Part shown: one piece after another, positions 1 to 64,000 of the stretch
Numbering within the stretch: position 1 is the stretch's first letter
How the letters are laid out: each line of letters begins with the position of its first letter
Notes under the pieces: model-generated
The model's input: only the letters and a program-made list of their open reading frames with translations
Databases searched by the model: none
Told to the model about the DNA's origin: nothing
Program-made: the position numbers and the translations under genes
Assembly: GCA_012837645.1 (NCBI GenBank)
Contig: DUQU01000043.1
Location: 1 to 64,000, forward strand
Origin: Acholeplasmataceae bacterium
GTDB taxonomy: Bacteria; Bacillota_I; Bacilli_A; Acholeplasmatales; UBA5453
Length of the DNA stretch: 64,000 bases
Reading direction: 5' to 3'

Positions 1-49
1 AACGAATGATGGCGAGCGATTATTTGAATGGTCAAAAAAGTTTTATTAA
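1..49 (+). CDS. 3' end of an upstream gene (partial; ...TNDGERLFEWSKKFY*)
   Basis: Open frame from the window edge to TAA at 47-49, just before the RBS (aaggagg) of the next gene; too short to identify. Confidence 0.35.
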   Translation, partial: TNDGERLFEWSKKFY

Positions 50-63
50 AGGAGGAAAAATTA

Positions 64-612
64 ATGAAACTGTTATATTCTCGAGATGAAATGGTGCGAT
101 TAGCGGTTGAAGCCCTTAAATCGCGTGGTGTAGAGGTTGATGATATTGCTGAGATCGCTTATAATCAACAAGCTAAATACACTAAAAATATTGGATTTGA
201 CACTTGCCGAGACTCGGTTATTAAAGTTTTATCATTAAGAGATATCTTTCATCATGTTTTATTAGCTGTTCAGTTAGACAAAATGGCAGAGAAAAAAATG
301 TTTGAAGGACCAATTCAAGATATTATTGAGCAAGATTTAGGACTCTTTGGAGTCGATGAAGTGTTAGGATTAGATGTTGCTCGGTTGTATGGAGTTATTG
401 GAATGACTAATTTTGGCGATATTGATGTTAATAAGCCAGGAATAGTTAAACATTTAAATGATGAAGGAAAAAAAGAAGGAATTGTTCATACTTTTTTAGA
501 TGATATTGTTGGAGCGATAGCGGCTGCGGCATCGACACGTGTTGCTCAAGTTATTAATGAAGAATTAGCACAACAACTGCCGCATGAAAAAATTAGTTTA
601 TTTGATGAGTAA
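64..612 (+). CDS. pgpA: Phosphatidylglycerophosphatase A family protein (PgpA/YutG-like)
   Basis: ATG at 64 preceded by aaaggagg; YutG/PgpA-type sequence with TFLDDIVGAIAAAASTRVAQ. Confidence 0.75.
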   Translation: MKLLYSRDEMVRLAVEALKSRGVEVDDIAEIAYNQQAKYTKNIGFDTCRDSVIKVLSLRDIFHHVLLAVQLDKMAEKKMFEGPIQDIIEQDLGLFGVDEVLGLDVARLYGVIGMTNFGDIDVNKPGIVKHLNDEGKKEGIVHTFLDDIVGAIAAAASTRVAQVINEELAQQLPHEKISLFDE

Positions 613-615
613 TTT

Positions 616-1908
616 ATGGGTTTAAAAGAAAGAGGCAAAGTAAAAAAGTATATTATCAATCTTTTTAATCGCTTTTTTGGTTTTGAAAAAGACATCGATA
701 TTACGAGTGAAGTGAAAGTTTTACACCGCCGCAATGTGGTTTTAAAAAACATCACTTTTATTTCTAACTTATTTTACACTTTAATTTTGTTTGTCTTAGC
801 AGTGATTACTAACGAAACAAGAGATTGGCTTTTTACTGCTCTTTTTTTCCCATTAACTTTTTTTATTAATATTATTATTAAACGTTTAATTTTTAAAGAT
901 CGACATGATATGACTAAACAGTCCGTTGCGATGTATGTGATGGCTGTTTATATTTTTGTGTCGACGATTTTATTTTATGCAAGATTTTATGATACAAAGT
1001 TAGAGATGGCGGCTTATGTTCTTATTTATTATGCGGTTGTCGTAGTTAGTTTATATCAATCGAAAGGGTTGACACTTTGGAGTTCAATTGGAATGTTAAT
1101 CGTTTTAACAATTATTCATTTTACTTTAACTTATAGCATTACGACGGAGTTTCAAGGAATGGGAGTAGGCGAGTTTTTAAAAGCATTTGTAAAACACCAA
1201 TCATTTGGTGATGTTTTATTAAGGACGCTAGTATTCGTTATTTTTACTATTGTTGTTTATAGTAGTGTTTCCATTGGCGAATATATGCAAGAAGAAAGAA
1301 GAAGAGAACTATTAAAAAGAAATGAGATTCAAGCCGATTTTACGGAAACTGTCAGCGAACTATTTCAAATAATTTTAGCCATGAAAAGTGATTATTTAGA
1401 TTATCAAAACAGTTACTTAATAGCGGAGATGAGCGATAAATTAGCCCTTTATAGCGGTTTAGATAAAAACGCAAAAGAGGAGTTAAAATGTTATGTTAAT
1501 GTGCACTTAAAAATAGCAGAAATTGAACCTCTAATAAGTGTTGAAGGTGTTAGTGAAATGAATTTTGAATTGTTAAAAGAAAAGACTTTTTTAGGTAAAG
1601 AAATAGCGAGAAGAATTCAAGTTACACAAAAAAGCGACACTATTATTAGAAATGCTATCGATGGTGTTATTAACGAGGATTTTATTAAAGAGGCTAATAA
1701 AATTCAAGTTGATTTAATTGGGCAAATTATATTAATGGCAGAATTATATATTGGAATGCGCTCCTTTAAATCTTATAAACGGCCCTATACTCACGCTTTG
1801 ACAGTTAACTTATTTAAAAAATATTTTAAGGATTTTTTTTCAGAAACACTTTTTACCCGCTTTTTGCAATTTCAAGAAGAGTTCAATCAAATTTATTTAA
1901 ATTCTTAA
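616..1908 (+). CDS. Multi-pass membrane protein with C-terminal degenerate HD-GYP-like domain
   Basis: Several hydrophobic segments in the N-terminal ~220 aa; C-terminus has an HD-GYP-like layout (AEMSDKLALYSGLDKNAKEEL ... ILMAELYIGMRSFKSYKRPYTHAL) without the HD residues. Confidence 0.5.
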   Translation: MGLKERGKVKKYIINLFNRFFGFEKDIDITSEVKVLHRRNVVLKNITFISNLFYTLILFVLAVITNETRDWLFTALFFPLTFFINIIIKRLIFKDRHDMTKQSVAMYVMAVYIFVSTILFYARFYDTKLEMAAYVLIYYAVVVVSLYQSKGLTLWSSIGMLIVLTIIHFTLTYSITTEFQGMGVGEFLKAFVKHQSFGDVLLRTLVFVIFTIVVYSSVSIGEYMQEERRRELLKRNEIQADFTETVSELFQIILAMKSDYLDYQNSYLIAEMSDKLALYSGLDKNAKEELKCYVNVHLKIAEIEPLISVEGVSEMNFELLKEKTFLGKEIARRIQVTQKSDTIIRNAIDGVINEDFIKEANKIQVDLIGQIILMAELYIGMRSFKSYKRPYTHALTVNLFKKYFKDFFSETLFTRFLQFQEEFNQIYLNS

Positions 1909-1948
1909 ATAATTGGTAATTATTATTGTTTGTGATAAAATCATAACG

Positions 1949-2060
1949 GAATCATTAAGAGCTACTGAGGTTTGTCGCTGTTGAAGTAGCAGCAACCTAC
2001 TCTTTTAAAAAGTAAGGTGCTTAAGACTAGGGGGTAACCTAACAATGAGGATAATGATTC
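1949..2060 (+). promoter_or_regulatory. SAM-I (S-box) riboswitch aptamer upstream of metK
   Basis: 9-bp P1 helix gaatcatta(1949-1957)/taatgattc(2052-2060); S-box core elements aGAGcta..tGAGG, GTTGAAG, GCAACC, aaGGTGCTtAA, gaGGATAAtga. Confidence 0.88.
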
Positions 2061-2082
2061 TTCTGTTGGGAAGAATTTTTTT
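2057..2082 (+). terminator. Riboswitch-controlled intrinsic terminator (attcttc/gaagaat + U-tract)
   Basis: Hairpin 2057-2063/2070-2076 followed by T-run; its 5' arm overlaps the 3' arm of P1. Confidence 0.8.
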
Positions 2083-2097
2083 ATGAAAGAGGGAAAT

Positions 2098-3255
2098 ATG
2101 GAAAAAAGATTAGTGACTGCTGAATCAGTTTTAATGGGGCATCCGGATAAAGTGGCGGATCGAATTTCTGATGCAATTTTAGATGAAATATTAAGAAAAG
2201 ATAAAGAAGCGAGAGTGGCGATAGAAACTTTAGTTACTACTGGCCTTGTTTTCGTTAGTGGTGAAGTTGATACTGAAGCTTATTGTGATATTGAAAAAGT
2301 GGTAAGAGATACTGTTGAGGAAATTGGCTATACGAGAGGAAAATTCGGTTTTGATGCGGAAAACTTAGCTGTTATTTTAAGTATTCACAGTCAATCTCCA
2401 GATATTAAAAGAGGAGTGGTTAAAAAAGACGGCTCTATCGGAGCTGGAGATCAAGGTGTGATGTTTGGCTACGCTTGTGATGAAACTGAAAATTTGATGC
2501 CTTTAGCATTAGAGTTAGCGCAGCAATTAGCGAGAAGGATAGACTATTTAAGAAATACTAAAAAACTAACTTATTTAAGACCAGATGGTAAAGTTCAAGT
2601 TACTTTAGAATATGATAAAAAAGGAAAACCATTAAGAGCAGAAGGAATTGTTGTTTCTGTTCAACATCGTGAGATGGATTTAAAAGTTCTTAAAAAAGCA
2701 ATTAAAGAAGAAGTAATTGAAAAAGTAATTCCAAGTTATTTAATCGATCAAAAGACAAAAATATTTATTAATCCGACGGGAAGATTTGTAGTAGGAGGAC
2801 CAAAAGCAGATACAGGCTTAACGGGTCGAAAAATAATAGTCGATACTTATGGTGGCTTTGCTCATCACGGTGGGGGGGCGTTTTCTGGTAAAGATCCTTC
2901 TAAGGTTGACCGAAGCGCTAGCTATATGGCACGCTATTTGGCTAAAAACATTGTTAAAAGTAAACTAGCAAAAAAATGTGAAGTGGAACTCGCTTATATT
3001 ATCGGTGAGGAAGAACCGATTGGGGTAAATATTAATACCTTTAATACGGCATTAGTAGCCGAAGAACTAATTATTAAAACAATTAAAAAACACTTTAGTT
3101 TGACACCTAAAAGCATTATTGAGAGATTTAATTTAAGAACTCCAATTTATGAAAAAACTAGTTTTTATGGCCATATGGGAAGAGAAGATTTAAAGGTTGG
3201 TTGGGAAGAAGTAGATAGTGTCACTATTTTTGAAAAATTATTAAAAAGTAATTAA
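2098..3255 (+). CDS. metK: S-adenosylmethionine synthetase
   Basis: [61 protein letters not shown]; the ORF-track start at 2083 lies at the terminator U-tract, so ATG 2098 is preferred. Confidence 0.97.
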
Positions 3256-3268
3256 GGAGAAGAAAATA

Positions 3269-3808
3269 ATGAGTGCCGGTCAAATTGTCTTATTAATTAT
3301 TGCAATAGTTTTATTTTTAATTATTATTAGCGCTATTTGGTGTTTATTGGTAATAAGAATGTTTAACAATTTAATCGAAGAAATTAAAAAGGATGAAATG
3401 AGTTTGAATAGTTCCTTAATTAAGTATTACCAAGTCGTTAGTAAAAATTTAGAAGAGCTCCAAGGCGATGGTGTTTTGAAGAATGAAGATTTTAAAGCAT
3501 TAAAAGCGCTTAAAAGTCCGACTACTTTAAAGGAGTTTTCTGATAAACAAGACTTTTTTGATCAGCTTTATCGACTTCTAATAAAAATAAATGAGGTTTT
3601 AAAAACCGATTCAAAACTACTTGAAAATGAGACTTATCTAAGTTATTTAAAAGCAACAACGACTAGTTTAGAAGATCTTCACGCTAAAAGAAGGGTCTAT
3701 AATGCTAATGTTGCTTATTTTAATCAAAAAAGAATAACCTTTCCCGCTAAATTTGTTGCTAGTTTAAAAAAAATAGTGAGTTTCCCTTTTTTTGAAACTG
3801 AAAGATAA
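3269..3808 (+). CDS. LemA family-like membrane protein
   Basis: Single N-terminal TM, coiled helical body, C-terminal RRVYNANVAYFNQKRITFPAKF typical of LemA. Confidence 0.6.
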   Translation: MSAGQIVLLIIAIVLFLIIISAIWCLLVIRMFNNLIEEIKKDEMSLNSSLIKYYQVVSKNLEELQGDGVLKNEDFKALKALKSPTTLKEFSDKQDFFDQLYRLLIKINEVLKTDSKLLENETYLSYLKATTTSLEDLHAKRRVYNANVAYFNQKRITFPAKFVASLKKIVSFPFFETER

Positions 3809-3888
3809 AATTGTTTGCTGCGGTTTTATTTTCTCTTAAAAATATGATAGAATATTATGAATATAAATAGTAAAAGAAGAGTGATTTA

Positions 3889-6327
3889 ATGTTTAAAAGA
3901 TTATTTGATAGTGGCTATAAAGAATTTAAGCGTTCCAAACCGATCGCTGATAAAATTGATGCCTTAAAAGACGAAATGAGAGCTTTGTCTGATGAAGAAT
4001 TAAAGGCGAAAACTGCCGTATTTAAAAAAAGAATAGAAGATGGAGAAACTTTAGACGATCTTTTAATAGAGGCTTATGCGGTAGTGAGAGAAGCTTCGGT
4101 AAGAGTTACCGGTCTTTATCCTTATTATGTCCAGTTAATTGGTGCGATTATTATTCATGGAGGTAATATCGCTGAGATGAAAACGGGAGAAGGAAAAACT
4201 TTGACTGCAGTGATGCCGGCCTATTTAAATGCTTTAAATGGTGAAGGTGTTCATATCGTTACTGTTAATGAATATTTAGCAAGAAGAGAGGCAGAAGGAG
4301 AAATTGGTGATATTTACCGTTTTTTAGGTTTGACAGTCGGTTTAAATATTAGGGGATTAACAGCTCAAGAAAAAAAAGCAGCTTATGCTTGTGATATTTT
4401 GTATTCAACTAACTCAGAATTAGGTTTCGATTATTTGCGTGATCATATGGTGTTATATCAAGAGGATATTACCCAAAAAAGAGGTTTAAACTTCGCTATT
4501 ATTGATGAAGTTGACTCGATCTTAATTGATGAAGCGAGAACGCCTTTGATTATTTCTGGTGGTGCAAAACAAAACTTAAATTTATATCAATCAGCGGACC
4601 GTTTCGCTAAATCATTAAGAGATGAAGATTATTTTATCGATATTGAATCAAAAACAATCGAACTTTCCGAACAAGGAATTAGTAAAGCCGAACAAATCTT
4701 TTCTTTAGAAAACTTATATGATATTAAAAATGTTAGTTTAGTCCATCACATTAACAACGCTCTAAGAGCCAATTATATAATGGACAAAGATAAAGATTAT
4801 ATGGTTCGTGATAATGCTGTCTTAATTATCGACCAGTTTACGGGAAGAGTATTACCGGGAAGACAATTTTCAGAAGGCCTACATCAAGCCTTAGAGGCGA
4901 AAGAAAGAGTAGCGATTAAAAAAGAAACTATTACTGTCGCGACAATTACTTATCAAAACTTCTTTAGAATGTATAAAAAACTCTCAGGGATGACTGGTAC
5001 AGCGAAGACCGAAGAAGAGGAGTTCCGCGATATTTATAATATGTATGTCGTAGAAATCCCAACAAACAAGCCAGTAGTAAGAGAAGACGCTCCTGATTTT
5101 TTATTCGCGACATTGGAAGAAAAATACGCTTCTTTAATAAAAGATGTCGAAGAAAGACATCAAAAAGGGCAACCAATCCTATTAGGTACGATCGCTGTAG
5201 AAACTAGTGAATATTTATCATTGTTATTAAAAAGAAAGGGAATTCCTCATGATGTTTTAAATGCTAAACAACATGAAAGAGAAGCCGATATCATTTTAAA
5301 TGCTGGTAAAAAAGGCGCTGTCACTATCGCAACTAATATGGCAGGAAGAGGAACCGATATTAAACTTGGTGAAGGCGTTGTTGAATTAGGTGGTTTAGCC
5401 GTTATTGGTAGTGAGCGTCATGAATCTAGAAGAATTGATAATCAGTTAAGGGGTCGTTCTGGAAGACAAGGAGATCCAGGATTTTCACGCTTTTATTTAT
5501 CTGCAGAGGATGAACTTTTGATGCGTTTTGGTGGTGAGTCTTTTAAAGCAAGAATCCAAATGATTCAAAACTTATCTCAAGATAAAAAGAATCCCAATTC
5601 AGAACCAATGCCTTTAGAATCGAGAATGTTTACAAGATTTGTTAAAGGAGCCCAAAAAAGAATTGAGGGACAAAACTATGATATTCGTAAAAGCGTTTTA
5701 AGATATGACGATGTTATTAGAAAACAAAGAGAAGTTATTTATCAAGAAAGAACTAACGTTATTACTAATGAAGATATTGAACCTTATGTAAGAAAAACAG
5801 TTGAAAACTATGTTACTCAAGTTTACAATAGTGAGGGAGAAGATATATATACCAAGTTTGATGGCCATATTTTACCTAAAAATAGTTTAAATAAAGAAGA
5901 AAAATATCATTTAAAAGATATTTTGGACCTTGCTCTTTATGAACTAGATCGTAAAAAAGAGTTAGTTCCTGAAGAAATCTTCAAAGAGTTTTTAAAAGTG
6001 ATAACTTTAAGAGTAATCGATACTCATTGGATGAGACATATCGACCAAATGGATGAGTTAAGACAAAATGTGAGACTACAATCCTATGCTCAATCAAATC
6101 CGCTGCAAGTATATCAAGAAGAAGGTTTTAGACTTTATAATGATATGACTAATGCTATTTCCAAGGATATTACAACTTATGCAATTAGAGCTCAGATAAG
6201 AGTTAATACAGAAAGAGAAGAAGTTGTTAAAAACACTCGCACCAATGAGGGTGGGGAAACAAGACGGCGCAGACCAAAAGTTAAAAAGAATAAATATCAA
6301 CGCGGCATGCCAAGATGGGGAAGATAA
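3889..6327 (+). CDS. secA: Preprotein translocase ATPase subunit SecA
   Basis: [48 protein letters not shown]. Confidence 0.98.
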
Positions 6328-6400
6328 AAAAAGAGACCTATTAATGATATGATACCTCCAAAGTAGACAAGTATCTGTTCATAAAAAGGTCTTTTTTTAA
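6326..6400. terminator. Bidirectional terminator-like compound dyad between convergent secA and pepF
   Basis: Outer stem agacct/aggtct flanked by A-run and T-run; inner stem gatac(6351-6355)/gtatc(6371-6375). Confidence 0.6.
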
Positions 6401-6425
6401 AACATCATATAAAGTAATTTTGTCT

Positions 6426-8177
6426 TTATTTTAAAACTTTCATTAAATGGATGACTTCATCGAGGTCTTTTTTAATAAGTTTTAAAGAGTTTTCCCAAAA
6501 TTCCTTTTTAGTAATGTCAATATTCATTGCTAGTGCTACCTCTTCAACGCTTGCTTTGGTAGTTAGCGCTAGTAAGTTATCATAGTTATTAAGGAAAGCT
6601 TTTTTATCTTTTAAATAAAGAGCATATAAACCTTTTCCAAATAGCAATCCAAAAGCATAAGGGAAGTTATAGAAGTTTAAACCACTACTATAATAATGAC
6701 CTTTATTTAACCACATATAAGGATGTAAAATGTTTTCATCCAAGCCGTCTAAATAAGCTTCTTTTTGAGCTTTAATCATTAATTCTTTCATAGTTGCATT
6801 ACTAATAGGACCCTCTGCTAAAGCGAGAATATCAGTTTCAAAAAGATAGCGCGATAAAATATCAATGATTACTTGAGTATCGCCTTGGATAGCGATTTCT
6901 AAAACAGACAATCTTTCATTATCGTCGCTTATTTCGCTTAATAAATGGTTAGTAACGATGGTTTCGCAAAAGATTGACGCTGTTTCCGCCAAAGGCATTG
7001 GATAACTCCAATTTAAAGCACTATTTTCACTAATTATTTCACCATGATAACCGTGCCCTAATTCATGCGCTAAAGTAGCGATATCAGAAAGTGAACCTGT
7101 AAAGTTAGTTAAAATACGGCTTTCTTTTATTTGCGGTTGATTGCTGCAAAAAGCACCGCCGCTTTTACCTTTTTTAGGGAAGGGGTCGATCCAATTATTT
7201 TGGAAAGCTTTCTTAGCGAAGTTTGCTAATTTTGGACTATAACTATCAAAAGAAGCAATGATTATTTCTTGAGCTTCTAAGTAACTATATTCTTTAGTTA
7301 AAGAACCTATTGGAGCGAATAGTTCGTAAAAAGGTAAACCGTTTTGATAACCTAAATATTGTGCTTTTGCTTTTAAATAATCTCTAAAATAAACTCTATA
7401 ATCCATCATTGTTGCTAACATCGCCTCAAGAGTTTCCTTTTTTAAGTTAGAACGGATTAAAGTTTGTTCTAAAACACTATCATAACCACGGAGCTCATTC
7501 ATAATGTTAACTTCTCTTTTAATGTTAGAAAGAGCAATCGCGACCACTTCTTCAACACTTTCATAAGCCTTAAGCTCGGCATCATAAGCTGCTTTTCTTA
7601 CCTTTTTACTAGCATCATATGCTAAGTTGCGAACCTCCGGCAATGTGACTGTTTTTCCTTGATAATTAACATCTAATTTAGCGGTTAAAAGCGTTTGAAT
7701 TCGGCTCCACGAAACCGAGGATAATTCTCTTAACTTACTATATAAAATCTCTTCTTGTTCCGATAATAAGTATTGCGCGCTTTCCTTAATTTTTGTTAAA
7801 TGAAAGAAATTATCAGCAATCTCAGGATGGGATTTAAATGGTTCTAAATCGATGTCCTTTAAAAACCGCGTCATTAAAACATTAGTTTTAGTAGTCTTAT
7901 TAAGTAAATTAGTTAACTTGGCTAAGTTTATAATGGCAGTTTGATTGGAAACATCTGTCGCTCTTGTAAGACTATTAAAAGAGAATAAACTTCGCGATAT
8001 TTTAGTAAGTTCTTGTTTTAAAGCGAGGTATTTTAAAATAACAGTTAATTCCTTTTCCGTTTCAATTAAGTTGGGGAGTTGGTTATAATTTTCAATTATT
8101 TTAGTTAGTTTTTCAAAATCTTTTTGATATTTAGGATCATCAAAACTTAAATATAATGTATCTAAATTCCAGTTCAT
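6426..8177 (-). CDS. pepF: Oligoendopeptidase F (M3 family metallopeptidase)
   Basis: HELGHGYHGEIIS zinc motif with LAETASIFCETIV. Confidence 0.93.
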   Translation of the reverse strand: MNWNLDTLYLSFDDPKYQKDFEKLTKIIENYNQLPNLIETEKELTVILKYLALKQELTKISRSLFSFNSLTRATDVSNQTAIINLAKLTNLLNKTTKTNVLMTRFLKDIDLEPFKSHPEIADNFFHLTKIKESAQYLLSEQEEILYSKLRELSSVSWSRIQTLLTAKLDVNYQGKTVTLPEVRNLAYDASKKVRKAAYDAELKAYESVEEVVAIALSNIKREVNIMNELRGYDSVLEQTLIRSNLKKETLEAMLATMMDYRVYFRDYLKAKAQYLGYQNGLPFYELFAPIGSLTKEYSYLEAQEIIIASFDSYSPKLANFAKKAFQNNWIDPFPKKGKSGGAFCSNQPQIKESRILTNFTGSLSDIATLAHELGHGYHGEIISENSALNWSYPMPLAETASIFCETIVTNHLLSEISDDNERLSVLEIAIQGDTQVIIDILSRYLFETDILALAEGPISNATMKELMIKAQKEAYLDGLDENILHPYMWLNKGHYYSSGLNFYNFPYAFGLLFGKGLYALYLKDKKAFLNNYDNLLALTTKASVEEVALAMNIDITKKEFWENSLKLIKKDLDEVIHLMKVLK

Positions 8178-8200
8178 AATAGTAATCTCCTTTTTTATAT

Positions 8201-8902
8201 TTATAATAAACTTGCAGCGTCAAAATCTAAATAGAGTGTAACATTTGGATGGTCTTGTAAAATTGTTGCGGGCCATTCTTCACTTTTAAGCCCTTTAACA
8301 AGTTGATAAATTGCCGCGGCTTTGTTTTTACCATTAGCCATCAAAATTATTTCTTTTGCCATCATTATATCTTTTAAACCCATTGAAATAGCTTCAGTTG
8401 GAACATCGCTTAGCTTAGAGAAAAAGCGAGCGTTATCGTTTCTTGTTTCTGAGGCTAGTTTGACAATGTTTGTAGTGGAGTTAAAAGCTGTACCGGGTTC
8501 ATTAAAACCAATGTGGCCATTACTTCCAATCCCTAATAATTGGAGATCAAGAGGATTTTCTTTTAAAAGGGTGGGATAGTTTAAATAATTGTTTTCTAAA
8601 GGAAAATGGGTGTTTTCTAAATTAATATTAAGATGATCAAAGAGTTGTTTATTCATGTAAGTATGATAACTTTGTTGATGATCTAAAGGTAGGTTAAGAT
8701 ACTCATCTAAGTTAAAAGTTTTAACTTGGCTGTAATCGGTATTATTGCTTTGATAATCATTTACTAAATTTTGGTAAACGCCTAGTGGTGTTGAACCAGT
8801 TGCTAATCCTAAATTGGCATTGGGCTTGCTCTTGACAAGATCAATAATTTTTTTACTGACTAATTGATCTAAAATCGTTTTTTCGTTAATAATTACTTTC
8901 AT
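8201..8902 (-). CDS. nagB: Glucosamine-6-phosphate deaminase
   Basis: GLATGSTPLGVY, FNLDEYLNLP, LGIGSNGHIGFNEPGT. Confidence 0.95.
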   Translation of the reverse strand: MKVIINEKTILDQLVSKKIIDLVKSKPNANLGLATGSTPLGVYQNLVNDYQSNNTDYSQVKTFNLDEYLNLPLDHQQSYHTYMNKQLFDHLNINLENTHFPLENNYLNYPTLLKENPLDLQLLGIGSNGHIGFNEPGTAFNSTTNIVKLASETRNDNARFFSKLSDVPTEAISMGLKDIMMAKEIILMANGKNKAAAIYQLVKGLKSEEWPATILQDHPNVTLYLDFDAASLL

Positions 8903-9070
8903 AATGTTTTTCCTCGCTTTCGTAATGACACATTAAATAATAATTGATTTAAAACAATTATAGCGCTTTTGTTAGTTTTTCGCAATCTAGCCAAAAAGAT
9001 AATTATTATTAAATAATTAGTTTCTCAGATGATAATCCTTTTGTGATATAATTACTAAGAGAGGTTGAAG

Positions 9071-10165
9071 ATGGATAAATACGAATTAAATAAATATTTA
9101 CAGTTATTTAAAAAGACTATTATAAATTTAAAAACATCACTCAATTTTGAGGTTTTAAAGCAGGAAGTTGAGGGCTTATTAAAACAACAATGGCAGGAAA
9201 ACTTTTGGGATAATGTTGAAGAAGCTCAAAAAATTATTAATGAAACTCAAGATAAAAAAGAGAAGGTTGACAAAATAATTGAGTTTGAAAAAAGCTTAAA
9301 TTCATTGCAGGAATTAGCGGATAGTTTAAAAGATGAAGAACTAAGGCTTTTGGCTGATGATGTGTTAAGTTTAGATAAAGAACTAAAATCTTTTATGGTT
9401 ATAACGCTTTATAATGGCCCTTATGATAAAAATAATTGTTTTTTAGAAATTCACCCTGGGGCGGGAGGAACTGAGTCTCAAGACTGGGGCGCGATGCTTT
9501 ATAGAATGTATTTAAGGTATGCTAGTAAAATGAAATATCAAGTTGAGGTTATTGATTATCAAGCTGGTGATGAAGCGGGAATCAAAAGCGTCGCTTTAAA
9601 AATTAAAGGCAAATATGCTTATGGCAATTTAAAAGGTGAAATGGGTGTACACCGCTTAGTGCGAATTTCTCCTTTTGATAGTAATAAAAGAAGACACACT
9701 AGTTTTGCTAGTGTTGAGGTGCTTCCTGAAATAAAAGAAGCGGTCAACCTTAATATTAATGAAGAAGAGTTAAAAATTGATGTTTATCGTTCAGGTGGTG
9801 CGGGAGGGCAATCAGTAAACACGACTGATAGCGCTGTGAGAGTAACTCATTTGCCGAGTGGCCTGGTTGTTACATGTCAAAATGAAAGAAGTCAACTGAA
9901 AAACAAAGAAACGGCCTTAAGCATTCTTAAAAATAAGCTTTTACAATTACAATTAAAAGAGCAACAAGAAAAGCTAGATAAATTAAAGGGTGACCAAAAA
10001 GAAATCGCTTGGGGTTCTCAAATTAGAAGTTATGTCTTCCATCCTTATCAAATGGTTAAAGACCATCGCACTAATGAAGAAACAAGTCAAGTTGAAGCGG
10101 TGATGGATGGAGAATTAGAAATATTTATTAATAGTTATTTGCGAGGTAATTATGGAAGTAGTTAA
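9071..10165 (+). CDS. prfB: Peptide chain release factor 2 (RF2), no internal frameshift
   Basis: GGAGGQSVNTTDSAVRVTHLPSG, HPGAGGTESQDWG; SPF-type motif ISPFDSNKRRHTSF; ATG at 9071, continuous frame. Confidence 0.95.
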   Translation: MDKYELNKYLQLFKKTIINLKTSLNFEVLKQEVEGLLKQQWQENFWDNVEEAQKIINETQDKKEKVDKIIEFEKSLNSLQELADSLKDEELRLLADDVLSLDKELKSFMVITLYNGPYDKNNCFLEIHPGAGGTESQDWGAMLYRMYLRYASKMKYQVEVIDYQAGDEAGIKSVALKIKGKYAYGNLKGEMGVHRLVRISPFDSNKRRHTSFASVEVLPEIKEAVNLNINEEELKIDVYRSGGAGGQSVNTTDSAVRVTHLPSGLVVTCQNERSQLKNKETALSILKNKLLQLQLKEQQEKLDKLKGDQKEIAWGSQIRSYVFHPYQMVKDHRTNEETSQVEAVMDGELEIFINSYLRGNYGSS

Positions 10166-11048
10166 AACAAGAAAAGAACATCTAACAGAAACATTTCAAA
10201 TTGTCTTAGGCATTATCATCATGAATTGCGGCTTTTATTTTTTCTTTTTACCGCAAAACTTAATTATTGGTGGGGTTACTGGAATTACAGTCTTACTAGA
10301 AAAAATAACATTCTTATCAAAGTTGCCATTTTTTTACACAATAACGATCACATTTTTAAATGGGATATTTTTAGTAATTGGGTTTATCTTTTTAGGAAAA
10401 GACTTTTTTATTAAAACTATTTTTGGTTCTTTGCTTGTTCCTTTTGTCTTTTTCATTTTAGAACTTACAAAAGTTGATCCTTTTATTATCATTAATGAAT
10501 TGTCAGAGCCATTACAACTTTTATTAACTGCAGTTTTAGGAAGTGTTATTATCGGCTTTGGTTTGGGTCTTGTTTTTAGGAATAGCGGCTCTACTGGTGG
10601 AATTGATATTGTTCAAATCATTATAAATAGGAAATACCATCAAAGCTTTATTTTTGGATTTTTAATGACGGATGGTATTATTGTTTTATTAGGTTTATTT
10701 ATTTACCGTAATGTCGAACTCTTTTTATTTTCCATTGGAGCGGTAATATTATCAGCTCTAATTGTGGAGTGGCTCGCTATTAAAGGAAGAAATTCTCATG
10801 CCTTATTTATTATTACGGAAAAGGCTGATGAGCTTAAAAAGGCTATTTTTGAAGTAATCGATCGCGGTGCGACGATTATTGATGCTAAAGGTGGTTACTC
10901 TGATTTAGATAAAAAGTTAGTCATTTGTGTTATTTACACACGGCAACTTAATTTAGCAAGGCATGTAATCGATCAAATCGATAAAGAAGCGTTTACATTT
11001 GTAACACATACAAGGGAGGTTGTTGGATATGGTTTTACGCGCAATTAA
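10152..11048 (+). CDS. YitT family membrane protein (DUF2179 C-terminal domain)
   Basis: NLIIGGVTGITVLLEK, GSTGGIDIVQIIINRKY; C-terminal GATIIDAKGGYSD. Confidence 0.88.
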   Translation: MEVVKTRKEHLTETFQIVLGIIIMNCGFYFFFLPQNLIIGGVTGITVLLEKITFLSKLPFFYTITITFLNGIFLVIGFIFLGKDFFIKTIFGSLLVPFVFFILELTKVDPFIIINELSEPLQLLLTAVLGSVIIGFGLGLVFRNSGSTGGIDIVQIIINRKYHQSFIFGFLMTDGIIVLLGLFIYRNVELFLFSIGAVILSALIVEWLAIKGRNSHALFIITEKADELKKAIFEVIDRGATIIDAKGGYSDLDKKLVICVIYTRQLNLARHVIDQIDKEAFTFVTHTREVVGYGFTRN

Positions 11049-12465
11049 AAAGGTAGGGATATTTTTATTATCATTTTTATTGATTTTTAGTTTGACTAGT
11101 TGTGATTTGGATTCCTTTTTTTCTGACGTGGAATTAAATGTTTCTAGTAATGGTGAAGTCAATTCTTTATATTTTCTTTTAGAGCAGTTTTATTATGAGA
11201 AACTACCTTTAAATTTAACAAAAATTGATGAAGTAGAGGAATTGTTTAAATATACAGATCCCTATACTTATTTATATAAAAAAGATACAAGAAGTATTGA
11301 AATGGGTGATGAGTACGTAGGCTTGGGTTTAACGATTGCCGATCATCCTTTAGGCCTTTTAGTAACGGATATTAATATTAATACCGATATTGATGAAGTT
11401 ATTTATGTTGGCGATATTATTTTAAAAGTAAATGGTGAAACTTTAAATGATCATCAATTTGAAGATAAAACTTTATTTTTAAAAGGAGAAGAAGGAGAAG
11501 TAAAAGAAATGGTAGTAAGACGGATGAACGATGAACTTACAATTGAGCGTCCATTAGCTACTATTCCTTACAATAGTATTAGTTATCAAGTAATTGAAGA
11601 CACTATTGGTTATATTATTATTGAGCGTTTTAGTTTAGATACTAGTGAAAAGTTTTTAGAAGCTTTAGAGGCTTTAGAAGCTGAAGACATTACTAGTTTA
11701 ATCATCGATGTTAGAAATAATGGTGGTGGTTATTTAACTGCGGTAACGGAAATTTTAGAAAACTTTATCGTTGATGATGAGCCTTATTTATATATTTATG
11801 ATGTTAAAAGTGGTGAAGAAGAACCTTATTATTCTCCTTTAGAAGAAGCCAAACCTTATCAAATCGTCACTTTAGTTAACAATAATAGTGCGAGCGCTTC
11901 TGAAGTGTTGGCGGGAACTCTTAAAAAGTATGGTTATCCTGTTTATGGTGAAAAAACTTATGGAAAAGATGTTTTCCAAGTCGGAATTCCTTTAGGAGAA
12001 GTTTTTCCTAAAATGTTTAATGATGATGATATTTTAAACGTTACTGCAGGTTATTGGCTATTAAAGGATAAAACGCGAGTTACTGGCGGGTTATATCCAA
12101 CTATCACCCAAATGCAAACAGGGGTTTTAAGCCTTACTTATCCTGCTTTACTTCAAAATCAAGTTGAAGATAATACTTTTAGTGAAGTTGTTTATAAAAA
12201 AGGTGATGCCCACCAAATAATTAAAACATACCAATATTTATTAAATGCTCTTACTCCTTTTTATTATCAGCCAGGCTATTTTGATGCGGCGATGGCAACG
12301 GCAGTATTAAATTTTCAACAATTAAATGATTTAGAACCGACAGGTATACTAGACGGTGAGACTCAAATTTTATTAATTGATTATTACCGAACTTTAATTA
12401 AAGACAACAAGAATGACCATCAATTAGCTAGTTTAATTAACTATTTAAGCAGCGATGATAATTAA
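11029..12465 (+). CDS. S41 family C-terminal processing peptidase, lipoprotein-like, with peptidoglycan-binding domain
   Basis: Lipobox-like FSLTSCD, PDZ region, NNNSASASEVLAGTLKKYG catalytic Ser region, GEKTYGKDVFQ; C-terminal PG_binding_1-like repeat. Confidence 0.88.
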   Translation: MVLRAIKKVGIFLLSFLLIFSLTSCDLDSFFSDVELNVSSNGEVNSLYFLLEQFYYEKLPLNLTKIDEVEELFKYTDPYTYLYKKDTRSIEMGDEYVGLGLTIADHPLGLLVTDININTDIDEVIYVGDIILKVNGETLNDHQFEDKTLFLKGEEGEVKEMVVRRMNDELTIERPLATIPYNSISYQVIEDTIGYIIIERFSLDTSEKFLEALEALEAEDITSLIIDVRNNGGGYLTAVTEILENFIVDDEPYLYIYDVKSGEEEPYYSPLEEAKPYQIVTLVNNNSASASEVLAGTLKKYGYPVYGEKTYGKDVFQVGIPLGEVFPKMFNDDDILNVTAGYWLLKDKTRVTGGLYPTITQMQTGVLSLTYPALLQNQVEDNTFSEVVYKKGDAHQIIKTYQYLLNALTPFYYQPGYFDAAMATAVLNFQQLNDLEPTGILDGETQILLIDYYRTLIKDNKNDHQLASLINYLSSDDN

Positions 12466-13219
12466 AAAAATCACCAAAGAAAAGAATAATTATCAAGTAG
12501 TTTTTGAAAAGGAAACGCTAGTATTAAAGGCGGCAATTATTGTCCGTTTTGGTTTGCATCAAGGAATGGAAATCTCTCATAGTTTAAAAAGAGAAATTAT
12601 TAAAGCAAATGAAAAAGAAATAATAAGCTCTCAAGCCTTAAAATATTTAGCAAAAGCAAGAACGATTAACGAATTTAAAGAATATTTAAAATCTTTAAAT
12701 TCTCCACCTGAGTTTAGTGCGGAATTGGTGGCTGATTTTGTTAAAAAAGGTTATTTAAACGACCGTTTATATGCGGAAAATATTTTAAATAGATATCAAA
12801 AGAAATATGCTAAAAAGAGAATAGAAGCACTGCTAGTAGAAAAGGGAATAAGTCTCGAAATTATCGAGGAACTTTTAGGAAATTATCAAAATAAGTATTT
12901 ACAAGAACACTTAGAAAAAGTTGTTAATAATACTCAAAAGTCAAATCTTAATAAAACAAAAGCAGCTGTTTTAAGAAAGATGATAAATTTAGGTTATCAA
13001 TTAAAAGAAGTCGAAACGGCTTTGCTTGGTGTTACTTTAAAAACTAAAAAAGAAGCAGAGACTATTAATAAAGAGTTTCAAAAAATAGTTCGAAAACACC
13101 AAAAAAACTTAACAAAAGAACAATTGAATGAGCGCATAAAAGAAACGCTATATCGAAAGGGATATCAAAAAGCAGCAATTGAAAAGTTAATAAATGAGAG
13201 GGAAAATAATGAGGATTAG
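12455..13219 (+). CDS. recX: Regulatory protein RecX
   Basis: AKARTINEFKEYL and repeated three-helix modules (KGYLNDRLYAENIL, NLGYQLKEVETAL). Confidence 0.8.
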   Translation: MIIKKITKEKNNYQVVFEKETLVLKAAIIVRFGLHQGMEISHSLKREIIKANEKEIISSQALKYLAKARTINEFKEYLKSLNSPPEFSAELVADFVKKGYLNDRLYAENILNRYQKKYAKKRIEALLVEKGISLEIIEELLGNYQNKYLQEHLEKVVNNTQKSNLNKTKAAVLRKMINLGYQLKEVETALLGVTLKTKKEAETINKEFQKIVRKHQKNLTKEQLNERIKETLYRKGYQKAAIEKLINERENNED

Positions 13220-15053
13220 TAAAGAAGATACTTATTTTTTTAATGAAGGAAAATTATACGATGCTAAAAGGATTTTTGGTTCTTTCTTAAATAAAGATAA
13301 AAATGGTAAGATTGTTTCTACTCGTTTTACAGTATACGCTCCTAATGCAAGTAAAGTAAGCGTAGTTGGTGATTTTAACAATTGGGATTTAAATAGTAAT
13401 GTGATGGAAAAAATTGACGCGATGGGAATATATAGTATTAATATTCCTCTTAATTTAGAATGGCATCGCTACAAGTATGCTCTTTATGCTAATGGAGAGA
13501 CCTTTTATAAAGCTGATCCTTACGCGACTTATGCGGAGTTGCGTCCCGAGACAAGCTCAATCGTTTATGATATTGATGGTTATCAATGGAGCGATGAAAA
13601 GTATTTAAAAGGAAAAGAAAAACCCTATGATAAGCCTATCAGTATTTATGAAATTCATTTAGGTTCTTGGCGGAGAAAATATGGAGCCTTTTTTAAATAT
13701 AATGAAATTGTTGACGAACTTATTAAACATCTTCTCGAACAAAACTTTACTCATGTTGAGTTAATGCCAATTTATGAACATCCCTTAGATGATTCTTGGG
13801 GCTATCAAGGGACTGGTTATTACGCTGCAACCTCAAGATTTGGTTCTCCAAAAGATTTAATGTATTTAATCGATCGCCTTCATCAAGCTAATATTGGCGT
13901 TATTATCGATTGGGTTCCCGGCCATATTTGTAAAGATGCTCATGGTTTATATTTTTTTGATGGTTCCCCACTTTATGAATATGATTTAAAGTGGAAACGG
14001 GAGAATGAAGTATGGGGAACAGCAAACTTAGATTTAGGAAAAGGTCCAACCCGTTCATTTTTATATTCCAACGCCCTTTTTTGGATGGAGTATTTTCACG
14101 TTGATGGTTTTAGAATCGACGCTGTTAGTAATTTAATTTATTATTTAGGTGATAAAAAAAATGGTGTTAATGAAAAAGCAATCTCCTTTTTACAACAATT
14201 AGCAACTTTACTTTTCAAAAAGGATAATAACTTATTATTGATGGCTGAAGATTCTACCAATTATCCGCTAGTGACGAAGCCAGTGGAAATGGGTGGGCTC
14301 GGTTTTAATTATAAATGGAATATGGGATTTATGAATGATGTTTTAAGTTATTTTAAAAGAGATCCCATTTACAGGAAATGGCATCATCATGAGTTAACAT
14401 TTGTTTTTTCTTATGCTTATACGGAAAACTTTTTATTACCATTTTCGCATGACGAAGTTGTTCACGGAAAAGGTACTTTATTAACACGAATGCCAGGTGA
14501 TTATTGGCAGAAGTTTGCTAATTTTAGAGTTTTAATTGGTCTTTGGATTACCCATCCGGGTAAAAAATTACTTTTTATGGGTCAAGAATTCGCTCATTTT
14601 TCGGAATGGGATAATAACCGCGCTCTTGATTGGCATTTATTTAATTATCCAGCACATGAAAGTGCTAATTTGTTTGTAAGAGAAATGTTAGCGTTATATA
14701 AAAGAGAAACTGCCCTTTATCAAAAAGACCATCAAAATACTGGTTTTAAGTGGATTGACGCTAACAATGTTAACCAGTCTCTTTATAGTTACTTGCGTTA
14801 CGATAATAATGATAATTTTTTAGTAATTATCTTAAATATGACTCCTAGTGTTTATGATAGTTTTCAGTTAGGCGTTCCTAAAAGTGGGATTTATGAGGAA
14901 ATAATTAATAGCGATTATCAAAAGTTTGGTGGTTCAAACCTTTATAATGGTCTTCCTTTACAATCAAAAAGAGGTGAGAGACACGGTTTTCTTAATTATC
15001 TTGAATTAATTATCGCGCCACTTTCAGTGACGATTTTAAAATTAAAAAAATAA
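13209..15053 (+). CDS. glgB: 1,4-alpha-glucan branching enzyme
   Basis: YAPNASKVSVVGDFNNWD, YEIHLGSWRR, YFHVDGFRIDAVSNLIY, LPFSHDEVVHGKGTLL. Confidence 0.96.
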   Translation: MRISKEDTYFFNEGKLYDAKRIFGSFLNKDKNGKIVSTRFTVYAPNASKVSVVGDFNNWDLNSNVMEKIDAMGIYSINIPLNLEWHRYKYALYANGETFYKADPYATYAELRPETSSIVYDIDGYQWSDEKYLKGKEKPYDKPISIYEIHLGSWRRKYGAFFKYNEIVDELIKHLLEQNFTHVELMPIYEHPLDDSWGYQGTGYYAATSRFGSPKDLMYLIDRLHQANIGVIIDWVPGHICKDAHGLYFFDGSPLYEYDLKWKRENEVWGTANLDLGKGPTRSFLYSNALFWMEYFHVDGFRIDAVSNLIYYLGDKKNGVNEKAISFLQQLATLLFKKDNNLLLMAEDSTNYPLVTKPVEMGGLGFNYKWNMGFMNDVLSYFKRDPIYRKWHHHELTFVFSYAYTENFLLPFSHDEVVHGKGTLLTRMPGDYWQKFANFRVLIGLWITHPGKKLLFMGQEFAHFSEWDNNRALDWHLFNYPAHESANLFVREMLALYKRETALYQKDHQNTGFKWIDANNVNQSLYSYLRYDNNDNFLVIILNMTPSVYDSFQLGVPKSGIYEEIINSDYQKFGGSNLYNGLPLQSKRGERHGFLNYLELIIAPLSVTILKLKK

Positions 15054-15142
15054 CCGGAAACCCTTACCGGATAATTAGCGCATTAAATTTACTAATGTTA
15101 TGATATAATCTATCCGGGAATATGAATAATTTAGGAGTAGAA

Positions 15143-17551
15143 ATGATGAATGTTTTTAAAGATAAAGAAACTTTTATTAAGTATTTTAAATATGAAGTAG
15201 AAAGGCGTTATGCAATCGCCTTTGATAAATCAAATAGTTACCAACAATTTATCGCTTTAGGAGCCCTTTTAAAAGAGCACATTAGTAGTGATTGGATTAA
15301 TTCAAAACAAAAAGAACGAGAAATGCGTCAAGTTTATTATTTTTCGATGGAGTTTTTAATGGGAAGAATGATTACTAATAACTTGATGAGCGCTGGCGTT
15401 TATAATCTTGTTTCTGAAGCTTTTGAAGAACTTGATTTAGATTTAAATGAGATTGAACATCAAGAGTCTGATGCGGGGTTAGGAAATGGCGGTTTGGGAA
15501 GACTAGCGGCTTGTTTTATGGATTCAAGTGCTTCGTTAGGATATCCAGTTCATGGTAATTGTTTGCGTTATCGTTATGGTTTTTTTAAACAAAAAATTGA
15601 AGATGGTTATCAAGTAGAATATCCTGATCATTGGCTCAAAGACATTCATGTTTGGGAAATAAGACAAGCAGAAGAAGCTGTTGAAATTCCTTTTTATGGT
15701 CATATTGAAATAACTAGCGAAAACGGCAAATTAAAAGTTACTCATCAAGATGCTGAATATGTTAAGGCAGTTCCTTATGATGTTCCTATTATCGGTTATC
15801 AAAATGGTATTGTTAATACATTGAGATTATGGAATACTGAAGCTTCCGATATTTATCATAATTTTGGTGGTACTTTTGAGTATCATAAAAGGTTAAGACA
15901 AATCTCAGAAATGTTATATCCGAATGATGATACCGATGAAGGCAAGATTTTAAGAATCAAACAACAATATCTTTTTTCTGCAGCTGGCGTTAATAGTATT
16001 GTAAGAAGACATAAAAACATCCATGGGACGATAACTAATCTTCATCATTATGTTGTTTTTCATATTAATGATACTCATCCTACTTTAATTATTCCTGAGT
16101 TAATGCGGATTTTAATCGATGAAGAAAACTTAGAATGGGATCAAGCTTGGGAAATTACTAAAAATAGTGTCGCTTTTACTAATCATACTATTTTACAAGA
16201 AGCTTTAGAAAAATGGCCCTTAAGATTATTTCAACCGCTGTTACCGCGAATTTATACAATTTTAGAAGAAATTAATCGTCGTTTTGTAATTGCAGTAAAA
16301 GAAAGATTTGGAGAAAATAGTAAAGAGGTTTCGGAAATGGCTATTATTAAAGATGGTGTAATCCAAATGGCTCATTTAGCAATTGTTGGTTCGTTTAGTG
16401 TTAATGGGGTTGCGAAATTACATACAAGTATTTTAAAAGCGATTACCTTTCATAACTTTGATAAAATGACTCCAGAAAAGATTAACAATAAAACCAATGG
16501 TATTACTCATAGAAGATGGCTTTTGCAAGCTAATCCTCACCTTGTTGAGTTGCTTAAAAAAACGATTGGCGATCAGTTTATTAGTAATCCAGCTACTTTA
16601 GAAAAATTATTACCGTTTGCTAATGATGAAAATTTTAAAAAAGAATATTATCAAGTAAAACAAGCTAATAAAAAGAAATTAGCTGCGCTTATTGAAAAAC
16701 AAATTAAAGTTAAATTAGATCCAAATTCCATTTTTGATATTCAAGTAAAAAGATTACATGAATATAAAAGGCAACTATTAAACGCACTTCATATTATTTA
16801 CCTTTATTATGAATTAAAGGAAAATGAAGAGTTGCGTGCTACCTTTCATCCTCAAAGCTTTATTTTCGGTGCTAAAAGTGCTCCAACTTATTATTTTGCT
16901 AAAAAGATAATAAAATTAATTAATGCTATTCAAGAAAAAGTTAATAATGATGAGCTCGTTTCTCAATACCTTAAAGTCGCTTTCGTTGAAGATTATAATG
17001 TCACGTACGCGGAGTCGATTATGCCTTCTGCTGATATTAGCGAACAAATATCAACTGCTTCAAAAGAGGCATCAGGAACAGGCAATATGAAGTTTATGAT
17101 GAATGGTGCCCTCACTTTAGGAACTTTAGATGGAGCTAACGTGGAAATAAATGAATTAGTTGGCGATGAGAATATGATGCTTTTTGGAATGAGAGCCGAA
17201 GAAGTTACCGCTTTAGAAAGCTTAGGGACTTACGAACCAATCTTAATTTATGACAATGATTTAAAAATTAAACGAGTCGTCGATAGTTTAACTAATAGCT
17301 TTTTTAGCAATGTCAGCAAAGAAGAATTTGAGGAAATTAGAGCGGCTTTATTAGTTAAAGATCAATACTTTGTATTAAAAGATTTTAATAGTTACCGAGA
17401 TGCGCAAGCACAATTAAATAAACTTTATCAGAATAAAGATTTGTGGCTTCAAAAAGCAATTATTAATACAGCTAAATCGGGCTTCTTTTCTACCGATCGG
17501 ACTATTAGCGATTATAACGAAGAGATTTGGAAATTAAAAGAAGTTAAGTAG
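15143..17551 (+). CDS. glgP: Glycogen/starch/alpha-glucan phosphorylase
   Basis: GLGNGGLGRLAACFMDS, PSADISEQISTASKEASGTGNMKFMMNGALTLGTLDGANVEI; RBS taggag upstream of ATG 15143. Confidence 0.96.
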   Translation: MMNVFKDKETFIKYFKYEVERRYAIAFDKSNSYQQFIALGALLKEHISSDWINSKQKEREMRQVYYFSMEFLMGRMITNNLMSAGVYNLVSEAFEELDLDLNEIEHQESDAGLGNGGLGRLAACFMDSSASLGYPVHGNCLRYRYGFFKQKIEDGYQVEYPDHWLKDIHVWEIRQAEEAVEIPFYGHIEITSENGKLKVTHQDAEYVKAVPYDVPIIGYQNGIVNTLRLWNTEASDIYHNFGGTFEYHKRLRQISEMLYPNDDTDEGKILRIKQQYLFSAAGVNSIVRRHKNIHGTITNLHHYVVFHINDTHPTLIIPELMRILIDEENLEWDQAWEITKNSVAFTNHTILQEALEKWPLRLFQPLLPRIYTILEEINRRFVIAVKERFGENSKEVSEMAIIKDGVIQMAHLAIVGSFSVNGVAKLHTSILKAITFHNFDKMTPEKINNKTNGITHRRWLLQANPHLVELLKKTIGDQFISNPATLEKLLPFANDENFKKEYYQVKQANKKKLAALIEKQIKVKLDPNSIFDIQVKRLHEYKRQLLNALHIIYLYYELKENEELRATFHPQSFIFGAKSAPTYYFAKKIIKLINAIQEKVNNDELVSQYLKVAFVEDYNVTYAESIMPSADISEQISTASKEASGTGNMKFMMNGALTLGTLDGANVEINELVGDENMMLFGMRAEEVTALESLGTYEPILIYDNDLKIKRVVDSLTNSFFSNVSKEEFEEIRAALLVKDQYFVLKDFNSYRDAQAQLNKLYQNKDLWLQKAIINTAKSGFFSTDRTISDYNEEIWKLKEVK

Positions 17552-18353
17552 CAAAAAATGTTTTTAAATAGTTGATAACACCATTATTATCATTATTATG
17601 GTTAGTAATGTTTTTAGTAGTCTTTTTTAATTCTTCACGGCCATTAATCATACAAACACCATGATTAGCGACTGCTAATAGCTCGAAATCATTTGCGCCA
17701 TCACCAAAAGTGATGATCTTATTTTGAGGGTGATTTAAATGGTGAGCGATCGTTAAAAGAGCGTTGCCTTTATTAAAGTTATTTTGATAGACTTCAAATA
17801 AAGCAATATTGTCTTTTTCTCCCCAAAAACGGGCATTTAAAGTTTTGAAAGCAGCAAGATAGTTTTCAAACTCTTTCTTATAGTGAGAATCGATAGCTAA
17901 CATGATTAAAACCGGTTCTAAGTAATTAGGATTATCTAAATCGCCTTTTATTACTTTAGTTGAGGGAGTAATATGAAAGAAGGGAAAAGAAAAATTCTCT
18001 GTTTGATAAGAGTAAAAGTAGTCACCGACATTATAAAATCCCATCACTAAAAACTCCTTGCAAAAACGGAAAATGGACTTTAAGTCTTGGTGAGCAATCG
18101 TCTTAACGAGGGTTTTAAAGTGTGGATCATTCATTTGATATATAGAACTACCGTTATCGCAAATAAGAGGCGTCGTTAAGTCGAGTTGTTGATAATAGTT
18201 TTGGCACGCTCTTAAAGGTCTTCCGGTTGCGAGAACGAGTTTATGGCCATCTCGCTGTAAAGCTTTTAAATAACTTTCACTTTCTTTATTAATTGTTTCT
18301 TTTGACGTTAATAATGTCCCATCTAAATCGATACCTATTAAATACTTTTTCAT
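17544..18353 (-). CDS. Cof-type HAD family hydrolase
   Basis: IGIDLDGTLLTSKETIN, LATGRPLRAC, IITFGDGANDFELL. Confidence 0.9.
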   Translation of the reverse strand: MKKYLIGIDLDGTLLTSKETINKESESYLKALQRDGHKLVLATGRPLRACQNYYQQLDLTTPLICDNGSSIYQMNDPHFKTLVKTIAHQDLKSIFRFCKEFLVMGFYNVGDYFYSYQTENFSFPFFHITPSTKVIKGDLDNPNYLEPVLIMLAIDSHYKKEFENYLAAFKTLNARFWGEKDNIALFEVYQNNFNKGNALLTIAHHLNHPQNKIITFGDGANDFELLAVANHGVCMINGREELKKTTKNITNHNNDNNGVINYLKTFFAT

Positions 18354-18456
18354 TTAATCACCTTAATCATTATCGCATAATTATTTTTTATTAACAAATA
18401 TATTAAGATTAAAATTGCCTTTTTACATGGTATAATGATTAAAAAGGAGTGTTAAA

Positions 18457-19194
18457 ATGCCAAATATTTTTGATTTTAAATATTTAATTTATTTTATAAC
18501 AGGAGTTTTATTTGGCTTTTTATTTTTAGCACTAGTTTATTTATATAGTGCAATTATCGCCGTTAACCGTAAAAATAGAAAATTAAAATTGAACCCTCCC
18601 CATATTGATGAATTGGAAATTGGACTTTTGATTAAAGATGCCCAAGAGCAGTTTAAAAATAAATCAACCCGAAAAGAAGTCGGTTTAGCAACTCATTTAA
18701 AAACCATTTGTTTAGAATTAGCTAACGACATCGCTGATAAATATTATCCGACCAGTAAATATCCTTTATTAGAATTAACTGTAGAAGAGTCCTTAATGTT
18801 GACTCATTATATTGCCAATCGAGTGGAAGAGTTTTTAAGTGCGAAAATATTAGCTGTCATTAAAAGAAGGACGCTCGCTCAAATTAAGTTTTTATATGAT
18901 ACTAAAGTTAAAATTGGCGATATGAAGATTGTCAAAGCGGCTGAAGAAGCTAATGTTAAAAAGATTGGTAAAACTGTTTTAGGTGTTTTAAACGCTGTTA
19001 ATCCTGCTTATTGGGTTAAAAGGATTACAGTTGATAAATTATACGATTTAATTATTGTGAGGATATCTTTAGCGGTGATTGCGATTACCGGAGAAGAGAC
19101 TTATAAAGTTTACTCAAAACGCGTTTTCGTGGAACCCAAGGATTTAGATCTGAACATCGACAGTATTTATGAGGAAATAAAAGGGGAGTTATAA
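18457..19194 (+). CDS. Conserved membrane-anchored protein of unknown function, directly upstream of ftsK-like gene
   Basis: N-terminal hydrophobic segment YFITGVLFGFLFLALVYLYSAIIAV; stop overlaps the next ATG. Confidence 0.6.
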   Translation: MPNIFDFKYLIYFITGVLFGFLFLALVYLYSAIIAVNRKNRKLKLNPPHIDELEIGLLIKDAQEQFKNKSTRKEVGLATHLKTICLELANDIADKYYPTSKYPLLELTVEESLMLTHYIANRVEEFLSAKILAVIKRRTLAQIKFLYDTKVKIGDMKIVKAAEEANVKKIGKTVLGVLNAVNPAYWVKRITVDKLYDLIIVRISLAVIAITGEETYKVYSKRVFVEPKDLDLNIDSIYEEIKGEL

Positions 19195-21290
19195 TGGGGC
19201 TATTTTTTAGAAATGTTAATGAAGACTTAAGACCAATAAAAGTTGATTTTAAAATACCGCAATTTCTTAAAATTGAAGGATTAAAGCAACCAACAAAAAG
19301 AAGTTATCGACCTACTGATTTCATTTCTCCTATTTTTGGTTTAGCTGTTAAAGATGAAGTAGTCGCGCCTTTTATTAATAAAGCAAGTGGTAGTATTGCT
19401 AAGCAATTCGATTTTTTAAGGACGAATCCAATGGAAGACCGTTCCACATATCAAGAATTTAAAGATGTCATTGTTAATTTGGAAAAAAGAAAAGAAGTGT
19501 TTGGGGAGCACGTTTATGTTTCTGACAGAAAATATCAAAAAGAAGATAAAAAAGCTCCAGAAATAACTATCCCTTTTAAAGGATGGCAAAAAAAGTCAAA
19601 ATTCGATGAAGTAATTACTTCTACACAAGAAGATAAAAAGGTAGTTGTTAAAACCCCACTAGAAACAGTAACTGCGGTTGAAACAGCAGTTGTTGATAAA
19701 CAAGAAAGAGAAATACCGATAATTAAAAAAGTTGACGAACCTCATCATGAAAGTGAATTAGAAGCGAGTTTAACGAAATTAGAACCGACATTTATTGAGA
19801 AAGAAGAAAGCACGTTAACCGAAGAAATAATAAAAAGGCAACCCGAAGTTAAAAAACCTAAAAAGGCGAGAAGGAAATACACTTTACCGCCTTATGAGAT
19901 TTTTTCTACTAGTGAAAGTAAAACAGAAGAACTGCCAGAGTGGTTAACAAATCAAGCAGAACAAATTAATAGTACTTTATTGCATTTCAATGTTCCTGGC
20001 AAAGTCATCAATATTATTAAAGGTCCCACTGTTACGAGACATGAAATTGAACTGGAAAAAGGTATTAACGTAAGTAGAGTAAATACTATTAAAGAAAACT
20101 TAATGATGAGCCTAGCAGCGGAAACTATAAGAATTGAAGCCCCGATTCCTGGTAAGCATTATGTTGGAATTGAACTTCCAAATACTATTCCGGAAATAGT
20201 ATTATTTGGTAACGTTGTTAATGATCCTTCTTTTAAAAATGATTTTAATAATCCTCTTAAAATTGCCTTGGGTGTTGATATTGATGGAAGAAACATTTTT
20301 GAAAACATTAAAAATATGCCGCACGGTTTAATTGCCGGTGCGACTAATAGCGGTAAATCGGTTTGTATTAATACTATTATCGCTAGTTTATTAATGAAAA
20401 ATCATCCCGACGATTTGAAGTTTATTATGATCGATCCTAAAATGGTAGAATTGTCTCTATATAACGATTTACCGCATCTTTTAACTCCGGTAATTAACGA
20501 CGCTAGAACAGCTGCGATCGCTCTTAATTGGGCCGTTGATGAAATGGAAAGAAGATATAAATTGTTTGCTGATAATAGAGCGAGAGATATTAAATCCTTT
20601 AATGAGAAAGTTAGCAGCGATGACAATTTAGAAAGCTTGCCTTGTATCGTTATTATTATTGATGAATTGGCTGATTTAATGATGGCTTCTTCTCAAGAGG
20701 TTGAAACTTCTATTCAAAGATTAACAGCGAAAGCAAGAGCGGCAGGAATTCATTTAATCGTGGCGACACAAAGACCGACAACAGACGTAGTTAAAGGAAC
20801 TATAAAAGCAAATATTAATACAAGAATAGCTTTTAGAGTTTCTTCTTATGTTGATTCAATTACTATTTTAGATCAAGCTGGAGCGGAACAGTTGCTCGGT
20901 AAAGGTGATATGTTATTAAAGTCGGTTGACCGTCCGATGAGGCTACAAGGTGCTTATATTAAAGATAGTGAAATTGAAAAATTAACAGATTTTATTAAAG
21001 CTCAACTAGAACCAGAGTATTTATTTACTCATGATAAATTAAAAGAGCGAGAAACTTTGAAAAAAAGTCAAGAAAAAGATGAACTCTTTTTTGAAGTTGC
21101 AAAATTCGTTGTCGAACAAGATAGTTGTTCTATTAACTCCATTCAACAACAATTCAACCTTGGGTTTAATCGTGCTCAAAAAATAGTTGAAAGTTTAGAA
21201 AACGAAGAAATAGTTTCCGTTGGTGAAAAAAATAAAGCCCGAACAGTTTTAATTACAATGAGTGATTTGGAGCGTTTCAATGACTTATAA
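19194..21290 (+). CDS. FtsK/SpoIIIE-family DNA translocase, SftA-like (no N-terminal TM domain)
   Basis: GLIAGATNSGKSVCINTIIASLL Walker A, IIIDELADLMM Walker B, C-terminal gamma-like wHTH. Confidence 0.93.
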   Translation: MGLFFRNVNEDLRPIKVDFKIPQFLKIEGLKQPTKRSYRPTDFISPIFGLAVKDEVVAPFINKASGSIAKQFDFLRTNPMEDRSTYQEFKDVIVNLEKRKEVFGEHVYVSDRKYQKEDKKAPEITIPFKGWQKKSKFDEVITSTQEDKKVVVKTPLETVTAVETAVVDKQEREIPIIKKVDEPHHESELEASLTKLEPTFIEKEESTLTEEIIKRQPEVKKPKKARRKYTLPPYEIFSTSESKTEELPEWLTNQAEQINSTLLHFNVPGKVINIIKGPTVTRHEIELEKGINVSRVNTIKENLMMSLAAETIRIEAPIPGKHYVGIELPNTIPEIVLFGNVVNDPSFKNDFNNPLKIALGVDIDGRNIFENIKNMPHGLIAGATNSGKSVCINTIIASLLMKNHPDDLKFIMIDPKMVELSLYNDLPHLLTPVINDARTAAIALNWAVDEMERRYKLFADNRARDIKSFNEKVSSDDNLESLPCIVIIIDELADLMMASSQEVETSIQRLTAKARAAGIHLIVATQRPTTDVVKGTIKANINTRIAFRVSSYVDSITILDQAGAEQLLGKGDMLLKSVDRPMRLQGAYIKDSEIEKLTDFIKAQLEPEYLFTHDKLKERETLKKSQEKDELFFEVAKFVVEQDSCSINSIQQQFNLGFNRAQKIVESLENEEIVSVGEKNKARTVLITMSDLERFNDL

Positions 21291-22119
21291 AGAAGCTTTA
21301 ACTATTTATCAAACTAAAGATATCAGTGATGATGATCAAAAAGCAATAGTAAAAATATTAAAAAGGAAAATTAATTTAAAATTAATTGTTTCTTTGACAA
21401 TCTCATTAGTTATTTTGTCAGTAGCTATCTTGTTTTTATTTTTAAAAGGAGGTCGTTTTTCCGGGCAAACTACTAAAATAATCTTTTTTACAGTCTTAAT
21501 AACTACTGTTTTATTGACGATAGGTATTGGTGTTTATCATTTTTACCACCGTGAAAAATTATCTTATTATCAAAAAACCTTTAAATTTGTGGATCTATTT
21601 TTTTTCATATTAATAGTAATAAATGTTTTCTTTTTTTTGCAAACATTTATATTTAGGACCGCAAAAGTGGTGCATCGTTCGATGGAAGAGACTTTATATG
21701 ATGGAGATACTGTTATCGTTTTGCAATATCCTCAAACGTTTAAAAATGATGATATCGTCGTCATTGATGCTAATTTAATACCGATTTTAAATGATAATGA
21801 AAAAGAGAATTATTATGTGAAAAGGATAAAAGGTGTTGCAGGAGATAAAATTAGTTATCAAGTTATGGGCAATAACACAATTAAGTTTCAGTTAAATGAT
21901 TATGAGGAAATTATCTCCAACGAGAGAAGTTATTATGAAAGTTTAAAAGAAATTGTTGATAGTCTTGAAAATGGTATAATTCCCAATAATATGTTCTTTT
22001 TAATTGGTGATAATTTTGAAAATTCAAAAGATTCGCGGGAGTTTGGTTTAGTGGAGAGAGAAGTAATTTTAGGGCGAGTTAAAATAAGACTTTTCCCTAG
22101 TTTTGGAGTGATTAAATGA
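21280..22119 (+). CDS. lepB: Signal peptidase I
   Basis: VVHRSMEETLYDGDTVIV (Ser), YYVKRIKGVAGDKI (Lys), GDNFENSKDSREFG. Confidence 0.92.
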   Translation: MTYKEALTIYQTKDISDDDQKAIVKILKRKINLKLIVSLTISLVILSVAILFLFLKGGRFSGQTTKIIFFTVLITTVLLTIGIGVYHFYHREKLSYYQKTFKFVDLFFFILIVINVFFFLQTFIFRTAKVVHRSMEETLYDGDTVIVLQYPQTFKNDDIVVIDANLIPILNDNEKENYYVKRIKGVAGDKISYQVMGNNTIKFQLNDYEEIISNERSYYESLKEIVDSLENGIIPNNMFFLIGDNFENSKDSREFGLVEREVILGRVKIRLFPSFGVIK

Positions 22120-22913
22120 TCCAGTGGTATCCAGGCCATATGGCGAAAACTAAAAGAGAAATAAAAGAAAATTTAAAGCTAATTGATATTGTCTATTTTG
22201 TTTTAGATGCGAGATGCCCTTTTAGTTCTTTTAATGAAGATATATTAGCTGTCGTGGAAAACAAACCTATTCTTTATTTATACAATAAAAGTTCTTTATC
22301 TGATTACCATAAATTAGTAAAATTAAATTTAAATGAACCTTACTTAATAATCGATTCTTTAAAAAAAATTAATATTAATAAAATTACTTTTAAAACAAGA
22401 GATATATTAGCAGAACTTTTAAAAACTAAAACAAACCAAGGCTATTCTAACTATCAAATTAAGGCTTTAGTGATGGGTATTCCTAATGTTGGTAAGTCAA
22501 CTCTTATTAACACTTTAACTAGAGCCAAAAAGGCATCTACTAATCCTCTTCCAGGCCATACAAGGAGGTTGGCGTGGATTAGAACGAAAGATGATATTTT
22601 ATTGTTGGATACTCCTGGAGTTTTATGGCCCAAACTAGAAGAAAAAGTTTCCTATCATTTGGCTTTAAGTGGCGCGATTAAAGAAGAGATTATTAAAGAG
22701 GAAAAATTAGCTTATTATGGTTTGCGTTTTATCTTTAAATATTATCCTCATTTTTTAAAGTATTACGATATTGAAATTACTAAAAAAGAAGATTTTTTTG
22801 AGCAACTTCAAGAAAAGCGAGGTTTAAAGTTATTAAGTGAAGCATATACTATTTTTTTAAGGGATTTAAAAGAAGGCAAGTTAGGAGCGGTAGTTTTTGA
22901 TAGAGATAACTGA
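22116..22913 (+). CDS. rbgA: Ribosome biogenesis GTPase YlqF/RbgA
   Basis: IQWYPGHMAKTKREIKENLKLIDIVYFVLDARCP, GIPNVGKSTLINTL, DTPGVLWPK; ends in TGA. Confidence 0.95.
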   Translation: MIQWYPGHMAKTKREIKENLKLIDIVYFVLDARCPFSSFNEDILAVVENKPILYLYNKSSLSDYHKLVKLNLNEPYLIIDSLKKININKITFKTRDILAELLKTKTNQGYSNYQIKALVMGIPNVGKSTLINTLTRAKKASTNPLPGHTRRLAWIRTKDDILLLDTPGVLWPKLEEKVSYHLALSGAIKEEIIKEEKLAYYGLRFIFKYYPHFLKYYDIEITKKEDFFEQLQEKRGLKLLSEAYTIFLRDLKEGKLGAVVFDRDN

Positions 22914-23511
22914 AAAGCAATTAATAAAAAAGGGTTTTAAATATCTTTGCGGTGTTGATGAAGTGGGCAGAGGTCCACTTGCCGGTCCTGTCGTGGCCGC
23001 GGCGGTAATATTAAAAAACGATCATAAGTTAATTTTAAAAGATTCGAAAAAGCTTTCAAGGGTAAGACGCCAAGAACTATTAAAAGAAATTAAGAAGTCA
23101 GCCCTTAGTATTGGGATTAGTTTTGTTAGTCCAGAAGAAATTGATAAAATAAACATCTTAAACGCCACTAAAGAAGCGATGATTAGTGCGATTTCAGCTT
23201 TAAAAGTTAAACCTGATTTTGTTTTAATTGACGCTGTTAATTTAGAGGCCTATTTAGATATTCCTTCTCTAGCAATTATTAAAGGTGATGATAAAATTAC
23301 TTCAATTCAAGCTGCTTCGATTATCGCTAAAGAAACGAGAGATGATTATATGCGGTTAATGGATAACTATTATCCTCTTTATGGTTTTAAAAATCATTTC
23401 GGTTATCCTACTAAAAAACATCTTGAAATGATAAAAAAACATGGGATTACTAAAATTCATAGAAAAACTTTTAAACCAATTAAAACGATGTTAAAAGCAG
23501 GCTTACTATAA
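22897..23511 (+). CDS. rnhB: Ribonuclease HII
   Basis: GVDEVGRGPLAGPVVAAAVIL, DSKKLS, FGYPTKKHLE. Confidence 0.96.
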   Translation: MIEITEKQLIKKGFKYLCGVDEVGRGPLAGPVVAAAVILKNDHKLILKDSKKLSRVRRQELLKEIKKSALSIGISFVSPEEIDKINILNATKEAMISAISALKVKPDFVLIDAVNLEAYLDIPSLAIIKGDDKITSIQAASIIAKETRDDYMRLMDNYYPLYGFKNHFGYPTKKHLEMIKKHGITKIHRKTFKPIKTMLKAGLL

Positions 23512-23589
23512 GCACTTTTTAAATATTTAAAAGTTTTAATAAAAAAAGATATATATTAATTAATATCAATATATATAAAATTAATGGTC

Positions 23590-23617
23590 TTGACAACCAA
23601 CTTTTTTACACTATAAT
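23590..23617 (+). promoter_or_regulatory. Consensus sigma-A promoter for topA (TTGACA-16-TATAAT)
   Basis: TTGACA 23590-23595, TATAAT 23612-23617. Confidence 0.75.
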
Positions 23618-23635
23618 TTAGGAAAGAGGTGTGAT

Positions 23636-25441
23636 ATGAAAACATTGATTGTCGTCGAATCACCGACAAAAGCAAGAACAATTAAAAATTATTTGCCTGA
23701 AAAGTATCAACTATTCGCTACTATGGGTCATATTAAAGACTTAGCAATTAAAGGAATTAATGGCTATGGTGTTTTAATTTATGATGGTTTTAAAGCTGAA
23801 TATGAAACGATTAAAGGGAAAACTAATACAATTTCTAAATTAAAAGAATTCGCTAAAGATAAGAAAGTTTTGCTAGCCAGCGATTATGACCGTGAAGGAG
23901 AAGCGATTGCTTGGCATGTTAAAGAAGAATTAAAATTAGATGAAGATGATGTAAACCGGATTAGATTTACAGAAATCACTAAAGAAGCCATTTTAGAGGC
24001 GATTGAAAATCCTGCTAGTTTAGATAAAAATTTAGTTAATAGTCAAGAAACAAGAAGAATTTTAGACCGTATTATTGGTTTTGATTTATCAAAATTAGTG
24101 CAAAGAAAGATCCATTCTATTAGTGCTGGACGGGTTCAAAGTGTCGTTCTTAAAATGATTATCGATCGCGAAAAGGAAATCAGTGACTTTAAGCCCCTAA
24201 CTTACTATCAAATTGAAGCTGATTTTAAAAAGTTTAAAGCACAATATATTAAAAATAAAGATAAGACTTTAAGAGATGAAAATGAAGCTAAAGCGTTAGT
24301 AAAAGAAATGGGTACTGACTTTATAGTAACTGAAATTGAAGAAAAGGAAGCTTTAAAATATTCATTATATCCTTTTATTACTTCCACGCTCCAACAACAA
24401 GGAATTTATAGATTAAGAACGAGCGCTTCTAACGTAATGAAGATCGCTCAAAAGCTTTATGAAGGTGTAAAAACAAAAGATGGCATGGTCGGTTTAATAA
24501 CTTATATGCGAACAGACTCATTAAATCTTTCTAGTAAATTTGTTAATATTACACGTGATTATATTAAAAAAACATATGGCGAAGAATATTTAGGAACGAT
24601 TAGAAGGCCCCAAGCCAGAAAAGGAGCCCAAGAAGCTCATGAGGCAATTAGACCAACTTCTATTTATCGAACTCCAGAAAGCGTTAAGCCTTATTTAAGC
24701 AATCAAGAATATAAATTATATGAACTTATTTATAAAAGAACGCTAGCATTTTTAATGAAAGCTGGCCTTGATTTAGAAAAGTCAGTTACTTTTAATGCCA
24801 ATGGTCATCTTTTTAAAGCTAATTTCACTAAAGTTGTCTTTTTAGGGCACCGGCTTTTAGAGAAAAGTAGTAAAAAAGAATTTTATCCCTCTTTTCAATT
24901 AAAAGAAACATTGAGTGCCGATAAAGTTGAACTAATTAAAAAAGAAACTGAGGCTCCAAAAAGGTATACAGAAGCGACATTAATTAAAGAAATGGAAGAT
25001 TCCGGAATTGGCAGACCTTCTACGTACGCTGAGACGACGAGAAGAATTAATAGTGCCGGATATGTTTATAAAGAAAAAGGTTATTTTCATCCTAGTGAGC
25101 AAGGAAAACTTACCGCGACTAGTTTAGATAATTATTTTAATGAATTTATTAATGTTAATTATACTTCTAAAATGGAAACTAGTTTAGATGAAATTGCTAG
25201 TGGAGAAACGACAAAAGAAGAAGTCTTAACCAACTTTTATGATAATTTTTACTCTCAAGTTCTAAAGGCTACGAAAGAAATGCCAACTCTTAAAAAAGAA
25301 GTTAAAAAAACTGGAGAAAAATGTCCTCTTTGTGGGAAAGACTTAGTTTATAAGCAAAATAGAAAGGGTGAAACCTTTATTGCTTGTAGTGGTTTTACGG
25401 ATACGCCTAGGTGTAAATACACTAAAAGCATCAAAAAATAA
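23636..25441 (+). CDS. topA: DNA topoisomerase I (type IA)
   Basis: LIVVESPTKARTIKNYLP, SDYDREGEAIAWHV, LITYMRTDSLNLS, one C-terminal CPLCG zinc finger. Confidence 0.97.
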   Translation: MKTLIVVESPTKARTIKNYLPEKYQLFATMGHIKDLAIKGINGYGVLIYDGFKAEYETIKGKTNTISKLKEFAKDKKVLLASDYDREGEAIAWHVKEELKLDEDDVNRIRFTEITKEAILEAIENPASLDKNLVNSQETRRILDRIIGFDLSKLVQRKIHSISAGRVQSVVLKMIIDREKEISDFKPLTYYQIEADFKKFKAQYIKNKDKTLRDENEAKALVKEMGTDFIVTEIEEKEALKYSLYPFITSTLQQQGIYRLRTSASNVMKIAQKLYEGVKTKDGMVGLITYMRTDSLNLSSKFVNITRDYIKKTYGEEYLGTIRRPQARKGAQEAHEAIRPTSIYRTPESVKPYLSNQEYKLYELIYKRTLAFLMKAGLDLEKSVTFNANGHLFKANFTKVVFLGHRLLEKSSKKEFYPSFQLKETLSADKVELIKKETEAPKRYTEATLIKEMEDSGIGRPSTYAETTRRINSAGYVYKEKGYFHPSEQGKLTATSLDNYFNEFINVNYTSKMETSLDEIASGETTKEEVLTNFYDNFYSQVLKATKEMPTLKKEVKKTGEKCPLCGKDLVYKQNRKGETFIACSGFTDTPRCKYTKSIKK

Positions 25442-25522
25442 GAGCTATTAATCGCATTATTGAGAACTTGAAAAGATAGAATATTATAAAATCCTATGCT
25501 ATAATATCTCTTGGGTGTTATT

Positions 25523-26488
25523 ATGGGATTTTTTAAAATATTTAGACGTAAAAAAGATAAAATAAATAAATATCAAGCCTCGCTTCATAAGCAGCGTGAA
25601 TCATTAGGAAGTTTAACTAAAGTATTAGAAAATAGTAAAACGATTACTGAAGATTTGTATGCTGAAATAGAGGAAATTTTAATTATGGCTGATATGGGCG
25701 TAGAGATGACTTTGAAATTTATCGCCACTTTAAAAGAAGTTCAAGAGCTTAAAAAGATTACTGATCCTTTATTGTTAAAAGAAATAATTGTTGATGAAAT
25801 GTTTAATCTCTATTTGGAAGGAGAGATCGTTGACACTAATATTAACTATCAAAAAGAGGAGTTAAATGTTTATTTTTTTGTAGGCGTTAATGGTACCGGT
25901 AAAACGACTTCAATAGCTAAGTTAGCCTCGCAGCTAAAAAAAGATAATAAAGTTTTATTAATCGCCGCGGACACCTTTAGAGCGGGTGCGATTGAGCAAT
26001 TAAGGCTTTGGGGCGACCGAGCGGGAGTTGATGTCTTTTTTAAAAGCCAAGGTGTCGATCCTTCTAGTGTGATATATGATGGCTTATTAAAAGCTAAAAA
26101 GGACAATTATAATTGTGTTTTAATCGATACAGCAGGAAGACTTCATAATAAAAAACATTTAATGAATGAACTTAATAAGATGTACCGTGTTACCGAAAAA
26201 GTGACAGGTAAAAAACCGCAAGAAATCTTTTTAGTAATAGACGCGACTACTGGCCAAAACGGAATTAAACAAGCCCAAGTCTTTCAAGAAGCGACTAATG
26301 TTAGTAGTGTCATTTTAACGAAACTAGATGGCTCTTCAAAAGGCGGGATTGTGCTGGCAATTAAAAACTTATATCAAATTCCGATTAAATATGTTGGCGT
26401 TGGTGAAAAAATCACTGATCTTTTAGTTTTTGATATTGAGGACTATATTTATGGTTTATTTAGTGATTTTTTTAGTGAGGAAAATTAA
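25523..26488 (+). CDS. ftsY: Signal recognition particle receptor FtsY
   Basis: GVNGTGKTTSIAKLA, AADTFRAGAIEQL, DTAGRLHNKKHLM, TKLDGSSKGG. Confidence 0.96.
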   Translation: MGFFKIFRRKKDKINKYQASLHKQRESLGSLTKVLENSKTITEDLYAEIEEILIMADMGVEMTLKFIATLKEVQELKKITDPLLLKEIIVDEMFNLYLEGEIVDTNINYQKEELNVYFFVGVNGTGKTTSIAKLASQLKKDNKVLLIAADTFRAGAIEQLRLWGDRAGVDVFFKSQGVDPSSVIYDGLLKAKKDNYNCVLIDTAGRLHNKKHLMNELNKMYRVTEKVTGKKPQEIFLVIDATTGQNGIKQAQVFQEATNVSSVILTKLDGSSKGGIVLAIKNLYQIPIKYVGVGEKITDLLVFDIEDYIYGLFSDFFSEEN

Positions 26489-26808
26489 TGTTAAGAAAGT
26501 TAGAAAAGTACAATAACCTTTTTGATGTTTATCAAAAACTATTAACAGAAAAACAAAGCAATTACTTTAAAATGTATTATCAAAAAGACTACTCCTTACA
26601 AGAAATTGCTGATTATTATCATGTTTCTCGTAATGCAGTTTATGATCAACTTAAAAAGACAATTGCTAAATTAAGCGATTTAGAAGAAAAGTTGAAAATT
26701 GTTTTTAAAAATGAGTATCGTTGGCATCAATATCAACGATATTTAGAAACTAAAGATGAAAAATATCTTAAAAAAATGATAGAAATGGAAGATGAAAATG
26801 GCATTTGA
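26488..26808 (+). CDS. ylxM: YlxM family HTH protein (UPF0122)
   Basis: DYSLQEIADYYHVSRNAVYDQLKKT between ftsY and ffh. Confidence 0.9.
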   Translation: MLRKLEKYNNLFDVYQKLLTEKQSNYFKMYYQKDYSLQEIADYYHVSRNAVYDQLKKTIAKLSDLEEKLKIVFKNEYRWHQYQRYLETKDEKYLKKMIEMEDENGI

Positions 26809-28174
26809 AAATTTATCTAGCCGTCTCCAAATGGCTTTAAGAAGAGTAACTGGAAGAGGAGCTTTAAACGAAAAAGATATCGAAGAAATGATGAGAGAAA
26901 TAAGACTCTCTTTATTAGAAGCAGATGTTAATTTAAAAGTTATTAGGACTTTTTTAAATAATATTAAAGCGGAAGCCTTAGGAGAAAAAATCTTAAAAGG
27001 ACTAAACCCAGGACAACAAGTAGTAAAAGTTGTTTTAGATCAACTAGTGGAAACACTTGGTAGTGAAACTAGTGAATTAAACTTAAAAAAGGCTGGTCTT
27101 TCTGTCTTGATGACGGTTGGATTACAAGGTTCTGGAAAAACAACCGCGATTGCAAAATTAGGTAAGCAATTAAAAAAAGACAATAAAAAAGTGCTTTTTA
27201 TCGCCGCTGATGTTTACCGACCAGCAGCGATTGAACAATTAGAAACACTTGGAGAGCAAACCGCTATTTTTGTTTATCAAGAAGGACTTAAAAAAGCAAC
27301 TGATATTGTCAAAAACGGCTTAAAACATGCCCGTGAAAATAACTTTGACGTTGTTATTATTGATACTGCGGGAAGACTAGAAATAGATGAAGAAATGATG
27401 GCTGAATTAAAAGCTGTTAAAGCTCTCAGTGAACCAGATGAAATTTTACTAACTCTTGACGCAATGATGGGCCAACAAGCAGCTAATGTCGGCTTATCTT
27501 TTCACGAACAGTTGGGTTGTACTGGTGTTATTATTACAAAAATTGATGGTGATACTCGCGGTGGAGCGGCTTTATCGATTAAAGAGATTGCTAAAATTCC
27601 CATTAAGTTTTCTTCAACGGGAGAAAAGTTAACAGACTTTGAAGTTTTCCATCCGGAGAGAATGGCGAAAAGGATCTTAGGAATGGGCGATGTCGTTACT
27701 CTAGTAGAAGAAGTTAGCGAAAACATCACTGAAGCTGAAGCGATGAGCTTAATGGAAAAGATGATGAGCGGTAATTATAATTATAATGATCTTTTAAAAC
27801 AATTTAAAATGATTAAAAGAATGGGTTCTTTATCGCGGATATTAGGCTTTCTTCCTGGAATGAGACAACTTCGCAAACAGATGAGTGAAGTTGATGACAA
27901 TCAGTTACTAAGAATTGAAGCTTTAGTTTTTTCCATGACTAATAAGGAAAGAGAAAATCCAAACTTAATTAAAAAATCTTATAGTAGGAGAAAGAGAATT
28001 GCCTTAGGAGCAGGATTAACCGTTAATGATGTCAATAAATTAATTGAATCTTTAGAGGCCCAAAGCCAAATGGTTAAACAAATCCAAAGTAATCCTCATG
28101 CTCCATTTAAAGCTAATCCCCCTCAAAAAAAGCGCAAAGGAAAAGGAAGAAACAAAAGAAGATTTCCTTTTTAA
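26798..28174 (+). CDS. ffh: Signal recognition particle protein Ffh
   Basis: GLQGSGKTTAIAKL, DTAGRLEIDEEMM, M-domain GFLPGMRQLRKQMSEVDD. Confidence 0.97.
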   Translation: MAFENLSSRLQMALRRVTGRGALNEKDIEEMMREIRLSLLEADVNLKVIRTFLNNIKAEALGEKILKGLNPGQQVVKVVLDQLVETLGSETSELNLKKAGLSVLMTVGLQGSGKTTAIAKLGKQLKKDNKKVLFIAADVYRPAAIEQLETLGEQTAIFVYQEGLKKATDIVKNGLKHARENNFDVVIIDTAGRLEIDEEMMAELKAVKALSEPDEILLTLDAMMGQQAANVGLSFHEQLGCTGVIITKIDGDTRGGAALSIKEIAKIPIKFSSTGEKLTDFEVFHPERMAKRILGMGDVVTLVEEVSENITEAEAMSLMEKMMSGNYNYNDLLKQFKMIKRMGSLSRILGFLPGMRQLRKQMSEVDDNQLLRIEALVFSMTNKERENPNLIKKSYSRRKRIALGAGLTVNDVNKLIESLEAQSQMVKQIQSNPHAPFKANPPQKKRKGKGRNKRRFPF

Positions 28175-28193
28175 GAGTTAAGAAAGCTTTATT

Positions 28194-28223
28194 TTTCCCA
28201 CAAAAATGGTGGGAAATTATTTC
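28194..28223 (+). terminator. Hairpin after ffh (tttcccac/gtgggaaa)
   Basis: 8-bp stem 28194-28201/28209-28216, followed by AT-rich tract with a weak U-run. Confidence 0.5.
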
Positions 28224-28258
28224 GCATTTTTATGATAGAATATGATAAGGGGGTTTTT

Positions 28259-30859
28259 ATGAAATTAATTTTAATTGACGGTAATTCAATCTTTTTTAGG
28301 GCCTATTACGCAACCGCTTATGGCGGTGGTGCTTTAATGCAAAATAAAGAGGGTGTTTATACAAACGCTCTTTTCGGTTTTGTTAATATGATGGAAAAAA
28401 TTCTCGAAGAAGATTATACTCATATTTTAGTCGCGTTCGATACTAGTAAGCCAACTTTTAGACATTTAAAAAGCGAAGATTATAAAAAAGGAAGGCCACC
28501 AATGCCGAAAGAAATGGCTGTCCAAGTTCCTTTAATTCATCAATATTTAGAGCATAAACAAATTGAAGATATTAGCGTAGAAGGATATGAAGCAGATGAT
28601 ATAATCGGGACGGTTGCTAAAATGGCTCCTGCCAATGTTAAAGTTGATATTTATTCTTCTGATAAAGATCTCCTGCAGTTAATTAGTGATAATGTAACTG
28701 TCAAATTAATAAAAAGAGGAATTACTGAAATTGAAGCCGTAACGCCAGCAAGTTTTTATCAAAGTTATCAAATTGACCATCATTTAATGGTCGATTTAAA
28801 AGCCTTAATGGGTGATAGTTCCGATAACATTAAAGGTGTTACTGGGGTGGGATTAAAAACAGCCATTAAATTGATTCAACAATATGGCAGTTTGGATAAT
28901 GTCCTCCTTAATAAAGAACAAATAACTGGTAAATTAGGTGAAAATCTAAAAAACGAAGCAGAAATTGCCCGAGAGGCTTACTTTTTAGCGAAGATTTGCG
29001 ATGAAGTTCCTCTGGAATTAACTTTTAAAGATTTAGCGAAGAAAACGGAAAACAGTGCCGCTTTAGTAGGTTTTTATCAAGAAATGGATCTCCATTCCTT
29101 TATTAAACAAATGGATCTTGAAAATAAAGAAATCGAATATCAAAAAATAAGTGACGAGGAAACTTTAAAAGCAGTTTTAAAGGATAAATTAGCTGTTCAT
29201 ATTGAGTTTTTTGATAGTAATTACCACTTATCAGAAATCGTCGGTTTTGGAATTAGTGATGGTAAAAACCACTATTATTTACCCCGAGATTTCGCTTTAA
29301 ATTCAGCAGTTTTCAAAGCTTATTTAGAAGGAGATTTAATTAAGTATACTTATGATTTAAAGGCTTTTATGGTAAAAATGCTTCAAGAAAACATCATTAT
29401 TAAAGGATTTCAATTTGATTTATTGTTAGCTGCTTATCTTTATAAACCTCATATTGCTAGACAAGAGTTTAAAGTTATCGCTGGTGATTTAGAATATTAT
29501 AATTTAGAGTATGATGATGTTATTTATGGTAGAGGGAAGAAAAAAACTTTACCTGATGAAGAAATTTACGCTCTTCATATCGTTAAAAAAGCAAAAGCAA
29601 TTAGTGTTTTAAAAGAGGGTCTTATAAAAGAGTTAAAACTAAATGAGCAACTTTATTTATTGAATGAGATTGAAATACCATTAACGTTAGTTTTAGCAGA
29701 GATGGAATATCATGGCATCTCGCTTGATTTAGAGCTCTTAAAAGCGCAAAAAACAACTTTAAAAGCCCAATTAGTAACTTTAGAAAAAGAGATTCATAGC
29801 TTAGCTAATAAAACTTTTAATGTTAATTCACCGAAACAATTAGGAGAAGTATTATTTGTTGATTTAGGTTTAGAAACTGGTAAAAAGACTAAAACAAAAT
29901 CGTATTCTACTAGTGTTGAAGTTCTCAGTAAATTAGTTAATGAACATCCTATTATTAATAAAGTCTTGGAATATCGACAGTTAAATAAATTATTTTCTAC
30001 TTATTTAGAGGGATTAGAAAACAGCCTTTTTCCTGATCAAAAAATTCATACCATTTTTAATCAAACTTTAACAGCGACAGGGAGGCTTTCTTCCTTAGAA
30101 CCCAATTTACAAAATATCCCTATTAAAACCGAACAAGGAAGAGAAATCAGAAAGTTGTTTGTAGCGGAAAAAGGACACCTTTTTATCGCTGCTGATTATT
30201 CTCAAATTGAACTAAGAGTGCTCGCTCATTTAAGTGGGGCGAAAAATTTACTAAAAGATTTTAATGAAGGTTTAGATATTCATAGTGAAACAGCAAAAAA
30301 AGTTTTTAACAGCGATCATGTTTCTAATGAAGAAAGGCAAAGAGCGAAGGCAGTTAATTTTGGCATTATTTATGGAATGAGTGCTTACGGTTTAAGTGAA
30401 GATTTAAATATTAGTAGAAATGAAGCGGAAACATTTATTAAAAAATACTTTTTAGTTTACCCCGAAGTAAAAGAGTTTTTAGATGAGCAAATAAAGTGGG
30501 CCCAAAAAGAAGGTTACGTGGAAACAATTTTTAAAAGAAGAAGATATATTCCCGAATTAAAGAGTCCGGTTTTCACAGTACGAGAATTTGGTAAAAGAAC
30601 GAGCATGAACGCTCCCATTCAAGGTAGTGCTGCCGATATTATTAAAATTGCAATGGTTAAGTTAGCACTTTATTTAAAAACAAACAACTTAAAAAGTAAA
30701 ATTTTACTTCAAGTTCATGATGAACTAATTTTAGAAGTACCAAACGAGGAAGAAGAAATAATTTTACAAGCATTAAAAGAAATTATGGAAAAAGCAGTGG
30801 AGTTAAAAGTGAAGCTTACTGTCAATGTATCTAAAGGTGAAAGTTGGTACCAGTTATAA
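28259..30859 (+). CDS. polA: DNA polymerase I
   Basis: LILIDGNSIFFRAYYA (5' nuclease), ADYSQIELRVLAHLSG, QVHDELILEVP. Confidence 0.97.
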   Translation: MKLILIDGNSIFFRAYYATAYGGGALMQNKEGVYTNALFGFVNMMEKILEEDYTHILVAFDTSKPTFRHLKSEDYKKGRPPMPKEMAVQVPLIHQYLEHKQIEDISVEGYEADDIIGTVAKMAPANVKVDIYSSDKDLLQLISDNVTVKLIKRGITEIEAVTPASFYQSYQIDHHLMVDLKALMGDSSDNIKGVTGVGLKTAIKLIQQYGSLDNVLLNKEQITGKLGENLKNEAEIAREAYFLAKICDEVPLELTFKDLAKKTENSAALVGFYQEMDLHSFIKQMDLENKEIEYQKISDEETLKAVLKDKLAVHIEFFDSNYHLSEIVGFGISDGKNHYYLPRDFALNSAVFKAYLEGDLIKYTYDLKAFMVKMLQENIIIKGFQFDLLLAAYLYKPHIARQEFKVIAGDLEYYNLEYDDVIYGRGKKKTLPDEEIYALHIVKKAKAISVLKEGLIKELKLNEQLYLLNEIEIPLTLVLAEMEYHGISLDLELLKAQKTTLKAQLVTLEKEIHSLANKTFNVNSPKQLGEVLFVDLGLETGKKTKTKSYSTSVEVLSKLVNEHPIINKVLEYRQLNKLFSTYLEGLENSLFPDQKIHTIFNQTLTATGRLSSLEPNLQNIPIKTEQGREIRKLFVAEKGHLFIAADYSQIELRVLAHLSGAKNLLKDFNEGLDIHSETAKKVFNSDHVSNEERQRAKAVNFGIIYGMSAYGLSEDLNISRNEAETFIKKYFLVYPEVKEFLDEQIKWAQKEGYVETIFKRRRYIPELKSPVFTVREFGKRTSMNAPIQGSAADIIKIAMVKLALYLKTNNLKSKILLQVHDELILEVPNEEEEIILQALKEIMEKAVELKVKLTVNVSKGESWYQL

Positions 30860-31638
30860 TGCCTGAACTACCTGAAGTAAGAACGGTAGTTAAATTTTTA
30901 AATAACTATCAAAATAAAACAATTACCGATATTACTATTCTTTATCCCCTCATGAGCGAAGCAATTAAAGAAAAATTAATTAACAAAACTATTCTGAGCG
31001 TTACTTCGAAGGGGAAATATATTATTTTTAATTTAGATAAGGGCTTTTTAATTAGTCATTTAAGAATGGAAGGGAAATATTTAAATCACCCTACTATTAC
31101 CAAACACGATCATATTATCTTTCATTTTAAAGAGGAAATCTTAAAATATAATGATGTGAGAAAATTTGGAACATTTGACTATCATGAGAAAAACCCCTTT
31201 TCAAAACCACCGTTAAGTAAGTTAGGACCAGAACCATTTGACGCTGATGAAAAGCTCATTTATCCGCTCTTTAAAAAAACCAATAGAGATGTTAAAACAA
31301 TCTTACTTGACCAAACTGTCATGTCAGGAATTGGCAATATCTATGCCAATGAAATATTATTTGCTAGTAAAATAAGTCCTTTTAGAAAGGCCAGCCAAGT
31401 AACTTTAAAAGAAGTGGCTACTTTAATAGAACAAAGTGTCAAAATTTTAAATGAGGCGATAAAACTTGGTGGGACGACGATTAAAAGTTTTAGCGTTGCT
31501 GGCGAAGTAGGCTATTTTACTCAAAATTTATTTGTCCATGGTCGTTACGGCGAGGAGTGCTTAGTTTGTGGTAATATTATTAAAAAAATGAAATTAAAAG
31601 GGAGAATGTGTTATTATTGTGAAAGTTGTCAAAAATAA
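30859..31638 (+). CDS. mutM: Formamidopyrimidine-DNA glycosylase
   Basis: MPELPEVRTVV, GIGNIYANEILF, C-terminal CxxC zinc finger. Confidence 0.96.
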   Translation: MPELPEVRTVVKFLNNYQNKTITDITILYPLMSEAIKEKLINKTILSVTSKGKYIIFNLDKGFLISHLRMEGKYLNHPTITKHDHIIFHFKEEILKYNDVRKFGTFDYHEKNPFSKPPLSKLGPEPFDADEKLIYPLFKKTNRDVKTILLDQTVMSGIGNIYANEILFASKISPFRKASQVTLKEVATLIEQSVKILNEAIKLGGTTIKSFSVAGEVGYFTQNLFVHGRYGEECLVCGNIIKKMKLKGRMCYYCESCQK

Positions 31639-32227
31639 AAAGTTAGTAATTGCGATAACAGGGCCGATTGGAAGCGGGAAAACTATTGTCTTAGATTATT
31701 TATCCCAACAAGGTTATCCGACAATTAGCGCTGATAAAATTAATCAGCAATTATTAACTAAAAAGTCTCACATTAAAAAAATAAATAAACTACTTTTTCA
31801 GACTAAAAGTAACACTTTAAATAAAACAGCAATAAGAGAACTTATCTTTAAAGATAAAACTAAAAAGAAACTCTTAGAAAGTTATTTACATCCTCTTATC
31901 ATTAAAGAAATTACTAAAAAACTCGCTAAAAGCACTAAAACTACTTTTATCGAAGTCGCTTTACTTTATGAAAGTGATTTTAATTTAAAAGTTGATTTAG
32001 TAATGGCGGTAATTGCCTCAGAGGCTCTTATCATTGAGAGAATTGAAAAACGTGACGCTATTAGCAGAACTTTGATAAAAGAAATATTAGCAAATCAAAA
32101 AAGTATCTCCTTTTTAAAAAAGGAGGCAGATGTTATAATAAATAATGAAAAGACAAGAAGAGAGACTTTTCAACAACTAGACCAGTTTTTAAAACAATTA
32201 AGAGGTGATAATAATGGCGATTTATAA
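31619..32227 (+). CDS. coaE: Dephospho-CoA kinase
   Basis: AITGPIGSGKTIVLDYLSQQGYPTISADKI. Confidence 0.9.
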   Translation: MKVVKNKKLVIAITGPIGSGKTIVLDYLSQQGYPTISADKINQQLLTKKSHIKKINKLLFQTKSNTLNKTAIRELIFKDKTKKKLLESYLHPLIIKEITKKLAKSTKTTFIEVALLYESDFNLKVDLVMAVIASEALIIERIEKRDAISRTLIKEILANQKSISFLKKEADVIINNEKTRRETFQQLDQFLKQLRGDNNGDL

Positions 32228-32546
32228 AACAAGTGATAATGCAAAAGATGCAAGATTGATAACTAATTGGTTTTCCAACGATTATAAAGAGTGTAGCCAA
32301 GCGGTTAAAAAGGTTTGCCTAAATTTTGGTTATCGTCTAAAACATGAAAGTGAAGATTATGGCGAATTTATTTTCACAAGAAAAAGAGACACTTTGGATG
32401 TGAGAATTATTTCTTTAACAAAAAGAGAAACTGCAATTGATTTTATTATTAATTCCCATATTATATTTGACTTTGGCCGTAGTAAAGCAATTATAGAAGA
32501 CCTATATGAGCGTTTAAGAAGGGAGCTTCGATTTCTTAAAAAATGA
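32214..32546 (+). CDS. Conserved hypothetical protein
   Basis: Intact ORF in the coaE-dnaB operon; family not recognised. Confidence 0.6.
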   Translation: MAIYKTSDNAKDARLITNWFSNDYKECSQAVKKVCLNFGYRLKHESEDYGEFIFTRKRDTLDVRIISLTKRETAIDFIINSHIIFDFGRSKAIIEDLYERLRRELRFLKK

Positions 32547-33721
32547 GAAATAAAAGTTTTTGGGCAATAACTCACGGTTTTATTTCTAGCGAAGATACCA
32601 AAGTATTAACGCTTTTATACCAACCTTTGATTGGTCAAGAGGCTTTAGGACTTTACTTAATGTTAATTAATTTGGTTGATCGTAATAAATTGCAAAGCGA
32701 ACTGTTTTCTTTAGCCTTTTTATTTGATGTCTTATTTTTAAAAGCAGATGAATTTGAAAGTCAAAAAGAAAGACTAGAAGCGGTGGGGTTATTGACGACA
32801 TTAGTTAAAGATGAAATATTTTTATTTAAGCTTTCAATGCCTTTAAAAGCGAGGCAGTTTTTTAATGATGGTATTTTAGGAGCTTACTTAAAAAGTGAAA
32901 TTGGGGAAAAAAACTTTAAATTGTTGCTAAGTTATTTTGCGGTTAAAGAAATATCGGAAAAGGGTTATCAAAATCAAACTAAAACATTTGATGAAGTTTT
33001 TAAAGTAAAGGAATTATTATCTTTCCAAGCTGATGGTTTTATTTTAAGCAGGAAAAACTCCTCAGGAATCTTTTTAAAAGAGTCCTTTGATTTTGATAAA
33101 ATTTATCAACAATTACCAATTAGAATTAAAAGAAAAAGTATTTTTACGAAAAGAGTTATTTCTCAAATAGCTGCAATAATGTTTGTTTACAATTTTTCAA
33201 AAAAGGAGATTATCGCTATTTTAAGCGATTCGTATGATGAGGAGAATCGTTCTTTATTTCAGGAAAGAATCGTTTTAAACGCTCGTATTTATTATGAGAA
33301 AACTTATGGTGAAGTTGAAATCGCTCCTAAAACTAAACAAAGCGATGAAATTGATTTAACCTTGTTAAAACCGCAAGACATTATCAACTCTATTAATCCT
33401 AAAATGACAAATAAAGCTTTCGCACTAAATACTATTAGAGAGTTTGTTAGTAGAAATGCTGTCGATATTGGCCTTATTAACGCTGTTATTATCGCTGCAC
33501 TTAAATACCATGAGAATTTGCCATCTTTGCAGTATTTAGAAAAAGTGCTTTCTAATTGGCTTGCACAAGGTATTAGAACGGGCCATGAAGCTTATCAAAT
33601 AATTCAGAAAATTGATGCCAATAAAAAAACCAAAAGAAAACAAGTTAAAACTAGTGACGAACCAGCTTGGTTAGACGAGGTATTAGCCGAACTAGAAAGA
33701 GAATGGAATGAAGGAACTTAG
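32543..33721 (+). CDS. dnaB: Replication initiation/membrane attachment protein DnaB (DnaB/DnaD family)
   Basis: Position before dnaI; AINTIREFVSRN/NAVIIAALKYHENLPSLQYLEKVLSNWLAQGIRT-type DnaB_2 domain. Confidence 0.85.
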   Translation: MRNKSFWAITHGFISSEDTKVLTLLYQPLIGQEALGLYLMLINLVDRNKLQSELFSLAFLFDVLFLKADEFESQKERLEAVGLLTTLVKDEIFLFKLSMPLKARQFFNDGILGAYLKSEIGEKNFKLLLSYFAVKEISEKGYQNQTKTFDEVFKVKELLSFQADGFILSRKNSSGIFLKESFDFDKIYQQLPIRIKRKSIFTKRVISQIAAIMFVYNFSKKEIIAILSDSYDEENRSLFQERIVLNARIYYEKTYGEVEIAPKTKQSDEIDLTLLKPQDIINSINPKMTNKAFALNTIREFVSRNAVDIGLINAVIIAALKYHENLPSLQYLEKVLSNWLAQGIRTGHEAYQIIQKIDANKKTKRKQVKTSDEPAWLDEVLAELEREWNEGT

Positions 33722-34535
33722 AAAAATAATCGCTTCTTTTCCAGAAACAAAAGATTTAAAGTTAGAAGATCATCAATTGATTACTGTTTATCAATATATT
33801 AAAGAAAAGAAAGCATTTAATCCCAATGACGAAACAAATAAATATGAACCAGTTTTAAGGTTTGATCCAATTAGGGTCGATTATGTTTTTGCTAAAGCTT
33901 ATCAAGAAGCGTTGGAAGCAGAAGAAAAACAAAAGTTAATCGATCATCGTGATTATGGCGATTATCTTATTGATGCTAGTTTAAGCAATTTTAGGCGTTT
34001 TAATGATGAAAGGGAAAAGGCATATCAAAAAGCCAAGACTTTTATTAATAAAGTCATTAATAAAGAGTATACTAAAGGTCTTTATTTGTTTGGTAAAAAT
34101 AGAACAGGAAAGACTTATTTACTTTCGGCAATTGCTAATGAGTTAGCGAAGTCTAATATTGAAACTATTTTTGCTTATACGCCTGATTTAATTCGTTCTA
34201 TACATGGCGCTATTAAAGATAATACTATTGAAATGCGAGTTAAAGAATTAAAATATACTAATTTACTTATAATAGATGATATTGGAAGTGCAATTATGTC
34301 TTTATGGTTTCGTGATCAAATTTTTGGTCCTGTTATTTCTCATCGTTTGGCGATGGGTTTGCCGATGCTTTTTTCTTCTAATATGACGATTAATAGCCTC
34401 TCTAAACATTTAATTGACCCTAATCAAACTGATGATAAATTTCACGCTGTTAGAATAGTAACGAGGATAGCAGAAATGATAGAACCGGTGGAGTTAAGTA
34501 GTGATAGTTTTAAAGCTATTGACAGAAAATCTTAA
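33708..34535 (+). CDS. dnaI: Primosomal protein DnaI (helicase loader)
   Basis: GLYLFGKNRTGKTYLLSAIANELA, NLLIIDDIGSAIMS. Confidence 0.92.
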   Translation: MKELRKIIASFPETKDLKLEDHQLITVYQYIKEKKAFNPNDETNKYEPVLRFDPIRVDYVFAKAYQEALEAEEKQKLIDHRDYGDYLIDASLSNFRRFNDEREKAYQKAKTFINKVINKEYTKGLYLFGKNRTGKTYLLSAIANELAKSNIETIFAYTPDLIRSIHGAIKDNTIEMRVKELKYTNLLIIDDIGSAIMSLWFRDQIFGPVISHRLAMGLPMLFSSNMTINSLSKHLIDPNQTDDKFHAVRIVTRIAEMIEPVELSSDSFKAIDRKS

Positions 34536-34547
34536 AGAGATTATAAT
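34519..34547 (+). promoter_or_regulatory. Consensus promoter for thrS leader (TTGACA-17-TATAAT) overlapping the 3' end of dnaI
   Basis: TTGACA 34519-34524, TATAAT 34542-34547; dnaI stop at 34533-34535. Confidence 0.75.
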
Positions 34548-34554
34548 GAAATTG

Positions 34555-34752
34555 CGTTGATAAGGACAAAAGGCTAAACAAAAAGAGCGATGTGGGATGG
34601 TGGAAGCCGCAACCGTTTAGTTTACTACCTTAGAGCTGCTTAAAAAACTAAGCCGTAATTCTGCGTTAAAGAAATGAGGGCTAGCTACTTGCTAGAACTA
34701 AGGTGGTACCGCGATTATTCGTCCTTAGATTTTCTAAGGATATTTTTTTTAT
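34555..34752 (+). promoter_or_regulatory. T-box leader (tRNA-Thr responsive) with terminator/antiterminator
   Basis: Stem I with GGATGGTGGAAGCC apical region; specifier ACT at 34624-34626 followed by A; T-box aaggtggtaccgcg at 34700-34713; terminator tccttag(34722-34728)/ctaagga(34734-34740)+T-run. Confidence 0.92.
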
Positions 34753-34767
34753 AAAGGAGAGAAAAAA

Positions 34768-36690
34768 ATGATTAAAATAACTTTAATAGATGGTAGTGAA
34801 ATACAGAAAAGAAAAAATAGCACCCCTTTTGAGATTGCTAAGTCGCTTTCTCTTAGTTTAGCTAAAAAGATGATTGGGGCACAGTTTAATGGAGAATTGA
34901 TTGAAAATGATTTTCCTTTAAAAGAAGATGGAAAATTAGTGATTTTAACAAAAGAAAGTCCTGAGGCTTGGACGATTTTAAATCATTCTAGCGCCCATTT
35001 AATGGCGGAAGCGATTAAAAACTTATATCCCAAAGCTAACTTTGGAGTTGGTCCTGCCATTAAGGATGGTTTTTACTACGATGTTGATTTTAAAGAAGAT
35101 ATTTCCTCTGATGATTTAGTAAAAATTGAGGCGGAGATGAAAAGATTAAGTAAGTTAAATGAAGCGATTACTAGAAAAGAAATTAGTTATGAGGAGGCTT
35201 TAGAGTTTTTTAAAGATGATCCTTATAAAATCGCTTTAATCAAAGATTTAAAAGATGAAATAATTACTACTTATACGCAAGGTAATTTTACTGATTTATG
35301 TAGGGGAGGCCATCTCGCTAGGACGGGATTAATTAAGCATTTTAAACTATTATCGCTTGCGGGAGCTTATTTTAAAGGTGATAGTAAAAATAAAATGTTA
35401 ACGAGAGTTTATGGGGTCAGTTTTTTTAGTCAAGAAGAGTTAAAAAAGCATTTAGTAATGTTAGAAGAAAGAAAAGAACGCGACCATCGTAAGTTAGGTA
35501 AAGAATTAGAAATCTTTATGTTGGATTCTAAAGCAGGTCAAGGATTACCGTTTTGGCTTAAAAACGGCGCTACTGTTAGAAGAATTATCGAAAGATATAT
35601 TACCGATAAAGAAATAAGTTTAGGTTATCAACATGTTTATACGCCGCTTTTAGGTAGTAAGGAACTTTATCAAACTAGTGGCCATTGGGATCATTATCAA
35701 GACTCGATGTATCCGCCGATGGAAAGGGATGGTGAAATTATCGTTATTAGACCGATGAATTGCCCTCATCATATGTTGATTTATAAAAACAAAATGCATT
35801 CTTACCGCGATTTACCAATTAGAATAGCTGAACTTGGCATGATGCATCGTTATGAAAAATCAGGAGCCTTAAGTGGCCTTCAAAGAGTGAGAGAAATGAC
35901 TTTAAATGATGCTCATATTTTTGTGAGACCTGATCAAATTGAAGCGGAATTTGCGCGAGTGATGGAATTATTATTAGCTGTTTATGAGGATTTTAATATT
36001 AATGATTATAGTTTAAGAGTGTCTTATCGTGATCCAAATAATAAAGAAAAATATTTCGATGATGATAAAATGTGGAATGAAGCGGAAAAAATGCTTAAAA
36101 ATGTGATGGATAATTTAAAACTACCTTATGAGGAAGCGATCGGAGAGGCGGCATTTTACGGTCCTAAACTTGATGTACAAGTTAAAACAGCTTTAGGAAT
36201 GGAAGAAACTTTATCGACAATTCAATTAGACTTTTTACTACCAGCTCGCTTTGAACTTACTTATGTTGGTGAAGATGGTAAAAATATTTATACGCCAGTG
36301 GTAATTCACCGGGGGATTGTTTCTACGATGGAAAGATTCGTTGCCTACCTGCTTGAAGAATATAAAGGTGTTTTTCCACTTTGGTTAGCACCAGTACAAA
36401 TAGTTTTAATTCCTGTTAATAATCAATATCATCAAGATTATCTTAATGAAGTAAAAGAAAAATTATTAAAAGCGGGTTTTCGAGTGGAAAGTGATTTTAG
36501 AGAAGAGAAGCTTGGTTATAAAATTAGAGAGCACCAAACTAAAAAAGTTCCCTTTCAATTGGTAATCGGTGATAACGAAGTTAACGATAAAACGATTACT
36601 TATCGTAAATATGGCGATAAAGAACAAGTCACCTTAAAATTGGATGAATATATTAGCTATCTTTGTAGTATAATAAAAAGTAAGAAATAA
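34768..36690 (+). CDS. thrS: Threonyl-tRNA synthetase
   Basis: [60 protein letters not shown]. Confidence 0.98.
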
Positions 36691-36699
36691 GGTGATAAT

Positions 36700-37599
36700 G
36701 TGCTTGAAGTAATAAATGCGAGAAAAGATTATGGCAGTTTGACAGCGGTAAAAGATTTATCCTTTACGATTAAGCCAGGGGAAGTATTTGGCTTACTAGG
36801 AACGAACGGTGCTGGCAAAACTACCACTTTTAAAATGATTATGGGTTTAATTGAACCAACTTCTGGTGAAGTTCTTTTTAATAATAAACCGATTACTTAT
36901 AACGAAGTTGATGAGATTGGTTATATGATTGAAGATCGCTCTTTATTAACCAAAATGGTTGTCAAAGAGTTAATTATTCATTATGGTAGGCTAAAATCAT
37001 TAGAAGAAGAAGAAATCATAACGAGGATGCGTTATTGGTTAAAAAGATTTAATATCGAAAATTATGAAAATAGAAAAATAAATACTTTGTCAAAAGGTAA
37101 TCAACAAAAGATTCAATTCATTACTGCGATTATAAATAATCCTAAACTATTAATCTTAGATGAACCATTTGCTGGTTTAGATCCTTTAAATACTTTAAAA
37201 TTTGTCGAAGTGATTCGTGATTTTCAAAGTAAAGGTGCGATGATTATTTTTTCGACTCATCAAATTGATCATGTCGAGAGTTTTTGCGAGAATTTAATCG
37301 TTTTACAAGACGGTAAACCGGTTATTGCAGGTAATATTAATGAAATTAGAAGTGAATATAAAAAACATAATATTTTAATTAACGCTGCGGGTTTAGAAGA
37401 AGATAAACTAAGAGCTATCAGCGGTGTGTTTGACGTCGTTAAAGATGCTGACCAATGGATTGTTAAAATTGAAGATGAAAAATATCATGAAGAAGTCTTT
37501 AAATATGTGAAAACTTTAAAAAATGTCATTAAATTTGATCTTGAACAAGCTCGCCTTTCAGAAATATTTATCGATAAAGTAGGTGAAGTATATGAGTAA
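36700..37599 (+). CDS. ABC transporter ATP-binding protein (NatA-like)
   Basis: LLGTNGAGKTTTFKMIMG, LSKGNQQKIQFI, LLILDEPFAGLDPLN. Confidence 0.93.
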   Translation: MLEVINARKDYGSLTAVKDLSFTIKPGEVFGLLGTNGAGKTTTFKMIMGLIEPTSGEVLFNNKPITYNEVDEIGYMIEDRSLLTKMVVKELIIHYGRLKSLEEEEIITRMRYWLKRFNIENYENRKINTLSKGNQQKIQFITAIINNPKLLILDEPFAGLDPLNTLKFVEVIRDFQSKGAMIIFSTHQIDHVESFCENLIVLQDGKPVIAGNINEIRSEYKKHNILINAAGLEEDKLRAISGVFDVVKDADQWIVKIEDEKYHEEVFKYVKTLKNVIKFDLEQARLSEIFIDKVGEVYE

Positions 37600-38896
37600 G
37601 TTTTCATATTTATTAAGGTTTCAGCTTTTAAAAAGATTTAAATCGAAAACTTTCGTTATCACTAATATAATTGTGTTTTTATTGCTATTATTAGTTGCTA
37701 ATCTCAATCACATTATTAATGCTTTTGATAAAGGCGAGGCTGATGCATATATTATGGTTGTCAATCAAACTGGTAAAGAGAGTTTTATGGATGACTTAGG
37801 TGCTTTAGAAGAACAATATTACACTGAAGGAATGGGAAGAATTCATTTTGAAATATTAACTGATTATGATGAAAATAGTACCGAGAGAAACATTTTAATT
37901 GCGAGCTTTGATGATGACATTTTAAAAGCGGAATTAAAGAACTCTCATCTTAATTTTTTAAAACAAAACACTCTTCAAAGTTACTTACAAATGCTTAAAA
38001 ACAATTATTTATTTGAAGGTTTGGATAAGGAAGAGATAGAATTACTTGAAAAACTTCAAACACCATTGATTTTAATTGTTGAAACAGAAGATGAAGCGAC
38101 GACCGCTAAAGAAATATTGAGCCTTTTTTCAATGATATTATCGATTCCAATGTTTATGTTAATTGTTTTTTCGGTTCAATATATTGGTGGTTCTATCGTT
38201 GAAGAAAAGTCTTCAAAGGCCATTGAGTATTTAATCGCTAATGTTTCTCCTAAACAACATTTTTTCGCTAAAATCCTTACTAGTTTTACCTTTTTAGTGG
38301 TTCAGATGTTATTGATGCTTGTCTATGGTCTTGTTGGTGGTTTCCTTTCTGCTTTTGTTTTTGGAAAAGCGAGTGGTGGTTCATTAAACCAAATATTGGC
38401 CAGTAATTTTGGCTTAGACGTTTCTGATATGAAAGAAATTTTAACTTATTTACCTTTGGCGCTTTTTTTCTTTTTAGCATTTGCAGGATTAGGTGGTTTG
38501 CTTTTTATGGTGATTATGGCTTTTATCGCTGCCATTTCCAACTCCAATGAAGACTTTCAACAATTTCAGTCACCTTTGATGATCTTAATGTTAGTAGGTT
38601 TTTATGGGGCTTTATTTGGTACGATGGCAGGCCCAAATATCGTGGTGAAGATTTTAGGTTATATTCCCTTTTTCTCTCCTTTTATGGCACCCAGTTTATT
38701 TTTGGCTAATATTTATAGTTGGTATGAAACATTAATTAGTTTACTTGTTTTATCAATAACAACTTACACGATTTATAAATTAATAATGCCAGCCTATAAG
38801 ACAGCTATCTTATCTTATGATACCGATAAATTTTTAAAAAGAATTAGAAAAGCTTTTGGCAAAAACAATAATAATAAAACTACGAATAACAAATAG
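37592..38896 (+). CDS. ABC transporter permease (NatB-like)
   Basis: VEEKSSKAIEYLIANVSPKQHFFAKIL; N-terminal TM then ectodomain then multi-TM. Confidence 0.88.
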   Translation: MSKFSYLLRFQLLKRFKSKTFVITNIIVFLLLLLVANLNHIINAFDKGEADAYIMVVNQTGKESFMDDLGALEEQYYTEGMGRIHFEILTDYDENSTERNILIASFDDDILKAELKNSHLNFLKQNTLQSYLQMLKNNYLFEGLDKEEIELLEKLQTPLILIVETEDEATTAKEILSLFSMILSIPMFMLIVFSVQYIGGSIVEEKSSKAIEYLIANVSPKQHFFAKILTSFTFLVVQMLLMLVYGLVGGFLSAFVFGKASGGSLNQILASNFGLDVSDMKEILTYLPLALFFFLAFAGLGGLLFMVIMAFIAAISNSNEDFQQFQSPLMILMLVGFYGALFGTMAGPNIVVKILGYIPFFSPFMAPSLFLANIYSWYETLISLLVLSITTYTIYKLIMPAYKTAILSYDTDKFLKRIRKAFGKNNNNKTTNNK

Positions 38897-38908
38897 AAAG
38901 GATAAAAT

Positions 38909-39904
38909 ATGGCGAATTATCAAACATTAAAAAAAGCAATCGAAGCTTTGATTGACCCTGGTTATGATAAAACTTTAAAAGAAGTAGAGGGATTAAAGAA
39001 ATTAACGATTGGGCCGACTGGAGTTGTCGATGTCATAGTGGCTTTAAAACATATAGATCAAGGTTACGAACAAGAATTTAAGCTTAAACTAACCAAGTTA
39101 GTAAAAGTTCAATATAAATTTCCCGGCATTAAAACCGAGTTTGTGAGAAATGATTTTTTACCAAAAGGAGAAAAAAGACTTGTTTATATTGGGGTTGCCT
39201 CAGGAAAAGGGGGAGTTGGTAAATCAACCGTTACAGCTAATCTTGCTTACGCACTTACAAAATTAGGTAAGAAGGTGGGGATTATCGACGCTGACGTGTA
39301 TGGCGCTACAATTGCTGATATTTTTAATATTAGCACTGCTAAACCTACTAGCTCCGAAGATAACATGATGATTCCTCCCCTTGCTTTAGATATTGAAATT
39401 ATCTCGACAGCCTTTTTTATTGATAGTGGTAAACCAATTTTATGGAGAGGTCCAATGTTAGGTAAACTATTGAATAATTATTTTTACGGTGTTAAATGGC
39501 GTGAAAATACTGATTATATTTTAATTGACTTACCTCCCGGAACCGGAGATACCGCTCTCGATATTAGTAAATACGCGCCGCAAACAAAAATGATTATTAT
39601 TACAATACCACATCTTAACGCGTCAAGCGTTGCGTTAAAGGCGGGATTAGGGGCTCAGAAAATCGGTCATGATTTAGTTGGTGTAGTAGAAAATATGAGT
39701 TATTATTATAATAATTATTCTCATCAAAAAGAATATTTGTTTGGAAAGGGTGGCGGAGAATTAGTTGCTAATAATTTAAAAGTTGACTTATTAGCTCAAA
39801 TCCCTTTAAATCAGCCCCAAAGTGGTCATTTATATGAGAGTGATGAAAAGGTGGGAAAAGTCTATCTAGAATTGGCTGAAAAGCTAATCTCTAAAATAAA
39901 ATAA
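38909..39904 (+). CDS. Mrp/NBP35-family P-loop ATPase (SalA-like)
   Basis: VASGKGGVGKSTVTANLAYAL, IDLPPGTGDTALDI, N-terminal DUF59-like region, GKGGGELVANN. Confidence 0.93.
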   Translation: MANYQTLKKAIEALIDPGYDKTLKEVEGLKKLTIGPTGVVDVIVALKHIDQGYEQEFKLKLTKLVKVQYKFPGIKTEFVRNDFLPKGEKRLVYIGVASGKGGVGKSTVTANLAYALTKLGKKVGIIDADVYGATIADIFNISTAKPTSSEDNMMIPPLALDIEIISTAFFIDSGKPILWRGPMLGKLLNNYFYGVKWRENTDYILIDLPPGTGDTALDISKYAPQTKMIIITIPHLNASSVALKAGLGAQKIGHDLVGVVENMSYYYNNYSHQKEYLFGKGGGELVANNLKVDLLAQIPLNQPQSGHLYESDEKVGKVYLELAEKLISKIK

Positions 39905-39928
39905 GAATTGCGAGTCAATTCTTTTTTA
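39903..39928 (+). terminator. Intrinsic terminator (aagaattg cgagt caattctttttt)
   Basis: 8-bp stem plus T-run. Confidence 0.85.
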
Positions 39929-40021
39929 GATGTAAAGCGATAAAATTATTAGTTAATAAAATATGCATTGTTATCTTTACAATCCGATTGTTAGATGTTA
40001 TACTCAAGAAAAGGTGATTAG

Positions 40022-41317
40022 ATGCTAAAAAGAAAAATAACAGAAAATTTAAATAGTTGGCGTGAGGATTTGAATAAAAAGATACTTTTTTTAAAAGGTC
40101 CTAAGTTTGTTGGCAAAACAACTTCCGTTAAGTTGTTTGCGGAAAGTAATTATGAGTATGTCGTTTATCTTAATTTTGAAGAATCACCATTATTAAAGTC
40201 GATCTTTACTAGCAGTTTAGCTATTAGTAACCTTTTAAAACAAATGAGTTTAAAGTTACCTCCTCATAAATTAATTCCTGGAAAAACAATTTTAATATTA
40301 GATGAAATTCATTTATGCCCTCAAGCCCGGAAAGGGGCTTATGTTTTAAGTGAGGAGAAAAACATTGATATTATTTTAATTTCTTCATATCATCAAGCTA
40401 ATCGTGATAAATTTGATTCTACTATTACTGAATTTGAAGAGGAGTTATTGATGTCCAGTTTGGATTTAGAAGAATTTTTTTGGGCTCATGGGATTCATGA
40501 AGAGACGATAAAATTAGTAAAAGAACATTTTTTAAACAAAACAGTAATTCCCAGCACTATTCATGAGCAGTTAATACAATTGTTTAAAGAATATATGATT
40601 GTTGGTGGTTTACCTGAGATTGTTTATGAATTTATTAATAATCATAATTACCGAAAGGTTGCAAGATTACAACAAGAACGCTTATTACAAATTAAAAAAG
40701 ACGCTTCATCATTTTTAGATAAACCACTTTTCCGTAAAGTAGTGATGTCTTATGATTCGATTTATCAACAATTGATAAAAGAATATAAGAAATTCCAATA
40801 TGGAGTAGTAGAAAACAAAGGTAATGCGCGTAAGTTTGAATCCTCTGTTTTATGGTTATATGACGCTGATTTAATTAATATCTCTTTTGAAATTGATAAA
40901 CTTAGTTATCCTTTTAGAGATTATGCTCGTTATGATATCTTTAAAGTTTATTATCGTGATGTCGGTTTTTTAGCAGCGCAAACTAGCATTGAAGATAAAA
41001 AAGCGTTGTTAGATGGTAATTTTAATATTTTAAATGACGCTCTTTTAGAACAAACGATCGCCGATTTATTAACAAAGTTAGGATACCGCCTTTATTATTT
41101 TATGAAGGGAACGACACTGGCGATGGAGTTTATCATTTTGTATCAAGATCAAGTTACCGCTTTATCAGTTAATAATGCTGATAATACTAAATCTAAGGCT
41201 TTAGAATCGATGTTTAGTAATTATCATTTGAAAAAAGCCATTAAATTATCCAAAAATAACATTTCAGTAGTAGAAAATGAACTCCAAGTTCCGCTTTACT
41301 GCATTATGTTTTTATAA
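40022..41317 (+). CDS. AAA_14/DUF4143-family ATPase with degenerate nuclease-like C-terminus
   Basis: Walker A GPKFVGKTTS, Walker B ILILDEIHLCPQA; C-terminal NTKSKALESMF ... YCIMFL resembles DUF4143. Confidence 0.75.
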   Translation: MLKRKITENLNSWREDLNKKILFLKGPKFVGKTTSVKLFAESNYEYVVYLNFEESPLLKSIFTSSLAISNLLKQMSLKLPPHKLIPGKTILILDEIHLCPQARKGAYVLSEEKNIDIILISSYHQANRDKFDSTITEFEEELLMSSLDLEEFFWAHGIHEETIKLVKEHFLNKTVIPSTIHEQLIQLFKEYMIVGGLPEIVYEFINNHNYRKVARLQQERLLQIKKDASSFLDKPLFRKVVMSYDSIYQQLIKEYKKFQYGVVENKGNARKFESSVLWLYDADLINISFEIDKLSYPFRDYARYDIFKVYYRDVGFLAAQTSIEDKKALLDGNFNILNDALLEQTIADLLTKLGYRLYYFMKGTTLAMEFIILYQDQVTALSVNNADNTKSKALESMFSNYHLKKAIKLSKNNISVVENELQVPLYCIMFL

Positions 41318-41326
41318 GGATTTTAT

Positions 41327-42157
41327 ATGATTGCTTGGCTTCTTAGTTTACCAATATGGCTCGTGGCTTTATTGGGAGGATTATTTACTTGGTTCGTGAC
41401 ACTATTAGGTGCTGCCTTAGTCTTTTTCTTTAAAACTATTAATAATAAAATGTATGCGCTTATTTTAGGGTTTGCCTCAGGAATTATGGTTGCTGCTTCA
41501 ATTTGGAGTTTAATTATTCCCGCTTTAGAATATGCCGAAGAACTTGGTTATTTGCCTTGGCTGGTGGCTGCTGTGGGAATTTTTTTAGGTGTGCTTTTCC
41601 TTTTTCTTTTTGATAAGATTTTACCGCATGTTCACTTTGGAGAAAACCAACCGGAAGGTATTAAAACTTCTTGGTCAAGAACGAGATTATTAATTTTTTC
41701 AATAACTTTACACAATATTCCAGAAGGCTTGGCTGTTGGAGTTGCTGTTGGGGCTGTTGGAGCGGTTATTAAAGTTGGTGGTGACGCTACAGCAGCTATG
41801 GTTGCAGCCTTAGCAGTAATTATTGGAATTGCGATTCAAGATTTTCCTGAAGGTGCTGCCGTTTCTATTCCTTTAAGACAAGAAGGATTATCGAGAAGAA
41901 GAGCTTTTAACTTTGGACAATTAAGTGCGATTGTGGAACCTGTTTTCGCAGTTATAGGGGCTCTTTTAGTTTCTTTTACAGAAAAAATATTACCTTTTGC
42001 TTTAGCTTTTTCAGCTGGTGCGATGATATTTGTGGTGGTAGAAGAATTAGTCCCCGAAGCGCGGCAACGATCGAGCGTTTCTGGCGCTCATTATTCTACT
42101 TGGGGTTTTACAATTGGCTTTATTATAATGATGATTTTAGATGTTGCTTTAGGTTAA
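41327..42157 (+). CDS. ZIP family metal transporter (GufA/ZupT-like)
   Basis: HNIPEGLAVGVAVGAVGA, IQDFPEGAAVSIPLRQEGLS. Confidence 0.93.
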   Translation: MIAWLLSLPIWLVALLGGLFTWFVTLLGAALVFFFKTINNKMYALILGFASGIMVAASIWSLIIPALEYAEELGYLPWLVAAVGIFLGVLFLFLFDKILPHVHFGENQPEGIKTSWSRTRLLIFSITLHNIPEGLAVGVAVGAVGAVIKVGGDATAAMVAALAVIIGIAIQDFPEGAAVSIPLRQEGLSRRRAFNFGQLSAIVEPVFAVIGALLVSFTEKILPFALAFSAGAMIFVVVEELVPEARQRSSVSGAHYSTWGFTIGFIIMMILDVALG

Positions 42158-42158
42158 A

Positions 42159-42587
42159 ATGACAACAACAAGAATCTCGTTAAGTCGGAAGCTTAGTTGC
42201 TCTCTTGATCACTTTATTGAAAGTTTATTTGATTACCAGTTAATGAAAAATTACCAACAACCGCCTTTAATTAGTTATCAACTTGTTAAGGGAAACTTCT
42301 TAGAAGAAGGAGCGGTTGTTAAACTTTTTTATGATAATGAGAAAACAAAAGTAATTACCGAAACCATTATTAAAAATAATTTGCCTAAGGAAATAATAAT
42401 TGAACAAAAATATTTTCATGTTTTAGTAATAATTAAGCATCGATTTAACAATAATATTTGGTTTGTAGATTATCAGTTTATTACTACTACTAAAAAAACA
42501 ATCGATAAAGAAGGTTTAGCTAAGCAATTAGAAGAAGATATGGAAGGTTTTTTAAAGTACTATGATAAGATTAGCAAACTTAAATGA
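42159..42587 (+). CDS. Hypothetical protein, possible SRPBCC/START-like fold
   Basis: Intact ORF between zip and GNAT genes; general pattern only. Confidence 0.45.
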   Translation: MTTTRISLSRKLSCSLDHFIESLFDYQLMKNYQQPPLISYQLVKGNFLEEGAVVKLFYDNEKTKVITETIIKNNLPKEIIIEQKYFHVLVIIKHRFNNNIWFVDYQFITTTKKTIDKEGLAKQLEEDMEGFLKYYDKISKLK

Positions 42588-43056
42588 TTTAAAAGCGATT
42601 ATTAGTATTTATCAGGAAGCTAAAGTAAGGATGAAAGCTGCGCAAATCAAGCAGTGGGAGGGTGATTATCCTAATCAAAAGTTACTTGAAGAAGATATTT
42701 TGGGAGGTCATTTATTCGTTTTTGTGAGCGCTCATTTAGTGGTGGGAGTAATGGCCGTTTTTAAAGAAGAAATCACTTATCAAAATATTATTGGCAGTTG
42801 GCTCAACGATAAGCCATACCGTGTTATTCACCGAATCGCTGTTAAAGAAGGATATACTAACCAAGGCATCGCTTTAAAAATGTTAGATTTTGTTTTAAAT
42901 CACTACCAGCAAGATCTTAAAATAGATACTCATCCTGATAACATTCCGATGCAAAAACTTTTAAAAAAAGCGCAATTTGTTTATTGCGGTAAGACGTATA
43001 TCGGACCTAAAAGTAATGATTTGAGGTGGTGTTATCAAAAACTATATCAAGAATAA
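42562..43056 (+). CDS. GNAT family N-acetyltransferase
   Basis: VIHRIAVKEGYTNQGIALKMLDFV, IDTHPDNIPMQKLLKKAQFVYCG. Confidence 0.88.
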   Translation: MIRLANLNDLKAIISIYQEAKVRMKAAQIKQWEGDYPNQKLLEEDILGGHLFVFVSAHLVVGVMAVFKEEITYQNIIGSWLNDKPYRVIHRIAVKEGYTNQGIALKMLDFVLNHYQQDLKIDTHPDNIPMQKLLKKAQFVYCGKTYIGPKSNDLRWCYQKLYQE

Positions 43057-44137
43057 TTATAATAAAAACAATCTTGTTAATCTTTCTAATTCAATCTTAA
43101 AATATTACGGGATTGAAACTTTTCATCCGACTTTAACTGGTTTGGATGAAGTTTTAAAAACTAATTATCCCCACCTGGTTTTAATTTTAATCGATGGGAT
43201 GGGAGTTAATATTTTAAAGCAGCATTTAGATTCTAATGCACTTTTAAACAAACACTATAAAAGGGCTTTAAATACTGTTTTTCCACCGACAACAGTGGCG
43301 GCGACCACTGCTTTATTAAGTGCGAAAACACCCTATGAAACTGGGTTTTTAGGTTGGACTCAATATAACAAAAATGCTAACGTAACTGAAACGCTCTTTT
43401 TGGAAGAAGAAACAATAACTAAAACGAAAGTTAGTAATTCTTTATTAAAACAACTAAATTATCAAAGCATTATTGATAAAATAAAAACTAAACATCCAGA
43501 GATGCAAGTTGAAAAATTGGCGATCAAGCCGCTTTTTAATTGCGATTTTGAAACTTTTTCCGAGCAGCTCAATAGGGCTTTAATGAATACTTTTTCCCAG
43601 CAGAGTTTTACTTATCTTTATTATCCCTTATTAGATACTTTATTACATAGTGTCGGAACTAAAGATTTAAAAGTTAGCCAACATTTAAAAGATATCAATA
43701 ATGATTATGAAAAGTTTATCGATGAAATTGCCGATGATGTCTTAGTACTAACAACCGCCGATCATGGTTTTGTTGATGTGGAAATTATCAATCTTTCATA
43801 TTATCCCAAATTAACCAAACTTTTAAAAAGGGCACCATCGATTGAAAGTAGGAGTATGACGTTTTTTGTAAAAAGCCTTTATAAAAGAAAATTTAAAACA
43901 CTTTTTAAGAAATATTTTAATGAGGACTTTAATTTATATAGTAAAAAGGAAGTAAAAAGGTTAAAACTATTTGGGAAAGGAAAAAAGCATCCCCTCTTTG
44001 AAAGTTTTTTAGGCGATTTTTTGGCTGTTGCTAAAACTAATAAAGCCTTTTCGCTAAAAAACGATAATGGTTTAAAAGCCCAACATGGTGGTGGTCTTTT
44101 AGAAGAGTTTTTAATTCCTTTAATAATAAACAAATAA
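43034..44137 (+). CDS. Alkaline phosphatase superfamily phosphodiesterase/nucleotide pyrophosphatase-like protein; probable AUC start
   Basis: LVLILIDGMGVNIL, TVFPPTTVAATTALLSAKTPYETGFLGW, TADHGFVDV; frame is open to 43025 (TGA at 43022-43024) with RBS aggtg at 43024-43028 before ATC 43034. Confidence 0.7.
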   Translation: MKNYIKNNYNKNNLVNLSNSILKYYGIETFHPTLTGLDEVLKTNYPHLVLILIDGMGVNILKQHLDSNALLNKHYKRALNTVFPPTTVAATTALLSAKTPYETGFLGWTQYNKNANVTETLFLEEETITKTKVSNSLLKQLNYQSIIDKIKTKHPEMQVEKLAIKPLFNCDFETFSEQLNRALMNTFSQQSFTYLYYPLLDTLLHSVGTKDLKVSQHLKDINNDYEKFIDEIADDVLVLTTADHGFVDVEIINLSYYPKLTKLLKRAPSIESRSMTFFVKSLYKRKFKTLFKKYFNEDFNLYSKKEVKRLKLFGKGKKHPLFESFLGDFLAVAKTNKAFSLKNDNGLKAQHGGGLLEEFLIPLIINK

Positions 44138-44176
44138 ATGTTATAATAAAGAAGCGATAAAGAAGGTGATTAGAAG

Positions 44177-44371
44177 ATGGCTTGGCATGATGAAACGTAT
44201 ATTATTGGCGAAAAAGTGCAAGTAAAAAACGAAAAAGAAATGGGAGTTGTAACGAGAATTGATCAGGAAAGAGATTTAGTTTTCGTGCAATTTAAACGGA
44301 TGAGAGAAGAGTCTTATCCTTATCCAGAAGCTTTTGAACAAGGTTACTTAGTTATGAAAATAAACAAATAA
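44177..44371 (+). CDS. Small conserved hypothetical protein, possible SH3-like barrel
   Basis: 64 aa, promoter TATAAT and RBS (gaaggtgat) upstream, terminator downstream. Confidence 0.6.
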   Translation: MAWHDETYIIGEKVQVKNEKEMGVVTRIDQERDLVFVQFKRMREESYPYPEAFEQGYLVMKINK

Positions 44372-44373
44372 AG

Positions 44374-44402
44374 CATCACTACTTAAAAGTGGTGTTTTTT
44401 TT
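44374..44402 (+). terminator. Intrinsic terminator (catcact/agtggtg + T8)
   Basis: 7-bp stem plus T-run. Confidence 0.8.
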
Positions 44403-44407
44403 AAAAT

Positions 44408-44431
44408 AAAAACCACTAATAAAAGTGGTTT
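44408..44431 (-). terminator. Terminator downstream of tRNA-Lys on the minus strand
   Basis: aaccact/agtggtt hairpin, followed on the minus strand by a T-run. Confidence 0.7.
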
Positions 44432-44439
44432 AAGGTCTT

Positions 44440-44515
44440 TGGTACAGCCTCGGAGGATCGAACTCCGGACCCACAGATTAAGAGTCTGTTGCTCTGCCTA
44501 CTGAGCTAAGGCTGC
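44440..44515 (-). tRNA. tRNA-Lys (anticodon CUU), CCA encoded
   Basis: Reverse complement gcagccttagctcagtaggcagagcaacagactcttaatctgtgggtccggagttcgatcctccgaggctgtacca; anticodon loop CTCTTAA; acceptor closes with a G1-U72 wobble. Confidence 0.95.
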
Positions 44516-44574
44516 AAATTAACGTAGTTATAATAACATAGTTATTTTTAAAATTCAATCTAAAGGAGCGAATT

Positions 44575-45126
44575 ATGTTAATAGAAGTTTTAAATAAATA
44601 TCAACCTCAAGATGAATTTGAAGAAAATGATAAAAAATTAATGTTAAAGGCTTACCAGCTTTTTAAAGAAGAACTGTTTTACCGATTTCCTTATTTTCAC
44701 TTTACGGTTTCAGCAGTTATCTTTAATGAGGATTTCACTAAAGTACTTTTTATGTATCACAAGATTTATCAAAGCTATGCTTGGGTTGGTGGTCATATGG
44801 ATGGCAGTAAAAACTTAAAAGAAAACTTGTTAAAAGAAGTATTAGAAGAAACGGGATTAGAAAAAGTTAGTTTTGTTAAAGATGAGCCAATTAGCATTGA
44901 GATTTTACCAGTTTTTTTACATAAAAAGGATAATAAGGCGGTCTCCTCTCATGAACACTATAATATTAGTTACGCTTTAAGAGCTTCTGAAAAAGATAAA
45001 TTAATTAATAATGATGCAGAAAGTGAAAGTCTAAAATGGCTTCCTATTTCCCATTTAAAAACTTTTGTAAGTGAAGCAAATATGCTCATAATTTATGATA
45101 AAATTATTAGGAGAGTGTTAAAATGA
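44575..45126 (+). CDS. NUDIX hydrolase
   Basis: GGHMDGSKNLKENLLKEVLEETGL Nudix box. Confidence 0.92.
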   Translation: MLIEVLNKYQPQDEFEENDKKLMLKAYQLFKEELFYRFPYFHFTVSAVIFNEDFTKVLFMYHKIYQSYAWVGGHMDGSKNLKENLLKEVLEETGLEKVSFVKDEPISIEILPVFLHKKDNKAVSSHEHYNISYALRASEKDKLINNDAESESLKWLPISHLKTFVSEANMLIIYDKIIRRVLK

Positions 45127-45776
45127 AAAAGTTGATTATTTTTGATTTAGATGGTACTTTGCTGGATACATTAACCGATATTACAAATAGTGTTAATGAT
45201 ACTTTAAAGCATTATGGAAAGTCTTTAAGAACTGAAGAAGAAATTAAATACTTATTAGGATTTGGCCCCCAACATTTAATAGAAAAAAGCTTTGATAAAA
45301 GTTTTAGTGAAGAGGAGTTTAAAGAAGTATATAAGTTTTATGATGAAAGATACGCTCTTAACCAAAACATCTTTACTAAGCCTTATTCTGGTATTATTGA
45401 ACTTCTTAACATTTTAAAGAAAGATTATCTTTTGGCTGTTTGCTCCAACAAACAAGATCATTTAACAAAGTCTTTAATAAAGACTGTTTTTCCTAATCTT
45501 TTTAGTGTTGTTGTCGGTGCCAACCCTTACCAAAGAAAGCCAAACCCGGAGATGCCCAATTATATAATGGAAAAGTTAAATGTCACTCCCAAAGAGACAC
45601 TTTTTATTGGTGATACTAGCGTCGATATTAAAACGGCTCTTAATGCCAAGATAGATGTAGTTGCGGTATTATGGGGCTTTAGAAAAAAAGCGGACTTAGT
45701 CGCTTTTAATCCTAATGCTTTTATTAAAGAACCTTTAGAGTTACTGGAACTTTTAAAAAAACGTTTTAACAATTAA
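45123..45776 (+). CDS. HAD family hydrolase (phosphoglycolate phosphatase/PpaX-like)
   Basis: IIFDLDGTLLDTLTDITNSVN, VCSNKQ, FIGDTSVDIKTALNA. Confidence 0.9.
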   Translation: MKKLIIFDLDGTLLDTLTDITNSVNDTLKHYGKSLRTEEEIKYLLGFGPQHLIEKSFDKSFSEEEFKEVYKFYDERYALNQNIFTKPYSGIIELLNILKKDYLLAVCSNKQDHLTKSLIKTVFPNLFSVVVGANPYQRKPNPEMPNYIMEKLNVTPKETLFIGDTSVDIKTALNAKIDVVAVLWGFRKKADLVAFNPNAFIKEPLELLELLKKRFNN

Positions 45777-47564
45777 GTAACTAAAAGGAAATAAGTTGAA
45801 ATTTTTTAAAGTTACTTTTTCTTGAGTTTTTAAATTAACGCCACTTAGTGAATAATTAATGGTGCAGTTATTATTAGTAGGGTTAATAAAGATAGTGATG
45901 CTTTCTTTATCTTTTTTTGTTTGATAACCGATGATGTTACTATTATCATCACTATAAATAAATTTAAAATTAGAAGCAGCGAAGCTTTTTTCGTTTTTTC
46001 TTAAGTTAATTAACCACTTAATTTCTTGTAAAAACTGATAATTACCATCTTGCCAGGGCATCGCTCTTCTAGAATCGGGATCACCGCCACCTCCTAGTGC
46101 TAGTTCACCGCCATAATAAAGGCTTGGTGAACCGGGAAAGGAAAATAAAAAGAGATAATATAAAAAGGCTAAATCGAGATTATTACCAGCTCTATTAAGT
46201 ACTCTTTCAGTATCGTGAGATTCGACTAAGTTAAACATCGCTTCTGTAATTTGAAGAGGATAAGCTGTGATGATATTATTAATAATTCGTCTAAATTCTG
46301 AAGCGGTTATCTTTTTAATGGAGTCGTAATTATCTAAGTATTGCCATAAAGAGTAACTAAGTTGATAGTTCATTACGGCATCAAATTGTTCACCTTGGAG
46401 CCAAGGGGAAGCGAAGTCCCAATTTTCTCCGAAAAGAAAAGCCTCGGGATTAATATTTTTAACTGTTTTTCTAAAAAGGCGCCAAAAAGAATGACTAACT
46501 TCATTAGCGACGTCTAAACGCCAGCCATCGATGTTAAATTCTTTTAACCAATAACTAGCAACTGCTAGTAAATGTTGTTGAGTTAAAGGATGATCAACAT
46601 TCCATTTAGGCATTCTTGGGGTGAAGGCGAAAGTTTCGTAAGGTGGTTTTAAGCCGATTTGATGTTTTGGAAGTTTATCTTTAGTCAATTCAAAATTAAT
46701 ATGAGCGTCTTTATCAAGAAAGAAACAATGGTAATATTTGCTTTTTTTACCTTTTTTTAAGACATCTTGCCAAAAAGGATGTAAATAACCGCTATGATTA
46801 AAGACGCCATCTAAAACAACTTTTATTTTTAGAGCGTGAGCCTTGTTAATAAGTGTTTTTAAATCAGCTTTGGTACCGAAACTGGGATCGATTTCAAAGT
46901 AATCAGTAGTATCATATTTGTGAATTGAAGGGCTTTTAAAAAGTGGTGTTAAATAAAGTCCGGTGATACCTAAATCAGCGAGATAGGGGAGTTTTTCAGT
47001 AATTCCTTTTAAATTACCACCCAAGAGCACTTCGTTAGTTATTTTCTCATCTTTTGTGGGCCAAGGAGAAATGTTCTTATTAATATTAGTTTGGGGGCGA
47101 TAAAAACGATCGGGAAAGATTTGGTACCAAACCATTCTTTTTGTCCATGAAGGGACTTTAATAAGATCGCTTTGGTGAAGGTAAGGAAAATTGAAATAGT
47201 TAAAAAGATCGTTTAAATGTTGAGGTTCTTTTTTAAGGTCGATTATTTCTCTAGTACCATAAAGAAATTGTTCATCGATTAAAAAGGCATATTTTATCCG
47301 TTTGATAGAAGGTTTTAAAGAAACAAAAAAATAGTTGTAATAATCATCGCTTAATCTTTTCTCCATAGTAGTGTTTTTATTTTCATTGACCCACTCCCAT
47401 TTGGTTAAAGTTTCATCAAGAGGTTGATAATTAAAGGGATCACCATAAATTACTTTAACTGTTTGAAATTCTTTGGTGGTTTTTAACCAGAGATGGAGGG
47501 TTTCTCTATCGTATAAGTAGGCGTAATTACTTTTGGGTTGATGGAAAAATTTATGATACATCAC
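45753..47564 (-). CDS. GH13 alpha-glucan hydrolase (neopullulanase/cyclomaltodextrinase-like)
   Basis: MVWYQIFPDRFYRP, VVLDGVFNHSG, DGWRLDVANEVSH, LVESHDTERVL. Confidence 0.92.
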   Translation of the reverse strand: MMYHKFFHQPKSNYAYLYDRETLHLWLKTTKEFQTVKVIYGDPFNYQPLDETLTKWEWVNENKNTTMEKRLSDDYYNYFFVSLKPSIKRIKYAFLIDEQFLYGTREIIDLKKEPQHLNDLFNYFNFPYLHQSDLIKVPSWTKRMVWYQIFPDRFYRPQTNINKNISPWPTKDEKITNEVLLGGNLKGITEKLPYLADLGITGLYLTPLFKSPSIHKYDTTDYFEIDPSFGTKADLKTLINKAHALKIKVVLDGVFNHSGYLHPFWQDVLKKGKKSKYYHCFFLDKDAHINFELTKDKLPKHQIGLKPPYETFAFTPRMPKWNVDHPLTQQHLLAVASYWLKEFNIDGWRLDVANEVSHSFWRLFRKTVKNINPEAFLFGENWDFASPWLQGEQFDAVMNYQLSYSLWQYLDNYDSIKKITASEFRRIINNIITAYPLQITEAMFNLVESHDTERVLNRAGNNLDLAFLYYLFLFSFPGSPSLYYGGELALGGGGDPDSRRAMPWQDGNYQFLQEIKWLINLRKNEKSFAASNFKFIYSDDNSNIIGYQTKKDKESITIFINPTNNNCTINYSLSGVNLKTQEKVTLKNFNLFPFSYLIVKTFF

Positions 47565-47678
47565 TAAGACCTCATTTCTTGTTCGTTTGATAATTATATT
47601 TTAACATAAAAGAATAAAGATGCTTTAAAATAACGGTTTTATGATACAATTTAAATGAAACAAAAAGGGAGGATTAAG

Positions 47679-49382
47679 ATGTTTTATCAAAGGAAATGGT
47701 GGAAAGAAGCGATTGGTTATCAAATTTATTTAAAATCTTTTAAAGATAGTAATAATGATGGTATTGGCGATCTTAATGGAATTAGAGAGAAGCTCCCTTA
47801 TTTAAAAGAATTGGGAATTACTTTAATTTGGATAACACCATTTTACTTATCACCGATGGATGACAATGGTTATGATATTTCTGATTTTTATCAAGTCGAT
47901 CCTGCTTTTGGAAGTTTAGATGACATCAAAAATTTGCTTAAAGAAGCTCATGATATTGGGATTAGAGTGATTGTTGATTTTGTGATGAATCATACTTCTG
48001 ATGAACATCATTGGTTTGTTGAGGCGCGAAAATCAAAGAGTAATAAATATCGAGATTATTATCTTTGGGCAAAAGGAAAAATAGTCGACGGAAAAGAAGT
48101 AGAGCCAACTAATTGGGCTTCTTTTTTTGGTGGTTCTTGTTGGGAAAAAGATGAATTAACTGATGAGTATTACATGAAGATATTTTCTAAAAAAATGCCA
48201 GATTTAAATTATCGTAATCCTGAGGTTAGAAAAGAGATGCAAGAGGTTGCGAAATATTGGTTAGATTTAGGTGTTGATGGATTTAGAATTGACGCTGTTG
48301 CTCATCTTGGTAGAAGTGAAGAATTAATTGATTCCAATTTGAAAACAGATAATAAATATCAACCTGATTGGCGGAAGTTTTCTAATTTGCCAGTTTTATT
48401 TGATTACTTAAAAGAATTTAAGGAGAATGTTTTTGACCATTATGAAATCGTTACTATTGGTGAAGTTGGCGGTGACGCCTCACCGAAAGAAGCGATTGCC
48501 TATGCTGGTTATAAAAATGGTCCTTTAAAGATGGTTTTTAATTTTGATCATTGCTGGAGTAATAATGTTTGGCAACTTGAAAAGAGTAGTGAAACAGTTA
48601 AAGTCGATCTTTTAAATTTAAAACAAGTTTTTGATAAATGGCAAAGGAAGCAATATCAAAAGGCTTGGGCACCTTTATATTGGTTAAATCATGATCACCC
48701 TCGTTTGATGAGCCATTATGGTAATCCCCAAAAAAGATTTTTATCTGGTTCAATGTTGGCTACGGCACTTTACTTTATGTGGGGAACGCCTTTCGTTTAT
48801 CAAGGAGAAGAAATCGGCACCACTAATTACCCTTTTAAAGATATTAGAGAATTTAACGATGTTGGCGTCAAAAATAGTTACGAGAATAGTCTTTTTAAGT
48901 CTTTAGAAGAAGAGAAAAAGTTTATCTTTCAAACCGCTTTAAAATCACGTGATAATGCGAGAACGATAATGAGTTGGAACGCCAGTAAATATGGTGGTTT
49001 TTCCCAAAGTGAGCCTTGGTTTCATCTTCATCCCGACTATAGATCAGTTAATGTTGCGGCTCAACTTGATGATCCGGACTCATTGCTTACTTATTATAAA
49101 AAAGTTTTTGAATTAAGAAAAAGCGAACCTTATTTAAGCACTTTTGTTTATGGAAGTTACCAACAATTGTTAAAAAGAAATCCCCATCTTTATATTTACT
49201 TAAGAGAAAAAGAAAAAAAGATTTTAGTTATTACTAATTTCTTTGATCAAGAAAGGGTAGTTAATTTACCGCGGTTTAAAGTTAAAAAGATTTTATTATC
49301 AAATTATTCCGACACTAGAACTATTTTGGCTAATGTCTTACTAAGGCCTTATGAGAGCATTGTTTATGAGGTGGAAAAATAA
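47679..49382 (+). CDS. GH13 alpha-glucosidase (oligo-1,6-glucosidase-like)
   Basis: WWKEAIGYQIYLKSFKDSNNDGIGDLNGI, DFVMNHTSDEHHWF, DGFRIDAVAHLG, WLNHDHPRLMSHYG. Confidence 0.93.
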   Translation: MFYQRKWWKEAIGYQIYLKSFKDSNNDGIGDLNGIREKLPYLKELGITLIWITPFYLSPMDDNGYDISDFYQVDPAFGSLDDIKNLLKEAHDIGIRVIVDFVMNHTSDEHHWFVEARKSKSNKYRDYYLWAKGKIVDGKEVEPTNWASFFGGSCWEKDELTDEYYMKIFSKKMPDLNYRNPEVRKEMQEVAKYWLDLGVDGFRIDAVAHLGRSEELIDSNLKTDNKYQPDWRKFSNLPVLFDYLKEFKENVFDHYEIVTIGEVGGDASPKEAIAYAGYKNGPLKMVFNFDHCWSNNVWQLEKSSETVKVDLLNLKQVFDKWQRKQYQKAWAPLYWLNHDHPRLMSHYGNPQKRFLSGSMLATALYFMWGTPFVYQGEEIGTTNYPFKDIREFNDVGVKNSYENSLFKSLEEEKKFIFQTALKSRDNARTIMSWNASKYGGFSQSEPWFHLHPDYRSVNVAAQLDDPDSLLTYYKKVFELRKSEPYLSTFVYGSYQQLLKRNPHLYIYLREKEKKILVITNFFDQERVVNLPRFKVKKILLSNYSDTRTILANVLLRPYESIVYEVEK

Positions 49383-49849
49383 TGGAGTATTTTTATTTTG
49401 CTTTAGGGGTGATTGCAGTTGCGGTAATAATTTTCGTTATTATTAATCGTCATTATCACAGTAAGGTTGCTAAAATAGTCCAAGCCTTAGAAAAGTTAGG
49501 TGATTTAAAAAAAGCTGATAGCAGCAGTTACCATTATGATTTAACAATCGCGGAGACAATTTACCAAATTAAAATTATTAATACTTATAGTTATCAAGAA
49601 TTATCTTTTAATTCTAATTCTCATTGGCAGTTAAAGCCAAGTAAAAAAATTAAACTTATTTCCCCAGGGGGATTTGATAAGAGATTAGGAGTTAAAATTA
49701 TTATTCCTTTAAATACTCCTGCTAAAATCGTTAAATATTTAAATGAAAATGAAATTGCTTTTGTGGAGCCTTTAGAAAAATGTTTTAGTTATTATCTTAT
49801 TACTAAAGAAAATATTTCTTTTATAAAAAGGATAAAAAAAGAGGCCTAA
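49382..49849 (+). CDS. Hypothetical single-TM protein
   Basis: N-terminal hydrophobic segment YFYFALGVIAVAVIIFVII; intact ORF overlapping the upstream stop. Confidence 0.55.
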   Translation: MEYFYFALGVIAVAVIIFVIINRHYHSKVAKIVQALEKLGDLKKADSSSYHYDLTIAETIYQIKIINTYSYQELSFNSNSHWQLKPSKKIKLISPGGFDKRLGVKIIIPLNTPAKIVKYLNENEIAFVEPLEKCFSYYLITKENISFIKRIKKEA

Positions 49850-50886
49850 GCCTCAAATTCATCGATCATTTTAATTAAAGTATCGTAGACTTCATCCTCT
49901 TTAACTTTCGTGACAATCTCTCCTTTTTTAAAGATTACCGCGACTCCTTTTCCGCCAGCAATACCAATATCGGCATGTTTAGCTTCGCCAGGTCCGTTAA
50001 CTCGGCAGCCCATTACCGCGACGGTAATGTTTTTTTTAATAGTAGTTAAATATTGTTCAATTTGTTTCGCGATTGGAATCATATTGTATTCTAATCTCCC
50101 ACAAGTAGGGCAACTAATCAAATTAGGAACATTTTCAATGAGATTTAAGTTTTTTAAGATTTCTTTGGCCGCTCTTATTTCTAATTCAGGTTTATCGGTT
50201 AAAGAAACCCTAATAGTAGAACCGAGGCCTTCATTTAAAACAATCCCAATTCCCATCGCACTTTTAATAGAACCACTAAAAAGCGTCCCCGCTTCCGTGA
50301 CACCAACGTGAAGAGGATAGTTAAAGCTTTTGCTCGCTAGTCGATAAGCATTAATCATCGTTTCCATATTGGTTGCTTTTAAAGATAAAACAATGTCATA
50401 AAAGTTTAATTCTTCTAAAATATCGATATGGTATTTTGCGGTTTTGACCATGTTTTCAGGGGTTGGTTCTAAGTTGTCCATCATTGAACCACTATTAACA
50501 CCGATTCTAATGGGAATGTTTTTTTCTTGACAAGCATTAACAACCAATTTAACTTTTTCGCGGTCGTTAATATTGCCAGGATTTAATCTAATCTTATCAA
50601 CGCCTTGATTGATCGCTTCCAAAGCGAGCTTGTAGTTAAAGTGGATATCAGCAACCAACGGGATAGTGATTTGTTTTTTTATTTCTCCGAGTGCTAAGGC
50701 GTCACGCTTGTTTAAAACAGCTACTCTTACTATTTCACAACCTGCTTTTGTAAGAAGGTTTATTTGTTCAACAGTTTTAGCAACTTCAAATGTTTTAGTA
50801 TTAGTCATCGACTGGATATAAACTTTATTATTTCCGCCTAGTACTAAATTACCTACTTTAACGGAGCGTGTCCTTGTTCTTGTCAT
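49846..50886 (-). CDS. ispG: 4-hydroxy-3-methylbut-2-en-1-yl diphosphate synthase
   Basis: VYIQSMTNTKT, CPTCGRLEYN and VMGCRVNGPGEA Fe-S cysteines. Confidence 0.97.
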   Translation of the reverse strand: MTRTRTRSVKVGNLVLGGNNKVYIQSMTNTKTFEVAKTVEQINLLTKAGCEIVRVAVLNKRDALALGEIKKQITIPLVADIHFNYKLALEAINQGVDKIRLNPGNINDREKVKLVVNACQEKNIPIRIGVNSGSMMDNLEPTPENMVKTAKYHIDILEELNFYDIVLSLKATNMETMINAYRLASKSFNYPLHVGVTEAGTLFSGSIKSAMGIGIVLNEGLGSTIRVSLTDKPELEIRAAKEILKNLNLIENVPNLISCPTCGRLEYNMIPIAKQIEQYLTTIKKNITVAVMGCRVNGPGEAKHADIGIAGGKGVAVIFKKGEIVTKVKEDEVYDTLIKMIDEFEA

Positions 50887-50995
50887 TTTATCACCAACTC
50901 GATTATATCATGTTTGCTTTTTAGGGAGAAAGAAAATAACTTTTCAGTTATAATAAGAGAAAGAGAGAAGAACAAGGCTTAAAAAATAATTTTAC

Positions 50996-51024
50996 TTGCT
51001 TAAATAAAGTAATTTTGTTATAAT
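50996..51024 (+). promoter_or_regulatory. Promoter of rpmG (TTGCTT-17-TATAAT)
   Basis: TTGCTT 50996-51001, TATAAT 51019-51024. Confidence 0.65.
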
Positions 51025-51050
51025 TTTTTAGAACGCTTGGAGGAGTTAAA

Positions 51051-51200
51051 ATGCGAGACTTAGTGAAATTATTATGTACTGAATGTGGCGAAGAAAACTA
51101 CTATACAGATAAAAATAAAAGAAATACGCCCAACCGTCTAGAATTTAAAAAACACTGTCCTAGATGTCGTAAACATACGTTACATAGAGAAAAAAGATAA
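51051..51200 (+). CDS. rpmG: 50S ribosomal protein L33 (4-Cys form)
   Basis: Direct translation [49 protein letters not shown]; not in ORF track; RBS ggagg upstream. Confidence 0.96.
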
Positions 51201-51225
51201 CTATTCTTGGAATAGTCTTTTTTTT
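51200..51225 (+). terminator. Intrinsic terminator after rpmG
   Basis: ctattc/gaatag stem + T-run. Confidence 0.75.
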
Positions 51226-51238
51226 GTAAGGTGAAGAA

Positions 51239-52648
51239 ATGAAAATTAAAAAGTTCTTTGGTGATAAAGCTTTTTATAAATTAGCTTTAGGGTTAATTAT
51301 CCCCGTTATTATCCAACAGCTTATTTTATCAATTGCTGGTTATGTTGATAATTTTATTATTAATGGTTATGATTCTGTCGCTTATGCTGGAGTGTCAGTA
51401 GCGAATAGATTCATTTTTATTGTTAATTTCTTTTGGATTGGTATCGCAGCGGGAATTAGTATTTTTGTCGCTCAATACTTTGGTGCGAAAATGGAAAAGC
51501 ACATTACCGGTACCATTCAATTAGGAATAATATTAAGTTTAATCTTCGGGGTTATTTCTTTTTTCTTAATCTATTATTTTGGTCCAGTGATGATAAAGTT
51601 GTTTTTTAAAGAACAAAACAGTGATGACCTTCTGGCGATTGGTTTTGGGATTGAATATATTAAAGTAATTTCTTATGGCTCGGTTATTATTTTGCTTAAT
51701 TTTATGGTTTCAACAATTTACCGTTCTTTAAGCAAGCCTAAGATTCCTTTAATAGCGGGAGTTATTGGAATAAGCGCTAATATTATTATGAATTATATTT
51801 TTATTTATGGTTATTTAGGAGTCGCGGAAATGGGTGCCAAGGGTGCTGCTTTAGCGACGGTTATTTCCAAAGGAATTGAACTTTCAATATTAGTCTTTAT
51901 TGCTTTTTACTACCAAAAAGATGGTTATGCTTATAAGATCTTTAAAAAGTTTTATCTTCAAAAGAGTTTAGTTATAGGTTATCTTAAAAAAGGATTACCA
52001 GTAATTGCTAATGAAATATTGTGGGCTTTTGGAGTGACTCTTTTTGCTTTATTTATCACCAATCACAATATTGAATGGATTATTGCTTATGGCTACTCTC
52101 AAAATGTCACCGATCTCTTTTTTGTTTATTATTCAGGGATGGCGGTGGGAACGTCCGTTTTAATTGGTAAAACTTTAGGAGAAAGTGACTTTACAAAAGC
52201 AAAAGACTATTTTAATAAATTGTTAGGTCTAATGTTTATTTCTAATTTTATCGCGATGATTTTAATGGTGGGGGCTTCACCGCTTTTATTACATTTTTTA
52301 GCAGGTAATAAAGAAATATTTATGTTGTCTTATAAATTGATTTTACTTAATGTCGCTTTTATTGTTATTTATGGTTATACAGCAATGTGTTATTATACAT
52401 TAAGGGCTGGTGGAGATTCTTTAAGAGCTTTCTTAATCGATCAACTTCCTGCCTATTTAGTAGGGCTTCCCATCGTGATTTTCTTAAGTTTTATGGAACC
52501 AACTTGGGGTTTAGGTTTACCGCTGATCTTCTTGCTAAGTAAACTAAGTGACCTTGTTAAAGTGTTTTTCTCGCATTACAATATTAAAAAAGGAACTTGG
52601 TTAAAAAATATCGCTATTGAAAAACCAAAAGCAATTTTAGAAACTTAA
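51239..52648 (+). CDS. MATE family efflux transporter
   Basis: IIQQLILSIAGYVDNFIINGYDSVAYAGVSVANR; 12-TM hydrophobic pattern. Confidence 0.92.
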   Translation: MKIKKFFGDKAFYKLALGLIIPVIIQQLILSIAGYVDNFIINGYDSVAYAGVSVANRFIFIVNFFWIGIAAGISIFVAQYFGAKMEKHITGTIQLGIILSLIFGVISFFLIYYFGPVMIKLFFKEQNSDDLLAIGFGIEYIKVISYGSVIILLNFMVSTIYRSLSKPKIPLIAGVIGISANIIMNYIFIYGYLGVAEMGAKGAALATVISKGIELSILVFIAFYYQKDGYAYKIFKKFYLQKSLVIGYLKKGLPVIANEILWAFGVTLFALFITNHNIEWIIAYGYSQNVTDLFFVYYSGMAVGTSVLIGKTLGESDFTKAKDYFNKLLGLMFISNFIAMILMVGASPLLLHFLAGNKEIFMLSYKLILLNVAFIVIYGYTAMCYYTLRAGGDSLRAFLIDQLPAYLVGLPIVIFLSFMEPTWGLGLPLIFLLSKLSDLVKVFFSHYNIKKGTWLKNIAIEKPKAILET

Positions 52649-52671
52649 AATATTAATAAAGTAATTTTAGG

Positions 52672-52700
52672 GCGTCTTTTTGAGAAGACGCTATTTTTTT
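52672..52700 (+). terminator. Intrinsic terminator (gcgtctt/aagacgc + T-run)
   Basis: 7-bp GC-containing stem followed by tattttttt. Confidence 0.85.
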
Positions 52701-52711
52701 GCACTTATTAG

Positions 52712-52740
52712 TTGACAGTGCCAAGAAAGTAAGTTATAAT
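52712..52740 (+). promoter_or_regulatory. Consensus promoter of the hrcA-grpE-dnaK-dnaJ operon (TTGACA-17-TATAAT)
   Basis: TTGACA 52712-52717, TATAAT 52735-52740. Confidence 0.85.
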
Positions 52741-52744
52741 CTTG

Positions 52745-52771
52745 ATAGCACTAAAAGAGTGCGGGTGCTAA
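52745..52771 (+). promoter_or_regulatory. CIRCE operator (HrcA binding site)
   Basis: ATAGCACTA-N9-GGGTGCTAA against consensus TTAGCACTC-N9-GAGTGCTAA, just downstream of -10. Confidence 0.88.
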
Positions 52772-52785
52772 AAGAGGTGAGAAGG

Positions 52786-53799
52786 TTGTTGACAAGTCGT
52801 CAAAAGTTAATATTAAAGGCAATAATTGAGCGTTATATTGAACTGGGAATTCCCGTTGGTTCTAAGCTTTTAACCGATTGGCCTTATTTAGATTATTCTT
52901 CAGCAACAATTAGATATGACATGCAAATGCTAGAAGAATTAGGCTATTTAGAAAAGACTCATACCTCTTCAGGTCGGATTCCCTCCAAATTAGGCTATAA
53001 ATATTACTTAGATAAACTTTTAACTCGCGATGATGACGTTTATAGTATGTTTCCGATGATCGACCAAGTTTTTGAATCGTTTGAAAACAATAAAGAAACA
53101 GCTGTTAAAAAAGCGATTGATTTATTATCAGAATTAACAAATTATACTTCAATTGTTTTGGGGCCTAGTGAAGATTTAACTAAAATTAAAAAAGTTGATT
53201 ACATTGAAATAAATAGTAGTGAAGCAGTTATTTTAATTGTTACTAACAAAGGACATGTTCAATCCCAAACTTTTAAAATACCAGCTAACTTACCGCGCGG
53301 TTATTTTGAAAAAACGCTCGCGACTTTTGATAGTTTACTAAAAAATCAATACTTAAAAGATGCTCAAAGAATCTTAAAAGCATCGTTTGTTGAAAAGAAC
53401 GTGATTGAATATATTAACTATCAAGAAAACATCATTAATACTTTCGTTGATGCTTTTACTAAGATGAGCCAAGAAGATGTTTATTTAGCAGGGCTCGGTA
53501 ATATGATTACAGAATCGGAGATTGACAATCCCGAAGAACTAAGAAGGTTGATGCATATTCTCGATAAAAAAGACTTATTAAAAGTAATCGGTAAAACCAA
53601 CAAGCTTTCTTTTAAAATTGGCAGAGAGGCGGAGTTTATGCCTACCGATAGATGTACTATCATTTCGGTTCCTTACGCCGTTAATGAAGATGAGTTTGGA
53701 ACGATCGCTTTAATTGGTCCTTTAAGAATGGATTACACTAAAGTAATTCCTTTAATGGAGTATATCGCTAAAAATATAACTAAATTATATAAGAAATGA
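52786..53799 (+). CDS. hrcA: Heat-inducible transcription repressor HrcA
   Basis: LTSRQKLILKAIIERYIELGIPVGSKLL, SSATIRYDMQMLEELGYLEKTHTSSGRIPS; the ORF-track start 52699 would include promoter and CIRCE, so a TTG near 52786-52789 is likely. Confidence 0.95.
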   Translation: MLTSRQKLILKAIIERYIELGIPVGSKLLTDWPYLDYSSATIRYDMQMLEELGYLEKTHTSSGRIPSKLGYKYYLDKLLTRDDDVYSMFPMIDQVFESFENNKETAVKKAIDLLSELTNYTSIVLGPSEDLTKIKKVDYIEINSSEAVILIVTNKGHVQSQTFKIPANLPRGYFEKTLATFDSLLKNQYLKDAQRILKASFVEKNVIEYINYQENIINTFVDAFTKMSQEDVYLAGLGNMITESEIDNPEELRRLMHILDKKDLLKVIGKTNKLSFKIGREAEFMPTDRCTIISVPYAVNEDEFGTIALIGPLRMDYTKVIPLMEYIAKNITKLYKK

Positions 53800-53808
53800 G
53801 AGATTTAA

Positions 53809-56221
<2,413 letters not shown>

Positions 56222-56243
56222 TACCCCCTCATAAAGGAGTAAT

Positions 56244-57347
56244 ATGGCAAAAAGAGATTTTTATGATATTTTAGGTGTTAGCAAAGATGCCTCAATAGAA
56301 GAAATAAGAAAAGCATACCGCAATCTAGCGAAAAAGTATCACCCTGATGTTTCTAGTGAAAATAATGCTGAAGAAAAGTTTAAAGAAGTTCAAGAAGCTT
56401 ATGACACTTTAGGAGATGAGAAAAAAAGAGCCAATTATGACCGTTTTGGTCATGAAGGGCCTTTTGGTGCGAATGGTGGCGGTTTTAGTGGTGGCTTTAG
56501 TGACTTTGGTGGTTTTAGTGATATTTTTTCTTCCTTTTTTGGTGGTGGAACTAGACAAGCGGACCCCAATAGACCAATAAAAGGTGATGATTTAGAACGT
56601 GTTATTACTGTCGATTTTATGGAAGCTGTTTTAGGTACTAAAAAAACCTTTACTTTAAATGTTGAGGAGACTTGTTCGCACTGTCACGGTAGTGGTGGTG
56701 AGACTCCTAGTGACGTGGAGACTTGTAAGAGATGTCATGGTCAAGGTTTCGTAACTGTTGAGCAGCGGACAATCTTAGGAGCGATGCGAACTCAACAAAC
56801 TTGTCCTACTTGCGGGGGATCAGGAAAGACTATTAAAACTAAATGTCATTTATGTAATGGTAAAGGAAGAGTAAAAACTACTAAAACAGTAGAAGTGAAA
56901 GTTCCTGCTGGGATTGATAATAATATGTCTTTAAGAATGGGCGGTTATGGCGAAGGTGGTCATAATGGTGGTCCGAGCGGCGATTTATATTTGCGCTTTC
57001 GAGTCCGGCCCCATAAAATATTTGAAAGAAGAAATGATAACATTATATTAACAATTCCCATTTCATTTACTCAAGCAGCTTTAGGAGATACTATTGACGT
57101 TCCCACTATTTATGGTGATGTTACTTTAAAAATACCTGCGGGAACCCAATCCGGAACGACTCTAAGAATGCGCTCTAAGGGTGTTAGCAATGTCAATTCC
57201 AAGCGCAAAGGAGATCAACTAGTAATAGTGAAGGTGGAAACACCAACTAATTTAACAAAAGATCAAGAAGAAGCCTTAGTAAATTTTGCAAAATTAGATA
57301 AAAAAGAAACTCCTTGGGAAAAATTCAAAAATTTCTTTAAAAATTAA
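56244..57347 (+). CDS. dnaJ: Molecular chaperone DnaJ
   Basis: DFYDILGVSKDASIEEIRKAYR..HPDV, four CxxCxGxG-type repeats. Confidence 0.98.
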   Translation: MAKRDFYDILGVSKDASIEEIRKAYRNLAKKYHPDVSSENNAEEKFKEVQEAYDTLGDEKKRANYDRFGHEGPFGANGGGFSGGFSDFGGFSDIFSSFFGGGTRQADPNRPIKGDDLERVITVDFMEAVLGTKKTFTLNVEETCSHCHGSGGETPSDVETCKRCHGQGFVTVEQRTILGAMRTQQTCPTCGGSGKTIKTKCHLCNGKGRVKTTKTVEVKVPAGIDNNMSLRMGGYGEGGHNGGPSGDLYLRFRVRPHKIFERRNDNIILTIPISFTQAALGDTIDVPTIYGDVTLKIPAGTQSGTTLRMRSKGVSNVNSKRKGDQLVIVKVETPTNLTKDQEEALVNFAKLDKKETPWEKFKNFFKN

Positions 57348-57426
57348 TTTCACTTTACAAACTCGCATTTATTATATATAATGAGAGCGGCTTTGAAAGA
57401 AACCTATTTAGGGAAGGAGGGTTGAC

Positions 57427-57597
57427 ATGTCAAAAATAGTTGTAAAAGAATCGGAGTCTTTAGAAGATGCGCTGAAGCGTTTTAAAAGAGACGTCTCTAG
57501 ATCTGGTACCCTTCGCGAAGCAAGAAAAAGAGAGTATTATATTAAACCGAGTGTTAACAAAAAGCTTAAAAAAAGGCAAAATAAAGGAAAAAGATAA
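57427..57597 (+). CDS. rpsU: 30S ribosomal protein S21
   Basis: Direct translation [56 protein letters not shown]; not in ORF track; RBS aaggaggg. Confidence 0.97.
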
Positions 57598-57618
57598 GCA
57601 CGTCAGTGCTTTTTTTTC
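57597..57618 (+). terminator. Intrinsic terminator after rpsU (agcac gtca gtgct + T8)
   Basis: Short GC stem with T-run. Confidence 0.85.
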
Positions 57619-57662
57619 CGAATTAAATTCCAATTATTATGGTATAATAATTATTGGGAGTG

Positions 57663-58622
57663 ATGCTTTTGCAAGAAATATATCGAATTAAAGATTTCAA
57701 GAATGCTTATAAGATTTTAGGCGTTTACGATAAGAATATCGAAATTATTAAAAGTTACTTTGATTGTAAGATCGTTGTTAAAGATAATATTATTAAAAGT
57801 AACGCTAAAGAGGAAATTAAAGAAATCTTAGAAGATGTTTTTTATAAGATGGATGTGCTCTCTTCAAAGACAATTTTAAATGAGAGAGAAGTTATTTATT
57901 TAATTAAATTAAGGGAAGCGCATAAACTCAATGGTGTCGTGGACTTTTTTACTTTAAGAAAGCCGATTTTAACGAAATGGGATGGTAAAAATGTTTACCC
58001 TAAAACCTTTACTCAAGAAGAGTATATTAAAACGATTGAGAAAGAAGAAATTATCTTTGGAGTTGGACCTGCTGGGACTGGTAAAACTTATTTAGCGGTC
58101 GCGATGGCAGTGAGCTATTTAAAACAAAATAAAGTTAAAAAACTAATTTTAACGAGACCGGCAGTGGAAGCGGGTGAATATTTAGGCTTTTTACCCGGTG
58201 ACTTAAAAGAAAAAATTGACCCTTATTTAAGACCTTTATATGATGCTTTGTATGATTTTTTAGGTGTGGAAACTACTAATAAACTTTTAGAAACGAAAGT
58301 AATTGAAATCGCTCCTTTAGCTTATATGAGAGGAAAGACTTTAGAAAATGCTTTTATTATTTTAGATGAAGCTCAAAATACTTCCGCTATTCAAATGAAA
58401 ATGTTTTTAACAAGATTAGGGTTTTCTTCTAAAATGGTTATTACCGGTGACCCTTCTCAAACTGATTTACAACAAGGAAGAACTTCTGGTTTAAAACAAG
58501 CTATTTCAATTTTAAAAAACATTCATAACATTAAAACAATTGAATTTATGAGGTTGGATGTAGTGAGAAACCCTTTAGTGCAAAAAATCTTAGAAAGATA
58601 TGATGAGCATGGAAATCTTTAA
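57663..58622 (+). CDS. phoH: PhoH family protein
   Basis: GVGPAGTGKTYLAVAMAV, LTRPAVEAGEYLGFLPGDLKEKIDPYLRPLYDAL. Confidence 0.96.
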   Translation: MLLQEIYRIKDFKNAYKILGVYDKNIEIIKSYFDCKIVVKDNIIKSNAKEEIKEILEDVFYKMDVLSSKTILNEREVIYLIKLREAHKLNGVVDFFTLRKPILTKWDGKNVYPKTFTQEEYIKTIEKEEIIFGVGPAGTGKTYLAVAMAVSYLKQNKVKKLILTRPAVEAGEYLGFLPGDLKEKIDPYLRPLYDALYDFLGVETTNKLLETKVIEIAPLAYMRGKTLENAFIILDEAQNTSAIQMKMFLTRLGFSSKMVITGDPSQTDLQQGRTSGLKQAISILKNIHNIKTIEFMRLDVVRNPLVQKILERYDEHGNL

Positions 58623-59010
58623 CGAGACTAAGAGTGATATTTCCAGTTACGAAAAGCTCTTAAAAGAAGTATTCGCTTTTAATAAAGAAAGTTTTAGTAT
58701 TATTTTAACGACTAATAAAAAGATTAAAGACTTAAATAAAAGTTATCGTAAAGTTAATAAAGTAACCGATGTCTTAAGTTTTAATAGCGATCAAGAAGAT
58801 TATTTAGGTGAAGTTTTTATCGCCTTAAAAAGAGCCTTTAGACAGGCAAAAGCATATCGTCATAGTAAAAAAAGAGAAGTTGCTTTTTTAGCAGTTCATG
58901 GTTACTTACATTTAAAAGGTTATCATCATGACACTAAAGAAGCGGAAGAAGAGATGTTAAAAAAACAAGAAGAGATTCTAAAAAAAGTAAATTTAAAGAG
59001 AGGTATTTAA
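58600..59010 (+). CDS. ybeY: Endoribonuclease YbeY (start may be 58609)
   Basis: VTDVLSF, LAVHGYLHLKGYHHDTKEAEEEM. Confidence 0.94.
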   Translation: MMSMEIFNETKSDISSYEKLLKEVFAFNKESFSIILTTNKKIKDLNKSYRKVNKVTDVLSFNSDQEDYLGEVFIALKRAFRQAKAYRHSKKREVAFLAVHGYLHLKGYHHDTKEAEEEMLKKQEEILKKVNLKRGI

Positions 59011-59400
59011 ATGGAGTTAATTAAAGAAGCGATTAAAGCGAGAGAAAAAGCTTATGTTCCTTATTCAAACTTTAAAGTAGGAGCGGCGATTTTATTAAAA
59101 GATGGTCAGGTGATTCATGGTGCTAATATTGAAAATGCCTCTTATGGGCTTTCTAATTGTGCGGAAAGAAGTGTGCTTTTTTCTTTCTATAGCCAAGGCT
59201 ACCAAAAAGAAGATATTAAAGCGATGGCTGTTGTCGGTGATACTGAAGAGCCGATTTCTCCTTGTGGGGCTTGCCGGCAAGTAATGAATGAATTACTCCC
59301 AAAAGAGACACCGATTTATTTAGCAAATTTAAAAGGAAAACAAAAAAAGACTTTAGTAACGGAACTACTCCCTTACTCTTTTAATAAGATAGAACTATGA
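59011..59400 (+). CDS. cdd: Cytidine deaminase
   Basis: YVPYSNFKVGAAIL, NCAERSVLFSF, SPCGACRQVMNE. Confidence 0.96.
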   Translation: MELIKEAIKAREKAYVPYSNFKVGAAILLKDGQVIHGANIENASYGLSNCAERSVLFSFYSQGYQKEDIKAMAVVGDTEEPISPCGACRQVMNELLPKETPIYLANLKGKQKKTLVTELLPYSFNKIEL

Positions 59401-60272
59401 TTAAATCTGGTTATATCGCTATTATTGGGAGAGTAAGTGTTGGTAAATCAACATTTTTAAATAATTATTTAGAAGAAAAGGTTAGCATTACCTCCTCAAA
59501 ACCTCAAACAACTCGTGAACAAATCATCGGCATTAAAACTTTTTCTGATGCTCAATTTGTTTTTATCGATACTCCAGGCTTTTATCGCCCCCGGCATAAA
59601 CTAGGAGAGTTTTTATCTAAAGAAGCTTTAAGTGGTCTGAAGTCAGCTGATTTAATTTTATATTTAGTTGATAGCGAATATAGCTATGGAGAAGATTACG
59701 TCATCAGACACTTTGAAAACATTAACGTACCTGTTTTCTTAGTTATTAATAAAATTGACCTTTTAAAATCTAAAATGAGTATTGATAGAATTATTTTATC
59801 TTATTTAGATAAGTATAATTTTAAAGGAGTCTTTCCAATCTCAGCACTAGAAAAAACTCATTTTGAAAAGTTAACAGAGGCGATTAAAAACTATTTACCA
59901 TCTCAAGGCTATTTTTATGAAAAAGAACAAGTAACCACGCAAAGTGATTTAAAAAGAGCTAGTGAGATTATTAGAGAAAAGGTGCTTTTTTATACGAAAG
60001 AAGAAGTCCCCCATGCAGTTGGTGTTTTTATTGAGTATGCGCGAATGGAAAATGGCTTATATGTAATGTACGCGACTATTTATGTAGAAAGAGCGAGTCA
60101 AAAAGCAATTTTAATTGGTAAAAGGGGAGAAATGCTGAAAAAGATTGGTAAAGATAGCAGATTAGAGATCAATGAAGTTTTAAATACTAAGGTTCATTTA
60201 AACTTATATGTTAAAGTTAAAAAAGATTGGCGAAACAACATAAGCGACCTAAGAGGATTAGGTTATGTCTAA
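59397..60272 (+). CDS. era: GTPase Era
   Basis: IIGRVSVGKSTFLN, KPQTTREQIIGI, DTPGFYRPRHKLGE, KH domain. Confidence 0.96.
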   Translation: MIKSGYIAIIGRVSVGKSTFLNNYLEEKVSITSSKPQTTREQIIGIKTFSDAQFVFIDTPGFYRPRHKLGEFLSKEALSGLKSADLILYLVDSEYSYGEDYVIRHFENINVPVFLVINKIDLLKSKMSIDRIILSYLDKYNFKGVFPISALEKTHFEKLTEAIKNYLPSQGYFYEKEQVTTQSDLKRASEIIREKVLFYTKEEVPHAVGVFIEYARMENGLYVMYATIYVERASQKAILIGKRGEMLKKIGKDSRLEINEVLNTKVHLNLYVKVKKDWRNNISDLRGLGYV

Positions 60273-60903
60273 AGCCTTTATTTACCGGGTTCAAGATTAC
60301 AAAGAAACTAGTAAATTGCTGTTTTGTTATAGTGGTTATGGTAAAATAACGTTAATCGCCAAAGGAGCTAAAAGTTATCGTCATCCTTATCATAGTTTTA
60401 GCGATTATTTTACTTTGATTGAGGCGGAGTTAAGTAGTGGTAAAAGCATGCAGACTTTAAAGAAAGCAGTTCTCGTTGATGATTATCAAGCTTTAAAGAA
60501 ACTTAGTAATGTTCGTTATTTAAAAAGCTTTATTAACGCTCTTAATTATCTCGTAACTGATGATTTACCGCATGAGAGGCTTTTTAAAATGTTTTTATTA
60601 TTATTAGATTTTAAAGATATTGAAGTGGCGTTATTAACTTTTTATATTAAACTTACTTATGCTTTAGGTTATCAACTTACCTTTTATCAAAATGATTACT
60701 GGGGCTTTAATATCGAATTAGGTAAGACTATTACTAAAGATGAAAACTTTAGTAGTGATTTAAATTTAAGAGCGACAAATGATTTAAAAAGGTTATACTA
60801 TTTAAAAGAAGAAATAGTGATTAGTAAAGAAAGTATGATAGCTTTAAAGCAATTTATTAAAGCTTATTATAAATATCATATGGATTATAATATTGAGGTG
60901 TGA
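60265..60903 (+). CDS. recO: DNA repair protein RecO
   Basis: RVQDYKETSKLLFCYSGYGKITLIAKGAKSYRH; position between era and glyS. Confidence 0.88.
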   Translation: MSKAFIYRVQDYKETSKLLFCYSGYGKITLIAKGAKSYRHPYHSFSDYFTLIEAELSSGKSMQTLKKAVLVDDYQALKKLSNVRYLKSFINALNYLVTDDLPHERLFKMFLLLLDFKDIEVALLTFYIKLTYALGYQLTFYQNDYWGFNIELGKTITKDENFSSDLNLRATNDLKRLYYLKEEIVISKESMIALKQFIKAYYKYHMDYNIEV

Positions 60904-60904
60904 A

Positions 60905-62272
60905 ATGAAATTAGAGAAAATAGTGAGTTATTTAAAACAAACTGGTTATGTTTTTCAAGGGTCGGAGATTTATGGTGGTTTAGCTAACACTTTTGATTAC
61001 GGTCCTTTAGGAAGTTTATTAAAAGATAATTTAAAGAGAGCTTGGAAAAAGAGGTTTATTACGGAATCAAAGTATAATGTTTTATTTGATTCTAGTATTT
61101 TACTTAATAAAGAAGTTTGGCAGGCTTCAGGGCATTTAGCTGGCTTTAATGATCCTCTTACGGAATGTCTTAGCTGTAATAATAGATTTAGAGCTGATCA
61201 TTTAATTACTAATTATGATAATAGTATTAACTGTGATGGTTGGAGTAATGAAAAACTTTTAGAGTTTTTAAATGATAAAAAGATTGCTTGTCCTGTTTGT
61301 GGGAAGTTAAAGTGGTCAGAGATTAGACAGTTTAACTTGATGTTTAAAACTAATCAAGGTGTAATCGATAATGAGGCTAACTTAGTTTATTTAAGACCGG
61401 AAACCGCTCAAGGGATCTTCATTAACTTTAAAAATATTCAAAGAACAACGAGAAGAAAACTCCCTTTTGGAGTAGGGCAAGTTGGGAAGGCTTTTCGCAA
61501 TGAGATTACGCCTGGTAATTTTATTTTTAGAACGAGAGAGTTTGAGCAATTAGAATTGGAGTTTTTCTGTCAACCGCAAACAGAATTAAAATGGTTTGAT
61601 TATTGGCTTGAGGAGATGAAAAGGTTTTTAGTTGATTTAGGATTAAAAAAGGAAAACATCTCTTATCATGAGCATAATGAAGAAGAACTATCGCATTATT
61701 CGAATAAGACAATCGATATTCTTTATAACTATCCTTGGGGTTTTGATGAACTTTGGGGGATTGCTAGTAGAACTGATTTTGATTTAAAAGCTCATGAGGT
61801 TCATAGTGGAGTGGATATGACTTATTTAGATAACGAAACTAACGAGAAATACCATCCTTATGTTGTGGAACCTAGTTTAGGAGTGGAAAGATTATTTTTA
61901 GCAGTAATTAAAGACAGTTTAACTGAAGAAACACTTCCTGACGGTACGACTAGAGAACTCTTAAAAATTCACCCTTTTTTAGCTCCCTATCAAGTCGCGG
62001 TATTCCCTCTAATTAGAAAAAGGCATCAAGCAAAAGCCGAAGCCGTGTATGAGCTTTTAAGTAAAGAATTAAGTGTTCTTTATGATGAAACTCAAACAAT
62101 AGGAAAAAGATATCGGCGCCAAGACCAAATTGGCACTCCTTTCGCGGTGACGATTGATGATGAGACACTTGCAAATGAAACCGTGACAGTCAGAGAAAGA
62201 GATACGATGGAGCAAATAACTCTTAAAATTGATGAAGTTGCTTCATACATTAAATTAAAAACTAAGTTTTAA
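60905..62272 (+). CDS. glyS: Glycyl-tRNA synthetase (single-chain alpha2 type)
   Basis: YGGLANTFDYGPLGSLLKDNLK, RPETAQGIFINFKN, EPSLGVERLFLAVI. Confidence 0.97.
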   Translation: MKLEKIVSYLKQTGYVFQGSEIYGGLANTFDYGPLGSLLKDNLKRAWKKRFITESKYNVLFDSSILLNKEVWQASGHLAGFNDPLTECLSCNNRFRADHLITNYDNSINCDGWSNEKLLEFLNDKKIACPVCGKLKWSEIRQFNLMFKTNQGVIDNEANLVYLRPETAQGIFINFKNIQRTTRRKLPFGVGQVGKAFRNEITPGNFIFRTREFEQLELEFFCQPQTELKWFDYWLEEMKRFLVDLGLKKENISYHEHNEEELSHYSNKTIDILYNYPWGFDELWGIASRTDFDLKAHEVHSGVDMTYLDNETNEKYHPYVVEPSLGVERLFLAVIKDSLTEETLPDGTTRELLKIHPFLAPYQVAVFPLIRKRHQAKAEAVYELLSKELSVLYDETQTIGKRYRRQDQIGTPFAVTIDDETLANETVTVRERDTMEQITLKIDEVASYIKLKTKF

Positions 62273-62281
62273 GGAGTAAAG

Positions 62282-64000
62282 TTGATAACGAAAAATATTA
62301 TCGATGAAATTAATGAAAAAACAAGTATTGTTGAGTTAGTTTCAGAATATGTAAAACTAGATAAAAAAGGTAAAAACTATGTCGGATTATGTCCCTTTCA
62401 TGATGACACTAATCCATCTTTTTCAGTGAGCCCTGAAAAAAACATTGCGAAATGTTTTTCTTGTGGGGTTGGCGGCGGACCGATTAAGTTTTATCAAGAA
62501 ATTAATCACGTTTCTTTTGAAGAAGCAACGAGAAAGTTAGCAGAGCGTTTAGGAATTAAACTGAAAACCGCAGCAACAAAACCTTCCTTAATTGAGCATA
62601 AAGTTTTAGAAGTTGCAGTAAATTTTTATCATTATTATTTACTAAATTCTAAAAGTGGCGAAGAAATTATCTCTTATTTAGCAAAAAGAAAGATTACTAA
62701 AAAAGAGATTGCTGAATTTAAGTTAGGCTTTTCCCCATTTGAGCGTACAGCTTTATATGACTTACTAGTTAAAAAAGATTATTCTAAAGAAGTTTTAGAA
62801 AATAGTGGTTTATTTAGAAAAGCTGATAATAATTATTATGATTTCTTTAATGAAAGAATTATGTTTCCCATTGATGATGAAAATGGTAATGTCATTGGCT
62901 TTAGTGGCCGCTCTTTAAAAGAAAAAGCAAAATATATTAACTCCAAAGACTCTTTTGTCTTTAGTAAAAACAAATCGCTTTATAATTTATCAAAAGCGTT
63001 ACCTTTTATTAAAAGAGAAAATAAGGTAGTTATTTTTGAGGGCTTCTTTGATGTTATTTCCGCTTTTAAAGTCGGGATTAAAAATGCGGTCGCGACGATG
63101 GGAACTGCTTTAACAAATGAACAGATTACTTTAATTACAAAGCTAACTAAACATCTCATTTTCGCTTATGATGGCGACTTAGCTGGAAAAGAAGCTACTA
63201 TTAACGCTCTTAGGTTATTAAGAGGTAAAAATCTTAAAATTGATATTTTACCTTTAAATGAGCTTGACCCTGATGAATTTATTAATAAAAAAGGTAAAGA
63301 AGCGTTTTTAAAATTATTTAATAACTTAGTAGATGAGTATCATTTTCAGTATCAGTATTATAAAAGCAGTTTAAATTTAGCAAATATGAATGATGTTTCT
63401 TTATTAAAAGATTATTTAAAAGAAATTTTAACTTTTGCTAATAAAGAAGTAAGAGAAATTTATTTAGCGAAGCTCGCGGAAGATTTGAACGTTTCTGTTC
63501 ATAGTTTATCGCATTTAATGAGAGAAAGAAGAGTAACGCCGGTAATTGAAAAAGTTAAAAAACCAGTTTTAAAAATTCCCGAAAGCTTTTATAACGCTGA
63601 AATAATATTATTAATAATTATGTTAAAAAATAAAGAGAAGGCGAAACAAATCGATCAAACCTTAGGTAGTATTTATGTTTGTGATATGACAATTTATAAA
63701 TTAAGAACGATTTTAATGATTAAATATTATAATCTTTATGACGAATTTGAGGAAAATAAATTTTTAGAGATTTTGGCTGGTGAAACCGATAGTGAGGAAT
63801 TAATAGCGGCTTTTACTACTATTATTAGTCAAATTGAATATTCATCTAAATTTATTTACAATGATGAAGATGTTTTAAAACATTTAGAATTTTTTAAAAG
63901 TATTAATGATGAAAAAGAGTACCAACAAATCTTAAAAGATATTATGAAAGAAACAGAGTCTTATCAAAAGACAGTATTAGTGGAGAAACAAAGAGTCTTA
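62282..64000 (+). CDS. dnaG: DNA primase DnaG (partial, runs off the window)
   Basis: Direct translation from TTG 62282: MITKNIIDEINEKTSIVELVSEYVKLDKKGKNYVGLCPFHDDTNPSFSVSPEKNIAKCFSCGVGG; open to the window end. Confidence 0.95.
   Translation, partial: MITKNIIDEINEKTSIVELVSEYVKLDKKGKNYVGLCPFHDDTNPSFSVSPEKNIAKCFSCGVGGGPIKFYQEINHVSFEEATRKLAERLGIKLKTAATKPSLIEHKVLEVAVNFYHYYLLNSKSGEEIISYLAKRKITKKEIAEFKLGFSPFERTALYDLLVKKDYSKEVLENSGLFRKADNNYYDFFNERIMFPIDDENGNVIGFSGRSLKEKAKYINSKDSFVFSKNKSLYNLSKALPFIKRENKVVIFEGFFDVISAFKVGIKNAVATMGTALTNEQITLITKLTKHLIFAYDGDLAGKEATINALRLLRGKNLKIDILPLNELDPDEFINKKGKEAFLKLFNNLVDEYHFQYQYYKSSLNLANMNDVSLLKDYLKEILTFANKEVREIYLAKLAEDLNVSVHSLSHLMRERRVTPVIEKVKKPVLKIPESFYNAEIILLIIMLKNKEKAKQIDQTLGSIYVCDMTIYKLRTILMIKYYNLYDEFEENKFLEILAGETDSEELIAAFTTIISQIEYSSKFIYNDEDVLKHLEFFKSINDEKEYQQILKDIMKETESYQKTVLVEKQRVL

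Follow-up and report, generated by a model that had tools for sequence, protein, structure and literature searches.

The present analysis indicates that a normal phosphodiesterase gene of the PF01663 family is likely to be initiated at an AUC codon (position 43034) and that this change of start codon is specific to its lineage. The gene was found in a window, i.e., the whole stretch of DNA that was analyzed, of 64,000 nucleotides (G+C content of 31.6%), which belongs to a genome of 1.27 Mb available as a draft of 65 contigs. Its open frame extends from 43025 to 44137 on the forward strand, opening just after an in-frame TGA and ending with a TAA (44135-44137). A previous sequence-only reading had placed this TGA at 43022-43024, a GTT at 43031, the ATC at 43034, the first TTG at 43142 and the stop codon of the upstream GNAT gene at 43056; re-reading of the sequence confirmed all these positions (TAA 43054-43056 for the GNAT gene) as well as the lack of any ATG, GTG or TTG in the frame between the TGA and the TTG. 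The Shine-Dalgarno sequence (SD) that it proposed, AGGTG (43024-43028), is indeed present but was delimited too narrowly, since the full motif is GAGGTG (43023-43028). Furthermore, it overlooked an ATG at 43016, which is in the same frame and is separated from the TGA by a single ATT codon. The features are listed in Table 1.

Table 1. Features of the phosphodiesterase gene and of its initiation region
Feature	Position	Strand	Remarks
Phosphodiesterase/nucleotide pyrophosphatase-like gene (PF01663)	43034..44137	+	367 codons and stop, read from ATC 43034
Probable AUC initiation codon	43034..43036	+	GAGGTG at spacing 7; parallels with ATC of infC in the family
Shine-Dalgarno sequence GAGGTG	43023..43028	+	Perfect 6-mer of the standard anti-SD complement; inside the GNAT gene
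In-frame TGA closing the phosphodiesterase frame upstream	43022..43024	+	Read from the sequence; prfB in the window
Conserved N-terminal segment NNYNKNNLVNLSNSILKYYGIETFHPTLTG, upstream of TTG	43052..43141	+	Alignment A1; residues 11-36 with pLDDT of about 97
TTG, first canonical start codon, rejected as start	43142..43144	+	No SD; would delete conserved residues
GNAT acetyltransferase gene (PF00583, E = 9.3e-7), 23-nt overlap with the phosphodiesterase start	42562..43056	+	YQK motif kept through the overlap

The N-terminus encoded upstream of the first canonical start codon

Among 160 genomes from the order, 81 (this one and 80 others) possess the phosphodiesterase gene. For nearly all of its full-length homologues, the alignment with the query begins between residues 2 and 16. 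In an alignment of 31 phosphodiesterases (A1), residues Y9, S13, N16, L22 and Y25, all located upstream of residue 37 (encoded by TTG 43142), are conserved in at least 90% of the sequences. The AlphaFold2 model (mean pLDDT of 94.5) includes a helix at residues 14-24 within the confidently predicted segment 11-36, and only residues 1-10 are of low confidence. Homologue alignment, conserved residues and folded model thus agree with the earlier proposal of a genuine N-terminal domain, and the homologues align upstream of the LDEV motif rather than beginning there. Judging from this comparison and from the predicted fold, the peptide encoded upstream of TTG 43142 is genuine. Since the conserved residues and the folded segment lie upstream of TTG 43142, the start that automatic gene callers would assign to this codon is wrong and has practically no chance of being the real one. 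No other canonical start codon precedes this TTG in the frame, but its use would remove the five conserved residues and the predicted helix, the homologues all begin upstream, and its best SD match is an ATCC at a spacing of 19. Callers that consider only ATG, GTG and TTG would cut 36 residues off this protein or drop the gene.

Choice of the initiation codon

In all 75 other homologues whose start was read, one of the canonical codons ATG, GTG and TTG precedes the (P)NY/DY motif (a contig end truncates L118), and a start is therefore expected in the N-terminal region. The candidates preceding this motif are ATC 43034, ATC 43046 and, less likely, GTT 43031. In 65 genes of this genome whose SD is 6 nt or longer, the most frequent spacing, measured from the end of GGAGG, is 7-8 nt; ATC 43034, at 7 nt from GAGGTG, is thus a near-cognate codon behind a strong SD at proper spacing. 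The adjacent GTT 43031, which had been put forward as another possible start, is disfavored: lying 3 nt nearer the SD than the ATC, it is separated from the SD core by only 4 nt, and it has two mismatches to AUG. Initiation at another near-cognate codon, chiefly ATC 43046, is improbable. This second ATC is nearer the N-terminus of the homologue from the same genus (MVNY...), the G001 homologue begins three residues before the conserved Tyr, and the low confidence of residues 1-10 in the model also speaks for it, but ATC 43046 is located 19 nt from the SD.

Stretches of 39 codons devoid of ATG, GTG and TTG are not rare, as they amount to 23% inside the genes of the window. Among the in-frame ATT, ATC and ATA codons inside genes, 0.8% carry such an SD (6 nt, modal spacing), and a random SD match for the two candidate codons would be expected in about 1.6% of cases. 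The present situation goes beyond chance because the 36 skipped codons encode a conserved N-terminus and are accompanied by a 6-nt SD located at modal spacing in front of an ATN codon. In a survey of 139 ORFs from a sample of about 161 kb of this genome, the phosphodiesterase gene was the only one (1/139) in which an ATN codon with SD support stands upstream of a canonical start and takes its place. The predicted RNA structure around the start is unremarkable (z = 0.70), and the 16S 3′ end of this genome, which would have allowed the anti-SD to be read directly, was not found with the pattern used. A modal-spacing SD combined with a conserved N-terminus can flag non-canonical starts from sequence alone.

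Parallels with infC and with other AUN starts

The infC gene of the same genome (L086 469-486, G000:C44) has no ATG start and carries an ATT behind GAGGTGA at a spacing of 8. Across the order, the infC start varies: most genomes have ATT, several have ATA, and three members of the family have ATC, with three loci giving no clear answer and all starts being assigned on the basis of the sequence. The SDs are nearly always of the GGAGGTG or AAGGAG type, at a spacing of 7-8. This lineage thus apparently uses AUN starts for infC. In the three genomes with an ATC (G008, G011 and G004), this codon follows AGGAGGTGG[AC]GTTT (full context AGGAGGTGG[AC]GTTTATCAAG) and precedes AAG, so that the local sequence is almost the same as at the phosphodiesterase gene (AGGAGGTGGCGTTTATCAAG for infC compared to TGAGGTGGTGTTATCAAA). 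In both genes, a near-cognate AUN codon is located 7-8 nt behind a strong SD. However, the non-canonical start of infC, which is autoregulatory in E. coli, is conserved, whereas that of the phosphodiesterase gene is found in one lineage only and concerns an enzyme without known link to IF3. Since ATC 43034 is the best-placed codon by SD spacing and has infC precedents in the genome and in the family, the AUC start advanced in the sequence-only reading is supported; it is not proven, since a one-base sequence error is conceivable.

Near-cognate starts have been identified in Staphylococcus aureus for infC (AUA), cvfC1 (AUU), ccpN (AUA) and citZ (AUA), with an extended SD at infC, cvfC1 and ccpN (PMC13009471). 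The AUU and AUA starts gave about 10% of the AUG expression, and up to 30% for ccpN in rich medium (PMC13009471). The citZ, ccpN and cvfC1 genes are Bacillota genes other than infC that have near-cognate starts, and the AUA of citZ, restricted to the NCTC 8325 lineage, is lineage-specific like the AUC reported here (PMC13009471). However, the S. aureus starts were demonstrated by retapamulin profiling and reporters (PMC13009471), whereas that of the phosphodiesterase gene is predicted from the sequence and involves AUC. AUC, AUU and AUA were also found among the rare starts in a study of Mycobacterium tuberculosis (PMC9094748). Our literature search for AUC starts in bacteria retrieved just one AUC start-codon mutant and passing mentions; bacterial AUC starts outside infC are rarely documented. 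The start of the phosphodiesterase gene would add to an already known type of non-canonical initiation at AUN codons.

Proposed mechanism and overlap with the GNAT gene

A strong SD that holds the mRNA lets the initiator tRNA use near-cognate AUN codons, against which IF3 discriminates. At the phosphodiesterase gene, the strong GAGGTG located near the 3′ end of the GNAT gene would guide initiation, and the initiator tRNA would read AUC 43034 and place Met first. By extrapolation from the AUU and AUA measurements in S. aureus, expression of the enzyme may be low and sensitive to IF3; we infer the actual use of the AUC, this low yield and any coupling with the GNAT gene.

The SD is contained in the final 34 nt of the GNAT gene. 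Translational coupling to this gene had been suggested, and the overlap on which the suggestion was based does exist; with its 23 nt, however, it differs from the much shorter overlaps, of the -4/-1 type, in which coupling has been documented (PMC10666635). Neither a short overlap (-4 or -1) nor a very short distance, as expected for termination-reinitiation, was thus found, and in view of the length of the overlap, coupling is no more than a possibility. It is unlikely, although somewhat conceivable, that the AUC is a fixed and selected down-regulating device placing the phosphodiesterase under the control of IF3 and making it dependent on GNAT translation through the buried SD.

Alternative origins of the non-canonical start

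If the sequence or its assembly were in error, or if the contig represented a rare variant among strains, the true codon of the population at 43034 would be ATG or another canonical start, and one base of the contig, at 43036, would be wrong. An error had already been envisaged, including an indel; the latter is unlikely and would be confined to about a dozen bases, since the conserved C-terminal motif R-x-x-Y-Q/H-K is preserved in the GNAT frame through 43024-43041 and the phosphodiesterase frame is correct at NNY (43052-43060). A single substitution at 43036 stays plausible at a low level: ATC is one base from ATG (G-to-C at 43036), the homologues all have canonical starts, the genome is a 65-contig draft and the corresponding GNAT codon is Glu (GAA) in some relatives. 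However, the GNAT codon that begins with C43036 is CAA (Gln), which is common at this place in GNAT relatives, and Gln or His is usual in the closest ones; these residues led us to reject the argument that a GAA would restore both an ATG and a conserved GNAT residue. Furthermore, consensus errors are rare in such assemblies and an ATN start is apparently used for infC in the same genome. We therefore regard such an error as unlikely; this estimate was not measured but reflects our view that non-canonical starts are more frequent than consensus errors.

Among the homologues examined, only this gene has a non-canonical start. Conservation of the start codon in relatives, which would support AUN initiation without strictly defining it, was thus not observed, and conservation gives the AUC itself no support since the other homologues never use a non-canonical start. 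Searches for a second strain of the species found none, the genus providing only one relative with 44% identity; the viral contigs contained none either, and a single scan of genome contigs gave a distant relative only. The uniqueness of this start and the absence of the homologue from many members of the order could also be expected if the start had recently been lost and the gene were being silenced. This start-loss pseudogene is quite improbable, given that the frame of 367 codons is otherwise intact, with the catalytic positions that are invariant in A1, and that the strong SD is still there at ideal spacing.

The N-terminus could finally derive from the GNAT frame by ribosomal frameshifting, as had been proposed, or from ATG 43016 by readthrough of the TGA. 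The two frames do overlap at 43025-43053 and a single codon stands between this ATG and the TGA, but there is no slippery heptamer (only five A after a C), GNAT and phosphodiesterase are separate genes in relatives, often far apart, nothing points to a fusion of the two, and ATG 43016 has no good SD. Frameshifting is thus unsupported, and either route is extremely improbable. A prfB gene exceeds the cut-off in the window (9107-10144), and the TGA is therefore a stop codon, recoding being excluded. Genetic code 4 (TGA read as Trp) was ruled out by the presence of prfB; a TGA also ends a gene at 42587. The 368 codons of prfB (9059-10165) follow one another in one frame without interruption, so that this gene apparently lacks the usual programmed +1 frameshift.

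The enzyme and its homologues

The protein, when read from AUC 43034, matches PF01663 with an E-value of 3.7e-17 (63.4 bits for a curated cut-off of 23). It shares with this ENPP-like family the catalytic motifs LIDGMG, FPPTT, D201/H205, TADHG and H351. Residues D54, T86/T87, D201, H205, D243, H244 and H351, which we take to be the metal and nucleophile residues of the family, are invariant in A1 (n = 31). Since the positions expected for catalysis are among the invariant residues, the protein is probably an active enzyme. By sequence and fold comparison, the nearest solved folds are ENPP6, ENPP5 and ENPP4, and phosphonoacetate hydrolase is also among the matches, all with 11-16% identity. Compared to these solved members, the protein has an additional (P)NYxxSILNVS segment before the Pfam domain, which is common to its relatives in the order.

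The only named relative found with the protein is Candidatus Ventrenecus avicola, from which we deduce that the genome probably belongs to the Bacilli. In the Candidatus Ventrenecus homologue (L033 3001-4082), the frame stops at 3219 whereas tblastn matches run to 4082, indicating a frameshifted or misassembled gene. Another homologue (G053:C1:6443-7534) contains one TGA and one TAG and is likely a pseudogene. The homologues of another family of the order (L023, L025 and L027-L031) are extended at the N-terminus by about 80 additional residues. Directly downstream of the phosphodiesterase gene, 44177-44371 encodes a protein of 64 residues (MAWHDETYIIGEKVQV...) that has no Pfam or NCBIfam match.
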